Positions 1 to 64,000 of a DNA stretch of 64,000 nucleotides are shown here, one piece after another (the stretch's first letter is position 1; the number at the start of each line of letters is the position of its first letter). This DNA comes from Terriglobia bacterium (GTDB lineage Bacteria > Acidobacteriota > Terriglobia > Terriglobales > Acidobacteriaceae). The notes beneath the pieces were generated by a model. The model worked only from the letters and a program-made list of their open reading frames with translations, was not told where the DNA came from and ran no database searches. The stretch is from contig JAIQGE010000001.1 of the NCBI GenBank assembly GCA_020072815.1, positions 434,001 through 498,000 on the forward strand, in the 5' to 3' direction. The position numbers and the translations under genes were made by a program.

Positions 1-79
1 GGTTTGAAGTGCCGAAGTGATACAGACCTTACCCCGGATTCACGCGGATGATCGCGGATCAAGACAGAATCTTCGCGTA

Positions 80-102
80 GAGACGTGGCACTGCCACGTC
101 TC
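80..102. repeat. GAGACGTGGCA inverted repeat
   Basis: Two 11-base arms (GAGACGTGGCA and TGCCACGTCTC) are separated by one base. A sister copy with arms GAGACGTAGC/GCTACGTCTC lies at 19706-19728, and both are bordered by CGTAG/CTACG. It sits in the noncoding stretch upstream of the phoU-like gene, where no other gene is seen in the first 238 bases. Confidence 0.6.
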
Positions 103-238
103 AAACTCCCGGGCTGCCACAATCGGCGAAGCTCGGCTGCGTTCACACGATTTTCACATGCCTTTCATCTTCTCTTGACCCGGCTGCCATACAGTTGAGG
201 CAGTTCGATCCTTAGAAGCTAACCAAGAATCGCGGCTT

Positions 239-958
239 ATGAATTCTCCTGCCCTCTTCGTCATTAAACAGAACTCCGGCAAAGCCGATCTTGCAGCTCT
301 CACGCTGCAAGCGTGTGACCTGGCCAAAGAGGCCGCGTCGCACGCGATTGACGGCCTGATCAATGGCGCGGCTTCGTCCCTGGAGGCGGTGAGGAGTTGT
401 GAACAGAAACTCGACGAGCTAGACCGGGAACTGGACGAGCGCATGGCGTCCACCATCACCCAGGTCACGCCGGAACAGGCCCGGGAGTTGCTGGCGTGCA
501 TGAAGCTAATGCTGAATCTGGAGCGCGTGGGCGACCTGCTCTCCAGCTTCGCGGAACGCTCGGCCATTGTCCGCAACCGTATTGACATGGAAGACGTAGG
601 CCAGTTGACCCGCATGGCCTGCCTGGTGGAAAACATGCTCACCCTGGTAACGCGCGCGTTTCGCGAGCGCAACGTGGAGCAGGCGCTGCGCGTCCTGCGA
701 ACGGACACCGACGTTGACCGCCTGCGCAACCTCATGGTGGTCCGCCACACGGAAAATGCCGAGGGCCTCAAGGGACAGGAGAGCCTGCACGTGCTGGCCA
801 TGGCCAACGCGCTGGAGCGCGCGGGCGATCACATCACCAACATGGCGGAAGAACTCTGCCACCTGGCCACCGGGCACACCGTCCGGCATCTGCTGCGAGC
901 CAAGGACAAACCGGTGGAACAGTTGTTTCTGGATTGGCTAGCGAAGCAGAATACGTAG
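239..958 (+). CDS. phoU: PhoU-like phosphate signalling protein
   Basis: A 239-residue all-helical protein of the PhoU family, which links the Pst phosphate transporter to PhoR/PhoB control in the cytoplasm. The two PhoU repeats are visible: each carries the metal-binding ExxxD helix motif (E95-D99 in LERVGD and E193-D197 in LERAGD). The length fits the family. The first ATG at 239 is used; no strong ribosome binding site is obvious. No pst transporter or phoR/phoB gene lies next to it within this window, although such genes could lie to the left. The family call is firm; the role in phosphate control is taken from the family. Confidence 0.88.
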   Translation: MNSPALFVIKQNSGKADLAALTLQACDLAKEAASHAIDGLINGAASSLEAVRSCEQKLDELDRELDERMASTITQVTPEQARELLACMKLMLNLERVGDLLSSFAERSAIVRNRIDMEDVGQLTRMACLVENMLTLVTRAFRERNVEQALRVLRTDTDVDRLRNLMVVRHTENAEGLKGQESLHVLAMANALERAGDHITNMAEELCHLATGHTVRHLLRAKDKPVEQLFLDWLAKQNT

Positions 959-995
959 TCGCCGTGTGGGCAAGTTTGGAAACCCAAAACAATTG

Positions 996-1071
996 ACCAC
1001 AAAGGACACGAAGGAACACGAAGGTTGCCTTCGTCCACACAACCTTCGTGAACCTTTGTGTCCTCTGTGGT
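996..1071. repeat. Palindromic CCACAAAGGACACGAAGG element
   Basis: The left arm (ACCACAAAGGACACGAAGG followed by AACACGAAGG) is answered by a right arm reading CCTTCGTG AACCTTTGTGTCC TCTGTGGT, so the whole segment can fold into one long imperfect hairpin. It lies between the converging ends of the phoU-like gene and hspR. Related copies occur at 4909-4991, 29146-29543 and 49661-49736, with single arms at 38861-38890. It may act as a bidirectional terminator or be a non-autonomous REP/MITE-like element; the sequence does not decide between them. Confidence 0.75.
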
Positions 1072-1118
1072 GAAAATCTTTGGAGTAGGGTTTCTTGACC
1101 AGAAAGCCAGGTGTGTGA

Positions 1119-1520
1119 CTACTTCTTCTTGTTCTTCACCGGCATGCTGATCGTCGGCTTGCGGATGGGCACGATGGCGCCCTGGCTGGGATCGGCGTGG
1201 GCCTGGCTGGCGCGGAGGGCCACTTCCTGCTGCACAAAGCGGACGAACCCCTGCATCTGCCGGTTCATCTCTTCCATGCGTTCGCGCATCTGCAAAATGA
1301 TGCCAATCCCGGCGATGTTCACGCCCAGGTCGCGCGCCAGGTTCAGGATAAACTCCAGGCGCTGCACGTCTTCTTCCGTGTAGAGACGCGTGTTGCCGTC
1401 GGTGCGCGACGGCTTGAGCAGGCCTTCGCGCTCGTACAGGCGCAGCGTCTGCGGATGAATGCCATACATCTCCGCGACGGCGGAGATCATGTAGGCGCCT
1501 TTGGATTTTCGTTTGGCCAT
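1119..1520 (-). CDS. hspR: HspR, MerR-family heat-shock repressor
   Basis: A 133-residue MerR-type regulator. The N-terminal winged helix (about residues 11-75) contains HPQTLRLYEREGLLKPSRT and NTRLYTEEDV, the signature of HspR, which represses dnaK operons by binding HAIR inverted repeats, often with DnaK as corepressor. A short helical segment and a lysine-rich tail ending KNKKK follow. It is the last gene of the run ending in dnaJ, 14 bases after the dnaJ stop. A HAIR-like site overlaps the dnaK promoter at 7307-7327, which supports autoregulation of this chaperone region by HspR. Confidence 0.92.
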   Translation of the reverse strand: MAKRKSKGAYMISAVAEMYGIHPQTLRLYEREGLLKPSRTDGNTRLYTEEDVQRLEFILNLARDLGVNIAGIGIILQMRERMEEMNRQMQGFVRFVQQEVALRASQAHADPSQGAIVPIRKPTISMPVKNKKK

Positions 1521-1534
1521 TGGTTATTTGCGGC

Positions 1535-2734
1535 TCACACCTTACTCCACAGCTCTTCCCGCGGGTCCTCCGGATTCAACTTCTGTAATTCCTGCCACAA
1601 CTCGCGGACTTTCAGATCGCGCGCTTCCGGCACGACGATCTTGACTTCCACAATCTGGTCGCCGCGAACGCCGTCTTTCGTCGCCGAAGGGACGCCTTTT
1701 TCGCGCAGGCGCAGTTTCTGCCCGCTCTGCGTGCCCGGCGGCACGCGCAGTTGCGCGCGGCCGTCAATGGTGGGGACCTCAATCTTGGCGCCCAGCGCGG
1801 CTTCCATGGCGCTGACCGGGATGGTGGCGTAAACGTCGTCGGCTTTGCGGCGGAAAACCGGATGCTCGCCGATGCGGATGATGATGTAGAGATCGCCGAA
1901 CGGTCCGCCGTGCAGTCCGGCGTTGCCTTTGCCCGCCAGGCGTATGCGCTGGCCGTCACGCGTGCCCGGCTTCACGCGGAATTCAAGCGGGTCCGTGCGT
2001 TCGACGACGCCGTCGCCGTGGCACACCTGGCATTCGCTCTGCGCCTTGCCGCTTCCGCCGCAGCGCGGACATTGCAGGTTGAACTTCATGCGTCCGTTGG
2101 TCTGGGTGATCTGTCCGCTGCCGCCGCACTGCGAACAGGTTTGCGGCGAACCCACCACGCCCTTGCCGCTGCAGTTATTGCAGGTGTCGTGGCGCGGAAT
2201 GTTCAAACGGATGACGGTGCCGCGGATGGCGTCCCAGAAGCCGATGTTGGCCAGGTATTCAAGATCAGAGCCATGTTCCGGTTCGCGCGCCATGGCCGCG
2301 CCCGGTCCGCGCCCGCCGCTGAAAATGCTGGAGAAGATATCGCGGAAGCCGCCGCCTCCGCCGGTCTGCCGTCCGCCGCCGGTGAAGTCAGAAAAATCAA
2401 ACCCGCTGAAGTCAAACGGCACGCCCTGACCGCCGGCGCCGGGTCCGCCCTGGCCGGGGTGCCCGCCGCCGCGCGCATAGGCCTCTGCCGTGGCGGGATC
2501 AATGTTGTCAGAGTAGAAGCCGATCTGGTCGTAGATCTTGCGCTTCTTGGGATCGCTCAGCACGTCATTGGCTTCAGAAAGCTCTTTGAACTTCTCTTCC
2601 GCCTTCTTGTCCGGATTGACGTCAGGATGGTATTTGCGCGCAAGTTTGCGGAACGCCTTGCGAATTTCCTCCGCGGAGGCGCTCTTCTTTACGCCGAGCG
2701 TGGCGTAATAGTCTTTTTGTTGTGTGGTTGCCAT
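1535..2734 (-). CDS. dnaJ: Chaperone DnaJ
   Basis: A 399-residue Hsp40 co-chaperone that stimulates the DnaK ATPase and delivers unfolded clients. The J-domain is N-terminal with HPD at residues 36-38, followed by a long Gly/Phe-rich linker (about 88-150). A zinc-binding region follows with four CxxCxGxG-type repeats ([32 protein letters not shown]), then the C-terminal substrate-binding domains. The protein is complete. The start ATG lies only 6 bases after the stop of the SIR2-like gene, and hspR follows 14 bases downstream, so the genes are probably co-transcribed. The [10 protein letters not shown]-rich linker is somewhat long. Confidence 0.96.
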
Positions 2735-2740
2735 ATCCGA

Positions 2741-3814
2741 CTATGACAATCCCTTTACAATGTCGCCAGCGACATCTTCGAATTTCGCTCTCTTCAAGCT
2801 GAACTTTGACAAAGCATTTGGCCCAAAAATCCTGCTGAACCGGTCCTTAACTTCATCGGTTGGGTCTGGATCGACCACTCTTATCTTCTGTATCCAACCC
2901 TTTCCCACGCTACCAACGGCAAAGAAATACTTGAAAAACTGATCGCTGGCTGGGAAGGAATATCCGATGACGTAAATGTTCTCGGCTGCAGCGAGATGAG
3001 CCGCTGCTTTGCCCCAAACAGAACTTAGCTCCTGGTGAAAACCCCCTTTGTTCCAGGTGGGAGGAATCAAGACTGGATCTTCCTCAAGCGTCTCAGGATG
3101 ACAATGTTGGCGACCTCGCAGATTCGAGGCCAAGTTTAGAGAGACGCTTCCAGAGTCGATCATGTCACCCCAACTGAACTGCTTGCAATAGTCTCCCAGG
3201 GCCCAAACGACTATCTTGCGACAAGAGCTGCTTGAGCATCGTCCCCAATTCAGTGAACCATGCAGCTTGAGAAGATCGAGGCCACCAGAATCGTTGAGAC
3301 CATAGTTAAACTGGATTCCGTTGTAGTGCAGAGCGTAATCAAGAGCGAGGTCATAGTTAAAAGTGATAAATGTCGCCTCCCTCTCTCTTATGAGCGGAAG
3401 GATTCCTTTGATAAACCCGTCGTACGGCAAAGGGGGTATCGCTTTGCGGCTTTCCATATTGCCCGATACCGGCAGTTTCATGCTGCGTTCGATGGTCACA
3501 GTGATCAAACGCCTCATCGCCATGGGCAGCCTGCGAACATCCTCTTTTCCCACATCTCCTAACCGCCCTATCAGAGTTGCCATATCAAAAGCGCTGTAGA
3601 TTTCTTCGAAATTATCGAAGTCCAATCGCGATTTGACATGCACCGCGGTCAAGGCGTCGCGAGCCGTGAATACCAAATCAAACAGCTCTTGATCAGCCCT
3701 GTTTATCAATGCACTTGTTCGCATCGCGTCGGCGGCGTTGAGGAAGTCCTTCAATAGCGGCACGCCAGCCTGAGCTGAGGCACCCGCTCCCAATATGAAT
3801 ACATTTTTGCTCAT
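2741..3814 (-). CDS. SIR2-like domain protein, possible NAD-consuming defence effector
   Basis: A 357-residue protein with the hallmarks of the SIR2_2 family. The Rossmann loop GAGASAQAG is at residues 9-17, TFNYD at 151-155 corresponds to the NAD-contacting T-NYD motif, and KLHGS at 183-187 carries the probable catalytic His185. VIGYSFPASD lies near the C terminus. Related stand-alone SIR2 proteins degrade NAD during anti-phage defence. The gene is visibly richer in A+T than its neighbours, suggesting transfer. It nevertheless sits tightly in the chaperone operon: 2 bases after the upstream stop and 6 before dnaJ. No partner effector or Argonaute is adjacent, so a role in defence is inferred. 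Confidence 0.8.
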   Translation of the reverse strand: MSKNVFILGAGASAQAGVPLLKDFLNAADAMRTSALINRADQELFDLVFTARDALTAVHVKSRLDFDNFEEIYSAFDMATLIGRLGDVGKEDVRRLPMAMRRLITVTIERSMKLPVSGNMESRKAIPPLPYDGFIKGILPLIREREATFITFNYDLALDYALHYNGIQFNYGLNDSGGLDLLKLHGSLNWGRCSSSSCRKIVVWALGDYCKQFSWGDMIDSGSVSLNLASNLRGRQHCHPETLEEDPVLIPPTWNKGGFHQELSSVWGKAAAHLAAAENIYVIGYSFPASDQFFKYFFAVGSVGKGWIQKIRVVDPDPTDEVKDRFSRIFGPNALSKFSLKRAKFEDVAGDIVKGLS

Positions 3815-3816
3815 TG

Positions 3817-4344
3817 TTATTTTGCCGCGCTAGTCGCAGCAATCTTCAGGCCTGCTCCCGGATTTGCGTTGTCATAGGTCGCGACTTGCGAATTGGTTCT
3901 TGCCGTCAGCACACTGCCGTCCCACTTGGGCGCGCTCACCATGGTGATGGGATACAGGCATGAACTGTAAGGGAAACCAGTGCCGGTCATGAGCTGCCAG
4001 TCCTGGTCCAGCTTCAGCCATATCAGGCCGGACTCGTTGGTGTCTCCGCATTTCTCTTTGTCTCTGGGAAGCTTGGATGGCCCGGTAACATCCAGCAGCA
4101 GGTACACGGCGCCTTTGCCTTCCTGGGCGGACAGCACTTTGACGGAGTCTATGCGCGCCGCATCAAATTGCCCCTCGATGGAGACATCATGCTTCCGGCC
4201 GCCTTCTGTGAAATGAATCATGCTGCCTTCCATTCGCAGCTTGAGGCGGTCCAGCAGAGCAGTGTCTTGCGCCGGCGCTAGCCTCAGTCCTGCCGTGAGG
4301 AACGCCACAGCAGAGAGAACCACGGTCCGGGCGAGGCGCTTCAT
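3817..4344 (-). CDS. Hypothetical secreted protein
   Basis: A 175-residue protein of unknown function. The ATG at 4344 is chosen because it overlaps the stop of the upstream NTF2-like gene (ATGA) and opens directly onto a signal peptide (MKRLARTVVLSAVAFLTAG, cleavage probably after the AQ at APAQ). The mature part is beta-rich, with LLLDVTGPSKLP, a possible disulphide pair (CGD and SSCLYP) and an Asn-rich tail. It is likely periplasmic. The downstream SIR2-like gene begins 2 bases after its stop, so translation is probably coupled. No family was recognised. Confidence 0.7.
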   Translation of the reverse strand: MKRLARTVVLSAVAFLTAGLRLAPAQDTALLDRLKLRMEGSMIHFTEGGRKHDVSIEGQFDAARIDSVKVLSAQEGKGAVYLLLDVTGPSKLPRDKEKCGDTNESGLIWLKLDQDWQLMTGTGFPYSSCLYPITMVSAPKWDGSVLTARTNSQVATYDNANPGAGLKIAATSAAK

Positions 4345-4874
4345 GGCTTGGCCTTGGTATCTTCCGGCACTTTGGTCGCCTGCCACGCCACAGCCTGCCA
4401 CTTGCCGTTGCGCTTCAGGAACGTGCCGGTGTTGCGGAAGTAGCTGATCGTCTCTTTACCGTTTTCCTGGTTGTGCATGATCAGCCGGAAGTTTACCACC
4501 GCCACGGTGCCGTAGGGGTGGACGGTGAAGTCGTCAGCGCCGAAGGTGGCTTGCGGCTCGTTGCTGGCCCGCACGTCAATGTTCTTGAGGATGTCAGCCT
4601 TGGTCACGGTGACGCCGGCGGAGCGAGTGTAAATCACGTCGTCGGCGAAGAAGTCTTCAAAAACTTTAGGGTCGTTCTTGGGCACGTTAGCCAGAAAATC
4701 GCGCACGCGCTGCGTCACCTGCTGGATGGTGGCCGAATCTTCGGCAGACATGGCCGCTGACGTGACGCTGCTAGTCGCGACCTTAGCGCTTTGGGCGATG
4801 GCGCCGGACGCCATCATGGGCAGAAGGGCGGCCACGGCAAACATCCGCAGACCGCGTCGTTTCATGAATTTCAT
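4341..4874 (-). CDS. NTF2/SnoaL-like (DUF4440-type) secreted protein
   Basis: A 177-residue protein with an N-terminal signal peptide (MFAVAALLPMMASGAIAQ) and one NTF2-like cone domain. The domain is recognisable from the helix VTQRVRDFLANVPKNDPKVFEDFFADDVIYTRS pattern and the C-terminal strands RNTGTFLKRNGKWQAVAWQATKV. Such domains bind small hydrophobic ligands or act as ketosteroid-isomerase-like enzymes; no catalytic residues can be assigned. It heads the compact run that continues through the SIR2-like gene, dnaJ and hspR. A palindromic repeat lies 35 bases upstream, so its own promoter is not obvious. Confidence 0.75.
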   Translation of the reverse strand: MKFMKRRGLRMFAVAALLPMMASGAIAQSAKVATSSVTSAAMSAEDSATIQQVTQRVRDFLANVPKNDPKVFEDFFADDVIYTRSAGVTVTKADILKNIDVRASNEPQATFGADDFTVHPYGTVAVVNFRLIMHNQENGKETISYFRNTGTFLKRNGKWQAVAWQATKVPEDTKAKP

Positions 4875-4908
4875 TTCTTCTCTCCGATTAGCTCACGAAA
4901 AATGCTTT

Positions 4909-4991
4909 AACCACGAAGGACACAAAGGTTCACAAAGGGGTATTCCTATATTCGAAGGCTACCTTCGTGTTCCTTCGTGTCCTTTGTGGTT
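4909..4991. repeat. Palindromic CCACGAAGGACACAAAGG element
   Basis: The left arm AACCACGAAGGACACAAAGG pairs imperfectly with the right arm CCTTCGTGTCCTTTGTGGTT about 45 bases away. It is the same family as the copies at 996, 29146 and 49661. It lies in the 430-base gap between dnaK and the NTF2-like gene. Confidence 0.75.
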
Positions 4992-5002
4992 TCGCTTCTC
5001 CC

Positions 5003-5152
5003 TTACGCCGTTCCCACTTCCTGAATCAAGTAATTGGAGCCGGGTTCGGCATCCAGGGCGGTGCGAATGAAGTCCTGCGCTGCTTCCAGCGTATAGAGTC
5101 CGGGGAGAGCCATAAACCCAGCCACCTGGTTCAAACCTTCTACCATCTTCAT
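5003..5152 (-). CDS. Doubtful small ORF downstream of dnaK
   Basis: A 49-residue reading frame starting MKMVEGLNQVAG and ending YLIQEVGTA. The frame stays open upstream to about 5341, but that part crosses the dnaK terminator-like hairpin and a GTCATCCTGAGCGAAGCG-type intergenic repeat (which reads VIILSEAKDL), so only the last third looks protein-like. It could be the remnant of a decayed gene. No family was recognised and no good ribosome binding site is seen. Confidence 0.2.
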   Translation of the reverse strand: MKMVEGLNQVAGFMALPGLYTLEAAQDFIRTALDAEPGSNYLIQEVGTA

Positions 5153-5194
5153 GACCAAATATTGCTTCACTTGGGCCACCTCGCTCGCTGCATA

Positions 5195-5224
5195 GGGCAA
5201 AAGGCGGCCTGGTAAAGCCGCCTT
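5195..5224 (-). terminator. Terminator-like hairpin after dnaK
   Basis: On the minus strand AAGGCGGC and GCCGCCTT form an 8-bp stem around an 8-base loop and are followed by a short T run. It lies 80 bases after the dnaK stop and would separate dnaK from the downstream NTF2-like to hspR run, at least in part. Confidence 0.5.
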
Positions 5225-5303
5225 GCCGTTCTTCTCCTTGAGAAACAGATCCTTCGCTTCGCTCAGGATGATCACGCCGGGCTCAAACGCCCGGCAAACG
5301 TGA

Positions 5304-7232
<1,929 letters not shown>

Positions 7233-7297
7233 GGCTTAACTCTCCTGAATCGTTATAAGTGCTTTAAAACAATAGACTAAAATATAATGCCGCTACC

Positions 7298-7327
7298 ATT
7301 ATTATAGTTGAGTGACTTATTGTCAAG
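7298..7327 (-). promoter_or_regulatory. dnaK promoter with HAIR-like HspR operator
   Basis: Reading leftward, TTGACA (7326-7321) and AATAAT (7303-7298) are spaced by exactly 17 bases. The segment 7327-7307 reads CTTGACA, seven bases, then ACTCAAC. This closely matches the HAIR consensus CTTGAGT-N7-ACTCAAG bound by HspR. The operator covers the -35 box and spacer, the expected place for repression. The promoter is about 65 bases upstream of the dnaK start, and an hspR gene closes the same chaperone region. Confidence 0.75.
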
Positions 7328-7434
7328 TGATTAGATGCGGGGTTACCAGAGGCCGATTCGGGCATTTCTGAGAAGAAATGGCGTCAAGAAGTAGATGCGG
7401 AGCGAAGAACCGTTAGCGGTGTCCCTGGCGGGAC

Positions 7435-7965
7435 TTACTGCAACTTGATTTCTTTGCCGTCTCCCTGTTGGGCCGCACCGGCAACGCTTCCACCGCCCGT
7501 GTCTTCCATCATCACCGGTTTTCTGGCGCTTCCGGCGGGCTCGGGGTATTGCGGCAGCACTTCCCGCAGCGCCCATTCAATGCGGTCCACGGATTCCTTC
7601 ATGTGCTGCAGTTGCATGGGGTCAAGGCTGCAGTTCTGGTGCTGCGAACCCCAAAACTTGATGACCTGCAGGGCATTGCGGATGTGATGATTGAGTTCCG
7701 CAATCGTTCTCATCCGTTCGCGCATCAGCTCATGCCGGTTCTTCACGTTCCTGGCGAACTGGTAGAACAAGAGCCCGGCGATAGTTCCCGTGATCACGTC
7801 GCTGATGATGATCAGGCTCCAGCGGGAAAAGCCTTCCTGGCTGAGAAATGCATCCTGGAGAACGCCTAGCCCGAACGCGAAAATGCCGATGAGCACGGCA
7901 ATCCAGCCGGCATGTCGGGTCCAAAACGACTCAAACTGGACATTGTCCTTTGGCACAGTCGCCAT
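7435..7965 (-). CDS. Membrane protein with histidine-kinase-like DHp segment but no ATPase domain
   Basis: A 176-residue protein. Two transmembrane segments are clear (WIAVLIGIFAFGLGVL and WSLIIISDVITGTIAGLLFY, about residues 15-75). A cytoplasmic helix then carries ELNHHIRNALQVI, which resembles the H-box of HisKA-type phosphoacceptor domains, followed by a second helix (MQLQHMKESVDRIEWALREVLPQ). The chain then ends in a short disordered tail, with no HATPase N, G1 or G2 boxes. It could be a phosphotransfer or dimerisation partner, or a sensor fragment. It stands alone between dnaK and glmS. Confidence 0.6.
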   Translation of the reverse strand: MATVPKDNVQFESFWTRHAGWIAVLIGIFAFGLGVLQDAFLSQEGFSRWSLIIISDVITGTIAGLLFYQFARNVKNRHELMRERMRTIAELNHHIRNALQVIKFWGSQHQNCSLDPMQLQHMKESVDRIEWALREVLPQYPEPAGSARKPVMMEDTGGGSVAGAAQQGDGKEIKLQ

Positions 7966-8110
7966 TGTAGCCCTTTGGCCATATTCGCAACATTAAGTTT
8001 TTTCCCAAATTTCGCCCAATTCGCGGCCGTCGTTCTGCTGTCCGCGCTTGAATAACCAAGGGTTAGGTCAATTAAGACTTTTGGGTATGCCTGGGTGTTC
8101 CACCGCTAAA

Positions 8111-9988
8111 CTATTCCACCGTAACAGACTTAGCCAGGTTGCGCGGCTGGTCCACGTCACACCCGCGACGCACCGCAATGTGGTATGCCAGCAGTTGCAG
8201 CGGCACCACCTCCAGGATGGGCAACAGCAACTCCGGCGCTTGCGGGACGTACAGCACGTGGTCCACGGACTCCTTGATCTCCTCGTCGCCCTCGGTGGCC
8301 ACGGCGATCACCTGGCCTTCGCGGGCTTTGACTTCCTTCACGTTGGACATGGTCTTCTCATAGCGCTGGACCGACAGCGGATCATTGGGGTCGGCCGTGG
8401 CGATCACCACCACCGGCAGGTTCTCATCAATCAGCGCGTTCGGGCCATGCTTCATCTCGCCCGCGGGATAGCCTTCCGCGTGGATGTAGGAGATTTCTTT
8501 CAGCTTCAGCGCGCCTTCCAGCGCGATGGGATAGTGTATGCCGCGCCCCAGGAACAAGAAGTCTTGTGACTTGGAATACCGCCGCGCCAGTTCTTCCACG
8601 TCGCCGCAGTTGGCCAGCAAGGTTTCCAGCTTTTGCGGCATACGCAGCAGTTCGTCAATTAACTTCTTGCCTTGTTCCGGCGTGGTCACTCCGCGCACTT
8701 CGCCCAAATGCAGCGCCAGCAGAAACAGCGCGGTCAACTGCGCGGTAAACGCCTTGGTGGACGCCACCCCAATCTCTGGTCCGGCGTGCGTGTACACCGT
8801 GCCCGAAGCTTCGCGGGCGATCATGGCGCCCACCACGTTGCAGATGGCCAGCGTCTTGGACCCCTTGGCTTTGGCCTCGCGCTGCGCGGCAATGGTATCC
8901 GCCGTCTCGCCCGACTGGGTAATCAGCAGGGTGATTTCCTTGGGACCGGTAATGGGATCGCGATAGCGCCATTCGCTGGCGTAATCCACGTCCACGGGAA
9001 TGCGCGCCAGGCGCTCGATCATGAATTTCCCCGCCAGCCCGGCATGCCAACTGGTGCCGCAGGCGGCGATGTTGATCTTCTGCACCGCGCGCAACTCTGC
9101 TTCGGTCACGTCCATTTCTTCCAGGAAGACCAAACCCGTGTCCTGCGACACGCGGCCCAGCACGGTGTCCCGCACAGCGCGCGGCTGCTCATAAATTTCC
9201 TTGAGCATAAAGTGCTTGTAGCCGCCTTTTTCCGCCATGATGGGGTCCCAGGTCACGTGCTGCACCTGGGGCTTCAGCGGCTTGCCGTCAAAGTCAGTAA
9301 CTTGCACGCCGGACCTGGTCACGATGGCCACGTCGCCGTCATTCATGAAGAAGAGGTCGCGCGTGTGGCTGAGCAGCGCCGGCACGTCAGACGCCACAAA
9401 GTATTCGTCCTTGCCCAAGCCAATCACCGCCGGCGGCCCATTGCGTGCCGCCACAATCTTGTCGGGCTCTTCTTCGCTCAGCACGCCCAGAGCAAACACG
9501 CCGGTCAACTGCTTCACTGTTGTGCGCACCGCTTCTTCCAGACTAGGACGGTGCCCGTTGGACTTGGCGAAGAACGCCTTCTCTACCAGGTGCGCGATCA
9601 CTTCCGTGTCCGTCTCGGTACGGAACTTGTGGCCTTCTTCGATGAGCTTTTTCTTGAGCGAAAGATAATTCTCGATGATCCCGTTGTGGACCACGACGAT
9701 TTTGCCGGTGCAGTCGCGATGCGGATGGGCGTTCTCTTCCGTGGGACGCCCGTGTGTGGCCCAGCGCGTGTGGCCAATGCCGTAGGTGCCGTCCAGCGGC
9801 TTCAGGCGGATGACTTCTTCCAGGTTGCGTAGCTTGCCTTCCGCGCGCCGCACCTGCATCTCGCCCGTGCCGTTGCCTGCCACGGCAATGCCGGCGGAAT
9901 CATATCCGCGATATTCCAGCTTGCGCAGCCCTTCGATGATCACCGGGACAACGCTCTTCTTGCCCACGTATCCTACGATTCCACACAT
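8111..9988 (-). CDS. glmS: Glutamine-fructose-6-phosphate aminotransferase (isomerising)
   Basis: A 625-residue enzyme that makes glucosamine-6-phosphate from fructose-6-phosphate and glutamine, the first step toward UDP-GlcNAc for peptidoglycan and lipopolysaccharide. The N terminus [11 protein letters not shown] supplies the nucleophile Cys2 of the glutaminase domain. [16 protein letters not shown] is its glutamine-binding signature. Two SIS sugar-isomerase domains follow ([40 protein letters not shown]), and the C terminus [11 protein letters not shown] is canonical. glmU, later in the same pathway, is at 33275-34690. No glmS ribozyme was recognised in the 270 bases upstream. Confidence 0.97.
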
Positions 9989-10089
9989 ATGAAAACCTGC
10001 TTGATCTCAGCTTTACCTGGCGGCTTGCCCTGCTTCCGGAGACAAACATTGGATGCTCAGATTATTCCCGCGATTCCGGCACTCGCCTA

Positions 10090-10258
10090 CAGAAATCAAC
10101 AACCGAACCACAGAGGTCACAGAGGATCGCTGAGGTCGTGTCGACTCGGCCTACGCTTGCTTCCGATCAGCGTCATCTGCGTTCATCAGCGGCAAGGTTT
10201 TTCCGATCACGGCGATGACGGCGATCACGGCGATCACGCGCGATCCCGGCGATCTCCC
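10090..10258. repeat. Repeat arms and GATCACGGC array between purS and glmS
   Basis: The gap holds a single CCACAGAGGTCACAGAGG arm near 10096 and then a run of near-identical 9-base units (CGATCACGGCGATGACGG, repeated to 10255). Similar GATCGCCG arrays lie at 49121-49172 and 59165-59205. No gene or promoter was recognised here. Confidence 0.55.
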
Positions 10259-10259
10259 G

Positions 10260-10505
10260 TCACTCTTCCAGCCTATAACTAAACTCTTCAATCACCGGGT
10301 TGGTCAGTACTTCTTTGGCGATGCGTTCCACTTCCGCCTTGGCTGCGTTCGTGTCCAGCCCGCCGTTCAGGGTGAGCTCAAACAACTTGCCCTGGCGGAC
10401 GTCGCCCACGCCCTGGTATCCCATCTTTTTGAGCGCGCCGTGAATGGTCTTGCCCTGCGGGTCCAGGACGGTGGTCTTGAGCATGACTGTAACGTAGGCC
10501 TTCAT
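10260..10505 (-). CDS. purS: Phosphoribosylformylglycinamidine synthase subunit PurS
   Basis: An 81-residue protein of typical PurS length. PurS bridges PurL and the glutaminase PurQ in the fourth step of purine synthesis (FGAR to FGAM). Family signatures are MKAYVTVMLKTTVLDPQGKT, the G-GVGDVRQGK turn and the closing NPVIEEFSYRLEE. It is encoded alone: neither purQ nor purL is adjacent, and glmS lies 270 bases downstream on the same strand. The short alternating beta-alpha pattern leaves little doubt about the family. Confidence 0.92.
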   Translation of the reverse strand: MKAYVTVMLKTTVLDPQGKTIHGALKKMGYQGVGDVRQGKLFELTLNGGLDTNAAKAEVERIAKEVLTNPVIEEFSYRLEE

Positions 10506-10572
10506 GGTTAGCTGGAATTATAAATCTCCCAAGACCTTACCGCTGATCAGCGCTGATGGGCATGATCCGGGC

Positions 10573-10612
10573 AATTTTCGGTGGAAGCCCCGGCCTTTAC
10601 GGCCTGGGAAAG
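10573..10612. repeat. CCCGGCCTTTACGGCC-type repeat
   Basis: GTGGAAGCCCCGGCCTTTAC GGCCTGGG is repeated in inverted orientation near 19575-19602 (CCCGGCACGTAAAGGGCCGGGCTTCCAC). It lies in the 175-base gap between purS and the Tat-exported protein, together with a GGTGCGGCATAAGAA segment that is also echoed at 58449. Confidence 0.4.
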
Positions 10613-10680
10613 TCAGATTAAACAAGAAGAGCGCCTAGGGTGCGGCATAAGAACCTGATCTTGAGGACAAGCGCCCCTTC

Positions 10681-11721
10681 TCACGCCCAGGCCCCGGCCC
10701 CGTAGCTGAAGCGGATTTCCTCGCAATACATTTCGGCCTTCACCCGGCGGATGTTCTCGTTGCGGGCCTCCGTTTTGTCCGGAGTGACTTTGAAGATGCC
10801 CAGACCGTGGAAGTTGAGCGTGAACAGCGGTTCGCGCAGATCGTGACTCAGGTATTCGAGCTGGCCGCTCTTCTGGTTCTTCGCGTCGTGGCCGCTGCGG
10901 CCGGCCGATTCCTTCTGCCACGCCAGCAGCCCTGCCGCGTGCTGTTCCGGCAGGGTAATCACCAGGTTGGGGACCTCGACTATCGGTGGTTCTTTTGTCG
11001 GAATGCGGAGTTCCGGCGTCCTAGGTTGGCCCGGGCGGTTCTCGATTACTTTCTGTTTGATGGTAAGGGCCTCAATGCGGTTGACGTGCGAACAGTCCAG
11101 GGCGGGGATCTGCAGGCGGAAGTTTGCGGGCAGCCAGCGCTTCTGCGCGGCATTCGCCGGGCCGCCGGCGGAGAGCTTGCCGCTGCCCTTGGTCATGCGC
11201 GTGGATTCCGGTGAAATCTTGATGGTCATTCGCGCTTCGTCCTTGGACGAGGCGTCCAGCGTTGGGAAGCCAACTTCCGTGATCAGCCCGTGGAAAAAAT
11301 CCAACGTGGATTTCACGTTGCCATCGTAATCGCAAGAATGGATGGCGCCGTCCTTGCGCATGTGCGATTTCTCCAGCGTGGCCTTGATCCACTCGTAAAA
11401 TGCGCGCGACATGCCCATGCCGCAAGTCAGGGTGATGTCTTCGTATCTGACGACTGCGCCGGGGTTGCGCTGCATGCCGGCAGGGCCCGGCTTCTGCGCG
11501 ACGGGGTCGCTGGTGGCGTGGCCGCCCTCCGCCGAGTGCAACCACCCGGCCATGATTCCGTCGAGCATGATGCCGTAGCGCGCGGCCGCGTAGCTGCGGC
11601 GATCAGCCGTGAGTTGTTCGGCCAGCAGAGCGCCCGCGTCCAGGCCGCTCAGGACGGCGCCCGCGCCAATGGCTCCTACAATGGTCTTGCCCAGAAATTC
11701 GCGGCGTGTATGCTTTTTCAT
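10681..11721 (-). CDS. Tat-exported protein with two phage tail-tube (T4 gp19)-like halves
   Basis: A 346-residue protein. The ATG at 11721 opens onto a twin-arginine signal (KKHTRREFLGKTIVGAIGAG then ALLAEQ), so the folded protein is probably exported. Residues about 85-190 follow the pattern of the gp19/Pvc1 tail-tube family: YEDITLTCGMGMSRAFYEWI, KDGAI, DYDGNVK, then FPTLDASSKDEARMTIKI. The C-terminal half (PNLVITLPEQHAAGLLAWQ to AEMYCEEIRFSYG) looks like a second diverged copy. No sheath, baseplate or other contractile-injection genes are nearby. The similarity is by pattern, so the fold assignment is moderate and function is unknown. Confidence 0.6.
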   Translation of the reverse strand: MKKHTRREFLGKTIVGAIGAGAVLSGLDAGALLAEQLTADRRSYAAARYGIMLDGIMAGWLHSAEGGHATSDPVAQKPGPAGMQRNPGAVVRYEDITLTCGMGMSRAFYEWIKATLEKSHMRKDGAIHSCDYDGNVKSTLDFFHGLITEVGFPTLDASSKDEARMTIKISPESTRMTKGSGKLSAGGPANAAQKRWLPANFRLQIPALDCSHVNRIEALTIKQKVIENRPGQPRTPELRIPTKEPPIVEVPNLVITLPEQHAAGLLAWQKESAGRSGHDAKNQKSGQLEYLSHDLREPLFTLNFHGLGIFKVTPDKTEARNENIRRVKAEMYCEEIRFSYGAGAWA

Positions 11722-11882
11722 GGTGTATGCCTCTGACGGATTGCGATTGTAGCAACAAAGCCTGGTTTCTGGTTCAATGAATGGCCAGAAGGAAAATTTG
11801 GATTCTGGTCTTCGCAAGGGGCTGCTGGAAAAACGCCCCGACTAAACCGTCTTCCGGTGAGGGAATAACGAAGGAGCGAGTT

Positions 11883-12317
11883 GTGAACGAGACTGCTGTG
11901 AACACCACAGACCGTCCATCGAGTGTGGGTCGAAGCATTGTGGCCGTGCTTGCCGGGATAATTGTTACAGTGGTCCTCTCCATCGGCACCGACAAGGTGA
12001 TGCATGCGGCCGGCATCTTCCCGCAGCTTGGCCAGTCCATGTCCGATTCGCTCTTCCTGCTGGCAACGGCCTATCGCACCATTTACAGCGTGGCCGGGGC
12101 CTACCTCACGGCGCGGTTGGCGCCGAACCGGCCGATGGCTCACGCCCTGTGGCTGGGCGCGCTGGGCCTGGTGCTGGGCACGGTGGGCGCTGTGGTTACC
12201 TGGAACAAAGTGCCTTCGCTCGGCCCGCATTGGTATCCCGTGGCGTTGGTTGTGCTCTCCCTGCCGCAATGCTGGCTGGGCGGATTCTTATATCGCGGAA
12301 AGCAGGCCGGGCAATGA
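11883..12317 (+). CDS. Hypothetical multi-pass membrane protein
   Basis: A 144-residue protein. GTG at 11883 is chosen because GGAG lies 6 bases before it and the segment upstream is not protein-like. Four hydrophobic segments are visible: SIVAVLAGIIVTVVLSIG, LFLLATAYRTIYSVAGAYLT, ALWLGALGLVLGTVGAVV and YPVALVVLSLPQCWLGGFLY. The ARLAPNRPMAHALWLGALG stretch is common in small acidobacterial membrane proteins of unknown role. The next gene begins 22 bases after its stop on the same strand. Confidence 0.7.
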   Translation: MNETAVNTTDRPSSVGRSIVAVLAGIIVTVVLSIGTDKVMHAAGIFPQLGQSMSDSLFLLATAYRTIYSVAGAYLTARLAPNRPMAHALWLGALGLVLGTVGAVVTWNKVPSLGPHWYPVALVVLSLPQCWLGGFLYRGKQAGQ

Positions 12318-12339
12318 GTCCGACACTTGTGGAGTCTCT

Positions 12340-13179
12340 ATGAAACTCAAAATGTCTGTGATTGCGGCGGTCGCGATTTCCCTTCTGGTCGCGATGCTTC
12401 TGCCTCGCTCCGCAGCGGCCACCGACAAGCTGGACGCAGCGATACTCAGCGACGCGGAGATCCCTGCAGAATGCAGAGCGATCGAAGGCCGCTATCCTAT
12501 GGATATCCAGACCCAGATCCTATTTGAACGCTACGAGGCGTATAGGCAGACCCTGCCGCCGCTTGCGGGGAAGCAGGCACAGTCGCTGAGGTGCGGACGG
12601 CAGGAAGGCACCATCTACTACTTTGAATTTGCCGATGCTGCTAGCCGTCAACGGGCGGAAGTCTACATTCGCGGCCTGTTGTGGGGGGCGGACCGTCCTA
12701 GCCCTGGCCACCCGGAGGAGATTGAGCATGGAGACAGCCTGCTGGCCGTTGTCTCTTTTGAGAAAGCGCCCGCCTCGCTGCTGGAGGCCATCCGGGCCAA
12801 GCTTTCGGGCGGCGCAAAGCCCGTTGCCAGTTCCGGCGGCGCTGACTCTGCATCAACCCGGGCCGCGCTGGGCGACTGGCGCGGCACGTCGCTCTGCCTG
12901 GTCAAGCCCAGCGCTTGCCACGACGAAGAAGCCCTCTACCACGTCAGGGCAGACAAGTCCGGCAAGCTCCAAGTGGAGGCGGACAAGATCGTGGACGGCA
13001 AGCCGGTCAACATGGGCGCCATTGACTGCAGCTATGATGCGGCGAAGAAACTCCTCCACTGCGAGTGGGAGTTCGGCGTGCTTGATCTTGCGCTGCAGGG
13101 CGATCGCCTGGAGGGCAGCATGTTTCTGCCGGACAAGACAAGGTGGAGAGAGATCAAGCTGAAGAAGCTGAAGCCGTAA
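12340..13179 (+). CDS. Hypothetical secreted protein
   Basis: A 279-residue protein. ATG 12340 follows GGAG by 5 bases and opens a signal peptide (MSVIAAVAISLLVAMLLPRSAAA). The mature chain seems to have two parts. The first holds two cysteines (AECRAIEGRYPMDIQTQI and LRCGRQEGTIYYFEF). The second, from about residue 180 (ALGDWRGTSLCLVKPSACHDEEALYHV), continues into a beta-rich lipocalin-like region ending GSMFLPDKTRWREIKLKKLKP. It probably forms an operon with the membrane protein 22 bases upstream. No function was recognised. Confidence 0.72.
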   Translation: MKLKMSVIAAVAISLLVAMLLPRSAAATDKLDAAILSDAEIPAECRAIEGRYPMDIQTQILFERYEAYRQTLPPLAGKQAQSLRCGRQEGTIYYFEFADAASRQRAEVYIRGLLWGADRPSPGHPEEIEHGDSLLAVVSFEKAPASLLEAIRAKLSGGAKPVASSGGADSASTRAALGDWRGTSLCLVKPSACHDEEALYHVRADKSGKLQVEADKIVDGKPVNMGAIDCSYDAAKKLLHCEWEFGVLDLALQGDRLEGSMFLPDKTRWREIKLKKLKP

Positions 13180-13342
13180 CGAGGCGGACCCCAACGCCAC
13201 GGAACGAGGCTGCACCGCTACAGGCATCGCATCACTTGTCTTTTTTTGTACACTCCACGTCGGAAGGGCCTGCTAGACTGGTGACGGTGATTGTGTCTTC
13301 GAATTTACGCACATTGCGCGTTCGTGAGGAGCGGAGCGACTT

Positions 13343-13993
13343 ATGAAACGCATGAAGAAGAAGCCGTCACACGTTGCTGGTTCTGCGGGAGCCGGCATGG
13401 GCGGCAAGGTCTCATTCTATCGGGGCAAACAAAATATCTATTCCCAAGGCGCGCCCGCTTACACCCTCTTCTACATTCAAGAAGGAGGGGTGCGGCTTAC
13501 CACCCGGTCGAAACATAAGCCGCCGGCGGTCACCGCCATTCTGGGAGTGGGCGATTTTTTTGGGGAGCTTTGCCTGGCGGGCTTTCCTCTTCGTGTCTCT
13601 ACCGCCGTTGCGCTCACCGCCAGTTCGATACGGGAGATCACGAAGGCATCCATGGCCCGTATCCTTCGCCGGAAGAGCAAGGTGACGCATCCTTTCGTGT
13701 CTTACCTGCTCTCCAGCGTCAAGACGTATCAGGACCATGTGGCGGAATTGCTGACTTCTTCTTCCGAACAACGGCTGGCTCGCGTTCTGCTGCGGCTGGC
13801 CCATCTGGACAGGCGAGGTCCAGCCATCACCGGGCTTCCCCACCTAAGTCACCAGGTCCTGGCGGAGATGGTGGGCACTACCCGTCCGCGCATCAATTTT
13901 TTCATGAACCGATTCAGGAAGAGGGGATACATCAACTACAACGGCGGAATAGAAGTATACAAATCGTTGAAGAACGTCCTGCAGTCGCGCTAG
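13343..13993 (+). CDS. Crp/Fnr-family transcription regulator
   Basis: A 216-residue regulator. The cyclic-nucleotide-binding-like beta barrel covers about residues 20-115 (FYIQEGGVRLTTRSKHK, GVGDFFGELCLAG, PLRVSTAVALTASSIREI). A dimer helix follows, then a winged helix with HLSHQVLAEMVGTTRPRINF and FMNRFRKRGYINYNGGIEVY. The G-E pair of the phosphate-binding cassette is kept (FFGEL), but PLRVST departs from the classical RAAT/RSAT, so the ligand is unknown. It is the first of three Crp/Fnr genes within 3.3 kb. The neighbour at 15935-16630 shares its DNA-recognition helix almost exactly. Confidence 0.87.
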   Translation: MKRMKKKPSHVAGSAGAGMGGKVSFYRGKQNIYSQGAPAYTLFYIQEGGVRLTTRSKHKPPAVTAILGVGDFFGELCLAGFPLRVSTAVALTASSIREITKASMARILRRKSKVTHPFVSYLLSSVKTYQDHVAELLTSSSEQRLARVLLRLAHLDRRGPAITGLPHLSHQVLAEMVGTTRPRINFFMNRFRKRGYINYNGGIEVYKSLKNVLQSR

Positions 13994-14225
13994 CTCCAGC
14001 AGTCGCTTGACCTGACTAAATTCCCTGCGTCGCGTCTGCGCCTCATCCGGCCAGAGCCCCTGCCAATTCATCCACATTATTCCGCCAAGACGTGCTGGAA
14101 ATTCCGGAGACAGTCTTTAAGAACTAAGGCCGATGTGTTCAATCCGATGTGTTCAATAGTGAGCACGTCGTTTCCGGGGGCCCATGATAGGGTTTTTGTG
14201 TAGGGGACATCCGAAAGGAGGCTCC

Positions 14226-14951
14226 ATGCATTCGAATGGCGCTCTGCAACTGCGTGGGAATTGGTTGAACGGTGATTGTTTTGAAAGCAAAAGATCGACC
14301 GGGCTGGCCAAACGAGACAGTGCCGAATTGGCAGCGGGAATTCTTCCTGTCTTTTATCCCAAAGGCGGCATTTTCTTCCTGGAAGGGCAATCTGCAACGG
14401 GGGTTTTTCTTCTGCGTACGGGCCGGGCCAAAGAGTCTGTGGCTTCGGATAAAGGAAAAACCGCGATCGTGAGAATCGTTGGCCCCGGCGCGATCCTGGG
14501 TCTCTCAGCGGTATTAACCGGTGCGGCCCATGAATCCACGGTTGAAACTCTCGAAGCGACGCAAGCTGATTTCGTGTGGAAAGCCCATTTTCTTCGTTTA
14601 CTGAAAACCTCCGGCCAGATGGCCCTAATGGTTGCAGGCCAGCTAAGCCGCAACTGCAAAGAGGCTTACGCGTCTATACGCTGCCTGGGTGTTTCCGCCT
14701 CAGTGCCAGAGCGGATCGCGCGACTCCTTCTCCAGTGGGCTGAATCCCCGCTGCCGAATCAGAATCGGGATGTGGGAATACGAATTCGAGTCACCCTGAC
14801 CCACGAGGAGATAAGCCAGTTCGTTGGAAGTACGCGGGAAACAACGTCCAGAGCCTTGGGAGAATTCCGGGAAATGAAATGGATCACCACGAACGGCAAC
14901 ACCTGGACCATTATCAATAGGGAAGCAATACGACGCGTGGCCGCAGTTTGA
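14226..14951 (+). CDS. Diverged Crp/Fnr-family regulator
   Basis: A 241-residue regulator, starting at the ATG at 14226 that follows GGAGG by 4 bases. The effector barrel spans about residues 25-130, but its cassette reads GPGAILGLSAVLTGAAHESTV. The Gly-Glu and Arg residues that hold a cyclic nucleotide are absent, so it probably senses something else or acts through partners. The C-terminal helix-turn-helix is intact (LTHEEISQFVGSTRETTSRA, then LGEFREMKWI). Cysteines are scattered (NGDCFES, NCKEAY, RCLG) without an Fnr-type N-terminal cluster. It differs in recognition helix from the other two Crp/Fnr genes nearby. Confidence 0.83.
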   Translation: MHSNGALQLRGNWLNGDCFESKRSTGLAKRDSAELAAGILPVFYPKGGIFFLEGQSATGVFLLRTGRAKESVASDKGKTAIVRIVGPGAILGLSAVLTGAAHESTVETLEATQADFVWKAHFLRLLKTSGQMALMVAGQLSRNCKEAYASIRCLGVSASVPERIARLLLQWAESPLPNQNRDVGIRIRVTLTHEEISQFVGSTRETTSRALGEFREMKWITTNGNTWTIINREAIRRVAAV

Positions 14952-15219
14952 CGCGGCCGATGAATCAAGGCGGGGGCCCACTCCTCCATCCCATAGATAC
15001 ATTGCATTCCCATTCAGATAAACCCAGCCTTGTTCAAACTTGGACTGCTGTTGAAGCACCAGCGCAGGGGTGTTAAGAGAAATCTAACGGACTTAGGCCG
15101 CAGTAGTACATGTCCAATGGTATGTCCAATTTTAGACAGCCATAGTGGGTACTAAATGTCATACTCAGCTTATCGGAAAATCTGGTCCCTGGTAGGGAGA
15201 TAGGAGGGGTGCATCCCAA

Positions 15220-15906
15220 ATGGCGAGCCCTTCCCGGTATGACGTTCTTGTAGTGGACGATGACGAGGCCGTCGGCGACAGCCTGGTTCTGTTGCTGAGG
15301 CGGTCAGGATATGACGTGCGGAGTGCGACACACGGCTTTGACGCTCTTTTGCAGTTGAAAAAGAAAGCCCCTGATATATTGATTTCCGACCTCAATATGC
15401 CGCAAATGTCGGGCTTTGAGTTGCTTTCCGTGGTTCGCCGGCGCTTTCCCCAGATATCCGTGATCGCTATGAGTGGCGCTTATGAGTCCGGGGAGGCCGT
15501 ACCCGGCGGCGTGATTGCCGACGCTTTTTACAACAAGGGCCAAAGCAATCCACAGGCGCTCTTGCATATCGTGGCCGAACTGATCGGGACTTCTGCGGCG
15601 CGCACCGTGGAACACAAGAGAGAGTCCGCTCCGGTCTGGATACCCCGGAACGGGCACGATTCACACGGAATACCCTACGTGGTGGTGACCTGCACGGAGT
15701 GCTTGCGCTCATTTCCGCTAAGCGTGGCACACGAAGACCTGCAGAAGATCCAGGAAACTCCTTGCCTCTTCTGTCCGAACACGGTCAGATACATCATTGA
15801 TTTTTCGCTGGCCACTGCGTCGCCACGGCCAGAAGCGGAGAGACAACTCAGCACGAAACCCGCCGGCGCACCCGGTCCGCATGGGACCGCCTCTACATCC
15901 GCCTGA
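15220..15906 (+). CDS. Response regulator with C-terminal zinc-ribbon-like domain
   Basis: A 228-residue protein. Residues about 7-125 form a receiver domain: acidic pair in VLVVDDDEAV, phosphoacceptor Asp in DILISDLNMPQMSG, Ser in VIAMSGAYE and Lys in FYNKGQ. Unlike most regulators it has no DNA-binding domain. About residues 150-195 instead carry VTCTECLRSF and ETPCLFCPNTVRYII, a CxxC...CxxC pair suited to a metal. The tail is Pro/Ala-rich and probably disordered. It lies between Crp/Fnr genes, with no kinase adjacent. The output could be protein contact; this is inference. Confidence 0.8.
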   Translation: MASPSRYDVLVVDDDEAVGDSLVLLLRRSGYDVRSATHGFDALLQLKKKAPDILISDLNMPQMSGFELLSVVRRRFPQISVIAMSGAYESGEAVPGGVIADAFYNKGQSNPQALLHIVAELIGTSAARTVEHKRESAPVWIPRNGHDSHGIPYVVVTCTECLRSFPLSVAHEDLQKIQETPCLFCPNTVRYIIDFSLATASPRPEAERQLSTKPAGAPGPHGTASTSA

Positions 15907-15934
15907 TCGGAAAGCGCAACGCCCCCGTTTGTGC

Positions 15935-16630
15935 TTAGTCGTGCAGGACGATGTTCAGGAGCGAACTATGGATCCGGAGTTCGCCGTTATACTCAACAAA
16001 CCCCAGCTTGCGGAAGCGATTCATGAAGAAATTGACTCGTGTCCGGGTTGTGCCCACCATTTCGGCCAGCACTTCCTGGCTTATTTTGGGGACCACTTTA
16101 TTCGGCGCGCCTTCCTTGCCGAATTGCGCGAGCAGCAGGAGAATCCGGGCCAGGCGTTTTTCGCTGGAACTAAAAAGCTGGTCCACCAGGTCTTCCTGGA
16201 TGCGGGCGTTGCGGGCCAGCAGGTAGGCGACGAAAATCTCAGAAAGGGCGTTTTGATGATGAAGCACCCGTATCATGGCTTCTTTATCAACCTTGAGCAG
16301 TACGGCATCGCTAAGCGCGATAGCCGTTGCCATGCGCAAGGGCTGAGCCGCAGCTACGCACGCCTCTCCTACAAAATCCCCGGCGCCTAACAACGCGATG
16401 GTGGCTTCTTTGCCACTCCTGGAAACCACAGTGAGCTTGACCCGGCCCTTCTGGATATAAAACACAGAATCCGCCGCATCACCCTGGGAAAAGACGATCT
16501 GCGTCTTGCGCAGATGAACAATTGTCCTGCCCAGGCCGGCTTTGGAAAGAAAGGTTCTGGGATCAAACGATGGCCGCTTTTTATGTGGGACCTTGATGTC
16601 GGCTCCCCCTTTGTGATTCCCTTGCGGAAT
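15935..16630 (-). CDS. Crp/Fnr-family regulator with no standard start codon
   Basis: A clear Crp/Fnr regulator. The barrel (FDPRTFLSKAGLGRTI, QGDAADSVFYIQKGRVKLTV, GAGDFVGEACVA, PLRMATAIAL) is followed by a winged helix (KISQEVLAEMVGTTRTRVNF, NRFRKLGFVEYNGELRIH) and the ending LLNIVLHD. The frame is open to a TGA at 16657-16655 but has no ATG, GTG or TTG until a GTG at 16465 inside the barrel. The ATT at 16630 lies 11 bases after GGAGG and gives 231 residues, close to the family length. Non-standard ATT initiation is therefore proposed; a lost start or sequence error is possible. Confidence 0.75.
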   Translation of the reverse strand: MPQGNHKGGADIKVPHKKRPSFDPRTFLSKAGLGRTIVHLRKTQIVFSQGDAADSVFYIQKGRVKLTVVSRSGKEATIALLGAGDFVGEACVAAAQPLRMATAIALSDAVLLKVDKEAMIRVLHHQNALSEIFVAYLLARNARIQEDLVDQLFSSSEKRLARILLLLAQFGKEGAPNKVVPKISQEVLAEMVGTTRTRVNFFMNRFRKLGFVEYNGELRIHSSLLNIVLHD

Positions 16631-16754
16631 GCCTGGGGAAACCTCCGCAGACTTTCAGCATCGTGCTGCCCGCCGTTCTTGACTGCGAATTGTCACGGCT
16701 GGTTTCTAGTATCCGAATTACGACAAGGCTAGCAGAGAGCCGGGCACAAATTCC

Positions 16755-16768
16755 GTGACGGTGGTCAC
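16755..16768. promoter_or_regulatory. CRP-like palindrome GTGA-N6-TCAC
   Basis: GTGACGGTGGTCAC matches the core of the CRP site TGTGA-N6-TCACA. It lies in the 347-base divergent region between the leftward Crp/Fnr gene (start about 16630) and the rightward membrane protein (16978). A CCCCCA-AAAAA-TGGGGG hairpin follows immediately. Regulation of either gene by one of the three local Crp/Fnr proteins is a guess from position. Confidence 0.4.
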
Positions 16769-16977
16769 CCCCCCAAAAAATGGGGGCCTAAGCAGAAAGC
16801 TGTATAAAAGTGAACAGTTAGCGCGGAGAACCCAGTTAAGGGGTTGCGGCCAATAGCCGCGCTTACGCCGCAGGTGGCATTTTGTCGCCCGAGATTGTTT
16901 AACCCCAGAAGCTGCCAGAACAACAAACGCCCGTGGTATGATCTGCCCGATTTTCGGTTGTCCTGGGGAGGCGCACG

Positions 16978-17775
16978 ATGGAACCTCGTCCCTCGGTCTT
17001 CAAACGTAGTTTCACGATGTTGTCTGCACGCCCTGCCGCCTATGCGGTTGTCGCTATCCTTCCCTATGTGGTAGCCATCGGCCTGCTGGTCCTGATCGGG
17101 CGCATGATCCACCTCAAGCCAGCTGTTCATGAGAGCTGGGACCCGGTGTCCCTGTGGAAGTCCATGGGCTGGGGTGAGAGGCTGCTCATCGTGCTGGCAT
17201 TTATCGCATCGGCCACTGTGCCCTCTTACTTGGCGGCGCGCGGTGTTTGCCGCATGGCTCTGGAACAGCAAAAAGATGTACGCATACCGTTGGGAAAAGT
17301 GCTGCTGGACATGCTGCGGTTCATTCCGACCGCCGTGCTCTACTTCGCGATGATTGGAATTCCATCCTACCTGGGAGGCTGGTGTTTCGTGGTTCCCGGA
17401 CTCCTGATTACGACCGCGTGCGCGCTGATCGTTCCGGCAGGAATTGACGGCCAGCTTGGCCCTCTGGCCGCCATCCGGCGCGGGTTCTCCCTCATCAAGC
17501 GGGTCTTTGGCCGCGTACTGGCGGTATATGTGTGCTTCCTCATTTTTGTCATCTTGGGGCAAGTGGTTGCTTCCAACGTTGCCGGTGTGGTGGCCGCACA
17601 ATCGGATTCGCCTGCCGCGATGTTTTCAGCCTTGGGCGTCTGGTTCCTGATCACGCAGGTGGCGATGGCGCTGGTGAACATCATGGTCACATTGTTTTAT
17701 TGCGAGGCCCGCGACATGGGTGCTCCACCTCTCGTGCCCGCAGTTCCCGGTGTGACAGGCGGGCCACCGGGCTAG
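16978..17775 (+). CDS. Hypothetical multi-pass membrane protein
   Basis: A 265-residue integral membrane protein with about six hydrophobic segments, for example YAVVAILPYVVAIGLLVLIG, LLIVLAFIASATVPSYLA, FVVPGLLITTACALIVPAG and VLAVYVCFLIFVILGQVV. The central GPLAAIRRGFSLIKRVFGRVLAVY resembles the repeated Leu-Arg-SW-lk motif of YciC/DUF975-type and GDPD-associated membrane domains, but no enzymatic domain is attached. The C terminus is Pro/Gly-rich. The start ATG follows GGGGAGG. Its substrate and role are unknown. Confidence 0.75.
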   Translation: MEPRPSVFKRSFTMLSARPAAYAVVAILPYVVAIGLLVLIGRMIHLKPAVHESWDPVSLWKSMGWGERLLIVLAFIASATVPSYLAARGVCRMALEQQKDVRIPLGKVLLDMLRFIPTAVLYFAMIGIPSYLGGWCFVVPGLLITTACALIVPAGIDGQLGPLAAIRRGFSLIKRVFGRVLAVYVCFLIFVILGQVVASNVAGVVAAQSDSPAAMFSALGVWFLITQVAMALVNIMVTLFYCEARDMGAPPLVPAVPGVTGGPPG

Positions 17776-17941
17776 GGAGAGATCTTAGGAGACGAACAAG
17801 CGAGCGGGAAGGTTCTTGCTTGGTGGACCCCTGGGCTCGTATCCAATGCACGTCCTCTCAAAATGAAGCCATCCGCTCGGAACGATAGCTTTGGAACCAA
17901 CAAAATGGGTTATGATATTCGTGTTTGCAGAATAGCCGAGA

Positions 17942-18625
17942 ATGCGGCCAATGCGAGTCAAAATCTGCGGGATTCGAAACCATGATGAGGCGCGCATGGC
18001 CGTGTCTTTGGGCGTGGACGCTCTGGGGTTCCTGGTCGGGCTGAGCTATCGCACTGATGACGAACTCGACCTGCAATCGGCGCAGCGCATCATTGCAGAG
18101 GTTCCTCCTTTTGTTTCCTCAGTTCTGGTCACTCACCAAGTAGACTTGGGCTGGGTTGCTCGGGCGTGTGGGCAAAGCGGATGCAACGTCGTGCAACTGC
18201 ACGGCGATTTTGCTTTGGCGCAGATTCCGCAGCTACGCCAAATGGCTCCCAATGTGCGGATCATCAAAGCCGTCAACATTGTGGACGAAAGCGCAGTGAC
18301 ACGTGCCGTGGCCGCGGCCCAGCAGGCTGATGCCGTCTTGCTGGACTCCCGCACCGCCACCCGCATCGGCGGGACCGGAAAAACCCACGATTGGACGATC
18401 AGCGCGCGGATCGTACAGGCCGTCGAGAAACCCGTCATACTGGCGGGAGGGCTCAAGCCAGAAAACGTGGCCAGGGCGATTAAGGTGGTCCAACCTTTCG
18501 CCGTAGATGTCAACAGCGGTCTGGAGTTTCCAGATGGGTCGAAATCTCCGCAGAAGGTCGAGGATTTCATCAGCTTGGCCAAGGCAACGGCTGGCGCGGG
18601 GACACATGGCGTACCGGCAGGGTGA
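17942..18625 (+). CDS. trpF: Phosphoribosylanthranilate isomerase
   Basis: A 227-residue TIM-barrel enzyme that converts N-(5-phosphoribosyl)anthranilate to CdRP in tryptophan synthesis. The general base Cys lies in RVKICGIRN at the N terminus. Other family marks are VVQLHGD, IIKAVNIV, LLDSRT, GGTGKTHDW and AVDVNSGLEFPDGSK, which holds the acid Asp. ATG 17951 would also fit, since relatives often begin MRVKICGI. No other trp gene is near, so this is an orphan trpF. Its closeness to the downstream membrane protein (5 bases) suggests co-transcription. Confidence 0.87.
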   Translation: MRPMRVKICGIRNHDEARMAVSLGVDALGFLVGLSYRTDDELDLQSAQRIIAEVPPFVSSVLVTHQVDLGWVARACGQSGCNVVQLHGDFALAQIPQLRQMAPNVRIIKAVNIVDESAVTRAVAAAQQADAVLLDSRTATRIGGTGKTHDWTISARIVQAVEKPVILAGGLKPENVARAIKVVQPFAVDVNSGLEFPDGSKSPQKVEDFISLAKATAGAGTHGVPAG

Positions 18626-18630
18626 TCTGA

Positions 18631-19368
18631 ATGTTCAGCGCATTCTCCTTCGGTAAAATCATCAAGACGATTCTTCCTGGCGCCATCCTCGGTCTGGCAT
18701 TGGCGCTGTTCGCAGAAGGTGCATGGGCGCTGTGGCAGCCCGGTACGGGATTCCTGATCGCCAAGTTACACAAAGATTGGATCACTCCAGTCACCGCCGC
18801 GTTCATCCCGTTCAGCCTGATCCTGGGGTTCTTCCAAAACACCGTTGTATGGATGGCTTTGAACCACCGGGCGCGTGCCCGCAGCGACGCGGAACTGCGC
18901 GGAACGATCTACGCCGAGCTGCGCGAGAAACTCTCCCGGGGTCTTTGGGAGGATTCCGCGGCGTATTTTGGCCAAGCGGGTCGCGCCTTGGGACAGCTCG
19001 CCCGCCCCGACCGTCCGACGCTGGAATATTACTACCTGCCGGCAGTCACGCTCGCCAACCTGAACTATCTATGGGAAAGTTATTTCTGCTGGTATGAATT
19101 TGATATCAACTCCGCCTGCGCTCTCTTGCTCTGCGCATTGGCGGCTGTCTTCCTGCTCTGCGTCAAGCTCTGGCAGTACCCTTGTGTGTTTTTCTTGTTG
19201 GGTCTCGCCCTCCTGGCGTTTAGCTGCGTGGTGATCGGTGTGCTGTGGCGGGCAGCGATCAAAAATCTTGTTTCCTACGAAAAAAACCTGCTGCTGCTTA
19301 TCTCTGGATCGTTGGCGAAAGCCGCAAACGGTGCCCCGTCTGCGACTGTTGACAATGCTGCCAAGTGA
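18631..19368 (+). CDS. Hypothetical membrane protein
   Basis: A 245-residue protein with an N-terminal pair of transmembrane helices (IIKTILPGAILGLALALFAEG and VTAAFIPFSLILGFF). A roughly 95-residue polar middle section rich in Arg/Glu follows (HRARARSDAELRGTIYAELRE), then a C-terminal hydrophobic pair (ALLLCALAAVFLLCV, FFLLGLALLAFSCVVIGVLW). The start is 5 bases after the trpF stop. No family was recognised; an unknown membrane role is all that can be said. Confidence 0.7.
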   Translation: MFSAFSFGKIIKTILPGAILGLALALFAEGAWALWQPGTGFLIAKLHKDWITPVTAAFIPFSLILGFFQNTVVWMALNHRARARSDAELRGTIYAELREKLSRGLWEDSAAYFGQAGRALGQLARPDRPTLEYYYLPAVTLANLNYLWESYFCWYEFDINSACALLLCALAAVFLLCVKLWQYPCVFFLLGLALLAFSCVVIGVLWRAAIKNLVSYEKNLLLLISGSLAKAANGAPSATVDNAAK

Positions 19369-19987
19369 CGGCAGGAGGGCACACTGGCCGGGTGGCCTAC
19401 CTATTCCTGCCGGGTGTTCCAGGCTTCCCCGCGTATTCTGCCCCTCTCTGCAGGCCGAGGGTGCCCACTCAATGCATCCTCAATCATGAAGCTGCGTGCT
19501 CCGCTTTGCTGCGCGCGGGCCCGCGGCGCAAGGAAGAGCTCTCTCTTCATTCCTTTCCCTCATTCGCTCCGCTCACCCGGCACGTAAAGGGCCGGGCTTC
19601 CACCGAGCACACTGGCAAAGAGTACCTCTACCCCGGTGCCACACGAGCAAAGCGCGCTCAGGGACCCGGCTCGCGCGACCTCGGGTATCTCGTCATACGC
19701 AGTTTGAGACGTAGCGGTGCTACGTCTCTACGTTGGGACTTTCGAGCCTGCGACCGATGATTTTGGGGCGATGAACTACTTTCCCGCTGGTGTTGGCGAA
19801 GATAGGGAGGGAAAATGAGTGGAGTTTTGCAATCGCCAAATGGCGACCGGAGGCGATGGAAGAGATTGCCAAAATCGCCGAAATTGCCAAAAATTGACGA
19901 TTGAAAGGCAACAAGCCGCCGGCTATCCGCAAAGAAAAAGCCCCTGCATTCGCAGAGGCTCAAAAACTAATCCTGTTGTCGCTTCGC
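19369..19987. other. 619-base noncoding stretch with repeats
   Basis: No credible gene is seen. The stretch holds a CCCGGCACGTAAAGGGCCGGGCTTCCAC copy near 19575 (inverted relative of 10573-10612). It also holds the GAGACGTAGC hairpin at 19706-19728 and a CGCCAAATGGCGACCGG repeat near 19834-19858 that recurs at 58784-58812. Confidence 0.6.
19706..19728. repeat. GAGACGTAGC inverted repeat
   Basis: GAGACGTAGC and GCTACGTCTC form 10-base arms around GGT. This is the second copy of the element at 80-102. The two differ by a compensating pair of changes (G to A in one arm, C to T in the other), which suggests that the folded form is what is preserved. Confidence 0.6.
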
Positions 19988-21262
19988 TTACGCGCGGCCG
20001 ACGCCGAGATACTCGAAGCCCAGGGCTTTCATGCGCACGCCGTCCAGCAGGTTCTTGGTGTCCACCACCACGGGCCGGCGGACGATGCGGCGAATGCGGT
20101 CGTAATCCAGTGTGCGGAACTCCGGCCATCCGGTGCCTACTACCAGCGCGTCCACGCCTTCGGCCACCGAGTACGCGGAGTCGCAATAGCGGACGTTGTT
20201 GCCGGTAAGTTCCTGCTGCGCGTCCGGCATGGCGATGGGATCGTAAGCCCGCAGGTGCGCGCCGCCTTCCATCAGCGCGCGCGCCAGATGGATGGAACCG
20301 GAGTGCGCCACCGAATTGGTGTTGGGCTTGAAGGCCAGACCCAGCAGGCCCACTTGCTTGCCCGCCACGGTTTCCAGCGCGCTGTTGATCTTCTGCATGA
20401 TGCGTCCGCAGAAGGCCTGGTTGACTTCGCGCGCGGCGGTCAGGATCTTCAGTGACACGCCCGAGCTGGCGGCGAGGCTGGCCAGGGAATCCATGTCGGA
20501 TTCAGTGAAGCTGCCGCCCAGCGAGCCGGGCTGCATGCAGCGCGGAGCAATGCGCTTGTCCAGTCCCAGGGCCAGGGAAAGGTCCACGGCGTCAGCGTTG
20601 ATGCGTTCGCACAGACTGGAAAGCTCGTTGATGAAAGAAACCTTCGTCGCCAGAAACGCAGTGGAGGCTTCGCGCACCAGCTCCGCCGTCTCATGCGTGG
20701 TCACAATCACCGGGACGCCGCGCATGACCAGCGGGCGATACAGAGCTTTCAGCGCGGTCACCGCAGCGTTGGAGTTGGTGCCCAGAACGATGCGGTCCGG
20801 CCAGTTGAAATCTTCCACGGCGCAGCCTTCGGAAAGGAAAATGGGATGCGATACCACTACGATCTGCCGGCCCGATCCCGCCAGGCGTTCTTCAATCCGG
20901 CGCGCTGTGCCCACGGGCACGGGCGTCACCAGCACCAGGATCTGGCCGTGGTCGCAATAGTTGGCAATCTCCATGGAGATGGCTTCAATGTCTTTGTTGG
21001 CGTCTTCCGCCAGATAAATGATTTCCGCGCGCTGCACCATGGACTGCAGGTGGGTGGAGTACATGAGCCGGCCGGAGCGCACGCCGCGGCGCACAATGTC
21101 ACTCAAGTTCTTTTCATGGAAAGGCAAAATGCCGCTGGCCAGCAACGTGGTATTGATGGAATCGCTGCCGTACGCGGTCACTGGCACCCCGAAATCTGCA
21201 AGACATGAGGCCACGACTGTGCCCAGATATCCGCACCCGTACACACCAATCTGCATAAACAA
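19988..21262 (-). CDS. UDP-glucose/GDP-mannose dehydrogenase homologue with degenerate active site
   Basis: A 424-residue member of the nucleotide-sugar dehydrogenase family by overall layout: Rossmann GVYGCGYLGTVVASCLADFG, TPVPVGT, DFNWPDRIVLGTN, FLATKVSFINELSSLCERIN and GLAFKPNTNS. The four-electron oxidation chemistry needs residues that are missing here. The GGSCFPKD cysteine is replaced (GGSFTESD, Phe252). The Lys of KYAANAFLA is Arg197 and its Asn is Thr201. The Glu of PEFLREG is Ile141. The usual DD(x)R after FKPNT is lost. It may bind a nucleotide sugar without oxidising it, or catalyse something new. It stands alone. Confidence 0.8.
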   Translation of the reverse strand: MFMQIGVYGCGYLGTVVASCLADFGVPVTAYGSDSINTTLLASGILPFHEKNLSDIVRRGVRSGRLMYSTHLQSMVQRAEIIYLAEDANKDIEAISMEIANYCDHGQILVLVTPVPVGTARRIEERLAGSGRQIVVVSHPIFLSEGCAVEDFNWPDRIVLGTNSNAAVTALKALYRPLVMRGVPVIVTTHETAELVREASTAFLATKVSFINELSSLCERINADAVDLSLALGLDKRIAPRCMQPGSLGGSFTESDMDSLASLAASSGVSLKILTAAREVNQAFCGRIMQKINSALETVAGKQVGLLGLAFKPNTNSVAHSGSIHLARALMEGGAHLRAYDPIAMPDAQQELTGNNVRYCDSAYSVAEGVDALVVGTGWPEFRTLDYDRIRRIVRRPVVVDTKNLLDGVRMKALGFEYLGVGRA

Positions 21263-21799
21263 TGGCTCCTGGAGAAGCGTAGTCGGCGGCGACGACTCGG
21301 GGAAAAGAGGGACTCGCCAGCTTGCTACTCATTGATTTACTTATGGGCTGTGTGATTAGAAGCTTTTGATTAGGACATCCGCAATATGGAATTAGGACAT
21401 GTACTTCCGGGGACCATCCGCGTTACCACGAAACCGGGGCGAAACCATTTTGATTTTGCAGTATTTTCGCGGTCGTGCGCTTCCGCGTGTATCTCAAGTC
21501 CAATAGACCTTCGCTTGACGACTGCGCGCGTCATGCGGCCGCGTTTGCACCATGAATGCTGCACAGTTCGGGAGGAGCACTCGGCTATCCGGCCAGGGGT
21601 CATGCACCAAGCGGTCAGCTTTGTTCCCCCCATCCGGCCGATTGCAATGGCCGGGCACAATGCGCAGGGCATGCTGACCATGACCGCCGGTTCCTGTCTT
21701 GCTTGAGGACAAAGAACCTTGGCGCGTTGCACCCTTCTCAAGAGGGAATCGCCCGGGAACGGTAGTATTACATCAAAAAAGAACTCTTCGGAGCGCTTT
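21263..21799. other. 537-base intergenic stretch, nothing recognised
   Basis: The region lies between the divergent dehydrogenase homologue and the SnoaL-like gene. Short reading frames on both strands lack ribosome binding sites and family resemblance. No repeat of the families seen elsewhere in the window and no convincing promoter was found. Confidence 0.5.
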
Positions 21800-22207
21800 A
21801 TGCCAAACAATCCGATTGATGTCGTCCTCAAATTCGAACAGCTTATCAACTCCCGCGACGCCGCAGCTGTCTGCGCGCTGCTCACACCTGACTCGGTATT
21901 CATAGACTCGCTCGGCAACCGCATGGAAAATGCCGGCGCCGGAAAGCTGCGCCAGGCGTGGGAAGGCTACTTCAAGATGGTGCCAGACTACTCCATCGCG
22001 CATTCTGAAATCTTCGCCAACGGCGACACGGTGGCCATGTTTGGTTCCGCCCAGGGAACTTTTTCAAAGGACGGCCAGGTGAAGAAGGAAAACTTCTGGA
22101 CCACTCCCGCCGCCTGGCGTGCCGTGGTCAAAGACGGCAAGATCGCCGTATGGCAGGTGTACGCGGATAACGAACCCATCCGGGCCATCATGCGGAAATA
22201 TTCATGA
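21800..22207 (+). CDS. SnoaL-like/NTF2-fold protein
   Basis: A 135-residue single-domain protein. ATG 21800 follows GGAG by 6 bases. The pattern VVLKFEQLINSRDAAAVCAL LTPDSVFIDSLGNR, then LRQAWEGYFKMVPDYSIAHSE and KDGKIAVWQVYADNEPIRAI is that of SnoaL-like polyketide-cyclase/ketosteroid-isomerase folds. Substrates cannot be predicted. It has no signal peptide, so it is probably cytosolic. It stands alone and converges on the TonB-C-like gene. Confidence 0.8.
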   Translation: MPNNPIDVVLKFEQLINSRDAAAVCALLTPDSVFIDSLGNRMENAGAGKLRQAWEGYFKMVPDYSIAHSEIFANGDTVAMFGSAQGTFSKDGQVKKENFWTTPAAWRAVVKDGKIAVWQVYADNEPIRAIMRKYS

Positions 22208-22293
22208 ACATGCTTTTCGAGCTGCCCGGAATTGCAAAGCCAAACGCGGAGGACGCCACGCACACAAGCGGTTTGGAGCGAAGGGACATGAAT

Positions 22294-23409
22294 TTATTGC
22301 GAAACAAATTTCACATTCACAAACGCCTCATACTGGCGATGCGCGTTGGGCCGCAATACCGGGAAGGTGGAGGTAGTCACCGTCTGCAGAGCGGCCTCGC
22401 CCAGCTCTCCCGCCGAGCTATCGAGCAGCTCTGCTTCCATGACCTGGCCGCGCTCGCCCAGAATCGCGTGCACAATCACTGGCTGTATCGCTTGCGCTCC
22501 CGGCGCAACCGGCACCACGCGGGGAAAGCGCATGGTCCCGCCCAGAAGCGGGCCGGGGCGATGGGCCATCATGTCTTTGTTCACGATGAGCTCCTCCGGG
22601 CCGCTTCCGCCGGCTTCCACGATGCTTTCCAGGCGGGCTTCAAGGACCGAGCTGTTTCCTTCCACAATGGAGATCTGCCCCGGCAGCGTACGGCCGTGAA
22701 AATTCAGCGCGTTCGCGTAGTCGTACACCACGTAAATGCCCGGCGCCTCAGACAGTACCTGCAGCAACCCGGTTTTCGAATCCACGCAGTATTCGCTCTC
22801 CACCCAGCGGCGTCCCGGGGTGGGCGTGGGATCGTTCATGTCGCCGGAAGCCAGGACGCAAGTAACATCCTTGCCTCGCCAGTTGGCCTTGGCGGTGCGA
22901 ATCAGAGTATGCGCCGACTGAAATTCAATGGGCCAGAAGATCGCCGAGCGCAGCATGTGCACGCGCATGGGCACCGATTCCGCAGCAGGGTCGTCATACA
23001 CGCCTCCGCCGGTCGAGATGCGCGTGAGCGAATAGTCCCCCAGGCGGACCTTCCAGCGGAAGGCGTATGGCTGCATCCAGGTTTCTTCCATGTCTCCGGC
23101 GCCGGTGACCTGCGCATTGCCGCTGGCGGTGAAGCTGACCTTCAAGGTGAAGGCCGGGCTGCCCGGCGAGTGCAGGTCGGCATTCTGGCGTGCCTTTTCC
23201 ACCAGTTCAACGATCTCGGCGCGCTCCTGCGGCGTCTCCACCACGTGCGTGGCGCCGTTGGCCAGCTCCAGCGAGTTCGCCGGCGGCGGATTTACAGGAA
23301 GCCCCTTCTGCGGCCCGCCTTGAGCAAAGACGGCAGCGCTGAGCGCTAGCAGGATTAAGAAGAGAATTGCCAGGAAAGAAGGTACAGCAGAACGGCGAAT
23401 GGCTTGCAT
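22294..23409 (-). CDS. Secreted protein with TonB-C-like C-terminal domain
   Basis: A 371-residue exported protein. ATG 23409 opens a signal peptide (SAVPSFLAILFLILLALSAAVFAQ). The middle region is beta-rich (AFTLKVSFTASGNAQVTGAG, YAFRWKVRLGDYSLTR, YCVDSKTGLLQVLSEAPGIYVVYDY). The last 70 residues, QPVIVHAILGERGQVMEAEL, LGEAALQTVTTSTFPVLRPN and EAFVNVKFVS, have the strand-helix-strand layout of TonB C-terminal domains, which are often fused to unrelated exported domains in Acidobacteriota. Its partner is unknown. The carB stop lies 164 bases upstream on the same strand. Confidence 0.72.
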   Translation of the reverse strand: MQAIRRSAVPSFLAILFLILLALSAAVFAQGGPQKGLPVNPPPANSLELANGATHVVETPQERAEIVELVEKARQNADLHSPGSPAFTLKVSFTASGNAQVTGAGDMEETWMQPYAFRWKVRLGDYSLTRISTGGGVYDDPAAESVPMRVHMLRSAIFWPIEFQSAHTLIRTAKANWRGKDVTCVLASGDMNDPTPTPGRRWVESEYCVDSKTGLLQVLSEAPGIYVVYDYANALNFHGRTLPGQISIVEGNSSVLEARLESIVEAGGSGPEELIVNKDMMAHRPGPLLGGTMRFPRVVPVAPGAQAIQPVIVHAILGERGQVMEAELLDSSAGELGEAALQTVTTSTFPVLRPNAHRQYEAFVNVKFVSQ

Positions 23410-23573
23410 TTCACGCCTCCTCGAACCAGTTGAAGACGGTATTCCTAGGGGGAATGTTAACCATGCTACTGCCGCGACGTTAAATATCGCAAGACGAGTT
23501 TTGTTAAGAAATTGCTGAGGCTGTCGCTGCAAACAGGAGCGCAGCACCGCAGTGCGTAGCGACAAGAGCAAAG

Positions 23574-26500
23574 CTACCGCTTCTTGCTGACTGCTGAATG
23601 CTTTTGGCTGCTCTTTCCATGCCACTGCTGCAGCGACCGCACATTGATCTCGCTGCGCTGCAGCGCGGCAATGCCTTCTGCTGCAGCTTTCGCGGCCGCC
23701 AGCGTGGTAATCGTGGGAATGCGATTGGTCACAGCCGCGCGACGGATGGCCTTCTCGTCAAAATACGGGTCGGGGCCGTGCGGCGTGTTCACGATGAGAT
23801 GCACGCGGTCGCCCTTGATCCAATCCACCACGTTGGGCCGGCCTTCTTTCACCTTGTAGACACGCTCCACCGCGATGCCCGCTTTCTCCAAGCGGTCAGC
23901 CGTGCCGTGCGTGGCCACCAGGTTAAAGCCCAGGTCAACGAAGCGCCGCGCCAGTTCAATGGACTTGACCTTGTCGCGGTCCGTAACACTGATGAACACC
24001 GTGCCGCTCGTCGGCAAGGACTGCCCGGCGGAAAGCTGCGCTTTAGCGAAGGCTTCGCCAAACGTCTCGGCTGATCCCATGACCTCGCCCGTGGACTTCA
24101 TCTCCGGCCCCAGCACCGTGTCCACGCCGGGGAACTTGCTCCACGGAAACACCGGCGACTTCACAAAGTATCCCGCGCCCGTGGCCAGGTCCAGCCCAGT
24201 GGCAGCGTTGTCCGGCAGGAACTCTTGTAGCTTGCGCCCGGTCATGAGGCGCGCGGCAATCTTGGCCAGCGGCACGCCGGTGGCCTTCGACACATACGGC
24301 ACCGTGCGCGACGCCCGCGGGTTCACTTCAATCACAAAAACTTTTTCATTCTGGATGGCGAACTGAATGTTCATCAGCCCAATCACTTTGAGCGCGCGCG
24401 CCAGCTTGTACGTGATCTCGCGAATCGTGAACAGCACGCGCTCGGGCAGGTCCACCGACGGCAGCACGCACGATGAATCACCGGAGTGTATGCCGGCTTC
24501 TTCGATATGCTGCATGATCCCGCCGATCACCACGTCCTCGCCGTCGGAGAGCGCGTCCACATCCACCTCGGTTGCGTCTTCCAGGAAGTGGTCAATCAGC
24601 ACCGGGCGCTCCTGCGAGTACTCCACGGCTTCTTTCATGTAGCGGATCACGCTCTCGTCGTCGTAGGCGATCACCATGGCGCGTCCGCCCAGCACGTAAG
24701 ACGGCCGCACCAGCACCGGATAGCCGACTTTCTGCGCTCCCGCCACCGCTTCTTCCACGCTGGTGACGATGGCCCCCGGCGGCTGCGCGATGTTCAGGTC
24801 TTCCAGAAGTTTGCCGAAGCGCTTGCGGTCTTCCGCCAGATCAATGGACTCCGGCGACGTGCCGATGATCGGCACGCCCGCGGCTTTCAGCGGCAGCGCC
24901 AGGTTCAGCGGCGTCTGCCCGCCGAACTGCACGATCACGCCAATCGGCGCGCCGCCCTGCGCCTCATGCTCGTAAACCGACAGCACGTCTTCAAACGTGA
25001 GCGGCTCAAAGTACAGGCGGTCGCTGGTGTCGTAGTCGGTGGAGACCGTCTCCGGATTGCAGTTGATCATGATGGTCTCGTACCCATCATCGCGCAATGC
25101 GAACGACGCGTGGCAGCAGCAGTAGTCGAACTCAATCCCCTGCCCGATGCGGTTGGGCCCGCTGCCCAGAATGATGATCTTCTTCTCCGGCGTGGGCGGC
25201 GCCTCGTCCTCTTCTTCGTACGTCGAATAAAGATACGGGGTGTAGCTCTCAAACTCCGCCGCGCAGGTGTCCACCTGCTTGTACACCGGACGGATGCGCT
25301 GCTGCTCGCGCATGCGCCGCACCGTGGCCGCGTTGGTCTTGAGCGTGAGCGCCAGCCGCTCGTCCGACGCGCCCATGCGCTTGGCTTCGCGCAACGCCTG
25401 CCGCGGCAGCGTATCCAGCGTGTACCCGGCAATCTCCGCGTCCATCGCGCTGATCTCCTTCATCTGGTGCAAGAACCACGGATCAATCCCCGTGAGCTTG
25501 TGGAGTTCCTTGATGCTCATGCCCTGGCGCAGCGCGTAGCGCAGGTAGGTGAGGCGCTCGGGATGCGGCGTGACCAGGCGTTGCGTAAGAATCCGCGGCT
25601 CAATTTTTTCCGTCCCCGGTTTCCTGCCGGTCTCCAGCGAGCGCACGCCTTTCATCAGGGCTTCTTTGAACGTCCGCCCCATGGCCATGGCTTCGCCTAC
25701 CGATTTCATCTGCGGCCCCAGCGACTCGTCCGTGCCGGGGAATTTTTCAAACTGCCACTTGGGGATTTTCACGACGACGTAATCAATCGTCGGCTCAAAG
25801 CAAGCCGGAGTTTTCAGCGTAATGTCATTCGGAATTTCGTCCAGCGTGTAGCCGACGGCCAATTTGGCCGCAATTTTCGCGATGGGGAACCCCGTCGCTT
25901 TCGACGCCAGCGCCGACGAGCGCGACACGCGCGGGTTCATCTCAATCACCACCATGCGTCCCGTGATGGGATTCACGCCGAACTGGATGTTCGATCCCCC
26001 GGTCTCCACGCCGATCTCGCGGATCACTTTGATGGAAGCGTCGCGCATCAACTGGTATTCGCGATCAGTGAGCGTCTGCGCCGGAGCCACCGTGATGGAG
26101 TCGCCGGTGTGCACGCCCATGGGATCAAAATTCTCAATCGAGCAGATGATGATCACGTTGTCGGCCAGGTCGCGCATCACCTCCAACTCGTATTCCTTCC
26201 AGCCCAGCACTGATTCTTCGATCAGCACTTCGTGCACCGGAGAAAGGTCCAGACCGCGCGCCAGGATTTCCAGCAGCTCTTCGCGGTTGTACGCCATGCC
26301 GCCGCCGGTGCCGCCCAGCGTGAATGACGGCCGGATGATCACCGGGAAGCCGATCTTGGCGGAAAACTCCAAGCCGTCTTTCAGGTTGGTGATCAGCGCC
26401 GACTTCGGCACGTCGAGCCCGATGCGGTTCATCGCGTCTTTGAACAGCAGGCGGTCTTCCGCCATCTTGATGGCGCGAAGCTGCGCGCCAATCAGCTCCA

Positions 26501-26867
26501 CAGCGTATTTGTCCAGAATGCCTGCGTCCGCCAGCTCCACCGCAAGGTTCAACGCCGTCTGCCCGCCCACGGTGGGCAACAGCGCAAACTTGCCGGGAAC
26601 CCCGGAGTGCGCCAGCAGATCAGCCTCTTGCCGGATGATCTCTTCCAGATAAGTCCTGGTCAGCGGCTCAACGTACGTGCGGTCGGCCATCTCCGGGTCG
26701 GTCATGATGGTGGCCGGGTTGGAGTTGGCCAGCACCACTTCAAAGCCTTCGGCCTTGAGCGCCTTGCAGGCCTGCGTGCCGGAGTAATCGAACTCCGCCG
26801 ACTGGCCAATCACAATCGGACCGGAGCCGATGATCAGGATCTTTGCGATGTCATCTCTGCGTGGCAT
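23574..26867 (-). CDS. carB: Carbamoyl-phosphate synthase large subunit
   Basis: A 1097-residue enzyme that makes carbamoyl phosphate from bicarbonate, ammonia and two ATP for arginine and pyrimidine synthesis. Both ATP-grasp halves are complete: the first begins [18 protein letters not shown], the second [20 protein letters not shown]. They contain [15 protein letters not shown] and [15 protein letters not shown] respectively. The allosteric MGS-like domain closes the chain ([37 protein letters not shown]). Length is typical. It forms a run with carA, interrupted by one secreted-protein gene. The start is 27 bases after that gene's stop. Confidence 0.97.
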
Positions 26868-26894
26868 TAATCTGGTTTCCTCAGTTTCATTTCC

Positions 26895-27896
26895 TTAATT
26901 AATGACCTCCGCTTCCCATCCGCACTTTCTGCGCTGGAAAAGCGACAACGTTTGCTTGGCGGTTGTGGGCTCGGCCGCAACTTGCACCAGAATTTTCGCC
27001 GATTCGCCTGCCACGGAAATCAGCAGCAGGATGACGTTTCCCGTGCCTTCCGCCAGCGAGTACAACGGACCGGCGTCCAGGATTCCATGAGCGTCAGCGG
27101 TGAGTGAAACCGTTGCGCCCTCTTTTTGCGAAGCGCGCGCCACGCGCACCACGGCTTTGGCCATCGGCTCGCCGCCGCGCTGCAGGAGAATCTGACGCGC
27201 GGCCAGCGTCAGCGGACGCGTCTCATGCAGCGAATCGCAAACGTCCGCCCGCCGCTCCGCGCACGGATGCGACACCAGAATGTCCCCGTGGTATGACTTC
27301 ATGCGGTTGGAGTAGCGGACAAGGATGGCCTGTGGTTGACGCGTCTGAAGCTGCGTCGCCGGTGTTGATGCTTTGGTCGGAACGAGCGGAGCGTTCTGCT
27401 TTTCGCTCGCCGGTGCGTTTGTCTTGCTTCCGCATGATTTGCTTTCCTCTGGTCCGGTGACGGTCAGGCAGGTGGAAATCAGATCGAACGACTCCGTCGC
27501 CGACGTCACTACCAGGAAATACTGCCCCGGCACAAGGCGGTTCAAGGCAAATCCGCCCGCGGAGTCTGTGACGAGTTTGTAGATCGGGCCTTCAGGGTTG
27601 CGCTTGAGGCTGGCGCAGCGTCCCGGCGCGGAATTCTCCAGCGGCTCAAGCAACGGCAGCAACTGGACTTGAATCCTCGCCGCGCGCACAGGCGCTTCGG
27701 CGTCCACGCTATACAGCGTGCCTTCCAGCGTGACCTGCGGGGATTTTTGCGCGAGTACGGGATTCGCCCCGAAGACGACAACGATAAGAATGATCCGCGC
27801 AGCGTCAAATACGCAAAGTAAGCATTGGGGCAAACTTGAATTGCTTGCCTTCCTCCGTGCCTCCGTGCCTCCGTGGTGGAAGTTCATCCCTTCCAC
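26895..27896 (-). CDS. Secreted protein with carboxypeptidase-regulatory-like domain, between carA and carB
   Basis: A protein of up to 333 residues. A signal-like segment ([16 protein letters not shown]) precedes a Cna-B/carboxypeptidase-regulatory-like beta domain ([40 protein letters not shown]). A Ser/Thr/Pro/Gln linker follows, then a second beta region ([20 protein letters not shown]). The first codons, [14 protein letters not shown], are the translation of an intergenic repeat (CCTCCGTGCCTCCGTGGTGG) that overlaps the carA end, so the true start may lie further in. Its position inside the car operon is unusual. Function is unknown. Confidence 0.65.
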
Positions 27897-29047
27897 TCCG
27901 CCATCATCTTCATGAAATCCTTGAACAGGTACTGCGAATCGTGCGGGCCGGGCGCAGCCTCCGGATGGTACTGCACGCTGAACAGTGGCAGCGTTCGGTG
28001 ACGCAGGCCTTCCAGCGTGTTGTCGTTCAGGTCCACGTGCGTTTTGACCACCTCGGACTCTTTCAGCGAATCCGGGTCCACAGCAAAGTTGTGGTTGTGC
28101 GCGGTGATTTCAATTTTTCCCGTCTCCAGTTGCTTTACCGGATGGTTCCCGCCATGGTGCCCGAACTTGAGTTTGTAGGTCCGGCCGTGCAACGCCAGGC
28201 CGATCAACTGGTGTCCCAGGCAGATGCCGAACACCGGAACTTTCCCCATCAAGCGGCGGATGCTCTCGTAAGCGTAGTTGCAAGGTTCGGGGTCGCCGGG
28301 GCCGTTCGACAGGAACACGCCGTCCGGCGCCATGGCCATCACGTCTTCCGCCGACGTCATCGCTGGGACCACCGTTACCCGGCAGCCTTCGTCCACCAGC
28401 ATGCGCAGAATGTTCTGCTTGATGCCGTAGTCATATGCCACCACGTGGCGTTGCGGGGCTGCGGTTTTCGGCGCAGACCCGGCGGCAACTTTGGCCGCAG
28501 CCACACCCGCAGCATCGGCCGCCGTCACCGGCTGCCGGCCTGTCTCCCAGGTATAGCGTTGCTTGGTGGTGACGACTTTCGCTAAATCTGTTCCATCCAT
28601 CTTGCGGATGGACCGGGCCTTGGACACAAGTTTTTCAGGATCGGTTTCAATGGACGAGATCACCCCGCGCATCACGCCGTGTGAGCGCAGGTGGCGGACA
28701 AGGGCGCGGCTGTCAATATCGGCGATGACCGGGATCTTGAACTTTTCCAGATACTCGTCCGTCACCTGCTGCGACCGCCAGTTGGAACTCACCGCCGAAA
28801 ACTCGCGCACCACCAGCCCTTCGATGTAAGGATGGGTGGCCTCATTGTCTTCAGGATTGGTTCCGTAGTTGCCGATCTCAGGATTGGTCAGGACGACGAT
28901 CTGCCCGGCATAAGAAGGATCGGTGAATATTTCCTGGTAGCCGGTGAGAGAGGTATTAAAAACAACTTCCCCGTAACATTCGCCTTTGGCGCCGTGGCCT
29001 CTGCCGCTGAAGATTCGTCCATCTTCCAGCGCAAGAATTGCCTGCAT
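27884..29047 (-). CDS. carA: Carbamoyl-phosphate synthase small subunit
   Basis: A 387-residue glutaminase subunit that supplies ammonia to CarB. The N-terminal domain shows [18 protein letters not shown] and [16 protein letters not shown]. The class I glutaminase domain has [11 protein letters not shown], the nucleophile Cys in [17 protein letters not shown], and the His-Glu pair in [14 protein letters not shown]. An Ala-rich insertion ([21 protein letters not shown]) separates the domains. The gene overlaps the next gene by 13 bases. The 494 bases upstream are occupied by a nested palindromic repeat rather than an obvious promoter. Confidence 0.96.
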
Positions 29048-29145
29048 GGGGTCTCCGGGACGTGGATTTTAAGAATTTTAGCAGACGAGCAGCGCTCGCA
29101 GATAGGGCCGGGCTGTGGATAACGCCGCAGGATTCCAAAAAAGCT

Positions 29146-29543
29146 AACCACAAAGGAAACGAAGAAGCACAAAGGGGGAAACCCAAAACCTTTGAAACAC
29201 GGAGGGAAGGAGGCAACGGAGGATTTGGACTTGTGTGCGACTTTGAGCTCTTCTCTTCTCCACAATTTGCAGAGCCAACCACAAAGGACACGAAGGAACA
29301 CAAAGGGAAAAAACACAATATCTTGAGCAGAGATTACGAACGAAGGCCAGGGAAAACTATTCAGAGAAGAAAACTCACCAAGCTTTGTTTTTCTCCGTGT
29401 CTCCGTGTCTTCCGTGTCTCCGCGCCTCCGCGCCTCCGCGCCTCCGCGGTGAATCTTGTCTTTCTCCGAAATCCTCCGCTACCTCTGTTCCTCCGTGTTT
29501 CAAAGGTTTTGGGTTTGGGTTTCCCTTTGTGTCCTTTGTGGTT
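29146..29543. repeat. About 400-base nested palindrome of intergenic repeats
   Basis: The outer arms begin AACCACAAAGGAAACGAAG (left) and end CCTTTGTGTCCTTTGTGGTT (right). The next inner pair is ACCCAAAACCTTTGAAACAC / GTGTTTCAAAGGTTTTGGGT, so at least 80 bases of each side are mutually inverted. Inside are a second AACCACAAAGGACACGAAGG arm and tandem CTCCGCGC/CTCCGTGT units (29395-29455). It fills the gap between carA and the AhpD-like gene. No protein is encoded. The organisation resembles a composite of REP/MITE-like elements. Confidence 0.75.
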
Positions 29544-30072
29544 AGTGTTTTTCCTGCTCAGTCCCTTTGTAGAACCCTTCGCTGCCGAAGCCGAAAACAC
29601 GGTTCGACCGCGCGCGATAGTTCTCCCAGGCAACCGCCGCAGCCAACTCCACCAATTGCGGCGTGGAGAAGCGCTTCTGCAATCGTTCGCGAAGCTCGGG
29701 CGTCACGCGCGCCGGCGTGGCCGTCATCGCGTCGGCCAGTTCCAGAACAAGCTTCTGGTCGGCGTCAAACAGATTGCTTTCCTGGTGCCAGTTGAGATTG
29801 CGGATTTGTTCGTCGCTCAGGCCCGCCGCCGCACCTGCGGCGGAGTTGATGTCAATTCAAAACGGGCATTCCACCAGCTTTGCCGCCCGGATCTGCGCCA
29901 GCACCTTCAACTTGCGCGGCGCCAGCCTGGTCTTGTCCAGGGCCATGCTGAACTGGGTGTAAGGAATGAGCACATCAGGATTGGTGGCAAGGGTTTCCAG
30001 CGGCGCAATGTCTTTACCCAGACGCTTGCGCGCGAAGCGGCGGATGAGCGCGACCTTGAGGTTCTTCAGCAT
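29542..30072 (-). CDS. AhpD-like (carboxymuconolactone decarboxylase family) protein, probable selenoprotein via in-frame TGA
   Basis: The frame encodes 176 residues if one TGA (29859-29857) is read through. Before it is AQIRAAKLVECPF and after it IDINSAAGAAAGLSDEQIR, so the TGA replaces the second Cys of the redox CxxC (CPFC) of AhpD-type CMD proteins. The remaining 105 codons are intact to AWENYRARSNRVFGFGSEGF. CCGCCGC-AGGT-GCGGCGG starts 13 nt after the TGA and puts a loop G at nt 22, which fits bacterial SECIS rules. ATG 30072 is preferred; codons upstream look repeat-derived. Relatives reduce peroxides or disulphides. The alternative is a fresh nonsense mutation. No sel genes are in the window. 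Confidence 0.7.
29826..29843 (-). promoter_or_regulatory. Candidate bacterial SECIS element
   Basis: CCGCCGC (29843-29837), loop AGGT (29836-29833) and GCGGCGG (29832-29826) form a 7-bp GC-only hairpin inside the coding frame. The stem begins 13 nt and the loop 21 nt downstream of the in-frame TGA. Known bacterial SECIS elements have a small apical loop with a G among its first two bases about 16-37 nt after the UGA. Alanine-rich codons could form such a stem by chance, so the fit is suggestive only. Confidence 0.55.
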
Positions 30073-30159
30073 GAACTCTGCACATTGTTGGATGCTGGCG
30101 TTGGGCTGATGGATTCTGCTGTTGGCTCTTGGCTTTTGGCCATTAGCCATTAGTGTCGG

Positions 30160-30198
30160 ATTCTTGGCTTTTGATTTTGATTTTGATTTTGGCTAACT
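30160..30198. repeat. TTTTGA microsatellite
   Basis: The unit TTTTGA is repeated (GGCTTTTGATTTTGATTTTG ATTTTGG) in the gap between lepB and the AhpD-like gene, beside AGCCAAGAGCC-type repeats. It may be prone to length variation. Confidence 0.55.
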
Positions 30199-30218
30199 GC
30201 TGATTGCTAAGTGCTGCT

Positions 30219-30809
30219 TTATCTCAGCACGCCCAATTTCTCCACCGGCCAATATCCAAAAACCGCTTTTCCGTAGATGTTGTCGCGGGAGACCGGACCA
30301 AAATCGCGGCTGTCATTGGACATGGAACGATGGTCGCCCAGGACGAAATAGGTGTCTGCGGGGACTTCAATTTCCCCATACGAACGGCTATCCAGAAATT
30401 CTGCGGGCACGTAAGACTCTTCCACCCTCTTGCCGTTCACGAAGACGCGTCCGTAGGAAATGCGCAGGTGGTCGCCGGGCAGGCCGATCACCCGTTTGAT
30501 AAAACTCTTGCGCGGATCGCGCGGATAGCGGAACACCACGATGTCGCCGCGATCAATGTTCTCCAGGCGGTATACCAGCTTGTTGATAAAAATGCGCTCC
30601 TGGTCTTCCAGTCCAGGTTCCATGCTGCTGCCTTCCACTTTCACCGGCTGGTAAACAAAAAGAATGATGAAGAAAGCCACCACCACGGAGAAGAACAGAT
30701 CGCGGGCCCAGGAACGCAGCGCGCGCAGTCCGCTGTAAGATGACGAAGATGGCTCCTGCGCGGGCAGGACTGGCTGGACCGGAGGCGGCGGTTGGATTGG
30801 TTCAGGCAT
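30219..30809 (-). CDS. lepB: Signal peptidase I
   Basis: A 196-residue membrane protease that removes signal peptides from exported proteins. ATG 30809 gives a Pro/Gln-rich cytoplasmic N terminus and one transmembrane helix (LFFSVVVAFFIILFVYQ). The catalytic domain has nucleophile Ser62 (VEGSSMEPGL) and general base Lys105 (KSFIKRVIGLPGD). It also has RGDIVVFRYP and the C-terminal signature VLGDHRSMSNDSRDFGPV. The longer frame upstream of 30809 is not protein-like. The gene diverges from the PCYCGC gene at 30925. Confidence 0.95.
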   Translation of the reverse strand: MPEPIQPPPPVQPVLPAQEPSSSSYSGLRALRSWARDLFFSVVVAFFIILFVYQPVKVEGSSMEPGLEDQERIFINKLVYRLENIDRGDIVVFRYPRDPRKSFIKRVIGLPGDHLRISYGRVFVNGKRVEESYVPAEFLDSRSYGEIEVPADTYFVLGDHRSMSNDSRDFGPVSRDNIYGKAVFGYWPVEKLGVLR

Positions 30810-30864
30810 TTTCCTTGGGTCTAACTCCCTTGTTGATTGATTATACGGGGTAAGTCCAGTGCTT

Positions 30865-30886
30865 CTGCCACCCCTTGGGGTGGCAG
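30865..30886. repeat. CTGCCACCCC/GGGGTGGCAG inverted repeat
   Basis: Ten-base arms are separated by TT, midway between the divergent starts of lepB (30809) and the PCYCGC gene (30925). It could be an operator for either gene or an intergenic repeat. No other copy was noticed in the window. Confidence 0.45.
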
Positions 30887-30924
30887 GCATGACCAAAGTC
30901 CATTCTGAGGTAAAATAGGCGAAT

Positions 30925-31374
30925 ATGAAATACTTTTTTGGCTTAGCCGCACTCATTTTTGCCGTCGTCATAACGCACGCCCAGTGGAACCCGCCGGGCG
31001 GTGAAGTTCCCGCCTTTCACGCCACGGCCCCGGCCCAGGGCGCTACGTTGCCTGCAATCCTCACGCAAGCACAGCTGGCCGAATCTGGCCTCACGCAGCC
31101 GGCGCAGAAGGAGTCCTACAAAGCTGCCGCGAAGGGCTCCCGCGTGATGTATCAGATGCCCTGCTACTGCCATTGCGACCGGCACGCCGGCCATACCAGC
31201 CTGCGCAGCTGTTTTGAAAATACCCACGGCGCAAATTGCGGCACCTGCATGGCGGAAGCTCTGTACGCGTATCAGAAGTCCAAAAAAGGTTGGACGCCCA
31301 AGATGATTCGCGAAGGAATTATCCGCGGCGAATTCCAGCAGATTGACCTGCAACATCCTGAACCTGTGAACTAA
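30925..31374 (+). CDS. PCYCGC-motif exported protein
   Basis: A 149-residue protein. A signal peptide (KYFFGLAALIFAVVITHAQ) is followed by a linker and a Cys-rich domain. The domain reads MPCYCHCDRHAGHTSLRSCF and then NTHGANCGTCMAEALYAYQ, the family signature of PCYCGC proteins with six conserved cysteines that likely bind a metal or form disulphides. The ending MIREGIIRGEFQQI is also typical. The biochemical role of the family is not settled; a part in copper handling or envelope redox chemistry is speculation. Confidence 0.85.
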   Translation: MKYFFGLAALIFAVVITHAQWNPPGGEVPAFHATAPAQGATLPAILTQAQLAESGLTQPAQKESYKAAAKGSRVMYQMPCYCHCDRHAGHTSLRSCFENTHGANCGTCMAEALYAYQKSKKGWTPKMIREGIIRGEFQQIDLQHPEPVN

Positions 31375-31534
31375 GGATTTTTGCACTGTCTATGGTGCAG
31401 TTGACGCGTACTAAGCTTGTTGCGTATAAAGAGTTGCACCCCTAAAACCTTCTCGCTAAGAAGCGGGAGGATTTGATCTTTTCCACAGCCTTGCTTAGCC
31501 CCAGTTTCATCCGGAGCCGCAAGGGCACAATAGA

Positions 31535-32188
31535 ATGAAGAAGAAACTGGCAGCAAGCGTTAAACATTCGGTTGCTAAACCCAACAAAACACAAGCTACT
31601 AGGGGTAGTTCGAAGATGCCTGGCAAAAAACCACCTGCTCCGCCGCAGAACGCTGGCTTCAAGGAAGATCCCGGTTTTGCACAGGCTGTGCAAAACTATG
31701 AAGCTGGCCTGAAGGCTATGCAGGAGCACAAATTCGAAAAGGCCAAAGGTCTTCTGGAGAAGATCGTGACCAGCGGTCCGCGCGAGCTTGCCGACCGCGC
31801 CCGGCTGCACCTGAATACCTGCAAACAGCAGCTCAGCGCAACCTCCTCCAGCTTTAAGACTGACGAAGAACACTTCGACTACGCGGTGTCTCTGATGAAC
31901 GGCGGGCATTTTGACCAGGCCCGGGAACACATGGAAAAGATCCTGAAGCACAACCCCAAGGCCGACTTCGCTTACTACGGCCTGGCCGTGGTGGACTGTC
32001 TTACCGGACAAGTGGAAAGCTCGCTCAAGAGCCTGGGCGAAGCCATCCGCCTGAACCCGCACAACCGCTATCAGGCGCGGAACGATTCTGACTTCCAGAA
32101 CATGGGGGATGATCCCCGGTTCACCGAACTCCTTTACCCCGAGCCCAGTGACCAGCCGTCCGCAGGATCTGACACCAGGAAACGCTGA
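31535..32188 (+). CDS. TPR-type protein upstream of yvcK
   Basis: A 217-residue protein. A basic Lys-rich N-terminal tail (about 1-40) is followed by at least three tetratricopeptide-like helical pairs: FAQAVQNYEAGLKAMQEHKF, HFDYAVSLMNGGHFDQAREH and ADFAYYGLAVVDCLTGQVES. It ends QNMGDDPRFTELLYP. TPR proteins mediate contacts rather than catalysis. There is no signal peptide. The stop is 8 bases before the yvcK start, so the two are probably co-expressed. Confidence 0.82.
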   Translation: MKKKLAASVKHSVAKPNKTQATRGSSKMPGKKPPAPPQNAGFKEDPGFAQAVQNYEAGLKAMQEHKFEKAKGLLEKIVTSGPRELADRARLHLNTCKQQLSATSSSFKTDEEHFDYAVSLMNGGHFDQAREHMEKILKHNPKADFAYYGLAVVDCLTGQVESSLKSLGEAIRLNPHNRYQARNDSDFQNMGDDPRFTELLYPEPSDQPSAGSDTRKR

Positions 32189-32195
32189 AGTAAAC

Positions 32196-33251
32196 ATGGC
32201 GCCAAACTCAGCCCAGAACGCCAGCCGCAGCGGCCGCGGATTTCGCGTGGTGGCAATTGGCGGCGGCACCGGCCTATCCACGATTCTCAAAGGACTGAAG
32301 CGCTACACCGTGCTCCCCGGCGAAGCTCCGCCGGACGGGCCATGGATTTCTGACCTGACTGCGGTGGTCACCGTAAGCGACGATGGCGGCTCCAGCGGAC
32401 GGCTGCGCCGTGAGCTCAACATGCTGCCCCCGGGCGATGTGCGCAACTGTCTGGTGGCGGTCTCTGAAGACGAGAACCTTCTCTCCCAGCTTTTTCAATA
32501 CCGCTTTTCCAGTTCCGGCGAACTGGAAGGCCACAGCTTCGGCAACCTGTTTCTGGCGGCGCTCACGGCCATGACCGGGGACTTTGCCGCCGCGGTGAAG
32601 AAAGCGTCAGAAATCCTGGTCACGCGCGGGCATATCCTTCCCGCCACGTCAGCCAACGTTGAACTGGAAGCCATCATGGACGATGGCTCCCGCGTCACGG
32701 GAGAAACCAAGATCAACGCCAGCGAAAAACGCATCGTCGAACTAAAAATGGTTCCGGCGGACCCTGAGCCACTGCCGCAAACGCTGCAGGCCATTGCCGC
32801 CGCCGATGTCATCACCATGGGGCCGGGATCGCTGTTCACCAGCCTGGTGCCCAACCTGCTGGTGCGGGGAATCCCTGAGGCCATCGCGCAATCGCGCGCG
32901 GTAAAAGTCTTCATCTGCAATCTCATGACGGAAGCCAATGAGAGCCTGCACATGACCGCCTCCCAGCACCTGGAAGCGTTGGTCGGCCATGCCCGCCAGC
33001 AGATTTTTGACTACGCGCTGGTGAACTCCGCGCCCGTCTCGCGCCGGATGAAGGAACGTTACGCGGAAGAACGCGCCGAGCAGGTGGAATGTGACGCGGC
33101 GGCCGTGGAAAAAATGGGTGTGCGTTGCGTGGCCAGCAATTTTGTGGAAGAGAACGCCTTCGCCCGCCACGCCACCGACCGCCTGTGCCGCGAGCTGTTG
33201 CGGCTGGCCGCCTCCGCCCGGCTGCCCCTGCCGGTGGTCCAGCAGGCGTAA
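32196..33251 (+). CDS. yvcK: YvcK/CofD-like gluconeogenesis factor
   Basis: A 351-residue protein of the YvcK family, which binds UDP-GlcNAc and helps coordinate peptidoglycan synthesis with carbon source in other bacteria. Family marks are the nucleotide loop VVAIGGGTGLSTILKGLKRY, VVTVSDDGGSSGRLRRE, LPPGDVRNCLVA, ADVITMGPGSLFTSLVPNLL and CNLMTEANES. ATG 32196 gives the usual N terminus; the frame upstream overlaps the TPR gene. glmU, which makes UDP-GlcNAc, follows 23 bases later, a meaningful pairing. Confidence 0.92.
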   Translation: MAPNSAQNASRSGRGFRVVAIGGGTGLSTILKGLKRYTVLPGEAPPDGPWISDLTAVVTVSDDGGSSGRLRRELNMLPPGDVRNCLVAVSEDENLLSQLFQYRFSSSGELEGHSFGNLFLAALTAMTGDFAAAVKKASEILVTRGHILPATSANVELEAIMDDGSRVTGETKINASEKRIVELKMVPADPEPLPQTLQAIAAADVITMGPGSLFTSLVPNLLVRGIPEAIAQSRAVKVFICNLMTEANESLHMTASQHLEALVGHARQQIFDYALVNSAPVSRRMKERYAEERAEQVECDAAAVEKMGVRCVASNFVEENAFARHATDRLCRELLRLAASARLPLPVVQQA

Positions 33252-33274
33252 GATGTTCTGCTGGCAGCAAACAC

Positions 33275-34690
33275 ATGGGTAACCACCACACCACATCTTC
33301 TTCGGCCTTGGCCATTGTGATCATGGCCGCCGGCAAAGGCATGCGGCTCAAATCCAAGCGCGCCAAGGTGCTCCACGCTATCGGGGGCAAGCCGCTGCTG
33401 GCCCACGTGATTGCTGCAGCGCAACAAGTGGTGGCCGCTCACGACATCTACGTCATCATCGGCCACCAGGCGGAAGAAGTCCGCGCCGCGGTGGAAGCTA
33501 CCGGCGTCCGCTTCATCCTGCAGGCCGAGCAGCGCGGCACCGGCCACGCCATCATGTGCGCCCGCGACCATGTGCAAAGCTACGAAAACATTCTGGTGCT
33601 CTCCGGCGACGTGCCTTTGATCCGCACCTCCACCATCATTCGGCTGCGCGACTTTCACCTGGCAAAACGCGCCGCCATGACCATTCTCAGCGCCGACACG
33701 GGTTTGCCGTTCGGCTACGGACGCATGCTCCGCGCGGGCGGTGACCGCGTGAAAGCCATCGTGGAACAGAGCGCCCTCAGCAAGTCCCAGCAGAAGATCC
33801 GCGAAATCAATACCGGGATTTACGCCTTTGCCACCAAGCCGTTGTTCGCCAACATTGACCGGCTCACCACGGACAACGCCCACCATGAGTTCTACCTCAC
33901 CACCATGGCGGCGCTGCTAGTGCGCGCCAAAGCCAATGTGGTTGCGGTGAAAGCCGATGACGCGGCGGAAGTGCTGGGGGCCAATACTCTGGCCGAACTC
34001 GCGTCGCTCGATGCGTCGCTGCGCATGCGCAAGTGCCATGAGCTGATGGAGGCCGGCGTGTGCATCTATCGCCCGGACACCTGCGTGATTGACGCCGACG
34101 TCGAGATTGGCGCTGACACCATCATCGAACCCTTCGTCCAAATCCTGGGCAAAACGCGGATTGGTTCCGACTGCCGCATCCGCTCCTTCAGCGTGATCAG
34201 CGATTCGCATATTGCCGATAACGTCCTGGTGCGGCCGGGCTGCGTGATTGACCAGTCGCGCGTGGCGGCCGAAGTCAAGCTGGGCCCGTACGCGCACCTG
34301 CGCCCGGAGAGCGAGATCGGCCCGGGCGCGCACGTGGGCAATTTTGTCGAGGTCAAAAAATCCCGCATGGGACGCGGCTCCAAAGCCAACCACCTGAGTT
34401 ACCTGGGTGACGCCGAGATCGGCGAAGGCGTCAACATTGGCGCCGGAACCATCACTTGCAACTTCGACGGCGTCAACAAGCACATCACGGTGATCGAAGA
34501 CGGCGCCTTCGTGGGCAGCGATTCCACGCTGGTGGCGCCGGTGCGGATTGGCCGGGGAGCTTACGTGGCCGCCGGATCCAGCATCACGCAGGACGTTCCG
34601 GAAGACGCTCTGGCTTTCGGACGCGCCCGCCAGCACATAAAAGAAGGCTGGGCCAAACGGCGCCGGGAAACGCAGAGCAAGAGCAAATAG
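33275..34690 (+). CDS. glmU: Bifunctional GlmU (N-acetylglucosamine-1-phosphate uridyltransferase / glucosamine-1-phosphate acetyltransferase)
   Basis: A 471-residue enzyme carrying out the last two steps to UDP-GlcNAc. The uridyltransferase domain shows VIMAAGKGMRLKSKRAKVLH, QAEQRGTGHA, LSGDVPLI and EINTGIYAF. The left-handed beta-helix acetyltransferase domain contains LRPESEIGPGAHVGNFVEVK, KANHLSYLGDAEIGEGVNIG and AGTITCNFDGVNK. Both active sites look intact. ATG 33275 is chosen because residues encoded upstream do not resemble the family. It forms a cluster with yvcK; glmS lies separately at 8111-9988. Confidence 0.95.
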   Translation: MGNHHTTSSSALAIVIMAAGKGMRLKSKRAKVLHAIGGKPLLAHVIAAAQQVVAAHDIYVIIGHQAEEVRAAVEATGVRFILQAEQRGTGHAIMCARDHVQSYENILVLSGDVPLIRTSTIIRLRDFHLAKRAAMTILSADTGLPFGYGRMLRAGGDRVKAIVEQSALSKSQQKIREINTGIYAFATKPLFANIDRLTTDNAHHEFYLTTMAALLVRAKANVVAVKADDAAEVLGANTLAELASLDASLRMRKCHELMEAGVCIYRPDTCVIDADVEIGADTIIEPFVQILGKTRIGSDCRIRSFSVISDSHIADNVLVRPGCVIDQSRVAAEVKLGPYAHLRPESEIGPGAHVGNFVEVKKSRMGRGSKANHLSYLGDAEIGEGVNIGAGTITCNFDGVNKHITVIEDGAFVGSDSTLVAPVRIGRGAYVAAGSSITQDVPEDALAFGRARQHIKEGWAKRRRETQSKSK

Positions 34691-34971
34691 CGTCGCCCTC
34701 CTGGAATTTGCTATATCCCCGTTGTGATTTGTCTACGCGCATGTTCGGCAGACGGCCGGCGTGACCAGCACAATGTGAAACATCTTGCGCGATGTCACGC
34801 GACAAAATGTTTCGCCTTACATCCGACAACAAACGGGCGTTCCTGACCATCAACAATACAGGGGCAGAAAGAACGAGAAGTTCCTCCTTTCTCCCGACGC
34901 AGAAACTTCCCCTTCGATCCTGTCACTTCATTGAAATCTTGCTTTCTTAAATTCACAAAAGGAGAACCATC

Positions 34972-35469
34972 ATGGCGAACATTACACGCTGGGACCCATT
35001 CACTGAGCTCACTTCGCTGCAAGACCGCTTCAACCAGCTGCTCAACCCGCCGACAGGCTTTTTCCGCGGACTGGCGCCCACCTTCGAGCAACCGCTCACC
35101 GCGACCAGCTTTGTCCCCCCGGTTGACATCTATGAAGATGAGCACAACATCATCCTCACCGCGGAAATGCCGGGCATGGAGGAGAAAGACCTGAACCTTA
35201 CGGTGGAAAACAACGTCCTCACCATCACCGGCGAGCGCAAACTGGAGAACGAGGAGAAGAAAGACAACTTCCACCGGATCGAGCGCAGCTATGGAAAATT
35301 CACCCGTTCCTTCACTCTGCCGATGACAGTGGACACGGAGAAGATCAATGCCGAGTTCAACAACGGCGTGCTGAAGATCATGCTGAACAAGCTGGAAGAA
35401 GCCAAGCCGAAGCAGATCAAGATCGGAATCAACAAGACAATGCCGGTGAAGACCACCAAGGCAGCGTAA
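34972..35469 (+). CDS. Hsp20/alpha-crystallin small heat-shock protein
   Basis: A 165-residue ATP-independent holdase. The N terminus (ITRWDPFTELTSLQDRFNQL) is followed by the alpha-crystallin domain from PPVDIYEDEHNIILTAEMPG to NNGVLKIML, the latter being the G-V-L dimer motif. A lysine-rich extension with KIGINKTMPVK follows. AGGAG precedes the start. No HAIR or CIRCE operator was found upstream. Inverted GAAACAT...ATGTTTC at about 34778-34812 is the only symmetrical element there. A strong terminator follows 24 bases after the stop. Confidence 0.94.
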   Translation: MANITRWDPFTELTSLQDRFNQLLNPPTGFFRGLAPTFEQPLTATSFVPPVDIYEDEHNIILTAEMPGMEEKDLNLTVENNVLTITGERKLENEEKKDNFHRIERSYGKFTRSFTLPMTVDTEKINAEFNNGVLKIMLNKLEEAKPKQIKIGINKTMPVKTTKAA

Positions 35470-35493
35470 CCCCAAAGAACGGTAATAAGGATG

Positions 35494-35525
35494 GGCGGCT
35501 GCGAGAGCGGCCGCCTTTTCTTGTT
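35494..35525 (+). terminator. Rho-independent terminator of hsp20
   Basis: GGCGGCTGC and GCGGCCGCC form a 9-bp stem (one G-U pair) with a GAGA tetraloop, followed by TTTTCTTGTTTT. It is 24 bases beyond the hsp20 stop and ends just before the converging DUF3106 gene. Confidence 0.85.
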
Positions 35526-35536
35526 TTGAGTGACGG

Positions 35537-36163
35537 CTATTTCGGCTGCTGGGCGCCGGGCGCTGCTGCGCCGCCTTCGCCGGGAGGATTGATGGCCGCC
35601 AACTGCCGGAGAATGCCCTGCTCCTGGTCAGAGAACGTGCTCTTGAAGCGGTCTGACTGCATGACTTCAGCGCGCTGCTGCGGGTCCATCTGGCGCAGAT
35701 GCCTCAATGCCTTGTGGACCATGACGCGGCGGTCTTCCGGCAGGCCCTGAAGCTGTTGTTGCGACAGACGGATTTGCTGGCGTTGTTGCGGCGTCAGGCT
35801 GGCCAGAAACTTCATGCGAATCAACGCACGCTCGCGCTGGGCCGGCGGCAGGCTGTTAAATCTGCGCAACTGATCCCGCAGCTTCGCTTGTTGTAGTGGA
35901 GGCAGGTTCTTGAAACCAGGATCGCTTTCCAGCGCTCTTTCCTGCTGGTCAGGCGGAAGGTTTTTGTGGGCTTCCAGCCAGTCACCCATGTGGTGCTCGG
36001 GCGGAGCGGCTTTTTTCTTTGCGGGACCGGAATTCTTTTGCGGATTTCCCTGGGCCTGGGGCAGAAGATGCTGGGGAGACGGACTGCGCTGCGCATCGGC
36101 GGTGACCGCGACTGCAGCCAGCCACGCCAGCGCTACTGCGCCGAAGATTTTGCTCCCCCTCAC
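35537..36163 (-). CDS. DUF3106-type exported protein
   Basis: A 208-residue protein. A signal peptide (IFGAVALAWLAAVAVTADAQ) precedes a region of repeated short helices punctuated by LPP/LTPQQR motifs (LPPDQQERAL, LPPLQQAKLRDQLRRF, LPPAQRERALIRMKFL, LTPQQRQQIRLSQQQL). This is the pattern of DUF3106 and similar Spy/periplasmic helix-repeat proteins. It sits 28 bases downstream of the anti-sigma gene on the same strand, so it is likely a third gene of the ECF sigma operon and perhaps part of an envelope-stress response. Confidence 0.82.
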   Translation of the reverse strand: MRGSKIFGAVALAWLAAVAVTADAQRSPSPQHLLPQAQGNPQKNSGPAKKKAAPPEHHMGDWLEAHKNLPPDQQERALESDPGFKNLPPLQQAKLRDQLRRFNSLPPAQRERALIRMKFLASLTPQQRQQIRLSQQQLQGLPEDRRVMVHKALRHLRQMDPQQRAEVMQSDRFKSTFSDQEQGILRQLAAINPPGEGGAAAPGAQQPK

Positions 36164-36191
36164 CTTTGGTCCGGTCCTTTAACGGTTTGTC

Positions 36192-36656
36192 TTATGGTTC
36201 AGCAACATCGTCAGACGGCCCGCCGCTCATCTCGTCAATCAAGTCGTCGTTGACCAGCAAATCAGCGTTCTTGTCCAGGCTCTCCACATCTTTGGCAGCG
36301 CCGGTTTCGATCTGCGATCCATTGATTACCGGCAACACAAAGCGATACGTGATTCCTCCGGCTACCAGCATGGCCGCCAGGCTCACCGCCATGGCCGGTT
36401 TGCGCACCCAGGCGAACAAGCCAACGCGGGCCGGCGCCTTCCCTTGTTCCTCTCGGGCGTGCGCTTGCAAGCGGGTCAGAAAGTAAGGAGAAGGCTCCGG
36501 GGTTTCCCATTCATCCAGCAGCGCCATGGTCTTGCGCATGGACACCACTTCCTGCGTGCAGGCGCTGCATTCGCGGAGATGGGCCAGCATCTCCGGGGCC
36601 GGCTGCGCGCCGGCCGCAATGTCAATCAAATTGTCGCGAATATGAGTGCAGTTCAT
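36192..36656 (-). CDS. Zinc-finger anti-sigma factor
   Basis: A 154-residue membrane-anchored anti-sigma factor. The N-terminal zf-HC2 motif is MNCTHIRDNLIDIAAG with HLRECSACTQEV, i.e. the H-x3-C-x2-C core. A cytoplasmic helix (MRKTMALLDEWETPEPSPYF) is typical of anti-sigma domains. One transmembrane segment (AMAVSLAAMLVAGGITYRFV) and an acidic periplasmic tail follow. Its start overlaps the sigma-factor stop by 4 bases (ATGA), indicating translational coupling of a cognate pair. Confidence 0.9.
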   Translation of the reverse strand: MNCTHIRDNLIDIAAGAQPAPEMLAHLRECSACTQEVVSMRKTMALLDEWETPEPSPYFLTRLQAHAREEQGKAPARVGLFAWVRKPAMAVSLAAMLVAGGITYRFVLPVINGSQIETGAAKDVESLDKNADLLVNDDLIDEMSGGPSDDVAEP

Positions 36657-37321
36657 ACAAATTCCTTCAACCGCTCCCGCAACCCTTCATAGGCGCGAAA
36701 GAGCAGAGACTTAGTGGCGGACTCGCTGAGCTTCAGAACTTCAGCGATTTCCCGGTAATCCATTCCCTGATACTTGTGCATGAGCACGGCGGCGCGCTGC
36801 TTTTCCGGCAACGCCATCACCTGGCTCTTGATGGCGGCCATCCGTTCGCGGCGCAGGATCTGCTGTTCCGCGTTCAGCGTCTGGTCGGCCACGTCCAGCG
36901 TGGTGCCGGTTTCTTCGTCGGGCTCATCCAGGCTGGCCACCTTGCCGCTGCGTTCCACTTTGTGGTCGCGCGCGTGGTTCACCGCCAGGTTGGTGGCGAT
37001 GCGATACAGCCAGGTGGTGAACTTGGCTTCCGCCGCGTAGCTCTGCCGCGAGCGATACACCCGCAGGAACACCTCTTGCGCCAGCTCTTCCGCCACCGCC
37101 TGGTTGTGGCACATGCGGTACATGAACGCGATCATGGGGCGGTGAAACTTCTGGACCAGGTACGAGTAAGCGGCGGTGTCCTCCGCTCCAACGCGGAGCA
37201 TTACCTCCGCGTCGCTGAGCGAATCATATGGCACCTGGCTAGCCGCCATCTGCGCGATATCCTGCACCCTGCCGGTCGCTGTGGGCATCAACAACCCCGA
37301 TTTTAAGGCTACGCTGCTCAC
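36653..37321 (-). CDS. ECF-type RNA polymerase sigma factor
   Basis: A 222-residue sigma-70-family factor. Region 2 is SYLVQKFHRPMIAFMYRM to LAQEVFLRVYRS, with KFTTWLYRIATNLAVNHARD. An acidic linker (DEPDEETGTTLD) leads to region 4 (LPEKQRAAVLMHKYQGMDYR, VLKLSESATKSLLFRAYEGL), which contains the helix-turn-helix. GTG 37321 with an AGAGGG upstream is used; ATG 37288 is an alternative. With the downstream anti-sigma and DUF3106 genes it makes a three-gene unit, likely envelope-stress responsive. Confidence 0.92.
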   Translation of the reverse strand: MSSVALKSGLLMPTATGRVQDIAQMAASQVPYDSLSDAEVMLRVGAEDTAAYSYLVQKFHRPMIAFMYRMCHNQAVAEELAQEVFLRVYRSRQSYAAEAKFTTWLYRIATNLAVNHARDHKVERSGKVASLDEPDEETGTTLDVADQTLNAEQQILRRERMAAIKSQVMALPEKQRAAVLMHKYQGMDYREIAEVLKLSESATKSLLFRAYEGLRERLKEFV

Positions 37322-37624
37322 ACCCTCTTCAACCCGTCAGACCCTAAAAAGTTGCGGGCAGAAGCCGTGTAAAGCCTTGGTAAGCAGTCTATTCCATCGG
37401 CCAATTTGAGTACATTGGTAACTTCTGTTTGGGGGTAAGTATCGTATTAAGACATGTATCGTGGCCGGCTGGGTGCGGTCCCGGACTTCCCATCGGCGCC
37501 CCGTTCTGTCGCAGCGCAACCAGCGCTGGGTGGAATGGTCCCGGACGCTGGATTCGGCGTTTGCGGCAGTTCTGCTAATATATTTGCTTACCCATTTTGC
37601 CGGCGATGACGCGTGAGGCAACGT

Positions 37625-37699
37625 GGGCGCTTAACTCAGCGGTAGAGTGCCATCTTCACACGGTGGAAGTCATAGGTTCGAATCCTATAGCGCCCACCA
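37625..37699 (+). tRNA. tRNA-Val (anticodon CAC)
   Basis: The acceptor stem GGGCGCT pairs with AGCGCCC and is followed by A and an encoded CCA. The anticodon stem CCATC/GGTGG holds the loop TTCACAC, giving anticodon CAC (codon GTG). The T arm is ATAGG-TTCGAAT-CCTAT. The 300 bases on either side hold no gene I can support. Confidence 0.92.
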
Positions 37700-37991
37700 T
37701 TCTTAACAACCCAGGAAGGTCTTTACGTTTCTTGTCCTCGGTTGCCGGGAATGCGTAAAGTTTTAGCGCCCGAGTCAGGGTGGTTCGTGGTACTATTGCC
37801 CTGTCTTCAACTTGCTGCCCGTTCCGGTGCGGCTGTTCGCGCTAAAGCGCTGATAAAAGAAGATTTCACGAAGAAACAGATTGTCCGGACCTTTGCCCCG
37901 CCAGATCCAGGTGAATACACACAGCTCACAGAGCGCTTGCTGAGCTATTGCGGGACCCGGCACAACACCAAAACTCTACAGGTTAATTTTC

Positions 37992-38699
37992 ATGAATGAA
38001 GGAACCAACCAGCCGCACAATCCGGGACACCGGAAGCAGCGGCGTCGCAAAAGAAGCTTTGGTCATCCGTCGCAGAACAACCAAGGCGGCCAGGGACGCC
38101 CGGGAGGCGGCGGAGGCGGCGACGGACAGAACCGACAGAACCGCGGTCGCAGCCGCGGACCGCGCCGTAGCCCGGCTTTCGTAGGTCCCATGGACCACAG
38201 CTACCGCGCCCAGAACGGCCAGGGGACGCAGGGTGACCGTTTCCGCAACGGCGCTGCTCCCATCGCCAACATGGAGCCGCTACGCCAGCGCGTAGATGCT
38301 CCCACCCGCATTTACGCTTTCGTGGACGATCTCTTCTTCCTGGCAAAAATCCAGGAGACCTCGCGCAAGCTCAACGTGAAAGTGGAGTTCGTGAAGACGG
38401 AGAAAGACATCCTGGACAAGATTGGCGACACGGAAGACAAGCCGTCATTGATCGTGGTGGACTTGAACAGCAACAGCATCAAGCCGCTGGCCATCATCAC
38501 CAAGATGCGCAGTAAATTCAAGAAGCCCACTTCGATTGTGGGATTTGTCTCCCACCTGCAGGGCGACCTGAAGATGAAAGCCCAGGAAGCCGGTTGCGAC
38601 GTGGTCATGCCGCGCTCCGCGTTTTCGCAAAACCTGCCCAACATTTTGCGCCGCCACGGCGCGGAAGACGAGCCGGACGAAAATTTCAATAAAGCTTAG
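37992..38699 (+). CDS. Receiver-like domain with RG-rich disordered N terminus
   Basis: A 235-residue protein. The first roughly 95 residues are low-complexity, rich in Arg, Gly, Asn and Gln (RKQRRRKRSF, GGQGRPGGGGGGDGQN, RNRGRSRGPRRS), of the kind that binds RNA. Residues about 105-225 follow a response-regulator fold: YAFVDDLFFLAK, phosphoacceptor-like Asp in SLIVVDLNSNS and Ser in IVGFVSHLQ. The conserved Lys is replaced (VVMPRSAFSQ), so phosphorylation-dependent switching is doubtful. It is a lone gene with no kinase nearby. Confidence 0.75.
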   Translation: MNEGTNQPHNPGHRKQRRRKRSFGHPSQNNQGGQGRPGGGGGGDGQNRQNRGRSRGPRRSPAFVGPMDHSYRAQNGQGTQGDRFRNGAAPIANMEPLRQRVDAPTRIYAFVDDLFFLAKIQETSRKLNVKVEFVKTEKDILDKIGDTEDKPSLIVVDLNSNSIKPLAIITKMRSKFKKPTSIVGFVSHLQGDLKMKAQEAGCDVVMPRSAFSQNLPNILRRHGAEDEPDENFNKA

Positions 38700-38860
38700 G
38701 AGCACTCAGCAATCGGCACTCAGCATTTCGCCCTGGGACGTCAGTGTGGTTGTGGCGAGTTGGTTTTTCTGAAATTCCGAGCGGAGCGAGGAATCCCTAT
38801 CGGCTTCGGACACTAACGATTGGGATCTGCGCCAGTGCTCTCAACTGCTCTGTGCGCACC

Positions 38861-38890
38861 CTTTGTGTTCCTTCGTGTCCTTTGTGGTTA
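38861..38890. repeat. Single arm of CCTTCGTGTCCTTTGTGGTT element
   Basis: CTTTGTGTTCCTTCGTGTCC followed by TTTGTGGTTA matches the right arm of the palindromic elements at 996, 4909, 29146 and 49661, but without a partner arm. AGCAATCGGCACTCAGCATT just upstream (38707) belongs to another repeat family also seen near 58826. Confidence 0.55.
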
Positions 38891-38927
38891 TAGGGCTCTC
38901 TCGCTGCGCTCGAGATGAAGAAAAAGC

Positions 38928-39269
38928 TTACCCCGGCGGCCAGCTCATGCTTCTTCCACCCAGCAAATGCAGATGCAGATGGAACACGGACTGGCCGGAG
39001 TCCGGGCCGACGTTGTACACCGTGCGGTAGCCGCGCTCCAGGTTGCGTTCGCGCGCAATCTTGGCGGCCACCAGATTCAGGTGTCCCAGGATCTCGGCGT
39101 CATGCTCGGTGGCTTCCTTGATGTCTACGAGGTGCCGCTTGGGGATGATCAGGACGTGGGTCGGCGCCTGGGGATTGATGTCCTCAAAGGCATAGGCCAG
39201 GTCGTCTTCATAGACTTTCTTCGAAGGAATCTTGCCGGCAATGATCTTGCAGAAAAGACAGTCGCTCAT
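38928..39269 (-). CDS. HIT-family nucleotide hydrolase/transferase
   Basis: A 113-residue histidine-triad protein. It begins MSDCLFCKIIAGKIPSKKVY (CxxC metal pair), continues FEDINPQAPTHVLIIPKRHL and carries the catalytic triad HLHLHLLGG. ATG 39269 is chosen because relatives begin MSDCIFC; codons upstream are not family-like. Such proteins hydrolyse adenosine phosphoramidates or related nucleotides. It ends SMSWPPG and stands alone, facing the receiver-like gene. Confidence 0.92.
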   Translation of the reverse strand: MSDCLFCKIIAGKIPSKKVYEDDLAYAFEDINPQAPTHVLIIPKRHLVDIKEATEHDAEILGHLNLVAAKIARERNLERGYRTVYNVGPDSGQSVFHLHLHLLGGRSMSWPPG

Positions 39270-39428
39270 GACGGGGGAAATGGTAGCAGAATCAGCCTTA
39301 TGATTTCTGCGTGGTGGACTTTTCCCAAGGCTCGACGAACTCAGAGCCCGCTCGTGGAAATCCATGCTATAGTCAGTCTGTGAACTTCCACCGATCATCC
39401 CGATCCCGCAGCATTCGCTAGCCATAGC

Positions 39429-39526
39429 GGAGGGTTGGGTGAGTCCGGTTAAACCAGCACATTGCTAACGTGCCACAGCCTCGTCGAATCGGGGCCACAC
39501 AGGTTCAAATCCTGTACCCTCCGCCA
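39429..39526 (+). tRNA. tRNA-Ser (anticodon GCT)
   Basis: The acceptor GGAGGGT/ACCCTCC is followed by discriminator G and encoded CCA. The anticodon loop TTGCTAA gives GCT (codons AGC/AGT). A long variable arm and T arm ACAGG-TTCAAAT-CCTGT are typical of serine tRNA. The last pair of the anticodon stem (A31-C39) is mismatched. A second serine tRNA follows 16 bases later. Confidence 0.88.
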
Positions 39527-39542
39527 TTTCTCTCACTTTCCC

Positions 39543-39638
39543 GGAGGGTTGGCAGAGTCCGGTAATGCACCAGTCCCGAAAACTGGCAAATGTCGGTGAA
39601 CCCGGCATACGGGGGTTCAAATCCCTCACCCTCCTCCA
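39543..39638 (+). tRNA. tRNA-Ser (anticodon CGA)
   Basis: The acceptor GGAGGGT/ACCCTCC is identical to that of the upstream tRNA-Ser. The anticodon stem CCAGT/ACTGG holds loop CCCGAAA, anticodon CGA (codon TCG). The long variable arm folds as ATGTCGG/CCCGGCAT. The base before the encoded CCA is T, not the G usual for serine tRNAs. Confidence 0.85.
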
Positions 39639-39674
39639 ATTCTTGTTGCGAGCAGCTTGTAAGATGAAACTCGA

Positions 39675-40235
39675 ATGAAGCTCGACGAGCTCATGCCGGT
39701 GTACGACGTGAAAGCCGCGTACTCCATCCACATTGCCGCATCGCGGCAGCGCGTCTGGAATGAAATAATGAGCGCCGATTTCTCCCAGATGCCGGTCTCT
39801 CGCCGCCTGATGGCTCTGCGCACGTTCGGACGTCGCAAGCCGCCGGCAGGTGAACCGAGAACACTGGCCACCCTGGGGGCCCGCGGCGCTGGCGGGTTTT
39901 ACAAGCTTGCTCGCGTGCCGGAGGAAGAAATCGTTCTGGCGATCATCGGGCGCTTCTGGCGTCCGGACGCGCCGGTGCTGCACGACTGGAAGCCGGAAGA
40001 GTTTTCCACTCTGTCACCGCCCGGCATGGCCAAGGCCGGCTGGAATTTTTATCTCACGGAAGTTGACGGCGGTACGGTGCTCAGCACGGAAACGCGTGTG
40101 CAATGCTGCGGACGCGCGGCGCGGATCAAATTCCGTCTGTATTGGACGCTCATCGGCTTCTTCTCCGGCTGGATTCGCAAAGAGATGCTGCAGATGGTGA
40201 AGAGCAATAGTGAGAGTCCTGTCAAACAAGCGTAA
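39675..40235 (+). CDS. SRPBCC/START-like hypothetical protein
   Basis: A 186-residue cytosolic protein. Its layout (YSIHIAASRQRVWNEIMSAD at the N terminus, GGFYKLARVPEEEIVLAIIG, GWNFYLTEVDGGTVLSTETR, and a C-terminal helix with YWTLIGFFSGWIRKEML) matches ligand-binding SRPBCC folds of the polyketide-cyclase/DUF2867 type. The ligand is unknown. It begins 37 bases after tRNA-Ser and 40 bases before a DinB gene on the same strand, with which it may be co-transcribed. Confidence 0.7.
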   Translation: MKLDELMPVYDVKAAYSIHIAASRQRVWNEIMSADFSQMPVSRRLMALRTFGRRKPPAGEPRTLATLGARGAGGFYKLARVPEEEIVLAIIGRFWRPDAPVLHDWKPEEFSTLSPPGMAKAGWNFYLTEVDGGTVLSTETRVQCCGRAARIKFRLYWTLIGFFSGWIRKEMLQMVKSNSESPVKQA

Positions 40236-40274
40236 ACGAATCTCAGCTTTGGTATATTTTCACCAGGAGTATTC

Positions 40275-40766
40275 ATGCGAGGACTCAGTTTTGGTGAACT
40301 GCTGGACTACTGCGCGGAAGAAACACAGCACTGGGGCGAGTTCTTCAAAAAGAACCCAGATGCACTCAACTTGCCATGCGACATCGCCGGGACAAAGAAC
40401 GTCCGCGAAGTGGTGGTGCATATCGTCGCCGTGCAAGTGCGCTATGCCGAGCGCCTATTGAACCAGCCGGTCAGCGAGTATGACGTGTTCATGCCCATGT
40501 CCGCCAATGAACTCTTCGCCGCCGCCCACAAGAGCGCGGAAGACCTGCGCAGCTTTGCCGTGGCCGCCAACGACCCGGATTGGGACGGCATCATGAGCTT
40601 CCCCACGCGCACCGGCGGGACACTCACCGCCAGCCGCCGCAAAATCTTCATCCACGCGCTGCTGCACGGCCTGCGGCACTGGGCGCAGCTGGCCACGTTC
40701 CTGCGCCAGCAAGGCTACAAGCAGGACTGGCAGCACGATTTCATTTTTTCCAGCGTGATTAAGTAG
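40275..40766 (+). CDS. DinB-family protein
   Basis: A 163-residue four-helix-bundle protein. The family pattern shows as SFGELLDYCAEETQHWGEFF, the metal-binding His in VREVVVHIVAVQVRYAERLL, and the second site IHALLHGLRHWAQLATFLRQ. In related proteins three His residues bind a divalent metal and take part in thiol-dependent or transferase chemistry. AGGAG precedes the start by 5 bases. Substrates are unknown. Confidence 0.87.
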   Translation: MRGLSFGELLDYCAEETQHWGEFFKKNPDALNLPCDIAGTKNVREVVVHIVAVQVRYAERLLNQPVSEYDVFMPMSANELFAAAHKSAEDLRSFAVAANDPDWDGIMSFPTRTGGTLTASRRKIFIHALLHGLRHWAQLATFLRQQGYKQDWQHDFIFSSVIK

Positions 40767-40841
40767 AGTTTCACCTGCGGAGTTGTGGATCGGCTTGTGA
40801 ACAGGGCCTTACGGCTGACGGCTGAATGCTGACTGCCTCTT

Positions 40842-41681
40842 TCAGTCCATCCTGACCAAAAATACCCCAGCGTCGGTGTGGGTTTCGCGCATGAGTTCCT
40901 GGGCGCGCTTCTTGCTGTCATCGGCCACCAGGACGCGCAGCCAATCGCCGCCCACCGGGCTGGCAAATTGCAGGACTTTCGCCGTGCGATAGCGTCGCGC
41001 CAGCTTTTCTTTCAGCTTGCTGGCCTGGTCATGGTCCTGGAACGCGCCAATCTGCACGCACCATCGGCCGCCTTCGTAAATGGACGAGGGCGACTCCACC
41101 ACCTCAATCCGGACGAGTGCTGTGCCGTGCTGGTACACGCTAAGCTTGCGGGCGGCGGCGCGGGAGAGATCCAGCACGCGGTCGCCGACGAACGGCCCGC
41201 GGTCAGTAATGCGGACTACCACCGATTCCTGGGTCTTCACATTGGTAACCCGCGCGATGGAATTCAGCGGAATGGTGCGGTGCGCGGCCGTCATGCGCTC
41301 GGTGTCAAAGACTTCGCCGTTGGCTCCATGCCGTTTCTGAAAGCCCGGCCCGTACCAGCTGGCCCATCCGGTTTCCGCGTAGAGAACCTTGGCGCCTTTG
41401 GGGACCGTGAGTTCCGCTTCAGGCTTGGGCGAAGGCGTCGGCCGGGCAGCCGGGATGCTGGACGAAGATAAAGGTGCAGACGAAGTTGAAGACCCCGGCG
41501 GCACAGAGGGCGACGGCTTAGTTTTGGTCAGCCCAGGCGCAGGCGTAGGCGCCGACCGTGGCGCAGGCGTGCTGGCCGAAGCCGGTGGTGGAGGCACATT
41601 CCTGGCTTCGGTTTTGTGGTGTCCGCAGCCCGCCAGCAACAAGGCCAGACCGGCCAGACCCGCTGCTTGCCATCCCGCTAC
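40842..41681 (-). CDS. rlpA: RlpA-type septal lytic transglycosylase lipoprotein (start codon unresolved)
   Basis: About 279 residues. A lipoprotein signal (AAGLAGLALLLAGCG) leads to a Pro/Ser/Ala-rich linker. A double-psi beta-barrel follows (GWASWYGPGFQKRHGANGEV, TAAHRTIPLNSIARVTN, VVRITDRGPFVGDRVLDLSR), then a C-terminal SPOR domain (GRWCVQIGAFQDHDQASKLK), which targets denuded septal glycan. In this frame no ATG, GTG or TTG lies close before the lipobox; the position given (GTA at the overlap with the upstream stop) is only a boundary. Starting at 41948 would read through the upstream gene in the wrong frame. Confidence 0.85.
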   Translation of the reverse strand, partial: VAGWQAAGLAGLALLLAGCGHHKTEARNVPPPPASASTPAPRSAPTPAPGLTKTKPSPSVPPGSSTSSAPLSSSSIPAARPTPSPKPEAELTVPKGAKVLYAETGWASWYGPGFQKRHGANGEVFDTERMTAAHRTIPLNSIARVTNVKTQESVVVRITDRGPFVGDRVLDLSRAAARKLSVYQHGTALVRIEVVESPSSIYEGGRWCVQIGAFQDHDQASKLKEKLARRYRTAKVLQFASPVGGDWLRVLVADDSKKRAQELMRETHTDAGVFLVRMD

Positions 41682-41914
41682 TTGGTGGGGTGCTGGTCCA
41701 TGTATTCGGCCAGCTTGGAGAGTTGCTCGGCGGCCGTACGCAGCGCCTTGCTCGATTTGTTGCGTATGGCCGGGACCACCTCGGCGTTCAGGTACGCGAT
41801 CACCCGCTCGCTCTCCTGGTCCAGGTTCTTCACCGCTTCGCCGACGGACTTGCCCACCTTGCGCCCCAGCTCCTCCAGCGGAGTTGGCTGATTCGGATCG
41901 TTTTGTGTGCTCAT
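41678..41914 (-). CDS. Small helical protein upstream of rlpA
   Basis: A 78-residue, soluble, almost entirely helical protein. It has a Pro-rich start (TQNDPNQPTPLEELGRKVGK) and amphipathic helices (VGEAVKNLDQESERVIAYLN and SSKALRTAAEQLSKLAEYM). No family name can be given. The stop overlaps the rlpA boundary, and codon use looks like a real gene, which argues against the long alternative frame running through it. The start is preceded by AAAGAGC. Confidence 0.7.
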   Translation of the reverse strand: MSTQNDPNQPTPLEELGRKVGKSVGEAVKNLDQESERVIAYLNAEVVPAIRNKSSKALRTAAEQLSKLAEYMDQHPTK

Positions 41915-42264
41915 AGCTCTTTTCTTTCACCATCACAGTCAATGTCAATTCCTATGAATTATGGATTGCTCGCACCCCGCCGGTCAATTTCTAAAGGCGT
42001 TGGCAGCCAAGGCACCGCCTTCGGAGGTCGCCCGTCTTCCGGATGGCTGCTGCTTCGGGTTGATGATCGCTGCGGACTCACAGCGTCTGCACGATAGTTT
42101 ATGAAGACTTGAGTCCTTGCTAGTCCCGGTAGTTTCGGAAAAGAAATGCTGGCAATAGGCCATGCGTACCGGCCTTGTCAGCGTGGCCGAGCAAGCTGTT
42201 GCCCTTGCAGGTACAAATGGGGAGGGCGGGGAGGTGCTTGCTCTTGGGCTAAACCATGCGGCTT
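41915..42264. other. 350-base gap, nothing recognised
   Basis: The segment lies between the small helical gene and the PilZ gene. No reading frame with a ribosome binding site, no terminator-like hairpin with a T run, and no member of the window's repeat families was found. Confidence 0.45.
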
Positions 42265-42597
42265 CTAGGAACAGTATCTGACGCCGAAAAGAAGCTTGGT
42301 TTCCGGCCAGTTACTCAGCACCCGGCGAACTACCTTGGCGACTCGAGTACTGGAGCGCAAAGCCGGTGCACCGGAGGTTTGAAAAGTGATTTCCAGGCGA
42401 GAATCTACTTCCAACAAATTGTTGGAAGAAAATAAGATCCCGGACTCACTGACGTTAATGGTTTCGCCGCTTGACCAGTCCTGCTGGCCGTTCAGGCGAT
42501 AGCGCAAAGGGATTTTGAGTTCGTGGCGCGTGGCGCGGTCTTTCTCGGCCTCACGGCGTTGCGGCACATCGGCCACGCCAGGGTCTGGGCGTTCCAT
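42265..42597 (-). CDS. PilZ-domain protein
   Basis: A 110-residue, single-domain protein. The PilZ marks are the Arg-rich N-terminal loop (RREAEKDRATRHELKIPLRY) and the N-x-S-x-x-G turn in GETINVSESGILFSSNN, which together contact c-di-GMP. Strands LEITFQTSGAP and ETKLLFGVRY follow. Stand-alone PilZ proteins convey c-di-GMP levels to motility or exopolysaccharide machinery; no partner is adjacent. Binding is inferred from the motif and has not been shown. Confidence 0.85.
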   Translation of the reverse strand: MERPDPGVADVPQRREAEKDRATRHELKIPLRYRLNGQQDWSSGETINVSESGILFSSNNLLEVDSRLEITFQTSGAPALRSSTRVAKVVRRVLSNWPETKLLFGVRYCS

Positions 42598-43101
42598 AAG
42601 GTCTCCGTCGAGCTTCTTTCTGTCTCGGACCCGCCCCGGAAGTTGGGGACGACTTTGTGCGGAATCCTAGCCGGAATGGAGTGATTTTCCTTCGAGACCT
42701 GATTTCTGTCAAGGACAGAGTGATCAAGGTTAGTGCTTTTAATTTAGTTCTATTGAGAGGTTTCGACGCAAGTTATATCTGTGCTTATAGATAGCGCAAT
42801 CTGGCTACCGAATATTAGAAATTTATCATGTGGATTTTCCCTTGTTCTTAGCGCCCATGTCCGGCTTCGGGCAAGCCACCAGCCGTTTGCTCCAGACCAG
42901 GCGCCTGTAGTTCTCCCCGATCACCAACAAGTCAACTCTATCTACGAAAGTAAACTCTGGTCCTGCAAAATCAGGCCTTTGCCTCTGACGCTTGGCGCTT
43001 TACCTGCGATTTACCTCCAGTTGCGCGCCGGTGCATTGCCGGAGCAGCGATTCTGCCTGCATGCTGGCCCTGCGCAACACGAATTTTCGGAGGAACCAAC
43101 A
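42598..43101. other. 504-base gap, A+T-rich, nothing recognised
   Basis: The segment between the divergent PilZ and CDP-alcohol phosphotransferase genes is notably A+T-rich from 42680 to 42850. It probably holds promoters for both sides, but no clear -35/-10 pair or operator could be named. A long open frame continuing upstream from 43102 is not protein-like. Confidence 0.4.
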
Positions 43102-43860
43102 ATGCCCAACAATCAAACTCTTCGCTTCCGGGAAGCCAAACGCACGCAGCAAAGCTTTCTCGCCGGACTGGAGAAGAAAGCGTTACTGTGGCTGGCAGCA
43201 CGCACGCCGGCCTGGATGAACTCTGACCATCTAACCGTCCTCGGGCTGGCCGCAATGGCCATGGCCGGCGCTGGCTACTGGTGGTCGCGCTGGAACCGCG
43301 CAGGGCTGATCGTGGTGATGGCCGGCCTGGCGGCGAACTGGCTGGGCGACAGCCTGGACGGCACGCTGGCCCGCTTCCGCAACTGCCCGCGCCCGCGCTA
43401 CGGCTTCTACGTGGACCACATCGTGGACGCCTTCAGCGCGCTCTTCCTTCTCGGCGGCTTGGCGCTTTCCGGATACATGTCGCCATGGGTTGCCCTGGGA
43501 CTGCTTATCGCCTACCTCATGCTGTCCATTGAGGTCTATCTGGCCAGCTATACGCTGAGCGACTTCAAGATTTCCTATTTCAAAATGGGCCCCACCGAAC
43601 TGCGTCTGCTGCTGTGCGTCGGCAACCTTGCGTTGTTCTGGAAAACCATGACGCATGTTGCGGGACGAGCGTACCGCTTGTTCGACATTGGCGGGACTCT
43701 GGGTATCACTGGGATGTTGCTCATCCTGCTGATCTCGGTGGCGCAGAACACGGCGAAGCTGTATCGCCGCGAGCCGCTGCCACAACGCAGTCAAGCCCCG
43801 GCCAAGGAAAGCGCGCCAACGTCGGTGCCGGCGACAGCCGGTTTGCCGCGCTTGTCCTGA
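43102..43860 (+). CDS. CDP-alcohol phosphatidyltransferase family membrane enzyme
   Basis: A 252-residue integral membrane protein. The catalytic motif D-x2-DG-x2-AR-x9-G-x3-D-x3-D is intact: DSLDGTLARFRN, then YGFYVDHIVD. Five or six transmembrane helices surround it (AGLIVVMAGLAANWLG, FSALFLLGGLALSGYM, VALGLLIAYLMLSIEVYLAS). The family joins a CDP-activated lipid head to an alcohol; here the alcohol is unknown. ATG 43102 follows GGAGGA by 7 bases. It stands apart from the pssA operon at 52452. Confidence 0.85.
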   Translation: MPNNQTLRFREAKRTQQSFLAGLEKKALLWLAARTPAWMNSDHLTVLGLAAMAMAGAGYWWSRWNRAGLIVVMAGLAANWLGDSLDGTLARFRNCPRPRYGFYVDHIVDAFSALFLLGGLALSGYMSPWVALGLLIAYLMLSIEVYLASYTLSDFKISYFKMGPTELRLLLCVGNLALFWKTMTHVAGRAYRLFDIGGTLGITGMLLILLISVAQNTAKLYRREPLPQRSQAPAKESAPTSVPATAGLPRLS

Positions 43861-43930
43861 TGGAAATTGCAACGGGCCCCCGGCGGTTACCGGGAGCCCT
43901 TTGTTTTCATCACACCCTGCGGGGCAGGGT

Positions 43931-46036
43931 TTATTGCACGTTGGCGCTGACGGAAGCGTTGCCGGTCAGAGTAAAGGTGCAACTGGTGGTTTTGTTGCCG
44001 CCGCTCGAACAAGCTCCCGACCAGATGGCGCTACGGCCGTTGGATACCGTGAGCTTCACAGCATTCCCTGTGGTCAGCGACGCAGACGCCGAACTTCCGA
44101 CGGCCGCGTTGATCCCCAGCGGGCTGGAGGTCACGCGCTCTCCGCTGCGGCCGCTGGCCGTTACGGTGAGCGTGGCGGTTTGCGCGGCAGGCGCCGAAGG
44201 ATTCAGCGTCAGGACCGCGGACCGGGTCGCGCCGCCGCCGGAGACCGAGATGGTCACCAGCGTCTGTGCGGTCACCGGCTGGGTGATCACGTTGAACCCA
44301 CCCGCCGTGGTTCCGGCCGGAATCAGCACAGCGCCAGGCACGGTGACCGCCGGGTTGGAGCTGCTGACCTGGAATATCTGGTCAACCGCCGCAGGGGCCG
44401 CAATCTTCACGGTGGCGAACGAGCCGGTCGTCCCGGTCACCGAAGCCAGGCTGAGCGCGATGGAAGCGGGCTGGCCTTGCGGCGTCAGAGTCAGCGGCGC
44501 CTGGACGCTTGCGCCGTTCCAGGTTGCGGTAATCGTCGCGGCCGTGTTGGCGGTCACGCTGGCGGTGGGCATAGCGAAGGACACTGACGCGTCACCTGCG
44601 GCAATCGTCGCCACGGCGGGAGCCAGCACAGCGGACGAGCTGCTGCTGAGGTTCACCGCAGCTCCGCCCGCCGGCGCCACTCCATTCAGCATTACGATGG
44701 CTCCGGCCTGGGCTCCACCGTTGATCGAAGCTGGCGTGAGGATGATCGCCTGCAAGGACGGAGGCAGCACGGTGATTTGTCCGGTCGCGCTCGAGCCATT
44801 CACAGTCGCGGTGATGGTGACGGGCGTGGAGGAAACCACTTGTCCGGCCTGCATCTGGAACTGCGTCCACGCGGTGTTGCCGGGCATCATCACGGAAGCC
44901 GGGACCGGCACGGCAGCAGGATTCGAGCTGCTCAAGCTGATGGTTGCGCCACCCGCCGGAACCGCTGACGTAAGCTGCAACTGCACCCAGGTTGAATTTC
45001 CGCTGTACAGCGGGTTGCTGGTGAACGCCAGGGACACCGGCGCCGCGGGCGCCGAGCTGACCGTGAACGTTCCGCCGGCGGACCATTTCGTGACCGCCGC
45101 AGTGGTCGGCGAAGCATCGCCCTGGGCGGAACGGACGCGCCAGAATTTCTGGCCCGGCGTGAGCGAAATCTCCGTGCGGGACGCGTTGTTGAGCTGCGGC
45201 GAGTCAATTTCAATGGTGGAGAAGCCGGAATCTTTGGCAATCTGCAGCTCGTAGCCGCTGGGCTGCGGGTTGGGAACGTCGGTCCAGGTAAAGGTGATGG
45301 GCAAAGTCAGGGTGCCGGCCCCGTTGGGCGCAATCAGCGACGGAGGTGCGGGCAGCGGATTGTTATAAGACACCGAATAAGTAATGGCATTGGAAGGAGC
45401 GCTGGCCGCGCCGTTGGCGTCTACCGCGAACACCCGCGCTGAATAATTTCCTTCATTGCCGCTGGCAAACGTAAAGGTGGGATTGGGAATATTGTCGAAC
45501 TGGATCCGGGTGATGGCCGGGAAGCTGGGATCGGTGGCGGCTTGAAGCAGGTAGCTGGCCGCGCCGGGAACCGGCGTCCAATTGAACGTAATCGCTTCCA
45601 GCGGATGGAACGTGGAGTATCCCTTGGTGGGCTGCATCGTGGGCGGAGCCAGCGCGCCCGCGCCCGCTCCAGTGACGGTGAAACTCCGTGCCGCCGACCA
45701 TGGTCCCTGCACGAACGCGCCGCTTACCGCCTGCACGCGCCAGAAATATGTCCCGTTCGCGATACCGCTGACGGTGTCCTGTGTCACGCCGGGGTTGGTT
45801 GAGTTCTGCGCGGCGATGACGGAAAAAGTTGACGATGAGCTGACTTGCCAGTTGTAACCGAGGATCCCGCTGGGATCAGTCACCGCCGACCAGGAAATAG
45901 TGAGCGGGGCAGAGAGGCTTGCGCCGGAAGCAGGCGCCAGCGGCGACGGTACCGCCACAGCAGCGGCGGCAAAGTGGGCGGTGGTAAGAAGCAATAAAAA
46001 GATGAATAGCAGTCTTGCAGCTTTGGGGATGTTCAT
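43931..46036 (-). CDS. Large secreted protein of fibronectin/Ig-like repeats
   Basis: A 701-residue exported protein. ATG 46036 opens a signal peptide (RLLFIFLLLLTTAHFAAAAV). The N-terminal half has about three fibronectin-III-like units recognisable by PLTISWSAVTDPSGILGYNW, AITFNWTPVPGAASYLLQAA and PITFTWTDVPNPQPSGYELQ. The C-terminal half has repeated units of about 95-100 residues with GGATISLSSSNPAAVPVPAS, GAAVNLSSSSSAVLAPAVAT and ATVTITATVNGSSATGQITV-type strands. No enzyme domain or cell-wall anchor is seen. It is likely an extracellular adhesin or matrix protein. Confidence 0.82.
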   Translation of the reverse strand: MNIPKAARLLFIFLLLLTTAHFAAAAVAVPSPLAPASGASLSAPLTISWSAVTDPSGILGYNWQVSSSSTFSVIAAQNSTNPGVTQDTVSGIANGTYFWRVQAVSGAFVQGPWSAARSFTVTGAGAGALAPPTMQPTKGYSTFHPLEAITFNWTPVPGAASYLLQAATDPSFPAITRIQFDNIPNPTFTFASGNEGNYSARVFAVDANGAASAPSNAITYSVSYNNPLPAPPSLIAPNGAGTLTLPITFTWTDVPNPQPSGYELQIAKDSGFSTIEIDSPQLNNASRTEISLTPGQKFWRVRSAQGDASPTTAAVTKWSAGGTFTVSSAPAAPVSLAFTSNPLYSGNSTWVQLQLTSAVPAGGATISLSSSNPAAVPVPASVMMPGNTAWTQFQMQAGQVVSSTPVTITATVNGSSATGQITVLPPSLQAIILTPASINGGAQAGAIVMLNGVAPAGGAAVNLSSSSSAVLAPAVATIAAGDASVSFAMPTASVTANTAATITATWNGASVQAPLTLTPQGQPASIALSLASVTGTTGSFATVKIAAPAAVDQIFQVSSSNPAVTVPGAVLIPAGTTAGGFNVITQPVTAQTLVTISVSGGGATRSAVLTLNPSAPAAQTATLTVTASGRSGERVTSSPLGINAAVGSSASASLTTGNAVKLTVSNGRSAIWSGACSSGGNKTTSCTFTLTGNASVSANVQ

Positions 46037-46757
46037 TTGGTTTCTCCGGCTTTCGTAGTTGGGCACACTTCAGGCCAGCCAACCTTGGCGGATGGCCGGG
46101 CCGTGACGATGCGTGATTTTTGTTGTTAAAGCAGCTGAAACAAGCCGCCGGCCCGGCTTTACTGCTTCACTCTGGGTCCTGGGAAAACAACTGGGCCTTG
46201 CAGGGTGAACTCTTGCGGTATCTCATCGCGTCTTCATGATCGTAGGCCGCGGCCGAGAGTAAGAGTCTGTTCCCTTAAGCACAGGTCTATCAGTTGGCTC
46301 CTCAATTTCACGGGCAAACTTACGCGAGTGTCTGGTAAGACACGCGGCGGGGCTTCGGTGGAACACTTTTTTCGCTGCAGCGCGGGAGTTCATTAGACGG
46401 TCATTGGAATTAAATTAAAAACTCTAATGTGAAATCGAATTAACTGTACTGTTATCAGTATCTTGGGTCATAAGCAGCCGAGCTGTGAACATTGGAGACT
46501 CTAATTTCGCAGAAATGGTCTGGCTGCGATGGGCCGCCGAATGGGGGAGCCAGGAAGGGTCCGTTCGCCAAGTCTCTTCGCTCAGGTCGGACCAAATCAC
46601 GTCGCACGCGAGCCCGCGCGTTCATTTTTCGAGCGGCCCTGATCGATAGCCGCATCTCAAGCAACGGTCATGGGATAATGGTCTGTTTTGCGGTCGTAGC
46701 AATATCGAACGCAGGCGAGGGCGCCTGCGGTCCACTGATCGCTGGAGGAGTTGAGTT
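46037..46757. other. 721-base intergenic stretch with a GTGTCT-GGTA-AGACAC hairpin
   Basis: No gene is credible between the divergent adhesin-like protein and the acyl-CoA dehydrogenase. A perfect 6-bp stem GTGTCT-GGTA-AGACAC lies near 46327-46342 next to CACGGGCAAAC. The 46380-46460 segment is A+T-rich and may hold promoters. No riboswitch class could be matched. Confidence 0.45.
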
Positions 46758-47900
46758 TTGGATTTTCAACTGAACGAAGAACAACTGGCGCTGAAGAAAT
46801 CCATCCGCGAGTACGCCGAGCGCGAGATCCTGCCCAACGTGATGAAGTGGGACGAACACGGGCACTTCCCCCTGCAAGTGATCAAGGAACTGGGCAAGAT
46901 GGGCGCCATGGGAGCGATCTTTCCCGCCGAGTACGGCGGCGCCGGCCTGGGCTACGTGGAATACGTGATCATTGTGGAAGAGCTTTCGCGCGTGGACGGC
47001 TCGGTGGGCATCACCGTGGCCGCGCACAATTCGCTCTGTTCCAACCACATCTTTCTGGCCGGGACAGAAGCCCAGAAGCGCAAGTATATTTCCAAGCTGG
47101 CGACGGGAGAGTTCATTGGCGCCTGGGGCCTGACCGAGCCCGGCTCCGGCTCTGACGCCGGCGGCGCGCGCATGAGCGCTGCCCGCAAAAAAGGCGGGTG
47201 GGTGCTCAACGGCACCAAGACCTTCATCACCAACGGCTCGCACGCCGACGTGATCGTGGCCATCGCCGTCACGGACAAGACGGCGAACACGCACGGCCTC
47301 TCGGCCTTCATCGTAGAAAGAGGCGCCAAGGGATTTCGTCCCGGCAAAAAAGAAAACAAGCTGGGCCTGCGCGCCAGCGATACATCAGAATTGATCTTCG
47401 AAGACTGCTGGGTGCCGGACGACGCTCTGCTGGGCAAAGAAAGTGACGGGTTCATTGACTCCATGCGCGTGCTGGATGGCGGGCGCATCTCCATCGCCGC
47501 GCTGGGACTGGGGATGGCGCAAGGCGCGTACGAAGCCGCGCTCAAATATTCCAAGCAGCGCAAGCAGTTCAACAAACTGATCAGCGACTTTCAGGCCATC
47601 CAATGGAAGCTGGCGGACATGGCCACGGAGATTGACGCCGCGCGCCTGCTCACCATGCGCGCCGCCAGCATGAAAGACGCCGGCCTGAAGACCACGCAGG
47701 AATCGTCCATGGCCAAGCTGTATACGTCGGAGGTGGCGGTGCGCTGCGCCAACGAAAGCGTGCAGATCCACGGCGGCTATGGCTTCATCAAGGACTATCC
47801 AGCGGAAAAGTTTTATCGCGACGTGAAGCTGTGCACCATCGGCGAAGGCACCAGCGAAATCCAGCGGCTGGTGATTGCGCGGCAGCTGCTGAAAGACTGA
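46758..47900 (+). CDS. Acyl-CoA dehydrogenase
   Basis: A 380-residue FAD enzyme of short/branched-chain type. Signatures are [36 protein letters not shown] (FAD/substrate loop), [53 protein letters not shown] and [20 protein letters not shown]. It starts with TTG at 46758, 7 bases after GGAGGAG, in preference to any ATG. It is followed by meaB and methylmalonyl-CoA epimerase, suggesting catabolism of branched-chain or odd-chain acyl groups through propionyl-CoA. Confidence 0.94.
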
Positions 47901-48145
47901 TTCACCGCAAAGGACGCAAAGGGCGCAAAGCTTTCACCGCAGAGAGCGCACAGTAGGGATTCAGGCGAATCGTCGCGGCAAAATAGTTGGCTGCGCTTCC
48001 GACCTTCATCACCGCGATTTTGACGAGGAATCACTGATTCCGCCACGCGTCGAGCGCCGCCGGCGCGAAATGACGGTAGCCCAGGCCGTGAGGCCTGGGT
48101 AGCGACGATAAATAATGACGAGCCCCGGAGGGGCGACACAAGCTG
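47901..48145. repeat. Intergenic repeats: ACCGCAAAGGACGCAAAGG arm and GCCCAGGC/GCCTGGGT hairpin
   Basis: ACCGCAAAGGACGCAAAGGG (47922) is a variant of the CCACAAAGG repeat. TAGCCCAGGCCGTGAGGCCTGGGTA (48067-48092) folds on itself and belongs to a family also found at 57098-57123 and 58393-58420, each next to GCCCCGGAGGGGC-like bases. Confidence 0.55.
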
Positions 48146-49120
48146 ATGGACACCGCGATCACAAACTGGGTTGAACGCATTCGCGCCGGCGAAGTGCGCG
48201 CCCTGGCGCGTGCCATCAGCGTGATTGAAGACGGGCGTCCGGAGTCGCTGGCGCTGCTCAAGGCCCTGTTCCCGTTCAGCGGACGCGCACGCGTCCTCGG
48301 CCTGACCGGCGCTCCGGGCGCCGGCAAAAGCACATTAGTGGATCAATTGGCCCGCGAGTATCGCAAACAAGAGAAGACGGTGGGCATCATCGCCGTGGAC
48401 CCCACCAGCCCGTACACTGGCGGCGCCATCCTGGGCGACCGCATACGCATGCAGGCGCATCACGCTGATCCGGGAATCTATATTCGCAGCATGGCCACCC
48501 GCGGCAACCTGGGCGGGCTGGCCCGCGCCACCACGGACGTGGCCACGGTGCTCGACGCCAGCGGCAAAGACCTGGTGATGATTGAAACCGTGGGCGTCGG
48601 CCAGGATGAAGTGGACATCGTGCGTCTGGCCGACGTGACCATTGTGATCCTGGTGCCGGGTATGGGCGACGACGTCCAGACCATCAAGGCCGGGATCATG
48701 GAAATTGCCGACATCTTCGTCATCAACAAAAGCGACCACGAGGGCGCGGACCGCGTGGAGCGCGAGATCCGCTCCATGCAGAGCCTGGCCATCCGCCATG
48801 ACAGCTGGACGCCGCCGGTGGTGAAGACCGTGGCCAGCGAAGGCAAAGGCGTGAAGGAACTGGCCCAAGCCATCGTCAATTTTGAAGAGTTCCTGCAGAA
48901 GAACAACCTGCTGCTCAAAAAGAAGATCAGTAGTTGGCGCGAGCGGCTGGTGGAGATGTTGCGCGACGCTCTGCTGCGACGCCTTCTCGACGAGCGCATG
49001 ACTGAAGGCGACCTGGAACGGCTGGCGGCGGACGTCGCCGCGCATCGCCGCGATCCGTATACGCTGGTGGAGGAAATCGTGAGTAGCTTTGCTGCATCGG
49101 GTGATCGGGTGATCCGGTGA
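48146..49120 (+). CDS. meaB: Methylmalonyl-CoA mutase-associated GTPase MeaB (ArgK family)
   Basis: A 324-residue G3E-type P-loop GTPase that protects and reactivates B12-dependent methylmalonyl-CoA mutase. The P-loop GAPGAGKST is at residues 55-63. Other motifs are IIAVDPTSPYTGGAILGDRI, MIETVGVGQDEVDIVRLAD, VPGMGDDVQTIKAGIMEIAD and VINKSDHEGADRVEREI. The C-terminal helices mediate dimer contacts. The partner mutase is not in the window, but the epimerase lies 124 bases downstream and an acyl-CoA dehydrogenase upstream. Confidence 0.95.
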   Translation: MDTAITNWVERIRAGEVRALARAISVIEDGRPESLALLKALFPFSGRARVLGLTGAPGAGKSTLVDQLAREYRKQEKTVGIIAVDPTSPYTGGAILGDRIRMQAHHADPGIYIRSMATRGNLGGLARATTDVATVLDASGKDLVMIETVGVGQDEVDIVRLADVTIVILVPGMGDDVQTIKAGIMEIADIFVINKSDHEGADRVEREIRSMQSLAIRHDSWTPPVVKTVASEGKGVKELAQAIVNFEEFLQKNNLLLKKKISSWRERLVEMLRDALLRRLLDERMTEGDLERLAADVAAHRRDPYTLVEEIVSSFAASGDRVIR

Positions 49121-49172
49121 TCGGGTGAGTGGAGATCGCCGTCATCGCGCGTGATCGCCGTCATCGCCGAGA
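49121..49172. repeat. GATCGGGTGA and GATCGCCGTCATCGC tandem units
   Basis: The end of meaB runs into GGTGATCGGGTGATCCGGTGATCGGGTGA and then GATCGCCGTCATCGCGCGTGATCGCCGTCATCGCCG. The second array matches those at 10199-10258 and 59165-59205. It lies between meaB and the epimerase gene. Confidence 0.5.
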
Positions 49173-49243
49173 TCTGAGAATATGAAGCCAAGAGCCAAAT
49201 ACCCAAGCCAGCAGCGAGCCGCTAGCAGCCAGGAGCTTTATTC

Positions 49244-49639
49244 ATGTCCCACACCATTGACCATCTCGGCATCGCGGTAAAGTCGCTGGCCCAGGCGCGC
49301 AAATTTTATGAGCAGTTGGGGATGCAAGTGGGCGGCGAAGAAGTGGTGGCGCACGAGAAAGTAAAAGTCGCCATGGTGGCGCTGGGAGAGAGCCGCATTG
49401 AGCTGCTGGAGCCGACGGGCCCGGATTCGGTGATCGCCAAATTTCTGGAAAAGCGCGGCGAAGGCCTGCACCACGTGGCGCTCCACGTCCCCGACTTGAA
49501 GCAAGCGGTGGCCACGCTCAAGGCCACGGGCGCGCGGCTGATCTCCGACGAAATCAAGACCGGCGCCGGCGGGCACCAGTATGTTTTTGTGCATCCTTCC
49601 AGCACGGGCGGAGTGCTGTTGGAGTTGGTGCAAGGATAA
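49244..49639 (+). CDS. mce: Methylmalonyl-CoA epimerase
   Basis: A 131-residue vicinal-oxygen-chelate enzyme that interconverts (R)- and (S)-methylmalonyl-CoA. Metal ligands appear in HTIDHLGIAVKSLAQAR (His), ESRIELLEPTGPDSV (Glu), GEGLHHVALHVPDLK (His) and STGGVLLELVQG (Glu). Length is typical. It is functionally paired with meaB upstream; the mutase itself must be encoded elsewhere. Confidence 0.94.
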   Translation: MSHTIDHLGIAVKSLAQARKFYEQLGMQVGGEEVVAHEKVKVAMVALGESRIELLEPTGPDSVIAKFLEKRGEGLHHVALHVPDLKQAVATLKATGARLISDEIKTGAGGHQYVFVHPSSTGGVLLELVQG

Positions 49640-49660
49640 ACAACGGAAACACAACTTTTT

Positions 49661-49736
49661 AACCACAAAGGACACGAAGGTTCACGAAGTTGTTTTTTGA
49701 TTCGTCCCTTAGTGGTCCTTCGTGTCCTTTGTGGTT
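49661..49736. repeat. Palindromic AACCACAAAGGACACGAAGG element
   Basis: The left arm AACCACAAAGGACACGAAGG and right arm CCTTCGTGTCCTTTGTGGTT are perfect 20-base complements around a 36-base centre. This is the cleanest copy of the family. It lies between the epimerase stop and the tsaB start, which is only 26 bases further on. Confidence 0.85.
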
Positions 49737-49761
49737 TCTTGTCTTTTGTGATTTCGGAAAA

Positions 49762-50487
49762 ATGCTCTTACTCGGCATAGACACAACCGGAAAATCGGGC
49801 GGCGTGACGCTGGCGCAGGGCGATGAGCGCAGCTTCCGCGTGCTGGAGTCCGCGCCCATTGCCGGCGGCACGTTTTCCGCCCAGTTAGTGCCGACCGTCG
49901 CGGGCCTGCTGCGCAAGCACGGCTTCGCCGCCAAGAGCCTTGACGGGTTCGCCGTGGCTTCCGGGCCGGGATCGTTCACCGGATTGCGCGTCGGGCTGAG
50001 CGCAGCCAAGGGTTTGGCTGAAGCTTTGCAGAAGCCCATCGCCACGGTTTCTTTGTTGCACGCTCTGGCCAGCTTTTCGCAAACCCCAGGGCGCGTGGCT
50101 GCGGTCATGGACGCCAGCCGCAATGAAGTGTTCGTGGGCCTGTATGACGTGGACGTCAATGGAACAACCATCCACTTCATTCTGGAATCTTTGGACACGC
50201 AGGCGGAGATGCTGGAGCTATTGCAGTCTGACCCAACTCCCACAATCATCACCTGCGACGAATCGGTTGCGCGTGTGGTCTCTGCGATGCGGCCCGGCGG
50301 CGAAGTCAAGACGGAAGTCACACTCGTTCCCCGTCCTGACAGCGCGGTCATTGCCCGGCTTGGTTTACGCAAGCTGCTGGCCGGTGAAACGGTCACGGCG
50401 GAAGCGCTGGACGCTAACTATCTGCGCCGCTCGGACGCAGAGATTGTTCATCAGAAGAGCGTTCATCAGAACAAAGGCGGCAAGTGA
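49762..50487 (+). CDS. tsaB: tRNA t6A-modification protein TsaB
   Basis: A 241-residue protein of the TsaB family, which with TsaD, TsaE and TsaC makes N6-threonylcarbamoyladenosine at position 37 of ANN-reading tRNAs. The actin-like N-terminal half shows MLLLGIDTTGKSGGVTLAQG, LDGFAVASGPGSFTGLRVGL and VAAVMDASRNEVFVGLYD. The start at 49762 removes repeat-derived codons upstream. rimI follows 76 bases later, the usual tsaB-rimI neighbourhood. Confidence 0.9.
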   Translation: MLLLGIDTTGKSGGVTLAQGDERSFRVLESAPIAGGTFSAQLVPTVAGLLRKHGFAAKSLDGFAVASGPGSFTGLRVGLSAAKGLAEALQKPIATVSLLHALASFSQTPGRVAAVMDASRNEVFVGLYDVDVNGTTIHFILESLDTQAEMLELLQSDPTPTIITCDESVARVVSAMRPGGEVKTEVTLVPRPDSAVIARLGLRKLLAGETVTAEALDANYLRRSDAEIVHQKSVHQNKGGK

Positions 50488-50563
50488 TGGTCGTATCTGG
50501 CGGTAGCGCAATGATCGGCGCTTTCAAAGCCCCTCGCGAATCATCACTCAAAGGTCGTCAGCC

Positions 50564-51031
50564 ATGATTCGTGTGCGCGCCGCGGCGTGGTCTGATCTGG
50601 CCCAGGTGATGGCGATTGCTGGAGAATCCGCCAGCGCGTCAGACTGGCCGGCCAGCGAGTATGAAAAAGTCTTTGCCGCGGAAACGGGGCCAGACCGTTT
50701 GCTCCTGGTGGCCGAAGAAGACGGAGTGGAACAGAGCGGGAGTGTGCAAGGTTTTGTCATCGGGCGACAGGTCGCAGGGGAATGGGAGCTTGAAAACATT
50801 GCCGTTAGCGGTCCGGTCCGCAGGCGCGGCCTAGCGTCCTTGTTACTGGAGGAGTTTCTTCGCGTGGTGCACGCCTGGGGCGGTACAAATGTACACCTGG
50901 AAGTCCGCGAATCAAATCAGGCGGCGCGCTTACTCTATGAAAAAGCAGGCTTTGTGCAAGCGGGACGGCGGAAAGCGTATTATCGCCATCCGGATGAGGA
51001 TGCCCTGGTTCTAAGATTTCTTTTTCCTTAA
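50564..51031 (+). CDS. rimI: Ribosomal-protein-alanine N-acetyltransferase RimI
   Basis: A 155-residue GNAT acetyltransferase. The acetyl-CoA pyrophosphate loop is GPVRRRGLASLLLEEFL, preceded by the beta-4 strand WELENIAVSG. NVHLEVRESNQAARLLYEKA and GFVQAGRRKAYYRHPDEDAL are RimI-specific. It probably acetylates ribosomal protein S18 or similar N termini. The pairing with tsaB supports the assignment. Confidence 0.9.
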   Translation: MIRVRAAAWSDLAQVMAIAGESASASDWPASEYEKVFAAETGPDRLLLVAEEDGVEQSGSVQGFVIGRQVAGEWELENIAVSGPVRRRGLASLLLEEFLRVVHAWGGTNVHLEVRESNQAARLLYEKAGFVQAGRRKAYYRHPDEDALVLRFLFP

Positions 51032-51066
51032 GACGCGATGAATTCCATTGAACCGGCCTTCCCGCT

Positions 51067-51342
51067 ATGTTAACGTTCCGTGAAGATGAAGAATGCAGGA
51101 GGTTCTTCCGGATGGTAGATTCCGTTCGCGAACAGCTTCTTGCCAGCCACGATGAGTTTCGTAGGCTGGCGCATGAACACACTCAATATTCCCAGCGTCT
51201 CAGCTCCCTTACTGACAAGCGGTATCTCTCCGAAGACGAAAAGCTCGAGGAAGTCCGTCTGAAGAAGCTAAAGCTGCGTCTGAAAGACCAGATGCAAATG
51301 ATCGAGCAGGAGCACCGGCGCGGGTCAACCCAGGTAGCTTAA
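51067..51342 (+). CDS. YdcH/DUF465-type small helical protein
   Basis: A 91-residue, soluble, helical protein. The stretch EFRRLAHEHTQYSQRLSSLT followed by EKLEEVRLKKLKLRLKDQMQ matches DUF465/YdcH-like proteins, which form a short antiparallel coiled coil. Their role is unknown. It follows rimI by 35 bases and is closed by a terminator-like hairpin. Confidence 0.75.
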   Translation: MLTFREDEECRRFFRMVDSVREQLLASHDEFRRLAHEHTQYSQRLSSLTDKRYLSEDEKLEEVRLKKLKLRLKDQMQMIEQEHRRGSTQVA

Positions 51343-51363
51343 CCAAGGCTTTTTAGAGAATCC

Positions 51364-51413
51364 AACCTCGCCTCGCAGGCCATTCGTACCTGTCAGGTGA
51401 GGTTTGTGTTTTT
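51364..51413 (+). terminator. Terminator-like hairpin after the DUF465 gene
   Basis: AACCTCGCCT and AGGTGAGGTT pair with one mismatch across a 21-base loop and are followed by TGTGTTTTT. It lies 22 bases after the stop at 51342. Confidence 0.65.
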
Positions 51414-51522
51414 GGACGAGCGCAGCCGACGCCCAGAAATTCAGCTGGCTGGAATCAGTCAGAGGGATGGGGTCGCCGAATAAGATGGGGTTGCGAAGAA
51501 AGGCTTTGAGCCAAAAAGCGAA

Positions 51523-51560
51523 GAGGGCACGGCTTCCGGGTCCGTGCCCTCATTCTTAAA
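51523..51560 (+). terminator. Second hairpin GAGGGCACGG/CCGTGCCCTC
   Basis: A perfect 10-bp stem with a 9-base loop (CTTCCGGGT), followed by ATTCTT. It resembles a rho-independent terminator with a weak T tract and lies in the 450-base gap between the DUF465 gene and psd. No gene is seen in that gap. Confidence 0.55.
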
Positions 51561-51792
51561 TTGCAGTCGACGGATGAACTTGCCTGTTGTCCTAGTAGAG
51601 TGGTTTCCCGCCGAAAAAATATAAGGATCCGCAAAAAATCTTCCAAAACCAGCTTGCGGCGGCTGCCGCAGCGATATAATCAGTTTGTTTTCAATAAGTT
51701 AACTTCAGTATCGGCAATCGCCGGCCCACCAGCCGACGAAGCAAGAACAACTTGAAATTCCCATATACGACGCAGTCGCTATAATCTCTGGG

Positions 51793-52455
51793 ATGGTTCG
51801 CGACGGCATCTATTACGCGCTGGGCATGCTGGTGGTGGCCGCGTTCCTGTGCTGGCTCGGCGTTCCCTGGCTGGCCGGCCTTCCGCTGCTGCTGGCGGCG
51901 TTCTTTCTCTGGTTCTTTCGCGACCCCGAGCGTGTCATCCCCTCAGAAGCCGGGCTGATCGTCTCCCCCGCGGACGGCAAAGTCACCGACGTTTCCTCCA
52001 CCCAACTCAGTGGCAATCCGGCCACGCGCATCAGTATTTTTCTCAACGTGTTTGACGTGCATGTAAACCGCTCTCCGGTTTCCGGCGTGATCAAAGACGT
52101 GGTGTATCGCAAGGGAAAATTCCTCAACGCCATGGACGCCACCTCCGCGGAAGCCAACGAGCAGACCATCATCACCGTCCAAGCCGAAAACATGACCGTG
52201 GTGTTCAAACAGATTGCCGGCTTGATCGCCCGGCGCATTGTGTTCAACCACAAAGCCGGCGACAGACTGCTTCGCGGCCAGCGCGTGGGCTTGATCAAAT
52301 TCGGTTCGCGTACGGACGTCATTTTTCCCTCTCCCGCGGAACTGCGCGTGAAAATCGGCGATCGCGTCAAAGGCGGTTCTTCCGTCCTGGCGCGCGTTTC
52401 GGTGGCGCCGCCCGCCGGGCAACAGCCGCGGGAACACACGGGAGCGTTCCGATGA
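51793..52455 (+). CDS. psd: Phosphatidylserine decarboxylase proenzyme (short type)
   Basis: A 220-residue pyruvoyl enzyme that makes phosphatidylethanolamine. It starts with two hydrophobic segments ([32 protein letters not shown]). The core contains [35 protein letters not shown] and the self-cleavage region [14 protein letters not shown], where the Ser of FGSR becomes the pyruvoyl group. This short, membrane-anchored form is common in Acidobacteriota. Its stop overlaps the pssA start (ATGA), so both steps of PE synthesis are coupled. Confidence 0.95.
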
Positions 52456-53336
52456 AAATGCCTCTCGGGCTGGATGAGCGCATTCCCGATTCACAAAAGC
52501 GCCGCATGCGCAAAGGCATGTACATTTTGCCGTCATTGTTCACGGCGGCAAACATGGGCGCGGGCTACTACGCGATTACCCAGACATTGCAAGGCACGCA
52601 AACGGACTTCCGCCATTTTGATCTGGCAGCGCTGGCCATTGGCATTGCCGTGCTGGCTGACGGGCTTGACGGATTTGTCGCCCGCTTGACCGGCACCACC
52701 AGTAATTTTGGCCGCGAACTTGATTCGCTCGCCGACGTGATCACCTTTGGCGTTGCGCCCGCCCTGCTGGCATATTTTTGGGGCTTCAGGGTGCTGGAGC
52801 CTTCTGATTTTGGCACCTTCAACCTCATAGACCGGATCGGACACCTGGGCCTGGTGGTCACGTTTATCTTTCTTGTGGCCGGGGCCAGCCGGCTGGCGCG
52901 CTTCAACATTCAGTTGAACCCTCAGCCTTCCAATCCGGGTCGCCCGGACAGAAAGTATTTTGTCGGCATGCCCATTCCCGCGGGCGCCGGCGTGGTGGCC
53001 GCTACCGTCCACATGGTGTTGGGGCATCCCATCACTTTCTGGTGGCTCTCCTGCATCTGGTTGGCGCTCATCGCCATGGTGGCCTTTCTCATGGTGAGTA
53101 CCTGGCGGTTCTACAGCCTGAAGGGCCTCAACCTGCGCGACCGGCATCCGTTTTGGGTGCTGGTTTGGATTTCCGCCATGATTTATCTCATATGGGCTTT
53201 GTCTCAGTACCTGTTGATCGCTCTGGCGATCGGCTATATGCTGAGCGGCGTGTTTACCCGGCTCTCCTACGCGTTCCGTCGCCGGCCCAAGCCGCCGGCT
53301 CCTACCAGCTACGAGGAAGCGCCTCAATCGCGATGA
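52452..53336 (+). CDS. pssA: CDP-diacylglycerol-serine O-phosphatidyltransferase
   Basis: A 294-residue membrane enzyme making phosphatidylserine. The CDP-alcohol motif reads [20 protein letters not shown] then [15 protein letters not shown], with all catalytic Asp present. [20 protein letters not shown] is the typical PssA type II N terminus. About seven transmembrane helices follow ([35 protein letters not shown]). The start overlaps psd and the stop overlaps the asd-like gene by 4 bases. Confidence 0.95.
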
Positions 53337-54370
53337 AAACAGACAACCAGAACCTGTACGTGGCGGCCATTGTCGGCGCGGCCACGCTGAAAGGCAAAGA
53401 GCTCAAGGACGTCCTGGAAGAGCGCAACTTCCCCGCCGTGGATGTCCGCTTGCTTGACGACGAATCTCTGGGACAGCTGGAGCGCGTGCAGGACGAAGTT
53501 GCCCTGGTGCAGCCGGTCACCCGCGACCAGCTCCGCGGCGTGGACTTCACCTTCTTCGCCGCCGACGAGAGCTTTACCCGCAAGCATTGGAAGCTGGCGC
53601 GCGAAGCCGGCAGCGCCATCGTGGACCTCTCGTACGCGCTGGAAGACCAGCCTGACGTCCCCGTCTGCGCCCCGTGGATTGAGCGCGAACTGGCGCAGCA
53701 CACCAAGCTCAACTTGGACTCCAGTTCCATCGCCATCGCCCACCCTGCGGCCGTGGCCCTGGCCTTGCTGGTCTTGCGCGCGCGCAAGGCGGGAACCATC
53801 CGCAGAATCGCGGCCACCATTTTCGAGCCGGTTTCCGAACTAGGGCGCAAGGGTATGGACGAGCTCCACGAACAGACGGTCAACCTTCTCTCCTTTCAGC
53901 AAATGCCCACCGCGGTCTTTGACACTCAAGTGGCGTTCAACATGATTGGCCGCTACGGCCAAACGTCAGAGCAATCGCTGGAAGCCACCGAGCGGCGCAT
54001 CGGCAGCCATTTGCGACGGCTGCTGCCGGAGAGCGTCCCCGTGCCTGCCCTGATGCTGCTGCAGGCGCCGGTGTTCCACGCGCACACCTTTTCTGTTTAC
54101 ATTGAGCTGGAGCAAAGCATCTCCGCCGGGGACTTTGGGCACGCCATGGCCGGCGAGCACGTGGTGATGGCGCGGTCGCCGGAAGATGCGCCCAGCAACG
54201 TGAACGTGGCCGGCAAAGACGAAATCCTGCTGGCGGTGCGGCGTGACGTGATCCACGAAAACGGCTTCTGGCTGTGGGCCGCCGTGGACAACCTCCGCCT
54301 GGCCGCTCTGACCGCCGTGGATTGCGCCACCGCCCTGGCCGCGGTGCGTCCGCATGGGAAGGTGCAGTGA
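53333..54370 (+). CDS. Aspartate-semialdehyde-dehydrogenase-like protein lacking the catalytic Cys (USG-1 type)
   Basis: A 345-residue Asd-family protein by layout: Rossmann start YVAAIVGAATLKGKELKDVL, DFTFFAADESFTRKHWKLAR and the dimerisation region RKGMDELHEQTVNLLSFQQM. Where Asd has the nucleophile motif with N-C-(S/T)-T, this protein has SSSIAIAHPAAVALAL; the Cys and Asn are gone, so it cannot use the normal mechanism. It resembles the USG-1 group. It lies in the middle of a lipid/envelope operon with 4-base overlaps on both sides, so a non-biosynthetic role seems likely. Confidence 0.82.
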   Translation: MKTDNQNLYVAAIVGAATLKGKELKDVLEERNFPAVDVRLLDDESLGQLERVQDEVALVQPVTRDQLRGVDFTFFAADESFTRKHWKLAREAGSAIVDLSYALEDQPDVPVCAPWIERELAQHTKLNLDSSSIAIAHPAAVALALLVLRARKAGTIRRIAATIFEPVSELGRKGMDELHEQTVNLLSFQQMPTAVFDTQVAFNMIGRYGQTSEQSLEATERRIGSHLRRLLPESVPVPALMLLQAPVFHAHTFSVYIELEQSISAGDFGHAMAGEHVVMARSPEDAPSNVNVAGKDEILLAVRRDVIHENGFWLWAAVDNLRLAALTAVDCATALAAVRPHGKVQ

Positions 54371-54912
54371 AAAGATTTTTTGCATCATGCCTTCTTAAAC
54401 TCAATTTCGCCGCGCTGGCGATTGCCGTTCTCGCTTTCGCCGGCTGCGGCTACCACACTGCGGGCCGCACCGCCCATCTGCCTGACAACCTGCATGTGCT
54501 GGCTGTCCCGGTCTTTGTAAACCAGACGCAGACTTACCGCATCGAACAACTTCTTTCCCGCCAGGTGGTCCGCGAGTTCGTGGGACGCACCCGCTACCGC
54601 GTGGTCCCCACTGCTGACGATTCCGCTGACGCGATTCTCAAAGGCACCGTGCTCACCGCCGTGGCCGCGCCCCTGACCTATGACGCCCACACCGGACGCA
54701 TCTCCAGCGCCGTGGTTACCGTCACCATCCGCATCACGCTGACCAATCGCGCCGGGCGCGTGCTCTTTGAGAACCAGAACTACACCTTCCGCGAGCAGTA
54801 CCAGGTCTCGCGCGAGGTGACCAGCTTCTTTGAAGAAGAGACGCCCGCGCTGGAACGCATGTCGCACGACTTCGCCCGCACCCTGGTCAGTGACGTCCTG
54901 GAGGCCTTCTGA
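54367..54912 (+). CDS. lptE: LPS-assembly lipoprotein LptE
   Basis: A 181-residue lipoprotein. GTG 54367 overlaps the previous stop (GTGA) and opens a signal ending LAFAGCGYH, whose lipobox Cys follows FAG. The mature domain shows HVLAVPVFVNQTQTYRIEQL, ADAILKGTVLTAVAAPLTYD, AVVTVTIRITLTNRAGRVLF and FREQYQVSREVTSFFEEETP. These are typical of LptE, the plug and chaperone of LptD in the outer membrane. It is consistent with a Gram-negative envelope. holA follows with a TGATG overlap. Confidence 0.9.
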   Translation: MKRFFASCLLKLNFAALAIAVLAFAGCGYHTAGRTAHLPDNLHVLAVPVFVNQTQTYRIEQLLSRQVVREFVGRTRYRVVPTADDSADAILKGTVLTAVAAPLTYDAHTGRISSAVVTVTIRITLTNRAGRVLFENQNYTFREQYQVSREVTSFFEEETPALERMSHDFARTLVSDVLEAF

Positions 54913-56093
54913 TGCCCGGCCTGCCACCCCAACACGCGAAAACCGCGCGCGCCGGGGGCCCCGGCCTGCCGCGCAGCTTTGCGCCGTCAGAAAAGTTCGT
55001 CTCTGAAGTTGCCGGACGCAAGCTCCGTCCCGCGTACGTTTTCGTCGGCGACGAAGTTTTCTTCCGCGACCGCTGCCGCCAGGCGCTGCTCGAACACCTC
55101 GTTCCCCCGGACCTGCGCGACTTCAGCCTGCACGATCTTGATCTCGCGCAAGCCAGCGTGGCGGAGGTGCTGGACCGCGCGCGCACGCCTTCGCTGATGG
55201 CGCCGTTTCAGGTGTTCTTCATCCGCGGCGTCAAGAACCTTTACGGCCGCGGCTCGCACGCGGAAGAATTCGCCGCCATTGAAGCCTACGTGAAAGATCC
55301 CAACCCGGATGCCGTGCTCATCTTCATCGCTGACCATCTCAGCATTCCCGCCGACGTCCGCCGCATGGACTTTCAGGACAAAGAGCGTTTTGACCGCATC
55401 CGCGAAACCCTGGGCGAATTCTGCGGCATCGTCGAGCTGGCCCGCGTGGAAGAATCCGACGGCATGCGCTGGATCATCGAACACGCTCAGAGAGAAGCCG
55501 TGAAGGTTGACCCTGACGCCGCCCGCGAACTCATGGACTCCCTCGGCGCGGACATGATGCTGGTCAGCCGCGAACTGGAAAAACTCACGCTCTACGTGGG
55601 CGAGAAAAAGCACATCACCTTGGGCGACGTGGAGACCATGGTGCTCGCCGCCAAACAGCGCTCGCTCTACGAACTTACTGACGCCATCTCCGCCAAGGAC
55701 AAGCCGCGCGCGCTCAGCGTGCTGGACGCGCTGCTCTCCAGCGGTGAAGGCGACGACGCGGCCATCGGCCACCTTTACATGCTGGCCCGCACCTTCCGCC
55801 AGATGCTGGTGATCGTGGAAAAGAACGTGCGCGACTCGCGCGCCATCTGGCAGGCGCTGTGGCAGGGCTTCCGCGTGCCGCCGTTTGCCGCCGAAGACGT
55901 CATCCGCCAGGCCCGGCGCTATAAGTCCCGCCGCGAACTCACCCGGACTTTGAAGCTCGTGGCCCGCGCCGATCTGGCGCTGCGCTCGAATCCTCCAAGC
56001 AAGCGCCTGGTGCTGGAGCAGTTGGTGATCCAACTGGCCGAAGAGCCGAGAGTGACGGCGACGGAGTGGCAGCAGGAAGAGCTGCCGGTCTGA
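54912..56093 (+). CDS. holA: DNA polymerase III delta subunit
   Basis: A 393-residue clamp-loader subunit. The family pattern includes AYVFVGDEVFFRDRCRQALL, FQVFFIRGVKNLY, DPNPDAVLIFIADHL, MMLVSRELEKLTLYVGEKKH, TLGDVETMVLAAKQRSLYEL and the C-terminal helical collar with FRVPPFAAEDVIRQARRYKS. The first 22 codons (MPGLPPQHAKTARAGGPGLP) correspond to an intergenic repeat also found at 58577-58636. They are probably an added leader; the folded protein starts near FVSEVAGRKLRPAYVF. It is the last gene of the psd operon. Confidence 0.92.
   Translation: MPGLPPQHAKTARAGGPGLPRSFAPSEKFVSEVAGRKLRPAYVFVGDEVFFRDRCRQALLEHLVPPDLRDFSLHDLDLAQASVAEVLDRARTPSLMAPFQVFFIRGVKNLYGRGSHAEEFAAIEAYVKDPNPDAVLIFIADHLSIPADVRRMDFQDKERFDRIRETLGEFCGIVELARVEESDGMRWIIEHAQREAVKVDPDAARELMDSLGADMMLVSRELEKLTLYVGEKKHITLGDVETMVLAAKQRSLYELTDAISAKDKPRALSVLDALLSSGEGDDAAIGHLYMLARTFRQMLVIVEKNVRDSRAIWQALWQGFRVPPFAAEDVIRQARRYKSRRELTRTLKLVARADLALRSNPPSKRLVLEQLVIQLAEEPRVTATEWQQEELPV
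54915..54975. repeat. CCACCCCAACACGCGAAAACC repeat inside holA start
   Basis: CCTGCCACCCCAACACGCGA AAACCG, then GGGGGCCC, matches CCCACCCCAGCAAGCCAAAA CCGGG, then GGGGGCCC at 58583-58622. On the minus strand both translate to a GPPA-x-x-V-x-ACWGG pattern. The element thus provides coding sequence here and lies in noncoding DNA at the other site. Confidence 0.6.
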
Positions 56094-56253
56094 GCTTCCA
56101 CCACGGAGGCACGGAGGAGGCTTTTTTCTGAAATCCCGAAGCGGAGCGAGGGACCCCGTATGGTAAACGACCATCCCAGGGTTTAACGATACAACGCGCT
56201 AGATCCGATTCGGCGTGAACTTGAGCAATACCCGTGGACCGCAGAACCTGCCG

Positions 56254-56520
56254 TCAAAGCCGGGAACGCAGCAAACGCTCTAGCCAGTAAACGGAGCCAG
56301 GGTCAAGTTTGGATGTAGACGTTCTTCCGTACATAGCGCTTTGAAATTCCCATTCCTCCGCATCCGTCAAGGCACGCATAATCCCGTCCTCAACGCCCAC
56401 CACGTAACCGCCGGCCCACGCAATGCAGGCTACGGCTGAAGTTACCGTCTGGTGTTGATGAATGCACGCGAAAACGATTCTGTCGTCGGCGTCGACAGCT
56501 AGGTAGTAGGTGAAGCTCAT
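56254..56520 (-). CDS. Hypothetical small protein
   Basis: An 88-residue protein without signal peptide or clear membrane segment. It begins MSFTYYLAVDADDRIVFACI and includes TSAVACIAWAGGYVVGVEDG and ALTDAEEWEFQSAMYG. No family was recognised. Composition and length are compatible with a real gene, but no strong ribosome binding site is seen, and it stands alone between holA and the next rightward gene. Confidence 0.5.
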   Translation of the reverse strand: MSFTYYLAVDADDRIVFACIHQHQTVTSAVACIAWAGGYVVGVEDGIMRALTDAEEWEFQSAMYGRTSTSKLDPGSVYWLERLLRSRL

Positions 56521-56734
56521 TTTCGTTCCAGCCTCATTCCCAAGGGGACTGCGAATGCTGACAGTCCTAAGACGTTGATACTGCGAAGAACCTGGGATGA
56601 CAACATGACGGTCGTACTCTCAGGCATGGCCTTTGGTAACCCGCCGGAGCCCTACCTGTCCCAACCGAAGACCGCATGCCGATGTACCTGAAACTGCGTC
56701 ATTTACAATGGTCCGAAAAAGACAGGGAGCAATC

Positions 56735-57061
56735 ATGGCCGCCGCACCCGATGCCAACTCGTCAGAAACCTTCAGCGCCAGCCGGTGGACGAAGGGCAAT
56801 TTCTTCTTCCCCACCCGCATCGCCGTGGGTCCGGAGCGCGTCTTGCGCATCAAGCCCAGGTTCTTTGGCAGCACTGAGGAAAGCATCCCCATGGCCAAGG
56901 TGGCGTCCGTGCAGATCAGCACCGGGATGATTTGGTCGGACATTCGAATTGATTCGTCCGGCGGCGCCAACCCGATCCTGAGCCACGGCCATTCCAAGGG
57001 CGATGCCGAACGGATTCGCCAGCTGATTGAGCATTACCAGCAGAGTGCCGGAAAAGCGTAA
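56735..57061 (+). CDS. PH-like (bacterial pleckstrin-homology type) small protein
   Basis: A 108-residue protein starting at ATG 56735, 6 bases after GGGAG. The beta-strand series RWTKGNFFFPTRIAVGPERV, LRIKPRFFGSTEESIPMAKV, ASVQISTGMIWSDIRIDSSG and the closing helix GDAERIRQLIEHYQQ fit the bacterial PH-domain (bPH) layout. Such domains often occur alone and have no known ligand. There is no signal peptide. Confidence 0.72.
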   Translation: MAAAPDANSSETFSASRWTKGNFFFPTRIAVGPERVLRIKPRFFGSTEESIPMAKVASVQISTGMIWSDIRIDSSGGANPILSHGHSKGDAERIRQLIEHYQQSAGKA

Positions 57062-57241
57062 AGCGTGGGGAAAACATCGTGAAGCACCGTAGGGTGCGAA
57101 AGAGCCTAGCCCAGGTGCGTGAGCCCTGGGTAACGGTAAGCAAAGTAAAGAATCCTTCCACTCTGCCGAAGGCTGGCGCGCAGCACAGCGAAGCGCGAAC
57201 AATATTTGATTTTTGACGCATCACCGGGTAGATATATCTGT
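57062..57241. repeat. GCCCAGGTGCGTGAGCCCTGGGT repeat
   Basis: GTAGGGTGCGAAAGAGCCTA then GCCCAGG...CCTGGGT (57092-57122) belongs to the same hairpin family as 48067-48092 and 58393-58420. It separates the PH-like gene from the TIR-like gene. Confidence 0.5.
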
Positions 57242-58231
57242 ATGCTAGGCAAAAGTACAGGGCCAGAGTACAAGATCAATGAACAATGCATTATTGGGAT
57301 GCCGTCATGCGGCTATGGTTTCGGGAGCGCACGAATGTGTTTTCTTGCGAGACCTGCCGACGGCGAGTTTCAACTTGAAGAAGACATACTTCGGCAACTT
57401 CTGAAAGAACGGAATTACGACTGCTATGTGGCGTTGCAGCGCATCGATCCTGGTAATTTCGCTTTTTGTACAAAGATTTGCTCGAAGATCATCACTTCGC
57501 ATTTCACTATCGTCCTGCTGAACAACTCCGTCCATGCGGAAAGCCCGGGAATCAAAATCCCCAATCCTAATGTCCACTTCGAATACGGGATGATGCTAAG
57601 CTTCCACAAACATGTAATACCTATGCAACGGCAAAGCGAGAAGCTGGCGTTCAACATTTATCCACTCGACACAATTAAATACAAGCCGGAAAACTTTAAA
57701 GACAAAGCGGAAGTCGCAATCGACGATGCAATCCTCCGCTTCAAGGTCCATGAGCCCACTGGGGGCCAGATGGGAATCCCTGACGCTGACGTGGTCAAGT
57801 ATATGGGCCTGAGGGGCTTGCGGCTCAGCGATATGACTGCTAATGATGTTAGGGCAGTATTTAGTCTCGGTGCGGTTCATCAGTTCAATCTGTTCGATAG
57901 TTCGGACGAGGTGGTATTTTTCGGCCGTTTTCAGGATGAGAAATCCACGGAAATTGTCATGCGAGTCAGATTGCTTCTAAACAACATCACCGAGGCCTAC
58001 AAGAAAGTACAGCGGACAGCACTAACGAATCCGCAAGACGCAGCACCGGCCTTAATGATTCTCGACCACGTCAGGATAGAAATCTTGGTTCCTGAGAGCG
58101 CCGACTTGGCAAAGATGGCCGCCAAGATTGAACAATTCCAGTCTCCACTGAAAAGGACAGCTGTTTTCCTTCGCCGACCGTCTGAAATCGAGGCGGAGGT
58201 GAAGTCGCAATATAAGAGTATGGAGTTGTGA
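57242..58231 (+). CDS. TIR/nucleoside-deoxyribosyltransferase-like protein, possible lone defence effector
   Basis: Up to 329 residues. The N-terminal half looks like a nucleotide-processing alpha/beta domain: strand CFLARPADGEF, helix LEEDILRQLLKERNYDCYVA, strand HFTIVLLNN and the key NPNVHFEYGMML (residues 108-119). This corresponds to the NPNVxxElG motif in TIR-like and deoxyribosyltransferase-like enzymes, with Glu114 the likely catalytic residue. The C-terminal 190 residues are unrecognised. The gene is A+T-rich against its surroundings, suggesting transfer. ATG 57335, with GGGAG 7 bases before it, is an alternative start. No partner sensor gene is adjacent. Confidence 0.65.
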   Translation: MLGKSTGPEYKINEQCIIGMPSCGYGFGSARMCFLARPADGEFQLEEDILRQLLKERNYDCYVALQRIDPGNFAFCTKICSKIITSHFTIVLLNNSVHAESPGIKIPNPNVHFEYGMMLSFHKHVIPMQRQSEKLAFNIYPLDTIKYKPENFKDKAEVAIDDAILRFKVHEPTGGQMGIPDADVVKYMGLRGLRLSDMTANDVRAVFSLGAVHQFNLFDSSDEVVFFGRFQDEKSTEIVMRVRLLLNNITEAYKKVQRTALTNPQDAAPALMILDHVRIEILVPESADLAKMAAKIEQFQSPLKRTAVFLRRPSEIEAEVKSQYKSMEL

Positions 58232-58734
58232 TTAGCCGGGTGCTCCGCCTATCCCGCACGATGAGCGTAGGTGGAAATCGACATTACATTTCCCCTGGCT
58301 GGGTGGCCCACCTTCCCTCACGCGATACAAGTGTCAAGGCACGAACCGTGGCCGGAATAACATCTCACCCAGCCCCGCAAGGGGCGGAATGAGTTAGCCC
58401 AGGGCGGAAGCCCCGGGTAAGCGTGTTTCGAGATTCGAGCGCCGTAGGTGCGGCACAAGAAATTCTTCGCGCTCAATCAGCAGGCGTTCGCGCGGGCTGT
58501 TGCGCGACTTGCAGGGCAAGAGTGACAAATGAGTGTCGCCACCTACGGGGCTTGTCTTTTTTTCTCGCTTACCCAGGCCTTCCCCACCCCAGCAAGCCAA
58601 AACCGGGCTCGCTGGGGGCCCGGTCCGGCCTGGGCTAGGCTGTTTCGCGCCTGATTGGCGCTCGCGCACAGTTGTGCAAAGGGCTTGTTGGCTCACGAGA
58701 GGCTGCCTAGTGGCCTGCGGCGGTTAGTCTTAGT

Positions 58735-58763
58735 TTGTTAAGGCGAACAAAGTACGGTATAAT
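58735..58763 (+). promoter_or_regulatory. Strong sigma-70-like promoter without a nearby gene
   Basis: TTGTTA (58735-58740), a 17-base spacer and TATAAT (58758-58763) form a near-consensus promoter. The next supported start codon downstream is 59747, almost 1 kb away. The transcript would cover repeats, so it could be a long leader or a noncoding RNA. Confidence 0.5.
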
Positions 58764-59267
58764 GACTAGATTTTCACAAACGCCAAAATGGCGACCGGGG
58801 GCGATGGCGTCCGGAAACGATCTTTGAAAATTAGCACTCGGCAATTAGCCGTCAGCAGTCAGCCAAAGCCTAAAGCCCGAAAAACCCGACTCACCGCAGA
58901 GGACGCAGAGGTCGCGGAGAATCAATAAGTTAGAAGAAAATTTACTGGTTGGTAAACAGTTGGGTGACCGTTGGGTCGAATGGAAGAACTCCCTTTGTTT
59001 GCAACAAACAGACAGAGGGAGGGGTGGGGTGGGTGGTAACTGGGTGGTGATTGAAGTTTGAGTTAACGGTGGCCCGGATTCAATCGGAACCTGTGGAGCT
59101 GGGCTGGCCCACTGGGATGAATTGTGTAAAGCTTTTAGAATCCTAGTTGAAGGTAGGGAGTACCAATCGCCGGGATCGCCGACATCGCGCGTGATCGCCG
59201 GGATCGGGAAGACCTAACCATCATCGCCGTGGGCGAGCGATGCCACACGGGTATCGCACTGGGACGA

Positions 59268-59625
59268 ATCGTGTAAGTCGTTTAGACCTTGGGATGAACA
59301 GGGAGGGGCAGGGAGGAAAACTCCGCAGGCGAGGGCGCCTGCGCTCCACCAGAAAAAAGAACCCGCCCTTCGCCGGGATCGGGAAAACCTAACCATCGTC
59401 GCCGAGGGCGAGTCCACCCGGCGGCTGTGCCACACGGGTATGGGTTGGGATGCGGCGCGTAAGTCCTTTAAACATTGGGATGACCCATGGGGGGTGGGTG
59501 AGAGCTCCTTCGACTCCCCTTCCACAAGCGTCAGGGTCGCTCAGGATTTCGCCTGCGGACTCCCGCTTCGCTCACGCCCGCAAAGCGGCTCAACTTTAGA
59601 CCTTGGGATGAACAGGGAGGGGTAG
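59268..59625. repeat. Direct repeats TTTAGACCTTGGGATGAACAGGGAGGGG
   Basis: TTTAGACCTTGGGATGAACA GGGAGGGG occurs at about 59281-59308 and again at about 59596-59623, identical over 28 bases. Between them, AAACCTAACCATCGTCGCCG with GGGCGAG, GCCACACGGGTAT and TAAGTC-TTTA echoes the segment at 59212-59283. The whole looks like a duplicated unit of about 190-315 bases that has diverged. Confidence 0.6.
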
Positions 59626-59746
59626 GTAGCCAAACTATTTTTGCAACCCTTTGCTTTAGCCTGCGTTCTAGACTCTGACGGTGTGCCTGCTGCTTTGTTA
59701 GATTAAGCTTATTTCCGATACAAACCTGATAGGCTCGGTCAATCGC

Positions 59747-61975
59747 ATGAAATTGCTCATTGTGGTCGCGCTACTGGCAGCATCAGCCGCTGGCCAGAAT
59801 TCTTCGTCACCCGTGCAAACCGACAGTAAAGCTCCTTCGCTGGCCGTCAGCTACGCCGGTGAGAATAACGGCCGCTACCGCTTCCGCGTAGCCGACACTT
59901 CCAGCCATGCAGTCACGGCGTTTGCCCTGCGCCTGGTTCCCAGCGGTGTTCCCATGGTTGACGGCGACTATGCCTGCGGCGGCCAGTGCGGCCGGAGCAT
60001 TGTCCTGGGAAACAAGGCCAAACCGGCCATCAGGAGCGGATCAGCCGGACTCAGGAGCTTTGCCATCGCCAGCGTCAACGGCGGAGCGGTGGTGGCTGAG
60101 GCCGCCATCTTTGATGACGGCTCGTATGAAGGGGAAGACCGTGCCGCGGCCTTTCTGTTGGCTAACCAGATCGCCAACCAGGTGGAGTTTGATCGCCTGA
60201 ATTCAGCCTTGACCATCGCCATGACAAGCGCCAGGGGCGACGCGCAAAAGACCGCGCAGTTGCGCATGAAGCTGGGCCAAGTTTCCGTGAACTTGACTCC
60301 GGACATGCTGCGCACTCTTCGGCTCTGGTTCCCCGCTTTGGCCAGCTGCAACCAGTACGCGCGCGCCATGAAGCACGCAGCCGTCCGCGAGAAGCAACTT
60401 GTCGTGCAGAGCATGGACCAGTTCGCGCATAACACCTCTCCCACAAGACCTTCGCTACTAGTCTGGCGGGAGCGGATCCGGCAACGGTTGGCGGCATACG
60501 GTTGCACCGGCTGCGGAGCCGAGAATCCCAAGCCCCGGACGGCCGCCCAACCTGCGTCCATGGGATGCCCTGACAGCAGTCCGGTGACAAGTGACACCGC
60601 GTCTCTTGCTGACGACGCCGCCGGCGCGGAAAGCGACTTGACCGACGTTGCCGATGCCGCCGAACTCGAAGCCGAGCTTGACGCCCAGGATATGGAAGCC
60701 ATGGAAGTCATGGAAGCTGTGGACGCTGTGGACGACACTCTGCCTGCAGAGCCCGCGCCCGCCGGCGCAACCGCGGATGCGCCTGCCTCCAGCGCGCCAG
60801 CTCCGGCAGCGGCTGTGGATGCACCGCCGCCCAACACGCGCGCTCTCGCCCCGGAGTTTCCGCCCGGTATACCTTTTCATCTTGGACCTGACGGGAAGAG
60901 AATGTTGTGGCGGTACAACTATCACGGCATGCCTGTGCCGGATTCCCTGGTCTATCAAGCGTGGTTCCGGGACATCGGCATGTTCGCGGACCTGGCGTTC
61001 CATAAAGTTGTGGTCTGGGACGATGGCAAGTGGATGGATTTTGACAAAAGTGATCCTCCGGCGGGCGGCCTCAGTGAGAACGAAGTCGAAATCGTCAAGC
61101 GCGTCTCGTCAGACTGCAACCAGCAGGCGGCCCTGGTCCACCAGAAAATCGATTCTCTGTTTCGCACCAAAGCCGAAGGTCTGCCCGGCGGCTGGGGAGC
61201 CTACGCGCCGCCGGTGCCTGGCTACCGCGAGCTGCGCGAAAAAGAGCGTGCAACGTTCAGCGCCTGCGTCACCCGGTTGCGCGCGCAGCTGAGCGCCGCG
61301 TCTTTCGCCAAAGTCGCCGGATTCGTCCTCAGCGTTTATCAGGCAACACCGGGAAAAATCGTACCGGTTCCCCCATCTGACGACGATATCTACATCCGCT
61401 TCTTCACCTACGTAGCATGGCTCAACGAGCCGGGCCTCAAGAACTCCGCGGGCGGGGAGCGCGAAACAGCCCTGCGCCGGGAAGAAATGCGGGCCGCCGG
61501 GATTGGAGACCATGAGTGGGAACTGCTGGTAAGAATTGCAGCCGATTATCGTCCGCCGCACCTGGATCAATTCGCCGCAGTTCCGGCAGGCGGGGCTCTC
61601 GGAATGTTCCCCATGCCCGCGCCGGGTCCAGCGCAACCGGCGTCGCCTGCGGTCCCTGTTTCGCAAGCAGCCAACCCGGGGCTTCCGATTGGCGCCCTGC
61701 AACCGGCGTCTCCGCAACCGATGTGCGGGCAAGCCAACTGTACACCTGTCGCGGTTGATCCCAGCTCGGCGGCGCTTCAGCAGAGAGCGGACCAGGCCAG
61801 CCTCAATCTGATTTCCCACATCGCCCAACTGCAGGCTTCCATGGGAGATTCCGCATTCCACAAACTTGATGCGTACCTCCACAAGCTGTACGCGCCTGCG
61901 GTACGGGAGAGATTTGTCGCGCTCACCGAGCCGTCTGGGCCGAAGAAAGAAGCGGCACAGACGGGAAAAAACTGA
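59747..61975 (+). CDS. Large hypothetical exported protein
   Basis: A 742-residue protein of unknown function. A short signal peptide (KLLIVVALLAASAAGQ) is followed by a beta-domain (about 30-125) and a helical region with several cysteines (YACGGQCGRS, YGCTGCGAENP). An acidic, Glu/Asp/Ala-rich stretch (SDLTDVADAAELEAELDAQD) and an Ala/Pro linker (PAPAGATADAPASSAPAPAA) follow. A second domain from about residue 370 (FHLGPDGKRMLWRYNYHGMP) and another Pro-rich linker precede a final helical segment (LDAYLHKLYAPAVRERF). It converges on the M13 peptidase. Confidence 0.75.
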   Translation: MKLLIVVALLAASAAGQNSSSPVQTDSKAPSLAVSYAGENNGRYRFRVADTSSHAVTAFALRLVPSGVPMVDGDYACGGQCGRSIVLGNKAKPAIRSGSAGLRSFAIASVNGGAVVAEAAIFDDGSYEGEDRAAAFLLANQIANQVEFDRLNSALTIAMTSARGDAQKTAQLRMKLGQVSVNLTPDMLRTLRLWFPALASCNQYARAMKHAAVREKQLVVQSMDQFAHNTSPTRPSLLVWRERIRQRLAAYGCTGCGAENPKPRTAAQPASMGCPDSSPVTSDTASLADDAAGAESDLTDVADAAELEAELDAQDMEAMEVMEAVDAVDDTLPAEPAPAGATADAPASSAPAPAAAVDAPPPNTRALAPEFPPGIPFHLGPDGKRMLWRYNYHGMPVPDSLVYQAWFRDIGMFADLAFHKVVVWDDGKWMDFDKSDPPAGGLSENEVEIVKRVSSDCNQQAALVHQKIDSLFRTKAEGLPGGWGAYAPPVPGYRELREKERATFSACVTRLRAQLSAASFAKVAGFVLSVYQATPGKIVPVPPSDDDIYIRFFTYVAWLNEPGLKNSAGGERETALRREEMRAAGIGDHEWELLVRIAADYRPPHLDQFAAVPAGGALGMFPMPAPGPAQPASPAVPVSQAANPGLPIGALQPASPQPMCGQANCTPVAVDPSSAALQQRADQASLNLISHIAQLQASMGDSAFHKLDAYLHKLYAPAVRERFVALTEPSGPKKEAAQTGKN

Positions 61976-62012
61976 TTGCTAAATCAAAAAGCACGGCCTC
62001 GCCGGGCTTTCC

Positions 62013-64000
62013 TTACCAGATCCTTACTCTGTCGTCCGGCGCGAGATACAGTCTCTCTCCTGGCTTCACCTCGAACGCTTGGTACCAGGCATCAATGTTG
62101 CGCACCGTGGACGCGCGGTACTGGCCCGGCGAGTGGACGTCGGTCATCACTTGCCGCCGCAGCGCGGCTTCGCGCGCCTTGGAACCCCAATTCTGGCCAA
62201 ACGCGATGAAGAACTGCTGGTCGCCCGAAAGATCATCCTGCTTGGGCGCCGGCTTGCCGTTGAGCGACGCGCGATAGCCGTCAAAGGCCGCGGAGACGCC
62301 CGCCACGTCGGCAATGTTCTCTCCCAGCGTTTGCTTGCCGTTCAGCGCCAGGTCCGGGAAAGGCTTGTAGCCGTCATACTGCACGGCCAGCTTCGCTGTG
62401 GCGGCTTCAAAGTGGTCCAGGTCTTCCTTGGTCCACCAGTTGCGGACCTTGCCCTGCGCGTCAAACGCGGCGCCTTCACTATCGAACGTGTGGCTGATTT
62501 CGTGCCCAATCACCGTCCCGATCGCGCCGTAGTTCAGCGCCGCGGGCGCCAGAGGATCAAAGAACGGCGGCTGCAGGATCGCGGCCGGGAAATTCAAGGC
62601 ATTTTGCAGCGGAAGATTCACGGCGTTCACCGTTTGCGGCGACATGGACCACTCCTTGCGGTCCACCTTGCCGCCCAGTCGCGCCACCTGCCGGTGATAC
62701 TCAAACACTCCGGCCCGCCACTGGTTTCCGAAGATGTCGCCCGCCTTCACCTCATATCCGGAGTAGTCATGCCAGCTCTCCGGATACCCGATGCCCACGT
62801 ACAACGTGCTCAGCTTGGCCTGGGCCTCTGCCTTGGTGGCCGGGGCCATCCATGTGAGACCATCAATGCGTTTGCGGAAGGAGGCAATAATATTGGCCAC
62901 CATCTCTTGCGCCTGGGCCTTGGCTTCAGGAGAGAAGTAGCGCTCGGCATAGATCTTTCCCACCGCATCCGGCACATAGCGGTTCACCACGTTCACGCCG
63001 CGTTCCCAGCGCGGCGCCTCCTGGGACACGCCGAACAGGACCTTGCCGAAGAAGCCAAAGTTCTCTTCGGTAAAGGCCTTGGGAAGCACCGGCGCGTACT
63101 CTTCAATCAGGTGATACGCCATCCAGTCTTTCCAGGAGTTCAGGGGCGTGGAGGCCACCAGCGCGGACTCGCCCGTGAACGCCGACGGCTGCCAGACGAT
63201 GAACTCCGCCTGCTTGCTCAGCCCGGCGCCGCGGAAGTATTCCGCCCAGTCCAGTCCCGGCGCTTTCGCGGCGAAATCAGCGCGCTTCCACGGATTGTTC
63301 GCTTTGTGGATGTCGTTGTTGTCGGCCAGGCTCCAATGCTTCTCGGCGATGGCGTGCTCCAATTCCACAATGCCCTTGGCGCGGGCGTCGGTGTCAGTGA
63401 AGCCGGCGAGCTTGAGCAGAGCGGAAATGTGCGCCACATATTTTTCTCTGACGTCCTTCATGCGCTGGCTGTCAGAAAGGTAGTACTCGCGGTCCGGCAG
63501 CTCCAGGCCGCCCTGCATCAGATACGCCGCGTAGTGGTCCGGCTCATTGAAGCCGCCCGCGGTCCACAACCCAAACAGGTTGGCCGTATGGAAGTTGGTG
63601 TTGTTCAGCGCGTCCACATCGGCGCGCATGCTCTCACCCAGCGCGTGGGCCAGTTGCTTCTTGTTGCGGATGGCCTGGATCGCGTCCAGATGCGGCTTCA
63701 ATGGCGCAACACCTGTGGCCTCAATGCCCGCCTCGTCCATATACGAGTTGTAGAGATCGGCGATCTGGCGCGAGCTGGAACCTGCCGCCGCCTTGGACTT
63801 TGCCGCTTCTTCAATAATGCCTGCCGTGCGCTTGTTGGTCAGCTCGGCCAGCTTGGTGAACATGCCCACGCGCGAGCGGTCAGCAGGAATCTCCGTGCGC
63901 TTGAGCCATCCGCCGTTGGCGTAGTTGTAAAAATCGTCGCCCGGCCGGACGGAAAGGTCCATGTTCGTCACGGACACGCCGTGCACGTCTTCCGTCACGG
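62013..64000 (-). CDS. M13-family zinc metallopeptidase (neprilysin/PepO-like), 5' end beyond the window
   Basis: At least 661 residues are visible; the N terminus, including any signal peptide, lies past the window edge. It has the N-terminal family start MDLSVRPGDDFYNYANGGWL. The catalytic zinc motif HEISH sits in IGTVIGHEISHTFDSEGAAF, and the third ligand and Asp lie in LNGKQTLGENIADVAGVSAA. FFIAFGQNW and the terminal FEVKPGERLYLAPDDRVRIW are also typical. Acidobacteriota carry many exported M13 peptidases that degrade small peptides. The active site is complete. Confidence 0.95.
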   Translation of the reverse strand, partial: VTEDVHGVSVTNMDLSVRPGDDFYNYANGGWLKRTEIPADRSRVGMFTKLAELTNKRTAGIIEEAAKSKAAAGSSSRQIADLYNSYMDEAGIEATGVAPLKPHLDAIQAIRNKKQLAHALGESMRADVDALNNTNFHTANLFGLWTAGGFNEPDHYAAYLMQGGLELPDREYYLSDSQRMKDVREKYVAHISALLKLAGFTDTDARAKGIVELEHAIAEKHWSLADNNDIHKANNPWKRADFAAKAPGLDWAEYFRGAGLSKQAEFIVWQPSAFTGESALVASTPLNSWKDWMAYHLIEEYAPVLPKAFTEENFGFFGKVLFGVSQEAPRWERGVNVVNRYVPDAVGKIYAERYFSPEAKAQAQEMVANIIASFRKRIDGLTWMAPATKAEAQAKLSTLYVGIGYPESWHDYSGYEVKAGDIFGNQWRAGVFEYHRQVARLGGKVDRKEWSMSPQTVNAVNLPLQNALNFPAAILQPPFFDPLAPAALNYGAIGTVIGHEISHTFDSEGAAFDAQGKVRNWWTKEDLDHFEAATAKLAVQYDGYKPFPDLALNGKQTLGENIADVAGVSAAFDGYRASLNGKPAPKQDDLSGDQQFFIAFGQNWGSKAREAALRRQVMTDVHSPGQYRASTVRNIDAWYQAFEVKPGERLYLAPDDRVRIW

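Follow-up and report, generated by a model that had tools for sequence, protein, structure and literature searches.

The gene at positions 29542..30072 (-) of the window, the whole 64,000-nucleotide stretch of Terriglobia bacterium DNA that was analysed, very probably encodes a selenoprotein of the AhpD/CMD type, in which selenocysteine (Sec) would be inserted at codon 72 (probability about 0.97), a reading that its homologs from other soil-dwelling bacteria share. The frame was found to run from an ATG at position 30072 to a TAA ending at 29542 and contained 176 codons followed by the stop codon, the sole internal stop being the TGA at 29857..29859 (-). This TGA was found in the context LVECPF-TGA-IDINSAAG, where it occupies the second-Cys position of CPFxC, and is the predicted selenocysteine codon at the second redox residue of a CxxU motif. 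The original prediction had described a lone TGA splitting an otherwise intact CMD/AhpD frame at the second Cys of CPFC; translation agreed with it, and its coordinates and letters for the frame, the TGA and the hairpin were found to be correct on re-reading. Its claim that the gene encodes a CxxU AhpD-like selenoprotein was supported by the presence of the TGA in 47/47 homologs, by a conserved hairpin and by the Sec machinery of the host, and the Sec reading is about as secure as sequence evidence permits.

Conservation of the TGA codon and of the surrounding gene

When 398 genomes sampled from the host's family were searched, matches were found in 306. There were 48 matches at E <= 1.7e-18, spread over 44 genomes, followed by the next match at 1.4e-14, and the subfamily was delimited at this score gap, a choice made once the list had been seen. 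The TGA site was covered by 47 of the 48 homologs above the gap (37-100% identical to the window protein), the 48th being an N-terminal piece of residues 1-58. Each of the 47 was found to contain exactly one TGA, mapped to the codon of residue 72, and within the host's family the Cys form was found in 0/47 of these homologs. Below the gap, other AhpD-type genes of about 25-33% identity were found; a TGA was present in some of them and absent from many.

Among 58 mapped loci, the site contained TGA in 51, TGC in four and TGT in two, with one locus lacking the site; the count of 51 takes in L053 and L054 (repeats of L026 and L031) as well as L078 and L079, which belong to another paralog family. 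The Cys forms were all more distant (L055-L057, L059, L060 and the paralog L080), and L055-L057 were found to be CPFC homologs, 39-42% identical and assigned to Acidobacteriota by their record titles. An in-frame UGA that is conserved at the catalytic Cys or paired with Cys homologs is a mark of selenoproteins, and it was found in this gene. The original prediction had asked whether close relatives carry TGA or Cys, and had held that relatives all with Cys and no conserved hairpin would speak for a mutation or an error; the close relatives were found to contain TGA and a conserved hairpin, and Cys was found in the more distant homologs only.

A sample of 396 genomes from the phylum was searched with the protein alignment A2 (44 Sec rows and the Cys rows L055-L057), and 84 genomes matched at E<=1e-15. 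In the 21 loci that were read, of 30 returned, the site contained TGA in 14, TGC in four and TGT in one; L097 and L104, for which the frame finder chose the wrong frame, are among these 21. Most of the 14 TGA loci were found to fold a hairpin after the TGA, L093 only weakly (-7.4 kcal/mol). Three TGA-containing phylum matches (E below 1e-38) also contained a TAA, which in L093 and L095 falls at the match's C-terminal end, the third such match being L097. In a tree of 66 rows (48 of 50 earlier rows, 17 of the 21 phylum loci and the paralog L084), the U/C label was found to need four changes, with six Cys rows, on a topology that has flagged long branches and gives no rooted history. L031 and L077 (short), L097 and L104 (wrong frame) and the Cys rows L102 and L109 were left out of it.

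The pN/pS after the TGA was found to be 0.12-0.22 in eight comparisons of the window gene with genus members and 0.21-0.43 before it in seven comparisons, the downstream value being lower in 7/7; all comparisons share the window gene, and three of those made downstream had a saturated (infinite) dS. The low values are what in-frame translation past the TGA predicts, and they indicate that purifying selection persists beyond it.

The upstream neighbour at 30219..30971 (-), an ORF which we take from its sequence to be signal peptidase I-like (lepB-like), was found by tblastn on the same strand in 8/8 genus genomes covering that side (L023-L030), the lepB-like match and the start of the selenoprotein gene being no more than about 510 nt apart. 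L053 and the fragment L058 agreed on this neighbour and are probably repeats of genomes already counted. The downstream neighbour at 27884..29047 (-), an ORF presumed to be carA-like, was found by tblastn in 4/9 genus genomes (L023, L027, L029 and L031) and also in L054, whose sequence around the TGA is identical to that of L031; no carA-like match was found by tblastn in the fetched flanks of L024, L025, L026, L028 and L030. As judged from these matches, the genus-level neighbourhood speaks against a recent insertion of the gene.

Other features were also found in the window. A small protein with a PCYCHCD motif is located at 30925-31374 (+), divergent from the lepB-like gene, and was found by tblastn in the genus loci L023-L030 and L053 and twice in L058. 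The intergenic region just 3' of the gene (about 29400-29540) was, by eye, rich in short GGAGGCGC- and ACAAAGG-like repeats, and two Acido-Lenti-1 RNAs (RF01687), each scoring above the gathering score, were found at 48053-48099 (-) and 58371-58417 (-).

The hairpin downstream of the TGA

A bacterial SECIS-type hairpin with a 7-bp stem was predicted at 29826..29843 (-), in which the arm CCGCCGC (29843-29837) is followed by the loop AGGT (29836-29833; AGGU in the RNA) and the arm GCGGCGG (29832-29826). The hairpin was found to start 13 nt and its loop 20 nt past the TGA, the letters and the 13-nt spacing being as originally predicted. The folding energy was -14.1 kcal/mol for the hairpin alone and -15.7 kcal/mol for the 36 nt downstream of the TGA. 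The bSECIS element, as given in PMC13188914 (Figure 2 legend), contains a loop of 3-9 nt whose first or second base is a G and a stem of 4-16 bp, with the loop 16-37 nt after the UGA and an MFE <= -7.5, and all of these features were found in the window's element. Of the 1,977 TGA triplets in the window, both strands counted, 19 (1.0%) were found to be followed by a stem of comparable kind, with at least 7 Watson-Crick pairs, SECIS spacing and a G as the first or second loop base, and because of this the hairpin by itself is only weak, about 1-in-100 evidence. The retention of the TGA in 47/47 homologs is, on this sequence comparison, the stronger evidence.

In an alignment of 47 distinct rows, the canonical stem was formed by columns 15-21 with 25-31 around a triloop, and 94.2% of its 329 cells were paired, as against 38.3-57.1% with the partner slid by 1-3 columns. 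Double changes were found in 18 stem cells, a count reached by 0/500 shuffles (shuffled mean 8.1); only 2/7 pairs were changed on both sides, which 129/500 shuffles also reached. The covariation support for the stem is thus modest, and the position of the stem within a conserved protein stretch was counted against the hairpin evidence. The use of synonymous codons after the TGA provided a second line of evidence for the hairpin. The Ser five codons after the TGA was TCT in 45/47 and TCC in 2/47, followed by Ala at +6 as GCC in 43/47 and by Arg at +9, which was AGA in 38 and AGG in five of 43 Arg rows and CGN in none; the background usage of CGN was 686/833 Arg codons in the sequences read, which include some sequence upstream of the starts.

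The MFE over the 36 nt after the TGA was <= -7.5 kcal/mol in 47/47 homologs. The longest Watson-Crick stem at SECIS spacing contained seven or eight pairs in 29 homologs, six in 12, five in five and three in one, so that 18/47 fall below seven pairs and six of these have five or fewer; with G-U pairs allowed, the stem contained 6 to 8 pairs in 47/47. Six Cys homologs that were scanned contained 0-5 Watson-Crick pairs, with L057 reaching nine when G-U was allowed.

The register of the window hairpin was found to differ from the canonical one, being formed by columns 17-23 with 28-34 around the tetraloop AGGU. In the canonical register the window sequence contained one mismatch and two wobbles, and when the window register was forced on all rows, 43.2% of the cells were paired. 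L031 shares the window register and L027 has a related register with a 7-nt loop, both belonging to the same genus. The SECIS hairpin of the window genome and two relatives therefore appears, from the alignment, to have shifted its register with the UGA retained, so that nature offers here a modest test of the positional freedom of a bacterial SECIS.

Sec machinery of the host and alternative readings of the TGA

The original prediction stated that the genome must hold selA, selB, selC and selD, and that absence of this machinery would count against it. The host genome (5,293,082 bases in 32 contigs, completeness 100, contamination 0.14) was found to contain SelA (551.4 bits), SelB (389.2 bits) and SelD (382.4 bits, with one in-frame TGA), each over its curated cut-off, and a tRNA-Sec with anticodon TCA (73.9 bits against a gathering score of 47); the set expected of the host of a bacterial selenoprotein is thus present. 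The selD gene at G000:C8:77253-78182 (L019) contained its TGA near the start of the frame, read by eye as AAG-U-ASKLS, which we take to be the known Sec position of SelD, and the host SelD is probably a selenoprotein itself.

A second AhpD-type gene was found in the same genome at G000:C4:133579-133974 (L084), with a TGA at the CxxU position (NRCEYULASH) followed 13 nt later by a 7-bp hairpin with a GGC loop, CCGTCTT-GGC-AAGACGG. Its relatives L078 and L079 contained CCGCCTT-GGC-AAGGCGG, in which one pair is changed on both sides (C-G versus T-A).

Among the 398 family genomes, selA was found over the cut-off in 181. It was present in 41/44 carriers of the gene and in 140/354 other genomes (Fisher p 1.8e-12, uncorrected for kinship); stated the other way, the gene was carried by 41/181 genomes with selA and by 3/217 without selA over the cut-off. 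Of these three, G351 matched selA only in part (E 5.8e-66) and G120 and G185 gave no selA match; in each of the three a tRNA-Sec whose anticodon is TCA was found above the gathering score. The gene was absent from 140/181 selA genomes, so it would be one optional selenoprotein.

The reading of the TGA as a nonsense mutation of what was once a CPFC gene, and of the gene as a pseudogene, or as a sequencing error requires a single base change from TGC or TGT, and CPFC homologs are present elsewhere in Acidobacteriota, as described for L055-L057. The same TGA in 47/47 best homologs from 44 genomes is decisive against this reading, and together with the purifying selection that continues past the TGA and the Sec machinery present in the genome it leaves a mutation or error with a negligible probability. 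A programmed stop, or suppression by a non-Sec tRNA (for Cys or Trp, for example) giving a regulated short or long product, is somewhat less remote and still highly improbable. Suppressor-like tRNAs occur in Acidobacteria, and the host contained a tRNA with a long variable arm at G000:C4:118116-118204 (L013), to which ARAGORN assigned the anticodon TTA and which is possibly an ochre-suppressor-type tRNA; such a tRNA would, however, read the stop codon TAA and not TGA. Regulated termination or readthrough is also opposed by the position of the TGA, which stands where the CxxC motif in the homologs has its second Cys, by the co-occurrence of the gene with selA and tRNA-Sec, and by a hairpin that satisfies the bacterial SECIS constraints of PMC13188914.

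Fold, subfamily and putative function

With Sec inserted, SelB carrying Sec-tRNA(Sec) would bind the hairpin just 3' of the UGA and place selenocysteine at codon 72, and the product would be a 176-residue, all-helical protein of the AhpD/CMD fold with the redox pair Cys69-Pro-Phe-Sec72. The predicted structure was found to have this fold (pLDDT 95.5) and matched solved AhpD-like structures, and the Pfam CMD model PF02627 was matched with 27.2 bits against a gathering cut-off of 23. The (seleno)protein models matched at E<=1 were NF053654 and NF041238, and the window protein scored below both cut-offs. The best NCBIfam match, NF053654 (GroundWater_YciW, YciW-related), gave 91.5 bits, the equivalog cut-off being 310; all 47 members of A2 matched this model at E<=0.001, but the window protein matched over residues 43-169 only, which points to a different subfamily. 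TIGR00778 (AhpD core domain) gave 21.9 bits against 27.8.

The AhpD-like selenoproteins of COG2128/TIGR01926 share the AhpD/CMD type, the CxxU motif and a downstream bacterial SECIS with the window protein, which however reached only 21.9 of 81.8 bits in TIGR01926 (peroxid_rel); this model is closer to the host's second paralog, CEYU (72.3 bits, likewise short of the cut-off). The CMD-like selenoprotein PF02627 in Table 1 of PMC9312934, likened here by its description there, has CxxU and Pfam CMD in common with the window protein. The Bmp8 debrominase (PDB 6ohi/6ohj) is a fold relative with 17-18% identity that contains Cys and not Sec.

The active site of the classical AhpD peroxidase contains a His four residues after the second Cys. 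In the alignment this His was present in 2gmy (CAFCVDMH) and replaced by Asn in the window protein, and among the 47 homologs the position was occupied by Asn in 28, Gly in 17 and His in two. The product most likely acts in the cytosol as a thiol/selenol oxidoreductase of the peroxidase-related AhpD type; its location, peroxidase/reductase chemistry and substrate are putative guesses that draw on the CxxU motif and the fold. In such an enzyme, Sec72 would be the residue that attacks the peroxide or other oxidised substrate; reaction with Cys69 would then turn the intermediate into a selenylsulfide, for one of the cell's thiol systems to reduce. Since the AhpD His is mostly replaced and the subfamily is effectively Sec-obligate in the host's family, a much less likely reading makes the protein another selenol enzyme and not a peroxidase of the AhpD kind. 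The fuller proposal, in which CPFU is effectively Sec-obligate in the family, performs a non-AhpD selenol chemistry such as a Bmp8-like reductive removal of halogen or another leaving group and has moved its SECIS register within one genus, is speculative and seems unlikely as a whole.

AhpD-like CxxU selenoproteins have been known since 2005 (PMC1088965, PMC9312934, PMC13188914), and a 2006 survey gave three selenoprotein families for Acidobacteria (PMC1794560). The protein does not found a new category, since the catalogues already contain CxxU selenoproteins of the AhpD-like and CMD-like types. CPFU looks like an unmodelled subfamily of this known kind, since the closest (seleno)protein model in NCBIfam gives the window protein a score far short of its cut-off. 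What is added here is a below-cut-off subfamily that is apparently Sec-only in the host's family; one of its active-site residues is altered, and in part of one genus its SECIS register has shifted. Annotation of the TGA as a stop would cut the protein to 71 residues, and the matched (seleno)protein models miss their cut-offs; it is the kind of protein that automatic annotation easily overlooks. With the subfamily present in 44/398 family genomes, a curated model would probably correct many annotations, and the predicted selenoproteome of an understudied phylum gains an AhpD-type member beside SelD and the second AhpD type.
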